Positions 1 through 64,000 of a stretch of DNA of 64,000 bases are shown here, in pieces. A program made the translations under genes and the position numbers. Source of the stretch: Diphasiastrum complanatum (lineage: Eukaryota; Streptophyta; Lycopodiopsida; Lycopodiales; Lycopodiaceae); contig CM055111.1 of the NCBI GenBank assembly GCA_029204225.1, positions 9,232,188-9,296,187 on the forward strand, written 5' to 3'. Position 1 is the first letter of the stretch. Each line of letters starts with the position of its first letter. A model generated the notes under the pieces. It did not search any database. It was not told the origin of the DNA and was given only the letters and a program-made list of their open reading frames with translations.

Positions 1-557
1 CGTTCAAAGAACCAAGGCCGAAGGATGGAAGACTCAATAAAGAATAGCAATTTAATACAAATATAGACTGTTGTTATACTTATCAAATAATTTGGTATGA
101 CTTTTCTCTTTTGCTTCACTGAGGTCCAGTTTTCCAGAATAAACACAACTGCACCAACACCATTTTCCAGCACCTTTAAAGTATTTCTTAATACGACCAA
201 AGTTTGAAGATACTTCATAATCTACAAATTAGTGAATTGATGTTCAAGTTTAGGCAAATCTCATGGATCTCTAAAAGAATCCGATTTTGCTACTTGCATG
301 TCCATCCTATTCTAGACATGCAGTCCTGAGGCATATATGTTTTAAGTTGACTGTCGCACATTGACTGAAAGGAGCAATTGCATAAAGAAAAACTACAGAC
401 TACATGCTTCTTCCGGAAGTAACTTTAAACGAAGTTCTTTCACTTTGCGCTCCCCTTCATAAGTTTTCATGTTTATGATATCTTTCATGTTCATTTTATA
501 GCAATTGATTCAACATTTGTTCATTTTATGAACTAACTGTATTTCAATCATTTGCAG
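1..557 (+). other. Noncoding DNA, probably CKS1 intron
   Basis: No coding segment is visible here. The stretch is AT-rich and ends in a pyrimidine-rich tract and a TTTGCAG acceptor directly before the CKS1-like exon at 558. That exon starts at the last base of an Arg codon, so an upstream exon must exist. I cannot find the expected CKS N-terminal exon in these 557 bases, and it probably lies left of the window. Confidence 0.5.
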
Positions 558-1102
558 GCATGTTGTACTTCCACCTGATGTTGCAAAGTTACTGCCAAAG
601 AACCGTTTGTTGTCAGAGGTGACCTTTTTTTGTGTTCCCTTTGAAGCTTTATATATTTCATTTTCAATTTGGACTGTATATAAGAAAGAACTTGGTGATG
701 GCTTATGAACTAAAACAACAATGTATGCCCATTACATGTCTATGCTAAATTTTTGTTCATGTTTCTAAGATTCTAATCTTTTGCTCTGTTCATCTCTTTC
801 CATTAAGTATTCTGGTTTTAGAGAAGTGGCTTGCATTCATCTGATGTCTATTCTGTGCTCCTTGTTAAAGATGAAGCTGCTCAAATAGAAGATTCACAAT
901 AAACATTTGAAATACACAATTTTATTTGCAGAGCAAATGGTGGGGCATAGGGGTACAGCAATCGAGGGGTGGGGTTCATTATGCCATCCACAGACCCGAA
1001 CCTCACATTATGCTTTTTCGTCAGCCTCTTAATTATCAACAAAATCAACAGCAGCAGCAACCACAGGGTGATGTTGTCCAGTCTGCTAGGCTGAAAGCTT
1101 GA
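558..1102 (+). CDS. CKS1: CKS1-like CDK regulatory subunit, last two exons, diverged
   Basis: CKS proteins are small cyclin-dependent kinase adaptors that bind the kinase and dock phosphorylated substrates. Two exons are visible. Exon 558-618 (acceptor at 556-557, donor GT at 619-620) encodes [20 protein letters not shown]. Exon 932-1102 (acceptor at 930-931) encodes a segment with [20 protein letters not shown] and [10 protein letters not shown], then a Gln-rich tail and TGA. Phase is kept across the junction. The first exon, with the MGQIQYS-type start, is not in the window. Oddities: the invariant Trp of RG-W-VHY is Gly, the second Arg of LFRRP is Gln, and the usual NEWRAIG segment reads SKWWGIG. 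The Trp and the Arg are anion-pocket residues in known CKS structures. The frame is open, yet these changes suggest a decaying or non-canonical copy. The family is certain; function is doubtful. Confidence 0.75.
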
Positions 1103-1690
1103 ATTTTTTGAACTGTAAGCCAGAACCATTTTACTTTATCCTACCTTGGATGATTTTCAGGTTTCAGCAACTGGTCTTATTAGGTTGTATTTATATATGA
1201 CCTTGAGGCTCATGTCGTATTGTGTTGTGAGCCTTATAACTGGCATTGCTCTACCATCTCATTTTATAAAATCTTTGATAATGTTGAGTAACGGCACTTT
1301 AATTTCTTCTTGCAGGTGTTGCTTCATGGCTACTTGAGTGTAATCTATACAAGTGTTTCTCAGACTTTATTAGCCCTTACTCGATATTATAGTTCACAAA
1401 AACAATCTGAATGTTCTCTTTGCTCCAAGGCAAATGAGAGACTATGCTTTCTATTTGCCTCCGATGGTATATGACAAAATCAATTTATAAGAACTTAATA
1501 GCAACGAATCTGTTTGGTCCATAACAGGCTCACGAACCTGTGGCCATCCCCCCGTTTGTGATTCCGGATAGTATGCACCGAATCCGATGCATTCCGAGTA
1601 CCTAACCCCCTCTTCCCTGAGACCCTTTTCCGAAGGTCACTTCAAATGAATATTATAGACTGAGAAACTACCCTTTACAAGTCTGGTCTA
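1103..1690 (+). other. 3' flank of CKS1-like gene, no gene seen
   Basis: This is AT-rich sequence following the CKS TGA. It holds only short spurious frames and no recognisable domain. It presumably contains the 3' UTR, but I see no clear poly(A) signal to place its end. Confidence 0.4.
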
Positions 1691-1875
1691 TTCCTACAGG
1701 TTCCTCTCGGGAATACCCACTGGCCAAGAATCCATCACATCCTGAGTCCTTGATAATCCAACAAGAAAATCCATAGAGATCTCTCTCAATGACCGTGGGC
1801 AACCCCCGACAAATGTCGTAAATTGGGAGGGTAAAGCCCTCTCTGCCTTGTTTAGTTGACAAATATCTCACAATA
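1690..1875 (-). pseudogene. Ty3/gypsy integrase fragment
   Basis: On the minus strand one frame reads ISMDFLVGLSRTQD. This matches the gypsy integrase signature ([12 protein letters not shown]) that also occurs in the better-preserved remnant near 34.83 kb. The longest open frame here, 67 codons, is in a different phase and is probably a coincidence. No LTR or other gypsy domain adjoins it, so this is a short orphan fragment. The match rests on about 14 residues. Confidence 0.5.
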
Positions 1876-2164
1876 ATATACGTGGCTACAAAAAGTACCG
1901 AGTTAGTAGCTTAAATGTATTTCATTTTAGAATGCCCTGTGCAAGACTATCATGACACTCATGAATGTCACATTTTGAATGTCTTACCAGTAGTTATGCC
2001 AAATAGAAGAAAAAGCTAAAAAAGAGAGCTTTTGGATTGGCTTCTTTGATGTGAACAAATTCACTTCAAAGCAGATTTGGACCATTTGGGCCCCTTCAAT
2101 GCATTGAAGCTTGAAATTTTTTAATGGAGTTTTAACTTTCATTCTTCATATTTGGAAAATGGGC
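1876..2164 (+). other. Left flank of Copia-1, no gene
   Basis: Noncoding AT-rich DNA. It ends at the CCCAT (2165-2169) that is duplicated on the far side of Copia-1 at 8205-8209. Confidence 0.4.
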
Positions 2165-2169
2165 CCCAT

Positions 2170-2819
2170 TGTGAAAAATTCAACTAGTTTCATCACATTT
2201 TGCAATATTTTCATATTTAGTATATTGAGGCCAAAACTTGTTTTAGACTTAGAGGTTGACTTTTCAAAGTTCATTAATCTAAATTTCATTTGAATAAACA
2301 CTTTTTGAAAGTGTGGGAAAGATAGAATGCGCGTTTGAGTAGATTCAATTTGAATAAGTTGGGTACATTGAATCTAGACCCAAAATTGGTAGGATTAGCA
2401 TTTTGGTGGGAAAGCCAAGTGGCCAAATAGGGTTTGGACCTGTTATAAAAGGATGTAACTTGTGGAGAGAGTTATCTTCTCTCTTCTCTATCTCATTTCA
2501 TGCTTATACATGGTTCTCTTGGGTTCTACTATCCATTGGTGCACTATCTTGGTGATTGCTTGCAATTCTATGTGTAGAATGATCTATATTTGTTATTTTT
2601 GGATCCACACGTGTGAAATACAGTAGCTTGTTGGTTTTGTATGGACAGCAATAGTACATAATCATTTCATTCAAGTTTGATCAAGTTCTATTAGTGTTTG
2701 CATCTCAAATTGTGTGTAGATGCTGATTTTTCTACATTGGTGAAATTGGTAGTGTATTTCTCTTTCTAACCAAAGATCATTCAAGTAGATTGGATCTTAA
2801 GGATCTGAAATCTTTCACA
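2170..2819 (+). repeat. Copia-1 5' LTR
   Basis: 650 bp, TGTGAAA...TTTCACA. A TATA box (TATAAAAG) lies at 2444-2451 and is followed by a CT-rich stretch, the likely U3/R boundary. A CACACGTGTG palindrome lies at 2606-2615. The element's RNA would start downstream of the TATA box. Confidence 0.95.
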
Positions 2820-2831
2820 TGGTATCAGAGC
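2820..2831 (+). other. Copia-1 primer-binding site (initiator tRNA-Met)
   Basis: TGGTATCAGAGC abuts the LTR end. It is the standard plant copia minus-strand primer site, complementary to the 3' end of initiator tRNA-Met. Confidence 0.95.
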
Positions 2832-3419
2832 TTGTGTTTCAGGTTATGAAGGAGAAAATTAGATCTATCAATGATTTGGTGAAGATATCAAGTCTAGAGC
2901 ATGCTAGAGAGGATTCTACACCAAAATTGGATTTTTTGCTTTTGTAGATTGGATCTTTTGTAGATCAAAACACTAAATAGGTCAATATACTTGTTCAATT
3001 CCGTTTTTTGAATTCACATGCTGGATTTGGCCGATTTTTGGATCATTGGTTCAGCCTAAGTGGTGGCTTATAGATTGCATATCAAATTTTCAGCATTTGC
3101 ATGTAGATTTGGAATAGTCAATTTTTTGTGATTTTGTCAAAACCCTAATTTTGATTGGATCTCTAGATAGTGAGGTTGCTAGACTTCATTTGAGTGTGTT
3201 TCAATCTTAGGAAGTGGCAAAAGTCATTAGATTGAGGATAGATCATAGGTTGATCAAGATTCCATGATTCTATGTGTTGATTTGCTTGGATAAGTGCTAG
3301 AAGAGAATTTGTGAGATAGTTTCAAATCTTGGTGATTTCTTTTGAAAGCATTTGTTGTTGTTCAAAGGAGTGCTTTGTGCATTGAAACAGGTTGAAAGAG
3401 AAGATCAGGTCATTGCTAC

Positions 3420-5903
3420 ATGGCAACCTCAATTGGAGTCATGTTGGAAGCCAATGATAGGCTTACCTCAAGTAACTACTCATTATGGAATGTGAGGATG
3501 GAGTCACTTCTTGAGATGAATGATGTTTTGAATATTGTTTTAGGTTTGGAGGAGAGACCAGCAACACAACAAGATCAATTGAGGTATGACAAGAGGGCCA
3601 AGAAGACTCTACACATGATAAAGATGAATGTTACCAATGAACTTCTCAAGGAAGTTGGTAAGTGCACATCATCTTTGGAAGCTTGGAATTCATTGAAGAA
3701 GCTTTATGAATCCAAGTCTACTTCTAGAGTGTTGACTCTAAGAAGGCAAATCTTTTCTTGTTTGCAAAAGAATGAAGAAAGTCCAAGTACTTTTGTTTTG
3801 AGAATGAAAGCATTGAATGATGAGTTAGCTTGCATAGATGAAAGCATTAAGGAAGGAGAGCTTATTCAAGTGATTCTTAATGGCTTGTTGGATGCTCATG
3901 CTAACATTGTTCAAAGTATTGCTATTCAAAAGTCTTTGCCAAGTTTGATGGATCTTCAAGAGATCTTGATCAATGAGGAATATAGGCTTCAAGCAAGAGG
4001 TGGATCTACATCGACACTTCAAGAGGATGCTATGTTCACAAAGGGCAAATTCAAGGGCAAAACCAAAAGCAAGTGGTCTAAAGGGCAAGATCAAGTGGAT
4101 GCTTCTTCAAGTGGCAAAAAGAATGATAGATCAAAACTCAAGTGCTTCTATTGTGGCATCAAAGGACACTTTGCAAGTGAGTGCTACAAGAAGAAGAGAG
4201 ATCAAGGAGACAAACAAGGTAATCTTACTCCTGATGAGGATGGTTTGGATGTGCAAGATGCAAATGATGATGCTTTTGTGATGTCTTCATGTATGCTTGC
4301 TAATGATGGAGATCTAGATCCTTGGTGGATTGATAGTGGAGCAAGTTCACACATGACCTTTCACAAAGAGTACTTCACTTCTTTGTTGGCATATGGAGAT
4401 GACAAGAGGGTGATCTACACGGCCAATGATGGTGAGTGTGCAATCAAAGGGATTGGCACAATTCCTATTTCTCTCTCTACAAATAAGAATGTTCATTTGG
4501 AGGATGTCTTGTTTATTCCATCTATTAGCAAGATTTTGCTTAGTGTGAGTCAAATACTAAGTAAGGGCCTCAAGGTGGAGTTTGATGGAGATGCTTGTTT
4601 GATCAAAAGGAAGGATGTTTTGATTGGAAAAGGTAAAAGGCAAGGGAAGTTGTTCAAACTTGATGCTTGTGTTATTGCTAACCAAGTTGGATGTGTTGCA
4701 AGGGAGCAAATTTCTATTCAAGAGGTTTGGCACAAAAGGATGGGACAACTCAACTTCAAGTCATTGGAGGTAATGGCAAGGAAGAAGGTTGTGATTGGTC
4801 TTCCAAGTTCCTTAAGTAATGACAAGCATGTTTGTGAGTCTTGTGCTTTGTCTAAGTCACATAGACTACCTTATACTAGATCTATTTCTAGATCTACAAA
4901 GCTTTTTCAATTTGTACATTCGGATATTCATGGATTTACTACAATTAGCAATAGTGGAGCTAAGATGTATGTAATATTCATTAATGATTTTAGTAGATTT
5001 TGTTGGATCTATCTACTAAAGAGCAAGGATGAAGTGTATGATGTCTTTGTCAAGTTCAAGAATGCAAGGGAGAACCAATTTTTCCACAAAGATCAAGTGC
5101 TTGAGAGGTGACAATGGTGATGAGTACATATCTAACAAGTTCAAGGCCTTTTGTGATGAGCATGGGATCAAGAGGGAGTATACAACATCAAGGACCCCAC
5201 AACAAAATGGAGTGGCTGAAAGGAAGAATAGAACTTTATGTGAAAGTGCTAAAGCTATGAGGTTAAGTGCTAATCTTGACAAACCATTTTGGGATCAAGA
5301 TTTGTTGTGTGCCAATTTCTTGTGCAATAGGTGGCCGAGTGCTATTTTGGATGGAAGGACACCTTTTGAGATGCTATTCAAGAGGAGGCCGAGTGTCAAC
5401 TTTCTAAGAACCTTTGGATGCACATGCTATGTCAACATTACTCTTGATGATAGGACCAAGGAGGATCCATCTTCAAGAAGAGGTATTTTTGTTGGATATA
5501 GCGAGGTGAGTAAAGCCTAGAAGGTTTACATTCCTTCTACTAACAAAGTGATTGTTGGTAGAGATGTCATTTTTGATGAGGGAAACATTCCAAAGGTGTC
5601 TTCAAGCATGATTGATGGTAAAGTAGATGGTTCTAACATTCTTGATGTTGATGAGAAGGATCCTATTTTGGATGGTGGTGATGATGGACCTTCATCAAGT
5701 CAAAAGCCAAGGAGAACATCAAGAGAAAGACAAGTACCTTCAAGGCTCACATATGATCAAAAGGGTAAGCAAGTAGTTTCTGGAAATTATGTTGTTTTCC
5801 TAACCTCTTTGGATGAGCCTACAAGTGTAGATCAAGCAAGGAAAGAAGAGGAGTGGATCCAACCAATGGATCTTGAGTATCGGTCTCTTATGAAGAGTGG
5901 AAC
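3420..5903 (+). pseudogene. gag-pol: Copia-1 gag-protease-integrase, frameshifted
   Basis: The start is the ATG at 3420 (MATSIGVMLE), which follows a leader without long frames. Gag comes first, with conserved SNYSLWNVRMESLL near its N-terminus. Next is a CCHC zinc knuckle (CFYCGIKGHFASEC, 4143-4184), then the aspartic protease motif DPWWIDSGASSHMT (about 4318-4359). Next come the pre-integrase WHKRMGQLNF and integrase HSDIHG. The frame breaks near 5,095 and continues one frame over with RGDNGDEY and TPQQNGVAERKNRT. A TAG at 5518 interrupts GYSEVSKA, where a Tyr codon is expected. The integrase C-terminus and the first residues before RT (EEWIQPMDLEYRSLMK) follow. Homology to copia polyproteins stops near 5,903. 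Confidence 0.9.
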
Positions 5904-6973
5904 ATCTTCTGGAGGATCTTCTTGTGTACATGGAGCTATGCAAGTGGATGGATGTTATCTTGCTGTAAAATCAAGTAATGGATCTAGAAAACAAAGTTTG
6001 TTCAATGACTTTGATGGTCAAGTTGAAGATCAAGAAATTGATCTCAAAGCGCTTCAACTAGTCAAAAGGGAAGTTGGCAATTTGGAGCTAGTCAAGAGCA
6101 TCAAAGGAGAGGTAATTGACAAAGGTGTTATGGATCTGTTTTTGCAGCATATTGAAGATTCAAGTAAGGTCAAAGGAGCAGCAAGGAAATGTTGTTCAAG
6201 TTTACTTTACTTGTTCTATCTCATGTTTGAGCAATTTCATGTGGATGTGTGCAAATTTTCAAGATATGGTAAAACTAGCTACATTGGTGAGCATTGTTTC
6301 GATGTTGGATTTATACTAGCATTCTTGGATGATTTTGCTGATGGAAATGAAGCTAGTGGAGGTTCATTATGTCACTCATCCATGGCTAAGTTCTCAAGTG
6401 TTGAGCTACTTGGTGCCAATACTTGGAGATTGTCAATTTTTGGTGAATTCATGGTCATTTTCTTGTGTCAAGTAGATCTTGAAGATGGACTAGTGCAAAC
6501 TACTTGGTTTATGGAGTCATGTGGTGCTGGATTTGCATCATTAATGTACTCACCTACTCATGGATTTCCAAGGTTTGATGGTTTCTTGTGGCAAGATGAA
6601 GATGGAGGCTCATTCATGGAGTATCATGGTGGATACAAGGCAACAAAGGACAAAGGAGGAGGAGACATGCAAGCAAAAGTTGATCACTCACATTTATTGT
6701 TTGTTTGCTGTATTTTTCCAGAGAGTTCAGAGTTGGAAGCATGGTGGAATCATTTCACTTACATTCTATTTGATTCTTCATGTTCTAGTCACATTTTTAC
6801 ATGTAAAATTGATGTAAGAAATAGTGAAGCATCCCAAGTGGACACTATTCTCTATATCAATTATGGTTGTTTCTATTTTGAGCATTACATGATCATCGAA
6901 AGGAGATCTATTCTTAGGAAGAAGATCATTCTTATGATGGATCAAAGTTCTATTGGCAAAGACTATGCTAGGA
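5904..6973 (+). other. Unrelated open segment replacing the Copia-1 RT domain
   Basis: An open frame covers 5548-6987 (479 codons), but only its first part is copia-like. After about 5,903 the roughly 250 residues expected for reverse transcriptase are missing. In their place is about 1.07 kb of different sequence, open for some 350 codons. No RT motif (QMDV, YVDD, IYGLKQA) occurs in any frame. The translation is rich in Cys, Phe, Ser and Gly, includes a KGAARKCCSSLLYLFYLMFE patch, and I do not recognise it. Copia homology resumes in another frame at 6,975 (HWK..KRVLRYV). It could be captured host sequence, filler typical of a non-autonomous family, or scrambled element DNA. Confidence 0.7.
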
Positions 6974-6974
6974 G

Positions 6975-7559
6975 CATTGGAAGCTAGGAAAGCGAGTTTT
7001 GAGGTACGTCATTGAAACTCGAGATTTTGGCATATTGTATGAGGGATCATCACCTAATCTTTTTGGATTTTCAGATTCGGACTATGCTGGAGATATAAGA
7101 GATAGGAAATCCATTAGTTACTATTGTATTTTCATAGGTGATGGAGCTATATCATGGATGTCAAAGAAACAAGCCACTATCTCATTGTCATCTAGTGAGG
7201 CCGAGTACAAAGCTCTTACGCATTGCACAAACGAGATGGTATGGATCAAGAGGATGATCAAGAATCTTCACTTGCTGGATTTTTCAGAGAGCCCAATCAT
7301 CTTTTGTGACAATCAATCAGCCCAAAGAATGGCATCCAATCCTATCTTTCATGCTAGGAGCAAGCATATTGAGATACAATATCATTTTGTGAGGGAGCGA
7401 GTCATTGCAAAGGAGGTGGAGCTTCAACATGTGTCTTCAAGGGAATGTGTAGCGGATATCTTCACCAAAGCATTAGGAAAAGACTTGTTCATGAAGCATA
7501 GGACTTCACTTGGAGTATTATCAAAGTCTATGCTAAAACTAGTTGAAGAGGGAGTGTGA
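6975..7559 (+). pseudogene. Copia-1 RNase H domain
   Basis: The reading from KRVLRYVIETRDFGILYEG to the stop at 7559 is the RNase H end of a copia Pol. Visible landmarks are FSDSDYAGDIRDRKS, ATISLSSSEAEYKAL, FCDNQSAQRMASNPIFHARS, KHIEIQYHFVRE and VADIFTKAL. The domain is intact from the connection onward but lacks its upstream RT. Its frame differs from the open segment before it, so it cannot be translated in continuity. The terminal residues overlap the start of the 3' LTR. Confidence 0.9.
7545..7554 (+). other. Copia-1 polypurine tract
   Basis: GAAGAGGGAG lies directly before the 3' LTR TGTGAAA. It is the plus-strand priming site for reverse transcription. Confidence 0.85.
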
Positions 7560-8204
7560 AAGATTCAACTAGTTTCATCACATTTTGCAATATTTCCATA
7601 TTTGGCATATTGAGGCCAAAACTTGTTTTAGACTTAGAGGTTGACTTTTCAAAGTTCATTAGTCTAAATTTCATTTGAATAAACACTTTTTGAAAGTGTG
7701 GAAAAAATAGAATGCGAGTTTGAGTAGATTCAATTTGAATAAGTTGGGTACATTGAATCTAGACCCAAAATTGGTAGGTTTAGCATTTTGGTGGGAAAGC
7801 CAAGTGGCCAAATAGGGTTTGGATCTGCTATAAAAGGATGTAACTCGTAGAGAGAGTTATCTTCTCTCTTCTCTATCTCGTTTTATGCTTATACATGGTT
7901 CTCTTGGGTTCTACTATCCATTGGTGCACTATCTTGGTGTTTGCTTGCAATTCTATGTGTACAATGATCTATATTTGTTATTTTTGGATCCACACGTGTG
8001 AAATACAGTAGCTTGCTGATTTTGTACGGACAGCAACAGTACATAATCATTTCATTCAAGTTTGATCAAGTTCTATTAGTGTTTTCATCTCAAATTGTGT
8101 GTAGATGCTGATTTTTCTACATTGGTGAAATTGGTAGTGTATTTCTCTTTCTAACCAAAGATCATTCAAGTAGATTGGATCTTAAGGATCTGAAATCTTT
8201 CACA
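7555..8204 (+). repeat. Copia-1 3' LTR
   Basis: 650 bp, the same length as the 5' copy, with TATAAAAG and CACACGTGTG (7991-8000) conserved. It is followed directly by the target duplication CCCAT at 8205-8209. Confidence 0.95.
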
Positions 8205-8564
8205 CCCATTGCATTATGGCCATTAGATATTGGGTGCTTTCTTCCACCATCGACCTTGGTTAAAGGTTGATTAGGGAAAGAGCATGACCAATGTGCTGCT
8301 TCTAAGGAGGAAGCTAGCAAACACCAGAATGATGGAAGTCGTTTTAATATTGGAGCATCTCGAGAAAATGAAGGGAAGGATCTTGAGAATGATGGAAGGA
8401 GATTCATTGTTGGAGCATCTCGAGGCAACTGGAGGCAGCAAGAGTGCTTGTGGAGATGACTCATCTTCTGTTCACCATCTTAGGGAGCCTTCCGGTGTCC
8501 TATGACTAGTTGATAATGGTGCTCGAGAGTAGCAAGATAGAGGATCTTGAAATCACAGAGGTCA

Positions 8565-8797
8565 TGAAGAGGTAGATGCACGAATTCATTGCAAATAGAT
8601 TCAAAGACTTCTGTAAGGAGAGGGGCATTCATCTTCGAACAATGTCATATTCCCCTCAGCAAAATGGGGTTGCAGAGCAGAAAAATCGCACCCTCATGGA
8701 TATGGCCAGGAGTATGTTGTTTGACAAAGGTCTTCCAAAGTTCTTGTGGGTAGAGGAAGTCAGTACAGCTGCCTACATCTCAATGCAGGTGTCTTGA
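8565..8797 (+). pseudogene. Copia integrase fragment
   Basis: The frame encodes EFIANRFKDFCKERGIH, then SYSPQQNGVAEQKNRTLMD and LPKFLWVEE. This is the C-terminal half of a copia integrase core (canonical SPQQNGVAERKNRT). It differs in sequence from Copia-1 and Copia-2. It ends at TGA near 8797 with no RT behind it, and the preceding 8.2-8.56 kb is too degraded to assign. It is an old orphan fragment lying to the right of the Copia-1 insertion. Confidence 0.8.
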
Positions 8798-8994
8798 GGC
8801 ACACAAGATTTAGAAAATTGTTGTCGTCTTAAGAGAAACAAAGGTACACCAAAAAACTAAAAGGTTTGTCAGTACATTTGCCACGGCCCACGAGATTGTG
8901 CGGTGCGGGTCAAACTCATCATTTTTAAAAACCTTATCTAAAAAAAAGGTTGGCATGGTTGTGGGGTCACCCTCCCCAAATTCCAAAAAGAACG

Positions 8995-9157
<163 letters not shown>

Positions 9158-9169
9158 CTCGTTTCTGCT

Positions 9170-9505
9170 CACGCTCCTCATTCGATGCTCTCCCTTCACC
9201 ATCGCAGAGATCAGCTGCACTTGCTCACTCTCCCTTCACCATCGTAGGGATCAGTTGGCCTCATTCTCTATCCACAATGGATTTCAGCCCGCCTTCACCA
9301 TCCACAACGAATTTTAGGCCTCCTTCACAACCCACAGTGCATTTCTTGATTCCCTCACCATCCCATAGTGGATCCCAGGCCATTTTCACCTCCCCACAGC
9401 ACATTTCAGACCTCTTTCACCATCTCACAGTGCATTTCAAGCTTCCATCACCATCCCAAAATGCATTTCAAGCATCCCACAACACATTTCAGGCTTCTTT
9501 CAGCA
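9170..9505 (+). repeat. Degenerate minisatellite (CCTTCACCATCC...CATTTCA)
   Basis: Imperfect units of roughly 35-45 bp recur. They are built around CCTTCACCATC, then CACAGTGCATTTCAGG. At least seven variants are recognisable. The array directly follows the CT/CA tract. Confidence 0.65.
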
Positions 9506-9519
9506 TGCCAATGTTAAAA

Positions 9520-9700
9520 GCAGATTTGCAGGAGCCGATTGGAGTATGTAGGAGATGATTTGAGTTTGCAGGAGGTGATTGGAATCAATAGGAGCTTATT
9601 GGAACTGTGAGGAGCAGATTTGCAGGAGCGTAGGAGCTTATTGGAACTATGAGGAGCAAATTTGCAAGAGCAAATTGGCATCTGTAGGAGCTGATTCATC
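9520..9700 (+). repeat. Degenerate GGAGC(A)GATTTGCA repeat block
   Basis: The sequence alternates variants of GCAGGAGC, GATTGGA and TAGGAGCTTATTGGAACT. Two close copies of AGGAGCTTATTGGAACT lie at about 9590 and 9627. The units are irregular and noncoding. Confidence 0.55.
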
Positions 9701-10021
9701 ATGTCGACAGGTACTTACAAACTTTTATGTAATTTTACCATTTTCCCCCCTTGTCGTTGACATGTATTAATTACTGCTTAGTTTTCTAAATAGTTAAAAG
9801 AAATCACACTTCTATTTCATAGTTTGCTTGAATCTGCTTCTTCTCTTCATGAATTAGACAATGTTATATTCGTTCAAGCAACTTGACATTGGTAAGGTAT
9901 CTAAATGTTTTAGTGATAAAGATATTTGTGGATCTTGTTAAATTTGTGTGTACATATCAATTTTAACTGTATATTTTGACAAGTGTATTTTGTCAATATC
10001 ACTAACATTCTTGTTAAAAAA

Positions 10022-10586
10022 TTACAGATAAAATCTAATCGTTCATTAGCGAATATGTCTTCTACTAAGGAAATGTCTCGAAACAAGTATATTTATTAAA
10101 TGTATAGTAGATATTATGTACTTAACATTTGGATTTGCAGCATTGTGTGTTGAATATAACTTTTTTGTCTTTTTTTACGATTGTTTAAAGGACGACGCCT
10201 CCACAAGATAGCAAAAAGTTAAAGAAGATGCAATATTATTACAAAATGAAATCACGAAAAAGAGCACAAATGCTTGAGCAAAGACTTAGTGGAACATCAT
10301 TGTCATCAAGTTCTGGTGCCCAGCCTCGACCTAAACCGTAGGTACTATATAATTATTTGTTTAAAACTTAGGACTGTATTTATACACATATAAATTAGCT
10401 TGTAACATTATCTAATCGTTTTTGTGATTGTAAAATGAAAATAGTATCAGCAGAGGTACAATGAAAAGATATATTGCTAGTGCAAACAATGCAAAGGACT
10501 GAAAATTCGAGAAAGGCGAATAGTGGCGCAACATCTGTGGTAGTTTGGAAAGCACATTGAGGAGCCCGATGTGGATTTGGAGGTAC
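10022..10586 (+). pseudogene. Upstream exons of the CACTA gene (zinc-finger-like)
   Basis: Three exon-like pieces stand out from AT-rich introns. The first, at about 10,052, reads MSSTKEMSRNK. The second (about 10,191-10,340) reads PPQDSKKLKKMQYYYKMKSR followed by a basic, Ser-rich stretch. The third (about 10,446-10,583) reads YC-stop-CKQCKG, then RRIVAQHLW-stop-FGKH, and ends at a GT donor. The CxCxxC...HL...H spacing resembles the transposase-associated zinc-binding domain before many TNP2 transposases. Both stops are TAG where CAG would fit. The assignment rests on spacing and context. Confidence 0.45.
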
Positions 10587-10892
10587 ATTTTGACAATTTC
10601 GTACTGTTCTTATCATACACATATTTATAGTTTTTTTGAAAAAAATAAAACTAATGCTTGTGTAATGTTTCACTCTTGTAGAATAATACATTGATGTCAA
10701 TGTCTTATAACACGTCGATTGACGATCTTATCAACAAGATAAGAAATATCGATTTTGGATTATCTTTGACATTGGACGAAGATCTTGTTGATGATCATAA
10801 TGATGTCACTAGTCACTACACACCTCATGATGTGGAAGTTATGCATCTTTCCATTTCGCACGTCACTCCACCACACCTCACATAGATCTTTC

Positions 10893-11132
10893 CATGGAAT
10901 CTATTCATCCCACGATATCACCACACATAGATTCTATTCATCCCAAGACACCTCACATGGATTCTATTCATCTCACAACACCTCACGCAAATTCTACTAT
11001 GGATTCTATTCATTCCACGATATCACCACACATCGATTCTATCTATCTCATGACACCTCACATCGATTCTATCCATCCCACAACACTCACATTGATTTTA
11101 TCCATCCCACATCACCTCACATACCTTGTGTA
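10893..11132 (+). repeat. Minisatellite coding a DSIHPT-type repeat
   Basis: About seven imperfect units of 30-39 bp share GATTCTATTCATCCCAC and CACCTCACAT. In one frame they encode DSIHPT.(S/T)PHI repeats. The array sits between the zinc-finger-like exon and the SET-like segment and may have lain within the ancestral reading frame. Unit-length changes alter the frame along it. Confidence 0.75.
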
Positions 11133-11269
11133 GAATCTCCTCTTCTTCCTATTCCATCTAGATTTACTCCACAAAAAAAAAAAATATGACTTGGACGTAT
11201 TTTGACAAGATTTGAAAATGAACAACTAAATTTACGTAATGTTGACTTATTTAAAAATGTTTTTAAAAA

Positions 11270-11929
11270 AAATTCATTGATTGAGTCTCCCCTTCCTCCC
11301 TACCTAGAAGCATTGGTTAAGCCCTTTGATAGAAAGAAATATTCATGTTAGCCTAATAGAGTACCACTACCATTATGTGGAACATCATTTTCATATTGGG
11401 GTCATATGTACATGATCAAGCCAAGTGAGCACTTTCCTAATGCGGGATTGGGTTTATTTTCTTTGACTAGCATTGATGTCCCCTTGAATAGTGTTGTCAC
11501 ATTAATGCCTTATATAAAACCTCCATACAATTGAGGTGATTGGCATACTCTATGTCATCACAATGGAGAATGCAGGTTTATGGCTTGAATGCCAATGCTT
11601 GTTCTTTGAAAGAGCGACGTGTGCAAGAAGAGAATGTTTCGAAATCACATCGTATGTACATTGATGGGCGTCCAGAAAAATATGGCAATATTGCTGCATA
11701 TATAAATAGTTCCATTGGGCACCCTTCATTAACTAATTGTGATTTCGAGGAATGTACCAATGGAAAGAAAGAATACTTTTCTAGGAACTCAAAAAGTACA
11801 TACATAATGGTATGTGCAATAAGGCCCATTAAATGTGGTGGAGAGCTATTCATCAAATATAGCTTCAATCGCCCTCTTCCAAGATGTGTACAAAAGGCTT
11901 TGAGCCAAACTCAAGCATGTACCTTGTGA
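11270..11929 (+). pseudogene. SET-domain-like segment inside the CACTA gene
   Basis: SET domains are lysine methyltransferase folds. Two frames together give the order of SET motifs. Frame one (about 11,395-11,590) reads KPSEHFPNAGLGLFSLTSID and then VVTLMPYIKPPYN-stop, like the opening AG.GLFA...I strand. After a frameshift, the ORF from 11540 gives GNIAAYINSSIG and NCDFEE, aligning with the GN..R(F/Y)IN.S...NC cofactor-site motif. It then gives YIMVCAIRPIKCGGELFIKY, aligning with the A.R.I..GEEL...Y motif. The classic NHSC is changed to NSSI. A nonsense codon at about 11,532 and the frameshift make it inactive here. It shares the strand of the transposase and lies between its presumed N-terminal zinc finger and catalytic core. 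Confidence 0.65.
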
Positions 11930-12087
11930 ATATCAAAATACATTTTATCTATTTAGTGAGAGCAAGTTAAATTGAATGTGAATTAATTGTTTTTTTAATA
12001 TTTCATATGGCATGTCTTAATTTAAGATATGCTGTTTGATTTGCATGTCTTAATTTTAGTTTTAATTTTTATGAATGACAATCTTAT

Positions 12088-14880
12088 ATGTTAATTTGTT
12101 TCCCATGTTTGAGGGACTATGAACTGTCATCTAGCTCTAGTGACGATGACAACAGTCACTCCATATCCAAAACAAGATTGGCATACGATGGGCCGCACAT
12201 AAATCAACTATCACGTCATGAGCGTATGGGATTGAGAGCCATGATGAAAATAGATGAACAACAATGTGCCAAAGCAAATCAGTCTCGATCTTCTTCTTCT
12301 TCTTCTTCTTCAGAATCAAGATCAAGTGCTGAAAATGATTTTTGCATTCAAGATGAAATTGAAATCATGAACACCTTGATAAATAACATCTATGAGCATC
12401 ATGATATGGAAGAACGCACTGAACATGATAGCGAATCATTTATTAGTGTCGAGGAAAAAAAATTGAGAGAAGAATCAAACACACCATTATATCTAGGAGC
12501 AAAGACATCTCGTTTGGTTGCTTCGTTGCTTATATTGAACCTCCAAGCAAAATATAAATGGAGTGATACAAGTGTTACATCCTTATTTGGGTAAATAAGA
12601 TTGAGATTTTTTTTTAAGAATTTAATAGATGTGTTGTTCAAGTCAAATGTTTTAGTTGGCTAAATGATCTTTTATTTTATACTATGAAAATTCATTTCAT
12701 TATGTATAGGTTATTGTGGAGACTACTCCTAGAAGGAAACACTATGTTAGATACAAGAGGTGAGGCACGAAAAATGTTGAGTGCAATGGGAATGGACTAT
12801 ACATTGCATCATGCTTGTCCAAAAGATTGCATCTTATATCGTGGTGAGTATCGAGGGTTAAAAGCTTGTCCTATATGTGATACTCCTCGATATTGAGATG
12901 ACTTACAAGGGACCACTATCCCATGCAAGGTGTTATGACACTTTCTAATAATCCCACGATTGCAACGATTCTTTCATTGCAAGTCTCTTGTAGAACTTGT
13001 GAATTGGCATGCAAGTCATTGTTCTTCGGATGAGATCATGAGAGTACCCTCAGACTCTCCTGCATGGTAACACATTGACAAAGAATATCCATGTTTCGCA
13101 AGTGAAACAAGAAATATAAGATTTGGACTTGCAACAGACGAGGTTAACCCCTTTGAAAAAATGTCAAGCACGTGGTTTACTTGGCCAGTGGTGTTGGTCA
13201 ACTATAACATTCCACCTTGGCTAAGCATCAAAAAAGGACATCTCATACTAGCACTTCTAATTCTTGGAAAATATAAAGTAAAAAATATGGATATCTATTT
13301 TGCACCATTGATTGAGGAACTAGAACTTCTATGGAAGGGAGTCCAAGCATATGACATCTCAGGTCCACTTCAAGACAAAACATTTTTGTTGTGTGCGATG
13401 TTAATGTGGACTATGCATGACTATCCAGGATTGGGCAATTGTTCAGGTGACTATAAAATGAAATCATTTGTAATGTTTGTATATTTATTTTTTATGCATG
13501 CAATATTTATGCTTTAAAAGAATTCTATTTATAACACGAATTGGATTTGATTCTTTTAGGTTTTACAACTTCTAGATATCACGCGTGTCTCATTTGTGGA
13601 CCAAATATTGATGCTCGTCACTCACGTCATTTAAACAAAGTCGTGTATGAAAATCATCGCAAGTACTTGCATGATGAAAATCATCCATTTAGAAATGCTC
13701 ATAGAAGAGGCTTTGGAGGAAGATCAGAAACAAGAATGCCTCCAAAGATAATGTCCGTGGCAGATTGGCACAAACTTTGGATTGAATCCGAGACTAAGCC
13801 AATCAATGGTATGAAAAGACTATCCATCTTTCATTGTTTACCATATTGGAATAACCTTTTGATCAATCACTTGCTTGATCAATATGGAAACACTTGGTGG
13901 GCGACAAAGACAGTATTTCTGCCAGGCAAGATCTACAAGAATCAAAAACAAAAAAAGAGGATTGGCCAAAATTATGTACTGATGGAAATACCTATAATAT
14001 TCCAAGAGCCCCTTGGATTCTTACGAAAGAAGAGTCTAAGTACGTATGGTCAGTCATTTGCGAGATGAGAACACCAACGGGCTTTGCTCATTCACTACGA
14101 ACATTATTCACAGCTGAAGGAAAACTCCATGGTCTAAAATCTCACGATTGGTTGAAGATGGTCGAGTACATATTTCCAATGTGCATTCGTGGCTGTCTAA
14201 CTGATCAACTTCGTGATGCCATTTACAAATTAGCATCCATTGTCAGGTACTTAATTTTTTTTGTTTAGATCGATATCTTATGAAATTTAGTGTTTTTTTT
14301 CTAATACAAGTTTGATAAAATAATATGAACGTACTAAAATCTAGTTATACTACAAACATGATGTAGATGGATGTGTGGTAAGGAGATTCGTGAGATAGAC
14401 GTGCAAACAAAGCAAGAAGATATGGTGGAGGTTGTATGTATGCTTGAGAGGGATTTTCCAACTTCTATCCTAGACATACAGGTGTATCTTCTTGTGCACT
14501 TGGTCCAAGAAGTTGGTATTGTCGGTCCTGTGCACTCAATGTATAATACACTTAAATTTGATTTTAGTAGTTTCAATAAATGTAGTGTGATTCTTTCAAA
14601 TTATAAATAACAGAATGTTCTCATTGATGTGTTAAAATTTTCTGTAGGTGGATGTTTTTCTTGGAGCGATTCATGAGAGTGTTGAAAGATTTTGTGCGTC
14701 AGAAGGCAAGGCCAGAGAGAAGCATGTCAGAGGGATGGTTAGTGCAAGAATCTCTATTTTATGTTACCGAAGTTTTGTTTCAAATATATCCATCTGCTCC
14801 ACGACTATGGCATGATGAGGAAAGCAATGAGGTGAAAGGTGAAAAACCTCAAGGTATGGGTAGTCTTAAAAAAATGACAC
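12088..14880 (+). pseudogene. TNP2: CACTA transposase core (Transposase_21) and start of DUF4218
   Basis: An acidic Ser-rich N-terminus (12,115 onward) leads to NTPLYLGAKTSRLVASLLIL and KYKWSDTSVTSLFG. A 119-bp intron (12591-12709) interrupts it, then LLLEGNTMLDTRGEARKML and DYTLHHACPKDCILY follow. Next come LVELVNWHASHCSSDEIMR and GLATDEVNPFEKMSSTWFTW, typical of TNP2 transposases. A second intron (13447-13559) precedes HACLICGP and LPYWNNLLINHLLD. The conserved stretch after HLLD is deleted with a frameshift, then KDSISARQDLQESK resumes. ILTKEESKYVWSV, GLKSHDWLKMVEYIFP and IRGCL, then LVHLVQEVGIVGPVHSMY and EGWLVQESLFYVTEVLF, mark DUF4218. In-frame stops at 12894, about 12934 and about 13066 disable it. 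Confidence 0.88.
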
Positions 14881-15560
14881 TGTTAAAAATTCACAATTCT
14901 AGCTTGACTAGTTTTGGTCATATGACTTGTAAATAGTTAGATGGTCATGATGTGGCTTGTCACACGTGCCAAATAGCATAGGATTCCATTCATAAGGATG
15001 TTCTCAAGTAGACCTAAGTGTTAGAACCTTTGGAATGAGTCCAAATTATGCTTAGATACAAGGGAGAAAAAATAGGAGCTATTTTTGGTAATTTTTGCAT
15101 TGTTGAGGGATCTCCAAGATTCCAACCCTAACTTGGTAGGGATGAAAGATCCACCAAAATTAGCATTAGGGATAGGTTTAGGGATACTCATACCTGTCCA
15201 AAACCGTGATGGATCATGTATATATAGGTGATGATATCTCACCAAAATCAATCAAGCAATTTCATGTTTTTTCTCTCATAATGCTGCAATTGCTCTCTAT
15301 GTTCATAATTGTTTGAGTACTTGTGATTACTAATGATTATAGGATTGAATGTATCTGGTGTACAGTACTCAGACTGTGGGAGGCCGTACTTTCACACGTG
15401 TGAAGCCTTCTTCAAGGATTTGGGCCATTTAGTGAGGTTCAAGCATAGATTTTTGGTGGATTTTGATGGTTCAACTTGTGCTAATCTTATGAAATCATAA
15501 TCTATTGTTTCCCTCATCATTTCAAGTGTTTTAGGATCCTTATTTGCTTTAATTTTTACA
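14881..15560 (+). repeat. Copia-2 5' LTR
   Basis: 680 bp. A TATATATAG box lies at about 15219-15227 and a CACACGTGTG palindrome at 15393-15402. The LTR ends ...TTTTTACA, directly before the primer site. Confidence 0.95.
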
Positions 15561-15573
15561 TGGTATCAGAGCC
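15561..15573 (+). other. Copia-2 primer-binding site
   Basis: TGGTATCAGAGCC, complementary to initiator tRNA-Met, abuts the 5' LTR. Confidence 0.95.
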
Positions 15574-16371
15574 TAAAGGCTGAAATGAGCTAAATCTTTG
15601 GTTTTCATTCAATTTGATCACAATTTTTGATCTAAATCTTGTGTAGATTGGATCTTAGCATCTACTATTGATTCTAGAACTCAAAGTGAGTCAAATACAT
15701 TGGAGATTGGTGTTGTGTGACTTCATTTGCAGGTTTTTAGGTGTCTAAAACCAGAGGCAAAGTTGAATTCAATTCACATTACCAAGATAGCAAGTTTTGG
15801 TTGCTCCAAGCATTGATTTCTAAGCGAGTTTTGGAGGTGATTTCATAGAGGAGGCTTTCTAGCATTCAAGGAGAGGGAAGATCGGAGTTTTGGGGACTCT
15901 TCAAGGCTATTCTAAGGTGTAGTAGACACCTCCTAAAGTGATTTAGGTTCAGTCCAACCATTGCTTGACTTATGCACCAAATTAGATCAATTTTTCATCA
16001 ATTTTGATCATTTTTTGCTTGTGATTGGATAGTAGATTGTGTTGCATCCTCATTAAGTTCCATTTAAATCTTTTACAAGTGATTTTGGAAGTATATTAGG
16101 TTGCTGAAATTCACTCTTGATCAGATCATTTGGAAGCTTTAATGTTCTTTATAGAAAGAGGGGCAATTCTACTAGTATTGTCTACTTCAATCAAGCAAGT
16201 GCATTGTTTCTAGTATTCTATGATTTGATTTTGTTAGAAATCATTCTTAGATCTTTATAGGAAGTCTATTACTGATCTTTTCAAGTCCCTAAGAAGTGGG
16301 ATAAGATAGACCTTCAATCAAATCAATAGAAGTAACCTTCATTTGTGTCAAGTCCTTGATTAGGAGACTAG

Positions 16372-19300
16372 ATGGCATCTATAAATGCATATCTTTTGGA
16401 TACTAATGAAAGGCTCAACAAAACTAACTATTCCATATGGAAAGTTAGAATGGAATCTATCATGATCATGCAAGATCTGATGAAAATTGTAAATGGTAAG
16501 GAGGGTGAACCTATTCATCCTCAAGAAAAAGCCAAATACATCAAGAGGTGCAATGTTGCACTACATTGCATAAAAATGAATGTTGCAAATGAACTCTTAA
16601 GAGAGGTAGGAGATTGCACTTCAGCTCAAGATGCTTGGGAGACTTTGCAAAAGGTCTATGAATCCAAGAACCAAACTAGAATGTTAGCTTTGAAGAATCA
16701 AATCTATAGAAGCTATCAAAAGAAAGGAGAGAGTGCACATACTTTTGTCCTAAGAGTAAAGGAATTGAACAAAGAGCTAGCCTTTATAGGTACCCTATCA
16801 AGGATGAAGAGCTTGTTCAACTCATATTTAATGGACTAAGTTTTGAATTTGACAATTTGGTTCAGGGATATGCAATTATGGGTAAGCAACCCATACTTGA
16901 AAAACTCCAAGGCACACTCATGGCCGAGGAATCAAGAAGGATCCAAATGCAAGAGAGGATGGATAGGCTTTCCATCCAAGGTGGAGATGACCAAGCTCTC
17001 TTCACCAAAGGCAAAGGCAAGTCCAAAGGCAAAGGATCAACATTCAAGAAGTCTACAAAGCTTGAGGATCAAGAAGGACCCCCAAAGGCATCTCCATCAA
17101 CCACCAAAGTCAAGAAGGACAAATCAAAGGTGAAGTGCTACTATTGTAGCAAGATGGGGCATTATGCCTCAGAATGCTTCAAGAGGAAGCAAGATCAAAG
17201 CCAAGCCAACATGAGCAAAGAGGAGGAGGAGGAGAGTTCACATGAGGACTCTCTCATGATGTCCATATTTTCTTCAACAAGCTTCAAAGGAGAAGATCCT
17301 TGGTGGATTGACTCGGGTGCTAGTTCACACATGACTAGTAAAAGGGAGTTTTTCTCTTCTCTCTTATCTTATGATGGACCTATAAAGTCTATCTCTAGCT
17401 TGTAAGATTGAAGGAGTTGGTAGCATTCCCCTTTGCTTAGGATCTTCCAAAAAGATCAACATAGAAGGTGTTTTGTACATTCCTACAATAACAAAGAATC
17501 TACTAAGTGTTGGCCAAATGGTAGACAATGGTTTCAATGTTGACTTTGCTTCAAATGAATGTTTCATCAAGAATAAGAGTAAGATAGTGGCTAGGGGCAC
17601 TAAACTTGAAAAACTTTATAAGCTGGATGCATTTGTGGATACTAATGTTGTCATGTTGGCCGAGAAGAGCAAGATATCTACCTTTACTTTATGGCACAAA
17701 AGACTTGGACATGTCAACTTGGGTTCCATGGAGGCTATGATCAAGGAGGAGTATGCTTTAGGCCTACCAAGGTCTATTGGGAAGGAAGACAAGGTTTGTG
17801 AAGCTTGTGCCTTATCCAAGGCACATAAGAAGGTGTTTCCTAACTCCATCACAAAGTCATCTCATCCTCTTGAACTCATACACTCGGATGTGCACATTGC
17901 TAGCACCAAATCTAATGGAGGTTCATCCATGTTTTTAACCTTCATTGATGACTACTCAAGATTTTGTTGGGTGTTCTTACTTTCCTTCAAGTCTCAAGTA
18001 TTTGATACTTTTGTAAAGTTCAATTTGTTTGTGGAAAAGCATCATAATCATAGCATCAAGATTCTTAGAAGTGACAATGGTGGAGAATTCATCTCCAATG
18101 AGTTCAAGGCCTTTTGTGAGGAGGAAGGGATCAAGAAAGAGACTTCTTGTCCTTACACTCCTCAACAAAATGGAGTTGCTGAAAGAAGGAATAGAACATT
18201 ATGTGAATGTTCTAAGGCTTTAAGATTAGATGCTTGTTTGCCCAAATCCTTTTGGGGTGAGTCTCTTGTATGTGCAAACTACTTGATGAATAGGATGTCT
18301 TGCAAAGCAATTGAAGGCAAAACTCCTTATGAGATGTTGTATGGAAAGAAACCCAATCTTAATCACTTGAAAGTTTTTGGGTGTATATGTTATGTGCATG
18401 TGCCATTGGAAACAAGAACCAAGGAGGATCCATCTTCCACAAGAGCGATCATGCTTGGATATGCAAGCTCAAGCAAGGGCTACAAAGTCTATCTCCCATC
18501 CTTGAACAAATTTGTTGTTTCAAGGGATGTCATCTTTGATGAACATCATATGCATATGCTTGAAGAAGGATCAAGTGCTCCAACAATCAAGAAGAAGATG
18601 GCCGAGGAGCAAGATCTTGGTTTTGAGGAGGAGCTCATGGAGGAGCAAGCACCAAACCCACCTATCACACCAAGGAGATCTTCAAGGGCAAAAGTGGAGC
18701 CATCAAGGCTCACATATCAAGGCAAAGGACAGCAAGTTGAGGGTATCTCATCCACTTCTTATGCTTTATCTAGTTTTGAAGAACCGTATAGTGTTGAAGA
18801 TGCATTGAACTCCAAAGAATGGTATAAAGCTATGTTGGATGAGTATGATGCCTTGATTGAGAATGAAACTTGGTTGCTTGTTGAGAGACCTCAAAGGAAT
18901 GTAATAGGATGCAAGTGGGTCTTCAAGCTTAAGTTGAATGCAAATGGGAGTGTTAACAAACATAAAGCAAGATTAGTTGCAAAAGGTTATGCTCAAGAGA
19001 GAGGGATAGACTATGAGGAAACTTTTTGCACCCGTGGCCAAGATGGTCACAATAAGACTAATCATTGCACTTGCATCACATTTTGGATGGATTCTATGTC
19101 AAATGGATGTCTCCAATGCTTTCTTGAATGGTTTTTTGGAAGAGGATATCTATATGGAGCAGCCATAACGGTTCATCAAGCATGGAATGGAGAACAAAGT
19201 ATGCCATCTCCAAAGAAGCATCTATGGCTTGAAGCAAGCCTCGAGATCTTGGAATTCAAGACTACATTGCTATCTTATTTCACTTTCTTTTGTTCAAAGT

Positions 19301-20311
19301 GAATATGATCCCACTCTTTACATTAAGTTTGATGATGTTGGTATTGTACTTTTACTCATTTATGTAGATGACATCATCATTAGTGGAAATAGTGTTGATG
19401 GTATTGAAAAAATCAAGATAGATCTATCCTTAGAGTTCAAGATGGTAGATCTAGGGTGTCTTCACTTCATCTTAGGCATAGAAGTACTTAGAGGGTCTGA
19501 TTTTATCTTTATAAGTCAAGTAAACTATGCTCAAAGTCTTTTGAAGAAGTTTAAGATGGAAGTATGCAAAAGTGTTGACACACCAATGGAGCAAGATGTA
19601 AAAGTGCCAAATGAAGATGATGAAAGATCCTTCATGGATATCACTTTGTTTAGGCAACTTATAGGTTCCTTAATGTGGATCACTATAACTAGACCAGATC
19701 TTAGCTTTTGTGTATGTAGGTTGAGCCAATCCATGCAAAAGCCATTGAATATCCATTGGAAAAAGGCTAAGAGGATTCTAAGATACATCTCAGGTACATT
19801 GGATTTTGGGATTCTATATAGAGGAGATGTGATTAACCTTCATGCATTTAGTGATTCAGATTTTGCAGGGGACAAAAGGGATAGGAAATCAACTTTCATA
19901 GGAGAAGGTGTGGTTTCATGGCTTTCAAAAAAGCAAGAAACTATATCTCTATCTTCAACCGAGGCCGAGTACAAAGCTTTGACAACCACTACAAAGGAGG
20001 TACTTTGGATCAAGAGATTATTGGTGGAACTAAAGATCATGGATTCAGAGGAGGAACCAATCATCTACAATGACAATATATCAGCCCAACACCTTGCATC
20101 TAACCCAATCTTCCATGCAAGATCTAAGCACATTGAGATATGCCATCACTTTGTGAGAGACATGGTGCAAGCCAAGGAGATTGCTTTGGAGCATGTTCCA
20201 AGCAATGAATGTGTAGCTGATCTACTTACTAAACCACTTCAAAAGACACCTTTTATGAAGTTCAGATCATCACTTGGAGTGATAAGTAAAGCAATGATTG
20301 AACCAAGCTAG
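16372..20311 (+). pseudogene. gag-pol: Copia-2 gag-pol with frameshifts
   Basis: Gag starts at ATG 16372 (MASINAYLLDTNERLNKTNY). One base is missing near 16,790 and gag resumes in another frame through the zinc knuckle CYYCSKMGHYASEC. The protease motif is DPWWIDSGASSHMT. A second shift near 17,400 leads to the pre-integrase and integrase (WHKRLGHVNLGSM, HSDVH, YTPQQNGVAERRNRT). RT begins in frame (ENETWLLVERP, GCKWVFKLK), then a five-T run near 19,025 shifts the frame. QMDVSNAFLNGFLEEDIYME follows, then a TAA at about 19168, IYGLKQASRSWN and the catalytic YVDD at 19361-19372. RNase H (FSDSDFAGDKRDRKS, LSSTEAEYKAL, VADLLTKPL) lacks about five residues after RDRKST. Each lesion is small, so the copy was probably coding-competent when it inserted. 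Confidence 0.92.
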
Positions 20312-20315
20312 ATAG

Positions 20316-20325
20316 TGAGGAGGAG
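20316..20325 (+). other. Copia-2 polypurine tract
   Basis: TGAGGAGGAG directly precedes the 3' LTR. It is the plus-strand primer site. Confidence 0.85.
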
Positions 20326-21005
20326 TGTTAAAAATTCACAATTCTAGCTTGACTAGTTTTGGTCATATGACTTGTAAATAGTTAGATGGTCATGATGTGG
20401 CTTGTCACACGTGCCAAATAGCATAGGATTCCATTCATAAGGATGTTCTCAAGTAGACTAAGTGTTAGAACCTTTGGAATGAGTCCAAATTATGCTTAGA
20501 TACAAGGGAGAAAAAATAGGAGCTATTTTTGGTAATTTTTGCATTGTTGAGGGATCTCCAAGATTCCAACCCTAACTTGGTAGGGATGAAAGATCCACCA
20601 AAATTAGCATTAGGGATAGGTTTAGGGCTACTCATACCTGCCCAAAACCGTGATGGATCATGTATATATCGGTGATGATATCTCACCAAAATCAATCAAG
20701 CAATTTCATGTTTTTCTCTCATAATGGTGCAATTGCTCTCTATGTTCATAATTGTTTGAGTACTTGTGATTACTAATGATTACAGGATTGAATGTAGGTC
20801 TGGTGTACAGTACTCAGACTGTGGGAGGCCGTACTTTCACACGTGTGAAGCCTTCTTCAAGGATTTGGGCCATTTAGTGAGGTTCAAGCATAGATTTTTG
20901 ATGGATTTTGATGGTTCAACTTGTGCTAATCTTATGAAATCATAATCTATTGTTTCCCTCATAATTTCAAGTGTTTTAGGATCCTTATTTGCTATAATTT
21001 TTACA
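20326..21005 (+). repeat. Copia-2 3' LTR
   Basis: 680 bp, with a CACACGTGTG palindrome at 20838-20847. It is followed by the GACAC target duplicate, after which the CACTA gene resumes. Confidence 0.95.
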
Positions 21006-22245
21006 GACACCTAGTTTGAGAGAAAAAATTTCAACCTTCATGCTATATAATTCAGGAGTAATGGATAAATGGTTGGAATTATATGAAGAAGAAAAAAAAA
21101 AGGGTATTGACTTCATGCTATATAATTTTTACAGACACCGACGCAATAGGCGTAGAGGTCAAGCTACACCTTCACATGATCTTGAGCCATTGCCCAACCA
21201 ATGCACTATAGACTGGATGGTTGATACACTCCGACAAGCAAGATCAAAGGGACAATTCACATCTGACACAGAATGGGAATTTGCAAGAGGATGTGATTGG
21301 AAGGTTTGTCTATAACTCTATTTTTTTAAGTGAACAATTTTAATTTGTATGATGATTGATTATTGTTTTAATTATAATCAACATGTGACAATATCGAAAG
21401 TATAGTGCAATGTGGGCATATGGTCGTCATCATCGCATTGAATCAATTGATATGAAATGACGAACTTATGATTGTTGTGTCACGGCATCCTTCCGTCAAG
21501 AAAGTCGGAGTAGTGCTCGAGATCAAAGTCCAATTTCTGGAGAGCTTGAGTATGTAGGAACCATACAAGCCATATATGAGGTGTGTTTTGGTGAAATGGG
21601 TAAGAATTTGTTGTTTGACGTGAAATGGTTCAAAATCAACTATAGAGGATCAAATGCAACTGTAAAAAAAGATCGTAGTAGATTTTTTGCTATCGGTTCA
21701 ACCAAGACATTAAGCGTGGACTTTTCAGACACATTGGTGTTGCCTCGTCATTGTGTACAGGTGTGCATGAATTTTACATTTTTTTCTTTTTGTCAATTGT
21801 GATCAATGTTATATTAATCATCTACACTACTTTTTAATTACATCTATTTATTGTGAATTAAAATGTAAGCATAACAAATATCTAATCCTAACATTGCTAA
21901 ATGTGCAGGTATTTTTTCAACCAGATCGACTAAACAATTAAGCCACGCTCAAGACATGTATTCGAAAATGCATATGTTGAGAATGAAATGGAAGATCTAA
22001 ATTTGGACAACACAAGTATATCTAATGAAGATGTACATATACCTTCGAGTTTTATAAATATTGAAAACCCGAGAATTGATTCTCATGATTTCAACAACTC
22101 AGATGATGAAGAGGACAACAATGATTCTTTGCATGAGGACAATATTGAGAGAGGTTTTGATTTCGATAGTGATGATGAAAATCATCTTAGCGGAGATGAG
22201 TTGCAAGATGTATTGGCTGATGAATTTGAATCTTGCGATGATTAA
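21006..22245 (+). pseudogene. TNP2: CACTA transposase 3' part: DUF4216 and acidic tail
   Basis: This is the continuation of the transposase gene right of Copia-2. A basic stretch (YRHRRNRRRGQATPSHD) and DTEWEFARGCDWK end at a GT donor near 21,303. The next exon (about 21,405-21,760) reads SFRQESRSSARDQSPISGEL, EYVGTIQAIYEVCFGEMGKN, LLFDVKWFKINYRG and KKDRSRFFAIGSTKTLSVDF, then VLPRHCVQ. This matches the DUF4216 pattern of TNP2 proteins. A stop interrupts it near 21,460. After another intron come VFFQPDRL and, from 21,988, an acidic tail rich in Asp, Glu, Asn and Ser (DDEEDNNDSLHEDNIE) to the stop at 22245. Presence on both sides of Copia-2 in the same order shows the CACTA gene was there first. 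Confidence 0.78.
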
Positions 22246-22965
22246 TAAAGTTTGTACATGTCACAAATAATTTTGTCATAAAATGATCCATTGTGGTCAA
22301 TATATATTGTTTTCAAATTAAAATTATTATATTTTTCTATGATGTTGCATTTCGAAAGTTTCATTTCAAACGCATCTGGCAATCACTTAAAATTAAAAAA
22401 ATTTATCAATATTAGTAGATGTGTGAACTAATTAAAAGATATATGTGTTGATTATTTATATATTATGATTTAAAAACATCTTCTTTGAGATAATAATACA
22501 CTTTGCCACAATATTGTTCGACTATTCATTGATCTTTGCAAACACGCAAAAGTGTATAACATTGCAATTTTTTTATCAACAAATTAGCTTAACAAGCTAC
22601 CACACGGCTCTCAAATGTAAGGTACTTAGCATCCTTTCACATGCATATTAAGCTCACGCTTATATTTTTACCCATCAATACCATATTGAAAAAATTGTCA
22701 AATTTTGATTAAAATTTTTTCTCAATATAGAAACACATCATAATGTCTATAAATACATAAGATAGCATGTACTGATAGTAATTTTAATTCGTTAGAGCAT
22801 AATAATTTGAGATAATGACATTTAATTTTTAGTCCACATTTTATTATAAGTATACACCTATTCAAAATATTTAAAAAAATCTTATTTGCTTTTAAATTAA
22901 TCATAAAGTTGTTTTTTATTAACTTATTATTCATAATAGATAAAAAAAAACTACAACAAGCTAAT
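22246..22965 (+). other. AT-rich DNA after the CACTA gene, no gene
   Basis: Strongly AT-rich, without a supported coding region. It probably holds the 3' UTR and subterminal DNA of the CACTA element. I looked for a TAGTG-type terminus and cannot place one with confidence. Confidence 0.35.
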
Positions 22966-22968
22966 TTT

Positions 22969-23460
22969 GCCATGCGTGGCACTGCCACGCGTGGCAAATT
23001 TTCAAAACAAAATTTTTCTAAGTATTGTGTTTTAATATTGCCACACGTGGCAAATTTTTTGACAAATTTTGTCACGCGTGGCAATAAAAAAAGCCATTGC
23101 TCTGGAATTTTCTTTGGAGATTTGCCACACATGGCACTGCCACGTGTGGCAAATCAAAAAAATTTATGTCACATGAAAATTGGTTAAATAACAATCGTAC
23201 GTGGCACTTCCACGCGTGGATGTGCCACGCCGACATATTTTGGCACTCAAATTTTAAGTTTTAGTTTAAAAAAAATTTGCGTGGCAGTGCCACGCAAAAT
23301 TAAAATTTTTTTGTCTGACCTCTCCTCCAGTCTGGATTTCACTGGCATGTTCCTTGGAAAAGTTTTAGGGTGGATATGCCACGCATGGCAGTGCCACGCA
23401 TAAGAAAAATGTCAAAATTTCTGGCTAAGTATCGGGTTCACGTGGCAGCGTCGCGTGGCA
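22969..23460. repeat. Array of GCCACGCGTGGC palindromes
   Basis: About a dozen copies of the 12-bp palindrome GCCACGCGTGGC, or one- to two-base variants, occur in roughly 490 bp of AT-rich linker. Examples: 22969-22980, 22984-22995, 23040-23051, 23071-23082, 23124-23135, 23139-23150, 23209-23220 and 23377-23390. A related 17-bp inverted repeat, GCGTGGCAGTGCCACGC, lies at 23279-23295. Several form pairs separated by ACT or AGT. The position 3' of a CACTA transposase gene suggests subterminal transposase-binding repeats, which is an inference. Confidence 0.85.
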
Positions 23461-23879
23461 AAACACACATATATGTAGTTGTGTGTATTGTGATCTGATC
23501 GTTGTTATTACAACATTAATATACAGATTCATTGCATTCCGTTGACTGTCAATTAACTCTCACTCTTCTTCCGCAAGTAACATAAACAAAAAAAGGTATG
23601 GCTGTCTTTGATGCCCAATCGTTCTTACATTTCTTTATATCAGAATATCAGTATCAGAACAGTTGTCTCAGACGCCTAATTGTTTTTCCCGCAATATCTC
23701 TTTATGGTAGTCTAAGACTCCTACACTGATACTCTTAATCAACACAATCAGAACATCTTTATCATAACTCCGTTCTCCAAGTAATCCAGATCTTTATCAT
23801 CAGTTTCATTGTTTCCTTTGTTGGGATGACGACCTTCATTTCTGCTGAGGCCCAGACCTTATTGCTTTCAACAGGTTAA

Positions 23880-24340
23880 TCAGGTAATCAATTAGGTCTA
23901 AGCTAGATAGAATAAATCTAGAATAGATCGATAGCACAAAAATAGATGATCCAGACCCTACTAGCTAGACTAACCTAAATTAGGTAGTTTAGATCTAAGC
24001 AGCCAGACAAGTAGATCTTAGAATAGTTAGACCGATAAGATTAGCTAGGATAGACTTAGGGCTAGATTAATTCTAGAATAGTCGACCCATTCCACCCAAT
24101 AGCGACCTGTAGCTCGACTTATCTACGTTAGATTAACTTTTTAAAAATAGACCAACAAATAGATTAGATTGGATAGACTTAGATCCGAAGGCCGAACTCC
24201 AGCAGTAGTGTATTTAGAATAACGCAGCCCAATCAATTAGGTTAGATTCGAGGCCCCGTAGTATAGCCTAGCCCATAGGATAGCTAAAGTAGTTTAATGA
24301 AGGTTTAGGCTAGAATAGATTAGTCCTAAGCTAGATGAAA
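23880..24340. repeat. CTAG/TAGA-rich low-complexity block
   Basis: Dense variants of CTAGATAGA, AGATTAG, TAGACC and CTAGAATAG recur without a fixed period over about 460 bp. There is no coding potential. It may be an old decayed satellite. Confidence 0.5.
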
Positions 24341-24837
24341 ATCTTGTTAGAATAAGTTCGGTAGGTTAGTCATTGCGCCACCAAAATCCTATACCACATA
24401 CCCCACCTTGTACAAATGTTCTTGCCTGATGTACAATTCTCCGACCAACCCTAATATTTGTCCCTTGTGAAATACCTTTGAAAGGCCCTACATGGTTCAA
24501 AAAGAGCACTATTGCTATTTTTGACAGCCTCTGTCCCTGTCCAATATTGTTGTCTGTTATAGATGCATGCATGGTCAAGTCTGTCTAGAAAAATTCCAGC
24601 CTAGTTCAAAGTTAAGCTAGATTTTTTATAAGATTGTCATTTTTTGTAAACAATGAAAGTTTCTGATTATAAAATCTCTCAAATCTAGCAACCAATTGGG
24701 AAATGGATTGTGCACATTGTAATCATAGACCATTTGACATTGATAGGACCAACTTTCCAAAATACTACAATTGCCATCAGTACCACCCCGCCACCTTCAA
24801 CCTCTGTACAACGTGACAATGGCACACTATATTAATG

Positions 24838-25131
24838 TCATTGTCCATCCACCATCCCTACACCATTTTTGACTTTCCGTTCATCGAATCCACCTCCACC
24901 ATTGATTACAAGCAGCTCCAACACATGCTCCCCCATTTTGACCTCCAAACCGGACGGAGACCACACCTTCAACCATGATCTCCAGTACGTCGCCCAGGCC
25001 GACACCACCACCTCCACACTCCCGCAACCCCACCATGCCCGAGCTGGAATTCGCCTCTCCACCCTCACACTACCTCACCATTCTACTTCTCTATCTCCTA
25101 CCACATCATCTCCTCCAAAAACAGACCTTCC
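24838..25131 (+). other. C-rich flank interrupted by Copia-3
   Basis: A pyrimidine-rich segment open in one frame (from 24,869) encodes Pro-, Ser- and Thr-rich sequence. It ends in CTTCC, and right of Copia-3 the sequence resumes with CTTCC at 29678. The unrecognised protein family starts shortly after that, so this may be the upstream part of that unit. I cannot recognise a product. Confidence 0.35.
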
Positions 25132-25195
25132 AGATGGGGCAAGGGAGATAGAAGAACGTGAATGGAAAAGAGAGTAGGAATATTACGGAACAGCT

Positions 25196-26851
25196 CAGAT
25201 CCGATTAGTGAATGATAAGGGTACTTTGCTAAGTCGAGTACTTCACTATCAGTCTCAACACAAGAAGGTTTAGTTAGTACTATACTTGGATCCATTGGAG
25301 TATCAATTGGTTTTCAATCAGACATATGAAACTTTTCTAAAATGCCTTTTAGATATGTCTGCTGGCTAAGATAGATCTTCTTCTGAAGTCTATCTCTAGT
25401 AATGTGAAATCCTAGCAAAGAATGAACAGCTCCTAAATCAGTCATGTCAAATTCCTTTGACAGATCACTCTTAGTAGTGTGTAGAAGAGAAATGTCGTTA
25501 GACAATATCATCTACGTAAAGAGCTATGTGAATTGAATTGGTGCCTATATGCTTTGAATAAACATTAGTCAACTGAATTGTTTGCAAATCCTAATTGAAT
25601 GAGATAAGAGTTGATTCTATCGAACCATGCTCTTGCGGCCTATTTCAGATCGTATATTGCTTTGTGCAGCTTGCACACTTTGTGCTCTTGGCCTTTGACT
25701 TTGAATCCTTCCGGTTGGAAGGTATACAACTCCTCTTTGACATTGCCATTGAGAAATGTTGTCTTGACATCCATTTGGTGCATTTCGAGGTCTTCTGCGG
25801 CTGCTAATGCAATCAGAGTCATGATTGACTGCATCTTGATGACAGGACTGAAAATTTTTTGATAATCCACTTCTTGAACTTGAGCAAATCTTTTAGCCAC
25901 CAGCCGTGCTTTCCATTTTGCGATGGAACCATCAGAGTTGATCTTCTTCTTGAATATCCACTTGTTGTCGAGAACTCTCTTATGAGTGGGGAAGTTGACC
26001 AACGTCCAGGTCTGATTCGTCAAAAGTGAGTTGTACTCGCTTTCCATAGCTTCTTGCCACTTCACAGCATTCTTGAAGTTAATTGCTTCGGTTAGGCTCT
26101 CTGGTTCTTCTGATGAAGTCCAGAATGATTGAGGTGCATACCTCTCAAGAACTGTCCGAGTCCGTGAGGATCTACGGATGTTGGGTTGACCAAGATGCGA
26201 TGATGCTTCTTCTTGAATTTCTTTAGATCTGCTCAAGCTAGCTTGGTATGGTCTGATGACAGGTACTGTCAACTGCTCTGCTTTTGTAGCTGTAGCTGCA
26301 GTTTCTGTAGAAGGAACATCAACGTTGAAAGAATTCATGCTACGTAAGATAGGATGAGGCATGACATCGTTTATCGATGGTTGTTTAAAATCATAATATG
26401 TATGTTCTTGAAATATTACATCCCTAGAGACAAATACTACATTGGTGGATGGATCATAAAGTTCATAAGCTTTATGTTCATCAGGATAGCCAATGAAAAT
26501 ACATTTATTTGTCCTATCAGCCATGGCCTTGAATTTCTTGAAGCATTCAAAGGCTTCAGATTTGTGCTTAATGAACATAGTTGTAGACCATCTAGAATAA
26601 TCATCTATGAAAGTGAGAAAATAGATTGCATCTCCTAATGACGGGGTTGGCATTGGACCACAGAGATTGCTATGTACAAGATCTAATACATGCTTTGTTT
26701 TGATGGAATGTGATTTTGGAAACTTGCTTCTAGAGTGCTTCCCATAGATGCATGATTCACAAAAGAAAGATTTCCTATCTAATGAAGACGGGAAATTCAA
26801 ACCATCAACTAAATTATTACAATGCATATAAGAAAGTGATCTTGTATTCAC
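25196..26851 (-). pseudogene. pol: Copia-3 integrase remnant and RT
   Basis: Reading leftward on the minus strand: a pre-integrase segment (FFCESCIYGKHSRSKFPKSH), then the first part of the integrase core (FLTFIDDYSRWSTTMFIKHK). There is then a direct jump to the integrase C-terminus (NKCIFIGYPDEHKAYELYDP), so roughly 100 or more core residues, including the PQQNGVAE region, are missing. RT follows (TWTLVNFPTHKRVLDNKWIF, QMDVKTTFLNGNVKEELYTF, VCKLHKAIYDLK-stop). It continues beyond the stop in degraded form, including the frame at 25314-25511 (FDMTDLGAVHSLLGFHITRD). Homology ends at KYPYHSLIG, where the LTR fragment begins. Confidence 0.88.
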
Positions 26852-26967
26852 ATGTCCAAATTGACTATGCTACAGAACAGCACTATCATTTACATTTTTA
26901 TCAGAGATACTAGCTAATGCAACTAAATTAGAGAGTACGTAAAGATTTTCGACTCTAGTGCATGTAT

Positions 26968-28152
26968 TCAAAGTAGTATCTTCCTCGAGTATTGTACACT
27001 GCTCAGATGAGAAATAACAGTGTAGCCCTCATCAGTTATCTTAGAGACTAATAACAGGTTCTTTGACAATTGAGGAACATGAAGGACATTAGGAACACAA
27101 ATGGACAGATCGTTGTTCTGATCTTCACTGTCCTTGGTGCTAGAATCTTTGAGGTAGACAAATTGGTCTCTGCTGCAAGCGGTATACTCGGTAAACCATT
27201 CCTTGTGAGAGGTCATGTGTTGGGTAGCGTCGTTGTCCAGGTACCAGCTATCACAGTCTTCGTTGTTGATGTAAGCCATTAACAAATGTGTATCTGACTC
27301 CTTGAATTCCGCCGTGTTGGAGGAGTCTGGCTGTTGTTGTTGTTGCTGCTTCTTTGCCTCGTTGTAGATCCTGATGCGACACTCCTTGATGTCATGATTA
27401 GCTCTTTTGCAATATCTGCAGAAAAGCTTCTTGCACAATCCACCATGCTCACCTTGAGTGTGAGGCTTCTGCTGTTGCTGTTGCACTTGATTCTCGCCCT
27501 TGGAATAGTCTTTCTTCTTGGTGTATAGAGCCATGGATTTGTCTTTGATGGATAGGCTGCTAGTCTTTCTTTGCATTTCTTCTTGAAGAAGATGACCGAT
27601 CACCTTTTGAAAAGTGAGGTCGGGTTGTGTGGAGATCATCACCACAAAGTGCTCATAAGACTTTGGAAGAGAAGAAAGCAAGGTCATAACGACATCATCA
27701 TCTTGAATAGAGCATCCTACAGTTGATAACTGATCTAACAGGGGCTTGAAGTTGTTGATGTGAGAAGTGATGGCAGTAGAATCAAACATGTTAAGAGCAA
27801 AGAACTTCCTTCTAAGATGTAATCTCGTGGTCACATCGTGTGTCTCATAAAGAATTGATAACAAGTCCAGTGCTTCCTTAGAGGTTTTGCACGTGGTAAC
27901 GTGAGATATTTTGGAGTCAGCCAGATTGAGTGTGATACATGCTAGGGCCTTCTGATTTTTGATCCTCCAGGCCTTTGCTTGATCACCATCTTCTGGTTTC
28001 AGGTCTGCACCTTCTACTACATCCCAAAGATCTCTATCTATCAACATCATTCTAAGTTTTAACTTCCAAATGTAGAAGTTAGAACCATTGAACTTGTCAA
28101 TGACTCTAGCTTCACTGAGTGATGAAGATGAAGAGCTACCTATACGAGACAT
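26968..28152 (-). pseudogene. gag: Copia-3 gag and protease, altered catalytic motif
   Basis: I chose the ATG at 28152 (MSRIGSSSSSSLSEARVIDK), although the frame stays open a few codons upstream. Gag shows FNGSNFYIWKLKLRMMLIDR, the family's UBN2-type opening, and continues to a CCHC knuckle (CRYCKRANHDIKEC) followed by a Gln run. The protease site reads WYLDNDATQHMT where family members have WYLDSGATQHMT. The catalytic D-S-G is therefore D-N-D, consistent with two G-to-A changes on the coding strand. The frame closes at 26968 after VPNVLHVPQLSKNLL. It is about 395 codons with no internal stop. Confidence 0.88.
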
Positions 28153-28205
28153 GATAACAATATACAAATAAAACAAACTTAATCTCTCGGTTTGTTTGAA
28201 CTAAT

Positions 28206-28216
28206 CTCTGATACCA
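28206..28216 (-). other. Copia-3 primer-binding site
   Basis: CTCTGATACCA on the plus strand is TGGTATCAGAG on the element strand. It lies a few bases inside the 5' LTR end and is complementary to initiator tRNA-Met. Confidence 0.85.
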
Positions 28217-28222
28217 ATCTTA

Positions 28223-29677
28223 TGGGGCAAGGGAGATAGAAGAACGTGAACGGAGAAGAGAGCAGGAATATTGCGGAACAGCTCTCCCATTCTAATCAGC
28301 TACTAAATGCAAAAATAGTCTAAAAGACAACTTATGCTAAATGTAATCACAACTTTAAGTGTCTTAATTGCCCAACAGGATCTTAAAAATTAATTCATAC
28401 TCTGAAATAAGAGTACAATCCACCAAAGAGATTAGAGATGGTTTGTATGTGGTACTACTGAAATCAAATTCAATTGTGAAATATAGTTCTAAAGTAAATG
28501 GAAGAGCAGTATGATAACGCGAGTTCCTTAGGCGTCAAAGATAGCCATCGTCTGATCAAAAACTGAGTCGTAGACGTTCGTGTTCTGATCAGAGTGAGTA
28601 AACAAGCGCGATCAAACAACAATGAAAGTGCATTCAATCACAACAAGCATTCATCTACGTTGTACACAGATAAAACCAAGCTGCTACTATATTACACTGA
28701 AGCACAATACAAAATAGCAATTACAATAAAAAATGACGGCATAATTGAGATGCTCAAACAATGTGTCTCATGGACGGAGCAACCACTAATCTGTGCTTAA
28801 ACGATCTATTTATAGATTTCATCCGTGTATTAATTACATTGAATGCTTGTCACCTAGTTAGGAAAGTCGTTGTACTTGGAAGTATACGACTGTACATAGT
28901 GTATACGGTCAATAATTTAGCATCGTTGACGCTGACGAGGACGTTGCAAATTCTTTCATTTCGCATTTTACGTGAAGTGGTTTTCTCTCACTTCGCAAAT
29001 TTCGGGAAGTAACTGGGAACATTCCTTGTTCAAAATAGACTTCGGCATTTTCTCTCTCTTTGGGATTTTTTGAAAAAACCGAAGGTGCCTTTGAAACAGT
29101 TTAACTTATGAAAATAGATGACCTTCGGCATTTTCTCTCTCTTCGGGATTTTGCGAAAAAGGCGAAGGTGTAAAAAATAGTTAAACTTTTGAACTATGCA
29201 AAAGTCACATTTCGGGGAAATGCGAAAAAGCCAAAGCTGTTGAAAACATAGTTCATTTCTGCAGACTGTTGCGACACTTAGTGTATTTCTGCAGACAGTT
29301 GCGACACTTAGTGTATTTCTGCAGACTGTTTGACACTTAGTGTATTTTTGCAGACTTGTTTTAAATGCTGGTTCTTGGAAGTCCTTGAAGATGGCCAAGT
29401 CTTCAATGACTTCAAGTAATTGAACTTAACATCTGAACTTGAAATTATGACAGGATTGGTTACCATTTGCTGGAGATCAGCCAGAAGCCCGTTGTAGACG
29501 TTCTTCAAATAAATTGGCTATCTAAGTTTGTAATTCCTGCAAGTATCAGATGAGCAGACGTAGAACCAAAGTTGGTTTCACCTTACCCTAGATTAATGAT
29601 CAATAAACATGCAGGAAGAATCATGAAATAGAATTAGTCATTCACCAAGGAGGAAACTATGGGCTTAATTTCCAACA
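28223..29677 (-). repeat. Copia-3 5' LTR (1,455 bp)
   Basis: On the element strand it begins TGTTGGAAATTAAGCCC and ends TTGCCCCA. A TATA box (CTATAAATAG, element strand) lies at about 28804-28814. The U3 portion carries two internal repeat groups: CTTCGGCATTTTCTCTCTCT variants at about 29040 and 29122, and a 30-bp unit with CTGCAGACTGTTGCGACACT, three full copies plus a part copy, at 29255-29357. Confidence 0.85.
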
Positions 29678-30300
29678 CTTCCATCCACCTCCGCTATCCG
29701 TCCCCGCTTCTGATGATGTGGTGGACCTGTTGCAGTACACCAACACTGGTACCAAAAGTTCTACACCGTACATGATGCGAAATAGCCGAGACTCTTTGTC
29801 AAACAGTATCCAAACATCACGACAAGAGATGGCTATACATTGTCAGACAAGATCAAAGACTTTTTAAAACTGACACAGGCCAACCTGATTAATGCCCCTC
29901 TGCATGCTCAACCAAAATGGTGGACGACAGTACTCATGCGCAACCCCGAGCTCATTCAAGAATATCTTATGGCTCCAGTGACAATAAGGGCTGATCCAAC
30001 ATTCCATCATATGCCCAGAAGAAGAGCATGGACAGCTTTGAAGACTCCAAGCGTCGAGTCCTGTAATTGGCCTGTAATAAAATTGGCACATGGTTGGAAG
30101 ACAACGGTCGACTTCACCAGGGCCCTCAACCAGTTCCTAATAGACGCGCCTAACTCTCCAGATCCTATCATTCTGGAAGCCTATTACAACGTGGAGACCC
30201 TTCTAACTGCCGCAAAAGTGGATACCAGATGGGATCTCTGCTTCGACGAGTACTGCATCAATCCCAATAAAAGCTTCAAGTCAACGGCCATTGAAGATTA
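29678..30300 (+). CDS. Unrecognised conserved protein, copy 1
   Basis: The best frame opens at 29840 and runs 153 codons to 30300; the same frame extends upstream with stops. I do not recognise the family. Landmarks are QPKWWTTVLMRNPELIQEYL, RADPTFHHMPRRRAW, NWPVIKLAHGWKTTVDF, TRALNQFL, DTRWDLCFDEYCINPNKSF and a TAIED ending. A second, diverged copy on the minus strand at 61,176-61,637 aligns along most of the length (RVDPYYVPMQRRNKW, NWPIIHQPYSWTISVDV, ATQWDDCLPPLTFDPNKPM), which shows this is a real protein family. It is probably an accessory or gag-like protein of a repeat element. The Copia-3 insertion separates it from its 5' side. Confidence 0.55.
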
Positions 30301-31207
30301 GATCCTTTTATATCGGACCTTCCATCACTTGTTCGCAACATCTTAGTGAGGTTGGAACGATGGTATACAACAGGCTTTATGGGAAACATGCACCCGACAT
30401 TCAGCCCAATCTGGTCGCAATCCTTAACGCGCAGTTCATTGTGGTCCTATTTCATCCGCCGACTGGTCGCTACAACCCACCAACAGAATCGAGGAGGGCA
30501 TCTATCCCACGGGCCCATTCAACTTTATCTTCATAGTCGATGCCGTCTCTGAGGTCATCATCATTTAAATCAATCAAGTATGCGAATTCTGTAATCATAT
30601 TTGAAAGAAGAGATAGTATCTCATCTTCTTTAAGGTCCATAACATCACCAAAGGAGATCGGGGCCGAGCACGTGTCTGCAAAATGAATGGTCAAGATCAA
30701 ATCAAGAACTGTGTTTGAGTCCTCTTAACTAATGAGTTAATTGGGAGTGTTTAATCTCTCTCTCTATCCTTAGGAGTCTGGACTTACTCTAATTCTCCGC
30801 ACAAATGAGGACATCGAAGACAAAAAAGATAAACAACTATGGTCTTCAATGCTTAGGACATGTCCCTTCCTTTGATTTTGCCCCGTGACCAAAATGCTTG
30901 CCTTTAGGCTTAGTGCTTCATCCTCTCCTCATCCTCACATCTTTATGGCAATACGAGATTCAAAACCCATCACCGTAGGATATCATCATAAACATTCAGA
31001 TGTTGCCACGTCTTATTCAATCAACGATTCACAAAAGTCCAAGAGGCAAATATCCAAGTGATAGGCACGTAAAATATGTGGTGCAATCAAGCCTTCTCTC
31101 CTTTGCCTTTCCCCTTTTTCTTCTATTCTCGCTCTCCTCTTCGCCATCTTCCTTTCAGTATTTGCGAGCTTTTGTTATCAGATCTGTAAGCGAGCGACGA
31201 TCGATCG
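30301..31207 (+). promoter_or_regulatory. RPT2 upstream region and 5' UTR
   Basis: No supported gene lies between the unknown family and RPT2. An open minus-strand frame at 30470-30700 (acidic, 76 codons) is unrecognised. Just before the RPT2 ATG, 31093-31150 is strongly CT-rich, as plant 5' UTRs often are. I see no convincing TATA box in the 150 bp upstream of that tract, which would fit a housekeeping promoter. Confidence 0.4.
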
Positions 31208-47903
<16,696 letters not shown>

Positions 47904-48029
47904 ACAATTTTTCTTGGTTTTGGTCATGACGCAGGCTTTAAGGAAGCATCCTTTAGGGCCTGTGCTGCTACTACATTGACGTTGTATATTTTTAGAATCA
48001 GCAATATAATGACTAGAAAAATAAATGTT

Positions 48030-50568
48030 TGTTGAGTGTCCTCTATACATGTTCTGATTTCATATTCATGGTATAATTTTGGGCCATAGCATTAGTGAAT
48101 TTAGACAGTTTGATGATTGTTTCATCAGTAATTTACAGGCTGGCATCCTTTCTAGCCACCTTCAGTTCTTGATAGAATGAACACTTTTTTGTTGCAATCT
48201 ACAAAAAATCTTGGTCCACTGTTAAACACCTCATGGATATGTGATGCAGTTGGCTGAGTCGTCGGTGTTTTACATAGTTTTTAAATTCCTTTGTAAAGTG
48301 TTGTCTTGGGGTGATAACAGCTGGAGAGTATTGCAACCGAACTCTCTAAGCTGTGGTGGACTCAATCGGGTGCATTTTGGCCTGAAAGATAATGCAATTT
48401 TTACACATCTTTTGCTTCCATGGCAACTAGCCCCTTGATCTCCCTCACATTCGGTGGCTCTGGATAGAAACCCATACTGCTGCCTTGATTATTTTGGTTC
48501 CAATTATTTTCTGTTTACACAGGCATTTTGCTCCCATGGTCTATCATAAATTGCCATGAGACCTCCCATGCATAGGCCGTGGCACTGGCCACTCAGCTAT
48601 GCTACTTTTCTTTCTGGATGGTATGTTCTTTTAGTTTGGCATGGAGAGGGAGAAAAAACAACGGCTTTTTTCTGGGTGGGGGAGAAGTAGTTTATTTCTC
48701 AAGGACCCTGTTTGCTTGTTACCAGATTGTACTCCTGTCAAATAGATTGTTGTACAGAATCTTATGCCATAGTCTTACCATTCCCCCCCTCCCCCCCCAA
48801 TAATGTAGGAATTTTACTCCTGACATTACATTTTAATTGAGTAATGTGCATAATTGCATCACTTGAATAGCATTCAAGGTCCAAACATGTTCAAAAAACT
48901 TGAATAGCATACATAGGAAGTGTATCAACTAGTTGAGTAGCCAACCCATGTGATAGGGAGATTTGATTTGACATTGTTTTTGTGTAATGTCCCACTTGAT
49001 TGTAGATCTTGCAAAAAATTTAATTTAATTTTTTTTCCTGTCTATTTGTCCCATTGGTGGAGACTTTGTTTCACAAGCTACATCCTTGGCTTTCAGCGTT
49101 TCATTATTCCTATATCCTTGTCTTTTAGAATGGTTTCTTTTTTCTAATAAGGATGATGGTGAAGGAAAACTATCGAGGAAGACAACATGTAGTCCTCTGA
49201 TGATAAATAATTTTTGGTCTTTTGAAGTGTCCTATGATTAGGCCTAATTTAGGGTGGCATAAGCTTCGTGATGTCTCATCTCGAATTTGATCCCTTTTGA
49301 TGATACGACCATCAAAGTTTTTGCACAAGGACAAAGTAGTCTGAACCCTCTTAGAATTGTGTGATTCAAACATGTTTGGTACTATATTCCTTAATTAAAT
49401 TGCATTTGAAAATTTTGTGGTTAGGCCTTATTTAGCATAAGCTTCTTGATGTATCATCTCTAATTTGATCTCTTTTGATAATCCGACCATCAAGATTTAA
49501 CCACAAGGACAAAGTAGTCTACACATCTTAGAATTGAGATGTTAGGTATGATACTTTATTTGTAAATTTTGTTGATACTTTCTTAGTAAGTCTTGTTAAC
49601 ACTTTTGTCTTTGTTATTTGACCAAATGTGAGCATGAAAGTGTTGAATGATGCAGATTAAAATTTCCAATATTGTAGCCCTTATTTTTTTCTCATTAAAG
49701 ATGATGTAGAGACCACCTTTACCTCATAGGGAGAACATCTATCACATTTTGACACGACACAATCGTAAGGTTTGGTGTTTTAAATTAAAGGTTTACACAA
49801 TGTAGTTCATCGAAGAATTTCTATGTTCTAACATGGTTGTTGTTGCAGGTGGATGTAGATTTAAAATTATATAATCTAGCTTGTACATTCTTGCTACATG
49901 GCATCATTGTGGATGACCAAGTGTCTTACTATCATAGTTAGGTAGTGATTAGGAGTCAATTTTGATGATCTTTTAGATAAGAAGATTCTTGGTGGTTATT
50001 GAGCTTCAAGTTGAGTCCCTACTTTTTAGGAGTTTTTGGTGAGATATGCCACGAATCACGTAAAGTCATCAGACTTCAACTGCCAAGTGGATAAGCATGC
50101 ATGATCAGGGTATTGGAGGCCAGGGTGAGGTCAAAATCTAAGTTCATTTAACCTTGATCCTCATATCAGAGCTCATCTATGTTGGCCATTTATAGTACAT
50201 GCCCAACGCATGAAGCAATTAGAGTTGAGAATACAATTTAAAAACCCGATCGAATCAATCACCACAACACAACGTCAAGTGCAATAAGACAAGACAACAA
50301 AATTGCTCTCCCACAAACTGTATATTCACACTAATAAGCAAGTACAAGGATAAAGTTACTTAAGAGCACTCAAAGGGCTCATAAAAGAAGGACGGCCCGA
50401 TAATTTCTAGAATTGAGCACATGTGGTGTCGTCGAAATTAGAAAGCACTATATAAGTCGATCATTGATATTTTAATTCTCTCCCTCAATGATCAACGTCT
50501 CTCTTTATTTAGAAATTTACACTATTCATGGAACATATCACTATGATAGTATCATAAGTATAGGCTTT
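48030..50568 (+). other. RPT2 downstream DNA, no gene
   Basis: AT-rich noncoding sequence, apart from the tandem duplication at 49,238-49,536. Short open frames here show no known motif. Confidence 0.4.
49238..49536 (+). repeat. Diverged tandem duplication (about 120-bp units)
   Basis: Unit A (49,238-49,359) and unit B (49,421-49,536) share TTAGGCCT, GCATAAGCTTC, AATTTGATC and ACAAGGACAAAGTAGTCT in the same order. They are clearly diverged and separated by about 60 bp. Noncoding. Confidence 0.8.
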
Positions 50569-51777
50569 TTATATAACTAGATCTAAGCCAAGTTTGGCTC
50601 TAAAAGTTTCAAATTTCTCTTTACTTAAAGCTTTTGTAAATATATCAGCAACTTGCAACAACGTAGAACAATGTGCAATACTTATATCTTCAGATTGTAG
50701 CTTTTTACGCACAAAATGATATTTTACTTCAATATGTTTTGTTCTCGCGTGAACGACAAGATTCTTAGCCAATTGTATCCCACTTTGGCTGTCACAGAAA
50801 ATAATAGAAGGATGTACCTTCTTCATGCCGTTTTCACGTAACAACTTATGCAGCCAAATAGCTTTCTGAGTGGCAGAACTTAATGCTTTATATTCAGCTT
50901 CTGTAGAAGAATGAGAATGGTGTCTTGCTTCTTGCTAGACCATAAAAAACAACCGCTACCAAAATTGAAGGCATAACCTATTGTTGACTTTCTATCATCT
51001 ACATTTCCTGTCCAATCAACGTCAACAAAATCTTGCAACTTAGGTAAAGCACTTTGTCTTTTGTAGACTAGGCCAAGGTTAGGTGTACCTTTCACATACC
51101 TCAAAATCTTTTTCGCAGCTTTCCAATGATCCATAGTGGGTGATGACATGAATTGGCTAATCAGACTTACAACATAGCAGATATCAGGACGTGTAGTCGT
51201 AAGATAGATCAAACTCCCAACTAGCTGACGAAATAAAGTAGTGTCAACATGTGCACTATCATCAACACGGGATAATTTCTTACCAGCTTCGCAAGGGGTG
51301 ATGGAAAGGTTTGCACTCTGTCATGCGAAATCTATCTAATATCTCGCGCACATACTTGTTTTGACATAACCTAATATAATTGCCAGTTTGCCATACTTCA
51401 ACACCCAAGCAATAGTGCATAAGATCTAAATCTGTCATCTCAAATTGCTTGCATAAGTTGGTTTTGATAGAATGAATGAGATTCTCATCATTGCCCATGA
51501 TAATAATATCATCAACATAAAGTACAATCAAGGCAATGCTATCTTCATTTATAAAAACATAAAGATTTGGATCTGAATTTGTTCTTACAAACTCATGAGA
51601 AAGAAAGTAATTGTCAATGCGTCCATACCATGCGCGTGGCGCTTGCTTAGGGTCATAAAGTGCTTTGCGTAGTTTGCATACTTTATGTTCTTGTCCTTTT
51701 GCCATAAAGCCCTGTGGTTGGACCAGGTAAATTTCTTCCTCTAAGTCGTCATTCAAAAATGCGAACTTCACATCCAT
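50569..51777 (-). pseudogene. pol: Copia-4a: RT and RNase H fragment
   Basis: Minus-strand copia Pol, read leftward. From 51,777: MDVKFAFLNDDLEEEIYLVQ, then VCKLRKALYDPKQAPRAWYG and the catalytic LYVDDIIIMG. A break near 51,280-51,212 follows, then IYLTTTRPDICYVVSLISQF, ILRYVKGTPNLGLVY and RNase H DVDWTGNVDDRKSTIGYAF. After a frame change near 50,880 comes FCDSQSGIQLAKNLVVHART, then KHIEVKYHFVR and VADIFTKALSKEKFE to a stop at 50569. Sequence upstream of the QMDV motif is missing. I could not place its LTR. Confidence 0.88.
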
Positions 51778-51778
51778 T

Positions 51779-52425
51779 TGATAGCATTTCCATCATAGCA
51801 TAAAATGTGATCTAAACTTCCTTGAATATATCTCATCGCTCTCTTTAATGCTTTCCAATGAAAGATTCTAGGATTATACATGAATTGACTTAATATGCTA
51901 ATAGTGTATACTAAATCTGGTCTAGTGCACAACATTGCATACATTAGATATCCGATTAGTGAATGATAAGGGTGCTTTGCTAAGTCGATTACTTCACTAT
52001 TAATCTTAGTCAATACTATACTTGGATCCATTGGAGTATCAATTGGTTTGCAATCAGACATATGAAACTTTTTTAAAATGCCTTTTAGATATGTCTGCTG
52101 GCTAAGATAGATCTTTTTCTGAAATCTATTTCTAGTGATGTGAATTCCTAGCAAAGAATGGACAGCTCCAAATGCATCATCTACGTACAGAGCTATGTGA
52201 ACTGAATTGGTGCCTATATGCTTTGAATAAACATTACAGTCAGCTGAATTGTTTGCAAATCCCAATTGAATAAGATAAGAGTTGATTCTATTGAACCATG
52301 CTCTTGCGGCCTGTTTCAAACCATAAATTGCTTTGTGCAGCTTGCACACTTTGTGCTCTTGGCCTTTGACTTCGACTGGTTGGAAGGCGTATAGCTCCTC
52401 TTCAACATTGTCATTGATGCATAAA
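51779..52425 (-). pseudogene. pol: Copia-4b: RT fragment related to Copia-3
   Basis: Minus-strand RT starting near 52,425 (NDNVEEELYAFQP), then VCKLHKAIYGLKQAARAWFN and LYVDD. It jumps to FGAVHSLLGIHITRNRFQKK, so about 30 residues are lost just after the catalytic motif. Next come KPIDTPMDPS, YHSLIGYLMYAMLCTRPDLV and ILSQFMYN. It ends at CYDGNAIKW, exactly where Copia-4a begins. It closely resembles the Copia-3 RT, so the same family is present twice in the window. Confidence 0.87.
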
Positions 52426-52548
52426 AAGCTATCAATCACTATTGGTTCTGAATGACATCCGATATCATAGTTTCGACGACCTAGAACAGAGTTGCATCGA
52501 ATAGTTGCATCCAAGACTGTAACCGACATCAGATCCGATAGCTCTTAA

Positions 52549-52645
52549 ATTGTCATTGAGTTTACATCCGACACAATTACTGAGTTTACATTCGACATTG
52601 TCACTGAGTTTCAATCTGACACTGTCACTGAGTTTACATCCGATC
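52549..52645. repeat. 24-bp minisatellite
   Basis: About four to five units of GTCACTGAGTTTACATCCGA plus four bases, with small variations, directly beside the Copia-4b fragment. On the minus strand it encodes a repeated KLSDNVEC-like octapeptide within a longer open frame. Confidence 0.85.
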
Positions 52646-52679
52646 AGGTCAATTTTCAAGGTAAATATACCAGAAGAAC

Positions 52680-55140
52680 TTCTAAGTGAGATCACACCGC
52701 GTGATAATCCAAATGATGAGAACAAACCTTATCATCTTAGATCTCAGGTGAATCAAGAACTTGGGAGGTCTAATCAATATTATAACCCTGATGATCAACC
52801 TGTTCAACATGCTCATCATATAGCAAGATCTTATAAATGAACACCGAGGTTAGAACTACCAAAGTTCGATGGTAATGAGGACTGTGAGAAATTGACAAAA
52901 ATCTAGCTTGGTATTTTTTTATGATAGAAGTTTGTAAGTGAATCTCACATGTGTGGAGGATGTTCCCATGTGTGGAGAATTGTAAAGTAAATAAAAATGT
53001 TTGATATAGGGGTCTCATAGAATCTCATAGTCAAGCATTTAGGTGTAGGATGTTGATAGGGTCAAATTTGGCATAGATGGCAAATTATCCATTTCCACTT
53101 GTAATGCCACTATTGAGCCAAAAAAGAGTAGGAGGCCAAACTCGTGCCAATTAGAGTGAAGACAAGTATAATGATTTTGTTTGATGAAGTTTAAGAAGTC
53201 CAATAGGATTTAGAGGTGGAACCATGTGTGGTCCAATAGAATTTGAGGTTTGCTTGAAAATGGTCCAATAGAATTTAGAGGTGAATGGATCAATGGTCCA
53301 ATAGGATTAAGAGATGGCAAAGTGTGGTCCAATCATAGTTAAGCATGGTGGTAGCTCGTGGATCTACTAGTATCATTGTACTCCTCATTTGGATCTAGTT
53401 GATTTTGAGATTGAGTGGATTTTGAGTGTAAGTGATTTTCTAGCTTTCTCTCTCTACCCGAGAGCTATTGATGATTTTATCTCTCTACCCAAGGAGAGCA
53501 GCTTGTTTTTACCTAGATTACTTTTGGAACACTTCCCACATGTGTGACTTAGAGTTGGAAGTGATTGAATGCATGTAGTAGTGTGTTCTTGCCATAGAAT
53601 CAAAGATGGATCTTGAATCTCAATCTAGTCTTGATCTTGGTGCATCTACACACCTTAGGAGATCACAAGTACATGTTGTGGACAGTCCACACGTGTGAAA
53701 TCAACAAAGACCCTCATAGATTTTTACAAATATTTGAGAATGAATGTGAAGTATATGGTGAATATACGAATGATGCAAAAGTGCCCTAATGACCATGGAG
53801 GATAAATCATGAGAGTGGTTTTCTAACCTCGATCATGATGATAGACAAGATCAGAGCTGAAAGAGTCTTTTATTAAGTGATTCCAACCTTTCAGACTCAT
53901 TGAGAGCCCATTCGTATGACTTAGTAACATAAAAATAAAAAAAAGATGAATGAGTATGTGACTATATCGAGCACTTCAAGCGTATCAGAAGTCAATAACC
54001 CACATTATATGATTCCAGTACAAGTTCAGGAGTTTCCAAGACAACACCCACCTGCACAACAACAAAGATTGACACTCCCAGGTCCAAGAGGATCCGCCCA
54101 ACCAAACAGGCTGCAAACCAATAAAATCGACCTCATGTACATGCCAATGTGGTATAGAATTTCTCTTATAATACCCCAGCCTATGAATCTACTTATGATG
54201 AAGGTACTAATAACACATACGTAGATGAGGCATCTACCTCCTATCTGAATGATCAATATTATTTGGAGGAGCAACCTAGTCAAATCGACCAAGATGCTTA
54301 TGCAATTTTTCTTTCAGCCCTTCAGAAGAAATGCTTTGTATGTGGAGAAACCACTCACGTAGACTGAAATATCAATATGTCGTTGAATGTGCTTATTGTA
54401 TTAGAAAACATTGCTATAAAGATTGCTCTAACCAAGCTAAAAAGACTGTTTTAGCACGTAGGGTATCTGAAGAGCCATTGCTTGATGTCACACGAGCACA
54501 ACAAAGGGCCTTAGATCAGAATAAGGACCCACCACGACCAACATGTAGTGCCAATACTTCCATGCTTCCACAGTCATACCCAAACCCTGTAGAAGCTCAA
54601 AATAAATACAATGAATTCCGAGATGAGTTCGATAGAGTTGAAGAGAGGGTTTCTACTTCGCCATCTACCCAGTTACCTACACAGGGGCAACCACCACAAG
54701 GAATAGAAGTTCTTTCCGATCTCTTACAAGCACAAATCACTATGCCCTTCTACACGGCCGCAAAGTTTTCAAAACCTCTATGGGATGCCATATTGCGAAG
54801 CTCCTAGCAGCCTGATATATTACTAAAGATAACAACACCACCTTACCTATGCACTACAAATCTTATCCTTTCGTACAAGCCATTCTCGATAGTGGGTCTG
54901 GCGTGAATACTATTCGCCCTATCCTTAGCAAAGGCATGGGGAATAACAACATTGGAAAGCTTAAGTACAAGTTACGAATGGTTGACCAAAGAATGACGAT
55001 GGCTGTAGGTCACATAACAAATTCACAGATTAAAATTGCGGGTTTGAATTTCACGATAGAGTGTGTTGTACAAGACTTTTAGTTTGCAGCATGATTGTTG
55101 GATGGTTAGCTTGCATTAGACATCTTGTCGTGGCATGAAT
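52680..55140 (+). mobile_element. Gypsy-A: gag-protease part of a Ty3/gypsy element
   Basis: Gag reads RLELPKFDGNED up to 52,882. It resumes after the solo LTR with PHRFLQIFENECEVYGEYTN (53,712 onward), so the LTR interrupts a once-continuous gag. A degraded Pro/Gln-rich stretch follows, then Cys-rich sequence at 54,331-54,470 (CFVCGE, CAYCIRKHCYKDC) as a knuckle-like region. From 54,849 comes the aspartic protease (FVQAILDSGSGVNTIRPILS). Stops after VVQDF end it near 55,140. No RT follows. The gag is related to that of gypsy-B (LPKYSGLTDPVRFLQIYVES), so the two are the same broad lineage but distinct copies. Confidence 0.75.
52883..53706 (+). repeat. Solo LTR (824 bp) of the Copia-5 family
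   Basis: It begins TGTGAGAAATTGAC and ends CACACGTGTGAAATCAACA. The flanks are AGGAC (52,878-52,882) and AAGAC (53,707-53,711), a target duplication with one substitution. Its last 140 bp match the LTR fragment before the Copia-5 primer site at 62,474. No internal sequence remains, so it arose by LTR-LTR recombination or by equivalent loss. Confidence 0.85.
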
Positions 55141-56235
55141 AATGTTAGATCTGGGATTGATTTTGCTTGATTTGAGTGGATTTGCTTGTTTGAAATCTAA
55201 TTTGATTGTAGAACAGGAAAAGCTATTCAGATCACCAATCTTGAGATCCATTTGGATCTAAGATATCAGAGAAAATAGCAAAAATTGATCAAATCTGTCA
55301 GATTTTGGTCAAAAGAGACAAAAATCATCATCAGAGCTAATAACTTTTTACCCTCTTCCAAGAAACCTTCGCCGAGTTGCAAACACCTTCGGTTTTGATC
55401 ACAAAACCTTTAGTTTGAAAGGCAAAGATTAATTCTCAGCAGATTTTCAGAAACATCAGAAAAATCGTCAAAAAAAATCAAAAAATCACCAAAATCCTAA
55501 AAATACAGAAAAAGAACCTTCGCCTGACTCACTGTGCCTAGGTGTGATTCAGATCTAACTACTGCCAGGTCAGTGAAAAATTATACCAAAAATTAAAGAG
55601 TTTTTAGAAGATCCGTTGTTGTATTGTCATATTTTTGTCAAAAAAGTCACTTTTTTGCAAAAATACCAGTATTACTCTTGATCCTTCGTCAAAACCTTTG
55701 CCTAGTTTCCAAAACATTATATTTAAAATAAAATACTATTTTTGAGTTCAACGAAGATTCTTCTTGTCCTGATCATAGAAAATCTTGATTTTTACCCTCG
55801 TCAAACTTCAAAAACTGTATTTTCTTGTGTCAGAAACCTTCATCTGATTTTTTATAATTGTATATGTGTCAGATCTTGCATCTGAGAGTTCGACGAAGGT
55901 TATTACCCTAGAAATTGTCAAAAAAGTTGATCAGAGAGTTTTTTTTCCCCAAAATAGCACTATTGGACCTTCGCCTAGGGAACCTTCGCCAGTCCTATTT
56001 TTAGGTTCTGATTTTCCAGATCAAGTTTCCGTCATAATTTGGGTCAAATCTGATATAGTCTGATCTGGATTCTGAGAAATTTTTTATTTTTTTGAAAGTA
56101 TCGATGGATTGAATTTTGAAATCTTTTTCACGATATAGAATTAGATTCTTGAAAAGTGAATAGATCTATCTGATATAGTTTTTGACTGAAAAATCTAGAT
56201 CCAATCTCATTGTCTACTTGATCTGAATTTGCGAC
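55141..56235 (+). other. Noncoding leader or LTR-like DNA with CCTTCGCC motifs
   Basis: There is no gene. ACCTTCGCC occurs at least four times (about 55,365, 55,517, 55,969 and 55,981) in AT-rich sequence ahead of the gypsy-B gag ATG. The same motif recurs behind gypsy-B at 60.6-60.9 kb. I could not align the two regions as LTRs. Confidence 0.45.
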
Positions 56236-56997
56236 GATGGCTGTCCTTGGAGGTGCGCTCAATCCTATTATTGTTAAAAGAGCACCATGTTTGGATCTAC
56301 CCAAATACAGTGGGTTAACAGATCCAGTTAGATTTCTTCAGATCTATGTTGAATCATGTGAAGTCTACGATGAAATTTTCTCTAGTTGTTTCCTATGGCC
56401 TTAATAGGCGCAGCACAAGATTGGTCCTATAATCAAGATGAAACTGAACGTACAGATTGGAAGGTTGTTAAAAGAGCCCTTATCACATGGTTCAAACCGT
56501 GGAAGTTTATGGAAGACCCTTTCCTACTTCTAAGTAGAATTAAAATGGGAAAGCGGAAAATGGTTCAAGATTACATTGACCGAGTGAAACGCCTTAGATC
56601 TGAGTGCAAATCTGAACTGATTAACGAAAATGCCATGACTATGTGGTTTTTGTCAGGTCTACCTAAATGGATCAGACGTGAGCTGAAACGCCGTAATGAG
56701 TATGCACTCTTGCAAAATGCTATAGACAATGCAATTTGAGAGGAGGATGAAGATTCAGATGATGAGCCGAATATCAGTATGTTGCCTTATACATCAGGAC
56801 AGACTACTACGACATCCACCACTATTCCATCAACGAATGTCAACGCTACTGTAGAAATGATGCTCAATGAGTTCGAGAAACTTGGGAAGAACCAGCAGAA
56901 ACAGATGGAAAAGTTGCAGTCGCAATTTGATGAGAAGATCAAAGCATTGGAAGATTTCCACGAAAAAGTGAACAAAGAACCTAAAAAATTTGCATAG
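56236..56997 (+). pseudogene. gag: Gypsy-B gag
   Basis: From the ATG at 56236: MAVLGGALNPIIVKRAPCLD, LPKYSGLTDPVRFLQIYVES. After a frameshift near 56,380: FPMALIGAAQDWSYNQ, ITWFKPWKFMEDPFLLLSRI, MVQDYIDRVKRLRSECK and WFLSGLPKWIRREL. This is the typical retrotransposon gag helical core. A TGA at about 56,738 interrupts an acidic linker, then a predicted coiled-coil (LNEFEKLGKNQQKQMEKLQ) reaches the stop at 56997. The reading then runs into the antisense LTR, so zinc knuckle and protease are not seen. Confidence 0.82.
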
Positions 56998-57059
56998 ACT
57001 TTTCCTACCATGGAAAATGTCTGGTGTTCTATTTGCACATGAAACCCATATCTAGTATT

Positions 57060-57794
57060 TCCGCTTGTCACGTGGATGACCCGGGTTTGTTTTCCGGCAA
57101 CGGTGCCAAAATTGTAGTGGGTTTCTTTCCTTGCCTAACCTGAATCCAAGATCTAGTCAATCTAGCATCAAAGAGATGGAGTTAGTTGTCACGCGTAGGT
57201 TCATTTTCATGAGAGTTCAGATTTCAACATGAATGGAGGATTCACATCTATCTCTACATCTATTAACCCTACTCTTTAACACTACACATCCTTTAACACT
57301 TACAATCCCTTAACACTACACATCCACAACAGAGATAGCTTACTCTTTCTCTCCCTCCCTCTCTCATAAAAAGTATAATAACATACAATCCCAATAACAC
57401 TCAGATCCAACAATTAGCAAAATCCAAATAAGCATGAGAGATGGAGGAAAAGTGATAGAGAGAAAGGACATTCATCAATCCATTTCTGAAGAGAACCAAT
57501 CTGCTTTATTGAAATGAGAAAATGAACATGAGGAGCAACTCGAGTTGGTCCCTTCTTATAGTAGAGAGGAGGACCCTGGCCTTTGAATCCTATTGGTCCA
57601 GTCTTGTCTCTCTTTTTATTCAAATTTAAAATAGTGTGGAAACCATCAAAATTGGAGGGAAACCCAACTTTATTCACTAACTTGACATTTAGGCCCTGCG
57701 ACATTAAAAGTCCCGCAAAAAGGTCTAAAGTCCTTTTATTAACTTTTAACTAATCAATCAAATAACTGTGTGATCATCGGGTTGGACTTACACA
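57060..57794 (-). mobile_element. Antisense Athila/Tat-type LTR with tRNA-Asp primer site
   Basis: A 682-bp LTR (57,113-57,794) lies on the minus strand, beginning TGTGTAAGTCC and ending CCCACTACA. A TATA-like TATAAGA on that strand lies near 57,560. Directly inside is TGGCACCGTTGCCGG (plus-strand 57,094-57,108), which differs by one base from the plant tRNA-Asp primer site TGGCGCCGTTGCCGG used by Athila/Tat gypsy elements. Only about 50-100 bp of internal DNA remain, so the element is truncated. It sits between gypsy-B gag and RT. Confidence 0.75.
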
Positions 57795-58052
57795 CGCAGG
57801 GTGCCAAATCCCTCTAACTTATTAACTAGGGTTAGGGTTGCCTTGAGTCCGCAAACCCTCCAACATGCCAAAAGCAAAAGAAGTCTTAGCAAAAATTTAG
57901 CTCAAGTAGAACCAAAAGTCCATCAGGAGCCACTTTTTTGTGCTGGATTTGAAGAATCTAATGAAGTACTCCATGTTGGAGCCGCTTGAAAAAGTGAACA
58001 AAAGAATATCACTCTGCCGATACAGCATAGACAATTTTCTAAGGAAGCAGTT

Positions 58053-60275
58053 GTGATAGATGGCGGTTTAGGGTTTTACTTTTCGTTACCTTTTACTGAA
58101 AGCATTTTGGATCGCCTTCCTGGAGCGGAAACTTATAGTTTCCTGGATGGATTTAGTGGATACAACCAAGTTAAGATAGCACCTACCAATCGCCACAAAA
58201 CCACTTTTGCAACAGAATGGGGCACCTATGCTTACAAAGTAATGTCATTTGGACTCTGTAATGCACCAAATTTGTTCCAACGATTAATGCAATTTGCTTT
58301 TAAAGATTATCTGCAGAAATTCTTTGAAATTTACTTGGATGACCTGGGAGTCCATAGTACAGATGCAGACCACCTGGATCGATTGGAGAAAGTATTCGAA
58401 AGATGCCGCAAATATCAAATTTCTCTAAATCCAAAAAAATGCTAGATATGGGTTTTCCACGGAGTTGTGCTTGGACATGTGATATCCAGACATGGTATTG
58501 CCACCGAAAATTCTAAGATCAAGGTTATTGTGGAATTGCCACCGCCAACAACAATTTGTGGAGTTTATGTGTTTATGGGTCATGCGAACTACTATCGCAT
58601 TTTTATTATCTTCTTTGCGGATTTAGCAAGACCTATATACAAACTGACTATTTTTTCTATTTGGACAGTAGAGGCGTTAGAAGCCTTTTGAAAATTAAAA
58701 AAACATTTACTTCAGCACCAATGCTGCGTTCTCCAGATTGGACGATTGAATTTCATGTCCATACGGATGCCTCAAAATACGCCATTGGATCAGTTTTGAC
58801 GCAGCCAGGAGATTATAGGAAGGATTATCCTATATGATTTGCTAGCAGACAGCTAACAGATCCAAAGAAGAATTATTCAATAATAGAATTTGAAGCTTTA
58901 GCCATGATTTTTTCTGTTGGAAAATTTCGTCACTACCTCATGGAAACCCACTTTGCATTTTATATGGATCACCAGCCATTACATTACTTGGTAAACAAGA
59001 CATGCAATACTTGACTTATTACAAGATGGCTATTGTTATTGACTGAATTTGACTTTCGAATTGTGGTTCGAAAGGGGAAGCAACAATATCTAGCCGATCA
59101 CGTTTCGCGAATCGAATCCACACCAATTAACACTGAATTGGATGTTGAATTACCAGATGTTGCATTGTTCTATGTCGAAGTAGTACCTGAGTGGGCAGCG
59201 GATATTGTTGAGTACTTGATGCTAGGACAACCGAATGACTCCTTGACAAAAGTACAAAAGAGACAATTGATTCATAAGGCTCAACCTTATCAATTGATTG
59301 CAGGACAATTGTATTATCGTGGACAGACAATATTCTACGTAGATGTGTTTTACCGCATGAAGTACCAAATTTAGTCATGTTTTCACATGATGGCATGGGC
59401 GGAGGACACTTCTCTACAGATATTATTGTTCGCAAACTTTTGCAATCAGGTTGTTGGTGGCCTACACTTCATAAGGACACAGAAAATTTTATTCAGACAT
59501 GTGATGTTCGCCAGCGAGCAAGACGACCTACTCGACCATGCAAGGATCTCAGGCCTGATACATTATCGTAGCAACTGATTATATGACCAAGTGGGTTGAA
59601 GCCAAAGTTGTCAAAGTTGTTGATGCGAAATCTATGGCCAAGTTTCTATATGAAAATATTATAATCAGCTTTGGATGTCTGATTGAGATTGTCAATGATT
59701 GGGGTACACACTTTGTTAGTCAAACAATAAAGTGTTTATTGCAAGATTTTTTTGTTATACACAGATTTAGCACTCCCTACTATCCTAGAGGGAATGGCCA
59801 AGCTGAATCTTCCAATAAGATTCTCTTCACCATTATGACAAAGACAGTTGAAGCGAGTCGGTCTAATTGGGAACATAAACTGTATGCAGCATTATGGGCA
59901 TTCAGAACCGCTTACAAAAATAGTACAAATCAAACCCTTTCAGCTAGTCTATGGTCAAGATGTTGTCATGCTGATTGAATTTTTAATCCCATCTTTACAC
60001 ATAGCGACAACCAAACGATTAAATGATGATAAGTCTTTACAACTACGTCATGAAGCGTTGCACAAATTATGTGAAATCCAATTGATGGCAGTTCATGCCT
60101 TAGCAGCAGAGAAAGCCTGTCGGAAGGCATGGCACAATCGTCGATTGCACAAAAAGGATATGAAAGCAGAAGATCTTGCATTGATGTACAAAACCAAACT
60201 GATCAAGAAAAAATTGAAGTTTAACGATGAAGGCTTGTATAAAGTGAAGAAAATCCTGAACTATATTTCTTGAGC
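58053..60275 (+). pseudogene. pol: Gypsy-B RT, RNase H and integrase
   Basis: RT starts in frame (LPFTESILDRLPGAETYSFL, DGFSGYNQVKIAP, FGLCNAPNLFQRLM). The catalytic YLDD is intact (EIYLDDLGVHS). After a stop at about 58,443: LGHVISRHGIATENSKIKVI and the connection. RNase H: FHVHTDASKYAIGSVLTQPG, then YSIIEFEALAMIFSVGKFRH after a stop. Integrase: an H2C2-like zinc region (HDGMGGGHFSTD, CWWPTLHKD, CDVRQRA), then TDYMTKWVEAKVV, NDWGTHFVSQTIK and YYPRGNGQAESSNK. The frame changes near 59,950 and continues to 60,273. Several stops and shifts disable it, but domain order is complete. I see no chromodomain. Confidence 0.9.
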
Positions 60276-60299
60276 ATTTGGATGGAAAACAATTTGATA

Positions 60300-61170
60300 C
60301 TCTAGTGAATGGCAGTCGATTATGCAAGTTTTGACAGCCGGCTCCGCCGGATCAACAAGTCTGATCTCAAGGATTTTTTTTTAATTTAATTTTTTTTTAA
60401 TTTGTTGTTTTCAATATTTCATTTTTTCAGTTTTTGTGTAAAAAAGACAATAAAAAAAAAAATTTGAGAAAAGACTGATGAGCAAAAGTCAAAAAAGTCA
60501 TTACAGAAGAACAATATTTTTGATGAAAAATGACTTAGAAAATAACTGTTTTGGTCAGATTTGGCCTATACAATATCAGAAACCTTCGTTGAGCCTCCAG
60601 ACTGTACACCCACTTCAGATTTATCTAATTTGAGTTTGGCGAAGGTTCCTGTCCAGGAAAAATTCATTTCTTGAGTCAGGCGAAGTATCATTAATATGCC
60701 ATTTTGGAAATCTTTGCCGAGCACCTTACCCTCATTATGAACCTTCGCCGACCTGCTAGATGATCTTAAAATGTCAAAATTAGGTTGGACATAGTCTCAG
60801 ATTTTGAAAAAATGCATTTATGATAGTACCTGGGCGAAGAACCCTCTTGGGCAGGTTCATCCTTCGCCAAGCCTGGAAAATGTTCGCCTGATAGGTTCAG
60901 ATCCTCAAAAACCTTCGCCGAGATTTTTATCACCTATTTTCACAGTATTGTACAAGCCTGCAAATTTTGGTTCTGAACTGAATAGCCAAACTAATATTCA
61001 GTGTAATGGACCCACCAAATTCACCTATAAGTTGGCTGAATTCAATTCATTCCTCACTTGTGCTAGCGAAGCTCTTGCGAATGCGAGATGCAGTTATTGG
61101 AGATTTTTATTGGCTTCGCTTCGAATCTTTATTAAATGGTACTGCACCTTCTCCATAAAATCGAGACGAA
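60300..61170 (+). other. Gypsy-B 3' noncoding region with CCTTCGCC motifs
   Basis: T- and A-rich runs at 60,370-60,470 are followed by CCTTCGCC or its complement at about 60,638, 60,742, 60,869 and 60,911. No gene. The matching motif in the 55.1-56.2 kb leader suggests both belong to the gypsy-B transcription unit. Confidence 0.45.
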
Positions 61171-61175
61171 AAGTA

Positions 61176-61637
61176 TTAAAATCCAAATTGTGGGACAGAA
61201 AACAACGATGGGCTCCGGCAATCCACTTTGAGGTCGTCCATGATGTGAAACGTGATCCCAGGAGCTCCCATCATTGTTGCACGAAAATATAAACAAGCAA
61301 CCGACAGCTGATCTTTGATATTATTAGAGGCCATTGGCTTATTTGGATCGAATGTTAGAGGAGGGAGACAATCGTCCCATTGGGTTGCCATTGATGCCAA
61401 CAGCGTTAGATCTTTTGCAAATAGTGCCGATTGTCGCACCGTCAAATCTGGAGAGTGGACGTACTCTCTTTGGTATGCTTGTAAAGCCTGGTGGACGTCC
61501 ACTGATATTGTCCAGCTGTAGGGCTGATGGATGATTGGCCAATTGGGCGTATGGATGGTAATCTTGTCCATAGCCAATCCCAAATTTTTCCATTTATTCC
61601 TTCTCTGCATTGGCACATAATAAGGATCGACCCGCAA
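61176..61637 (-). CDS. Unrecognised conserved protein, copy 2
   Basis: A minus-strand frame of 153 codons from the ATG at 61637, open further upstream for about 20 codons (SYVASPRQL). It aligns with copy 1 at 29,840-30,300: RVDPYYVPMQRRNKW against RADPTFHHMPRRRAW, NWPIIHQPYSWTISVDV against NWPVIKLAHGWKTTVDF, and TFDPNKPMASNNIKDQ against CINPNKSFKSTAIED. Here the frame continues about 45 residues beyond the point where copy 1 stops (ACLYFRATMMGAPGITFHIM). Trp, Asn-Pro and Asp positions are conserved while the rest diverges widely. That fits an old repeat family under past protein-level constraint. Function unknown. Confidence 0.55.
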   Translation of the reverse strand: MRVDPYYVPMQRRNKWKNLGLAMDKITIHTPNWPIIHQPYSWTISVDVHQALQAYQREYVHSPDLTVRQSALFAKDLTLLASMATQWDDCLPPLTFDPNKPMASNNIKDQLSVACLYFRATMMGAPGITFHIMDDLKVDCRSPSLFSVPQFGF

Positions 61638-61742
61638 TTGGCGAGGGCTGGCGACATAACTTCTGATTGATTTTTGAGTTTTCTCAAAAATAATAATTCT
61701 TCATGTCAGCTGCTCTTTCAATGCAGGTATTTTGTCCAACTC

Positions 61743-62139
61743 TTAGTCGGCCTCTATCTCGAAGGTCTTGAACTTAAGGACCCATCCACCACGCGAGGAC
61801 TCATGTAGATGTTGCGATAAAAAGCTCTGCTCTGGTCCTCGACACTGGGACCTTTGAAATAGTGGTGTGGTCCTTGACGGTGGCGTTTTCAGCTTGAGAT
61901 TGTTGGCTTGAGTCTTCAACATCAACAGTAGTGTCATAGATTTGTTTGAATCCTCTTCTAGGGGATTGGAGTTCAAAGGGTGCAGGGCTCTGGGGCATTT
62001 TAAAAATTTCGACGGCCCCAAGGGAGTCGGAATTATCGAACATATCCATGAAATACTGTGTGTTTGGAGAAGTAGCTTCGGTGTGCACAGGTGAGGCGGC
62101 CTGGGTAGCTGTGATGGGAATGGTAGTCCCAATGGTCAC
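61743..62139 (-). pseudogene. Possible upstream ORF of the unknown family unit
   Basis: Minus-strand frame at 61,801-62,139 (112 codons): QYFMDMFDNSDSLGAVEIFK, PFELQSPRRGFKQIYD, then an acidic Ser/Gln stretch and RTRAELFIATST before a stop. It lies on the same strand directly upstream of copy 2. It looks more protein-like than the alternative frame at 61,743-62,132. I recognise no domain. It may be an N-terminal part of the same polyprotein, separated by a stop and frame change. Confidence 0.35.
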
Positions 62140-62473
62140 AGACTGTCCTTGTGTGGAAGTTGAGACGAGGGAAGCATCAGAGACGAGGAGAATAGAAAGT
62201 TCAGTGTGAACAGCAGTAGGGAGTGGAAGCGCAACTGACGATGTATGCCTAGTGCGACATCGTGACGCGGAAGGTGAGTCAGAATGACGATGTCGCTGCG
62301 TGGACGATGTCGACTATGTGAACTCAAGGCCTGGAATGCATGTAGTAAAGTGTTTTTGCCATAAAATCAAAGATATATCTTGAATCTCAATCTAGTCTTG
62401 ATCTTAGTGTATCTACACACCTTAGGAGATCACAAGTACATGTTGTGGACAATCCACACGTGTGCAATCAACA

Positions 62474-62485
62474 TGGTATCAGAGC
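62474..62485 (+). other. Copia-5 primer-binding site
   Basis: TGGTATCAGAGC, the initiator tRNA-Met type, directly after ...CAATCAACA. Confidence 0.93.
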
Positions 62486-63235
62486 CTACCTAATGTTACC
62501 ATGCATTTTGATCCATTTGAGTTAAAACTTTTCATCAATCTTGAGCTAGGAACTGTGAAGATCCATTTTCCTAGCTATCTTGTTCAATTTTGGATCAAAA
62601 GAGATCAATAGGGCATTGATTGGGTCTGACCTAGTACTATATGGAATCAGGTGCTCAGACACATGTGAGGAACATTCAATTTCAGTTTGGGAGTTCTCTT
62701 TCATGTTTGATCCAAAAATCTTGCTAGATAGCTTGTTTTGAAGTTATTTTTGTCTAGTTTTTGATGCAATCAGTTTCATTCCATTCGGTTGAGCCAATCA
62801 AAAGTTATAAGCTTTTGAAGAGGGTTAGGTAGGGCACCTAGACCTGGGTGGACACATTTGGTTTGGTCAAGAGATTGTTTGTTTGATCCAAAATCACAGT
62901 TGAATGCTTACCAATCTCATCTATATGTGATCTAGCACTATTTTGAGATCTTAGCCATTTTGTTTCATGCAATATGATTGTATTTGAGTCAAATTTGGTT
63001 TCTTAGTGTATTTCACACGTGCTAAGAGTGTTTGACCCTAACTTTGCCCATACTCCATCATTTGATGTGAAGTAGATCTAGTTTTGGAGAGATTGAGATA
63101 GCAACAAACTGTGAGAATCATCTCACAGTTTGTTGCAAGATCTTGCATAGGAGATGGTAGCACACCATTATTGGATCCTATAGTGAGAGAGAAGCAACAT
63201 TTTTTGTTTATCACGTTTATTTATCTCCACTTTAC

Positions 63236-64000
63236 ATGACTTCAGTGAGTTCATACTTGTTGCAACCAAGTGACAGATTGTCTACTTCCAATTATTCAAT
63301 ATGGAAGTTGAGGATGGAGTCCATCTTGATACTCCAAGATGTGATGGACATTGTACTTGGGATTGAGGAGGAGCCTCAAGTCCTTCAAGAAGTACAAAAA
63401 TACAAGAAGAGAGCTAGGATGGCTCTCCACTACATTAAGATGAATGTCTCTAATGAGATATTGAGGGAGATTGGTGATTGTTCTACATCCAAGAAAGCTT
63501 GGGATTGTCTCAAGTCCATCTATGAGGCTAAGAACACCTCTAGGCTCCTCACTCTTGGAAATCATATCTTCCAAAGTAGTCAAAAGAGTGATGAGAGTGC
63601 ATCTAATTATGTTTTGAGAGTCAAGGATATTCATAGGGAGCTTGCATGTATTGGTGACTCAATCAATCAAAGTGAGCTAGTCCAAGTCATTCTCAATGGC
63701 TTGAGAGATGAATATGACAACCTTGTCCAATCCTATGTCATTAAGGAGGAGCTACCAAGTTTGGAGACCTCTCAAAGTGTGCTTATTTTTGAGGAATCAA
63801 GACAAGAGTACAAACTCTTGAGGATGGACAAGCTATCACTCAATCATGATGATGGCACAGTTCTATTTGCCAAGCACAAAGAGATGAGTAATCAGCAACA
63901 CCATCACTTCTCTAATGACAAAGCTAAAGACCAAGATGGAGAGGAGGAGGATACCTCTCATGCTTCTACTTCAAATCTCAAGAAGAAGAAGATCAAGTGC
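63236..64000 (+). CDS. gag: Copia-5 gag, partial, open to window end
   Basis: From the ATG at 63236 the frame is open for all 255 codons to the window edge. It begins MTSVSSYLLQPSDRLSTSNY and continues SIWKLRMESILILQDVMDIV, HYIKMNVSNEILREIGDCST and VLRVKDIHRELACIGDSINQ. This is the same gag type as Copia-1 and Copia-2, which share SNYS/TNYS, VRMES and KMNV.NE. It ends in a Lys-rich stretch, KKKKIKC, whose last Cys would open the zinc knuckle. Unlike the other gags in the window it shows no stop or shift, so this may be the least damaged element, although its 5' LTR is truncated. Confidence 0.9.
   Translation, partial: MTSVSSYLLQPSDRLSTSNYSIWKLRMESILILQDVMDIVLGIEEEPQVLQEVQKYKKRARMALHYIKMNVSNEILREIGDCSTSKKAWDCLKSIYEAKNTSRLLTLGNHIFQSSQKSDESASNYVLRVKDIHRELACIGDSINQSELVQVILNGLRDEYDNLVQSYVIKEELPSLETSQSVLIFEESRQEYKLLRMDKLSLNHDDGTVLFAKHKEMSNQQHHHFSNDKAKDQDGEEEDTSHASTSNLKKKKIKC

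Follow-up and report, generated by a model that had tools for sequence, protein, structure and literature searches.

A SET-domain exon upstream of the transposase exons in a CACTA/EnSpm-type transposon family of Diphasiastrum complanatum

The stretch of DNA analysed here, referred to as the window, comprises 64,000 nucleotides of Diphasiastrum complanatum contig CM055111.1 (positions 9,232,188 to 9,296,187 of the forward strand; assembly GCA_029204225.1). It contains a decayed, dead copy of a CACTA/EnSpm-type DNA transposon with the following features, where positions are counted from the first letter of the window and a slash marks a splice junction:

9762..23483, + strand: what is left of the transposon copy after loss of its 5′ part, a nested Copia element included (start from homology to other copies; 3′ end common to copies)
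10448..10582, + strand: zinc-finger (Transpos_assoc-like) exon, start approximate (read directly; two in-frame TAG codons; ends GAG/GTACAT, phase 0)
10682..11929 (about), + strand: SET exon, broken in the window (comprises an acidic stretch, tandem repeats with a unit of about 105 nt and the SET domain, and closes with its own stop codon)
11385..11872, + strand: SET domain, approximate (Pfam SET plus an N-terminal half placed by alignment to copies; TGA and frameshift inside)
12114..12591, + strand: first exon of the TNP2 side, following the SET exon (present downstream of SET in all 30 loci; acceptor from alignment)
12714..14245, + strand: TNP2 core exons (Transposase_21) with introns (PF02992, E 1e-43 at 13071-13517 and 9.5e-10 at 13535-14068)
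14362..14610 and 14646..14850, + strand: DUF4218 region of the TNP2 gene in two pieces (PF13960, E 6.5e-10 and 7.3e-9)
14881..21005, + strand: Copia LTR retrotransposon in the TNP2 gene (LTR pieces 98-100% alike)
21006..22245, + strand: C-terminal TNP2 exons past the Copia insert (partly homologous to the C10 and C3 copies)
22974..23460, + strand: subterminal region on the right side (nine exact TGCCACGC or GCGTGGCA sites by pattern count)
23463..23483, + strand: 3′ terminus ...ACACATATATGTAGTTGTG (inverted: CACAACTACATATATGTGT), the same end with different flanks in other copies

The window copy is without its 5′ part, because homology to the rest of the family begins only at position 9762. 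A degenerate Copia-integrase-like stretch at 8640-8787 (PQQNGVAEQKNRTL) ends abruptly, by eye, at about 8787, just before the foreign sequence that replaces the 5′ part. The transposase of the element is TNP2 (PF02992, E 1e-43), and Pfam scans of window pieces returned no other transposase family, such as Harbinger or MuDR; nor was a second copy of the element found within the window. The Copia insert is flanked on both sides by GACAC (14876-14880 and 21006-21010, by eye), and the TNP2 exons beyond it (21006-22245) matched no Pfam family at the cut-off.

A preliminary description of this DNA proposed that motifs at 11270-11929 form a SET methyltransferase segment lying upstream of a TNP2 core on the same strand. 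The Pfam SET and Transposase_21 profile scans that it suggested both gave significant matches in the window. The SET match (PF00856, window 11540-11929, + strand; E 4.4e-8, 33.9 bits against a curated cut-off of 22.4) identifies a true SET segment. It spans profile positions 46-104 of 105, at about 11645-11860 in the DNA, and the TNP2 match at 13071-13517 follows on the same strand. The motif AGLGLF (11442-11459) lies in one frame, with GNIAAYINSS..TNC and AIRPIKCGGELF in another; the first half alone, in its other frame, gave no Pfam match, and neither Rfam nor NCBIfam gave a match. A chance motif match as the source of the SET signal is ruled out by the Pfam score together with the family of copies described below. 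The copy is indeed broken by a nonsense codon and a frameshift, as had been stated, and both are defects of the window copy: other copies read WG where the window has TGA (11532-11534), and they are open across the frameshift site near 11560. Within the SET exon, a tandem repeat of about 105 nt (83% alike; window 10869-11078) encodes HIDSIHPTTP-type repeats in a frame common to other copies. The zinc-finger-like exon said to lie further upstream is also present. Homologous exons of two sister lineages match Transpos_assoc (PF13963) at E-values of 8e-5 and 4.9e-5, both below the curated cut-off, and the exon homologous to that of the window is open in copy A12.

The genome searched for relatives was the window's own (1.74 Gb, 5176 contigs). 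A search with the window SET piece gave at least 150 matches (150 scored of 2019 candidates), with E-values of 8.9e-58 or better and 73-99% identity. The first 30 of these were extracted with 1.5-kb flanks; they include the window, its C393 near-copy and four further near-identical pairs, leaving 25 loci if each pair is counted once. In every one of the 30, SET is followed on its own strand by the first TNP2 exon, and 26 also contain part of the TNP2 core. No internal stop is listed in 23 of the 30 SET match rows, and the G-L-F motif and the C-terminal SET half share one open frame in 12 of the 30 loci (up to 389 and 392 amino acids). Among the 150 matches scored, the longest row without a stop has 424 amino acids, a row of 434 amino acids holding one TAG. 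An open sister copy matches Pfam SET at 5.4e-9, which exceeds the curated cut-off, as do the SET matches of the C10 and C17 elements described below. Thus, the claim that the SET segment belonged to the ancestral element is borne out by the 30 loci with TNP2 next in order and by the existence of sister copies with an unbroken SET exon. A tblastn search of viral contigs for TNP2 or SET found no relatives.

The right end of the element is sharply defined. When window 22100-23900 was used for a DNA search, 31 of 38 long matches, counted without the window and its C393 near-copy, ended at query positions 1372-1392 of 1801, and the other seven ended earlier. The exact end ...ATATATGTAGTTGTG was found in nine of ten right flanks compared and a one-base variant in the tenth, with the sequences diverging beyond it. 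The 18-base terminus occurs at 205 genome sites with at most one mismatch, against 9 for the control pattern read backwards. In other copies the right end reads ...GTG, which inverted gives CACAA and not CACTA. Upstream searches turned up no inverted partner for the 3′ terminus, so that no left end or target-site duplication was identified, and a search for inverted termini within the window alone found none that was convincing. A sharp left limit that had been considered as the left terminus was caused artificially by a short tandem repeat together with a GA microsatellite: shared sequence continues past it in 10 of 12 left stretches. Upstream of SET, more than 7 kb is common to two other copies. 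TNP2 assigns the element to the CACTA/EnSpm type. The terminus reads CACAA and is the only one found, so the location of SET and TNP2 between one pair of termini is presumptive. A reverse-strand coding stretch beginning MSTSGSGAS is common to loci L056 and L060 (C4) and L059 and L061 (C11), 3-7 kb upstream of SET. It is located upstream of the zinc-finger exon, matched no Pfam family, and could be a second, TNPA-like gene of the element.

Evidence for the age of the association comes from lineages that are divergent from the window family. An element at C10:40828001-40838000 has the same order and similar spacing, with a SET segment 54% and a TNP2 core 59% identical to the window family (Pfam SET, E 4.9e-5); it has a copy on C3084 that is 99.9% alike apart from a 1.6-kb difference. 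A second element, at C17:35278700-35287060, carries in order a Transpos_assoc-like exon (4.9e-5, below cut-off), SET (4.1e-9), Transposase_21 (9.3e-31) and DUF4218 (3.7e-35). Its SET segment matches profile positions 1-105 and is 35% identical to that of the window family over 160 amino acids. The order of zinc finger, SET and TNP2 is thus repeated in two lineages whose SET identity to the window family has fallen to 54% and 35%. A single recent capture of SET at the window locus is ruled out by the 30 loci and these two lineages. Its occurrence at the same place in three lineages also speaks against SET as a nested insertion.

One relative is without SET. The element at C3:40834000-40843000 combines a zinc-finger exon (8e-5, below cut-off) with TNP2, whose core is 66% identical, but the 3.4 kb preceding TNP2 gave no SET match. 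Six further loci, L001-L006, also gave no SET match, but within short flanks, so absence is not proven there. In a FastTree analysis of TNP2 pieces, support is 1.0 for the group of C10, C3 and the window family and again 1.0 for its junction with C17, with L001-L006 falling outside. The placement of C3 within the group is weak: it is nearest the window family at 0.675, and nearest C10 at 0.696 in a smaller tree. Loss of SET in C3 is the likelier event, because C3 groups among SET-bearing lineages and no insertion signature was seen. The preliminary description had named, as evidence against its reading, sister elements in which SET is absent and flanked by an insertion signature; a sister without SET does exist in C3, but the signature was not seen there. 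A single gain of SET before the C17 split, followed by loss in C3, fits these observations best.

The SET segment is about as constrained as the TNP2 core between the window family and C10. Mean pN and pS are 0.305 and 0.794 for SET (114 codons), and 0.281 and 0.886 for the core; only the contrast between SET and core counts here, because synonymous sites are saturated. Within the window family, dN/dS is 0.62 for SET (435 pairs, 30 sequences) and 0.65 for the core (120 pairs from 16 sequences with more than 80 codons), near-identical copies being included in both values, and this fits recent decay of many copies. Given the family copies with TNP2, the two divergent lineages in the same order, and the core-like constraint on SET, the SET segment is almost certainly an old inherited part of a CACTA/EnSpm lineage.

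The preliminary description placed the SET segment inside the transposase gene, and an in-frame SET-TNP2 fusion was first inferred from the window copy. It was dropped as the main reading after 12 copies had been aligned. An in-frame stop closes the SET exon in all three lineages: the SET frame ends ..TTG TGA in 29 of 30 loci (the exception is L027), ..TTG TAA in C10 and ..TTA TAA in C17, the residue not being exactly the same (one copy read for each of the C10 and C17 lineages). Moreover, the acceptor of the next exon reads GAAG/GAC in 11 of 12 aligned copies and is out of phase with the TT/GTGAAT donor at the end of the SET exon. Only the window copy, which reads GAGG, would permit this donor to be joined in frame, through an AG/G acceptor. 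Together, the stop in three lineages and the acceptor phase weigh against SET as a part fused within the transposase. According to the fusion model, SET would be a domain of one large transposase, its exon spliced in frame to TNP2, acting in cis during transposition. An inner phase-0 GT in the SET exon (TGT/GTACAA in the window, AAT/GTAATG in C10) could also give a fusion, but these inner sites lie at different places in the two elements, and C17 is without a good donor before its stop. The fusion model is hence rather unlikely.

The likeliest arrangement is instead that alternative splicing yields a zinc finger-SET protein (ZnF-SET) and a zinc finger-TNP2 protein (ZnF-TNP2), with the chance that there are two such separate products put at about even. 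The window, A12 and C3 have a phase-0 donor at the end of the zinc-finger exon. A phase-0 acceptor opens the SET exon in the window, A12 and C4; it reads AG/AAT and is kept in A12 and C4, and its AG is lost in C11. For the TNP2 exon, the window family, C3 and C17 show a phase-0 acceptor; the splice phases of C10 and C17 are readable in part only. Transcripts without the SET exon would thus stay in the TNP2 frame, and those with it would encode ZnF-SET, ending at SET's own stop.

The SET motif is usually NHSC. In the window family its H is missing and the motif reads N-S-S. G-x-G-x-F is conserved, as are the asparagine of YIN and the tyrosine in the ELFIKY segment; C10 has DELFISYDY, a more usual ending. 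A search by sequence for a solved structure related to the SET piece found none, and a fold prediction for the window SET piece was too poor to use (mean pLDDT 50.6). Methyl transfer by the SET protein is plausible, and the intact protein would probably, though by no means certainly, be an active methyltransferase. A competing model holds that the SET protein has been retained not as an active methyltransferase but as a binding or dimer module for the transposase or DNA. The replacement of the NHSC-type motif by N-S-S, the modest Pfam SET scores and the lack of a solved relative by sequence are consistent with such a role, but the retention of G-x-G-x-F, of the asparagine of YIN and of the tyrosine in the E-L-F-x-x-Y segment, together with the DELFISYDY ending of C10, makes this model improbable. 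It is more doubtful still that the SET exon is a captured piece of a host gene hitchhiking without function: CACTA elements often capture host gene fragments, according to the available text of PMC8978399, many SET copies in the genome are broken, and C3 does without SET, but three lineages, with identity as low as 35%, preserve place and order, and the constraint on SET relative to C10 resembles that on the transposase core.

The explanation favored here is that a CACTA/EnSpm lineage long ago gained a SET exon between its Transpos_assoc-like zinc-finger exon and its TNP2 exons, and kept it. Splicing of the zinc-finger exon to the SET exon would produce ZnF-SET, terminated by SET's own stop, and splicing that bypasses the SET exon and reaches the TNP2 exons would produce ZnF-TNP2. 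ZnF-SET would methylate a lysine of a histone or another protein, the zinc finger would aim it at element DNA, and methylation would lower silencing or help transposition. Taken as a whole, with an old gain, retention, expression as ZnF-SET and a role in methylation, this explanation has roughly even chances. A role of SET against silencing in particular is a tentative suggestion. Equally speculative is the broader picture of an old plant CACTA lineage with its own chromatin writer, in which one zinc finger would be joined by alternative splicing to the transposase in one product and to a SET lysine methyltransferase in the other, the latter methylating proteins at the element's own ends, so that the element sets its own silencing state. 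The retention of SET beside the transposase hints that these elements carry with them a means of altering chromatin or other proteins. Should the SET protein be active and directed to the element, these transposons would bring their own protein methyltransferase, and escape from, or use of, host silencing would become directly testable.

The transposase of SETMAR/Metnase is a mariner transposase. SETMAR/Metnase resembles the arrangement described here in having SET beside a transposase, but as far as the available text of PMC4593633 describes, it is a chimeric host protein with another transposase, whereas the present case is a multi-copy mobile family. Closer parallels are the HarbingerS and MuDR families of the oomycete Phytophthora, which have taken up SET genes (Kojima and Jurka 2014, cited in the accessible part of PMC12730594). 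These are likewise DNA transposon lineages with an incorporated SET histone methyltransferase gene, but of other transposase superfamilies and in an oomycete host, in contrast to TNP2 in a plant. The same part of PMC12730594 describes plant Vandal MuDR elements that encode a regulator of their own silencing, and fungal EnSpm, among other DNA transposons, that carry a TET/JBP dioxygenase. The latter are CACTA-type elements with an epigenetic-type enzyme, but the enzyme is a DNA demodification enzyme in fungi and not a protein methyltransferase.

Angiosperm CACTA/EnSpm elements carry Transpos_assoc (TAD), Transposase_21, DUF4218 and DUF4216, with Transposase_24 or Peptidase_C48 added at times (PMC8978399, available text). 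They have the same transposase and the same zinc-finger-like N-terminal region as the family described here, but "SET" as a whole word is absent from the available text of that source, whereas here a SET exon lies between the N-terminal exon and TNP2. Maize Spm produces four transcripts by alternative splicing (PMC1636069, available text). Spm/En (PMC1636069, PMC2613891) thus makes several proteins per CACTA element by the mechanism proposed here, but the Spm proteins that the accessible text names do not include SET, and splicing in the window family is only predicted. A literature search, not exhaustive in coverage, found no report of SET in a CACTA/EnSpm element. What appears to be new is the presence of a putative chromatin-type enzyme, of a kind known on DNA transposons, in a superfamily and host group with no such report in the literature searched.

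Several further observations concern the distribution of copies. The near-identical copy of the window element at C393:12346-36890 has about 22.7 kb from SET to the 3′ block, against about 10.6 kb in the window, and carries about 12 kb more between them. Two stretches on different contigs, C12:21632841-21647000 and C16:5139181-5153340, were considered as a transposition pair and rejected, since the whole 14.2 kb compared, element and flanks included, is 99.84% identical; this identity reflects either a recent segmental duplication or an assembly artefact. In a genome search with PF00856 that gave 146 matches, the best eight are host-gene-like open frames of 719-975 amino acids without a stop, and many lower rows are copies of the SET transposon. 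SET gene counts obtained by domain search can therefore be inflated by transposon copies, since many of the 146 matches lie at loci of this family. Finally, about 1.6 Mb of C1 (48585244-50203309) holds at least 22 TNP2 and at least seven SET matches of a more divergent subfamily, a crowding that looks like local amplification.
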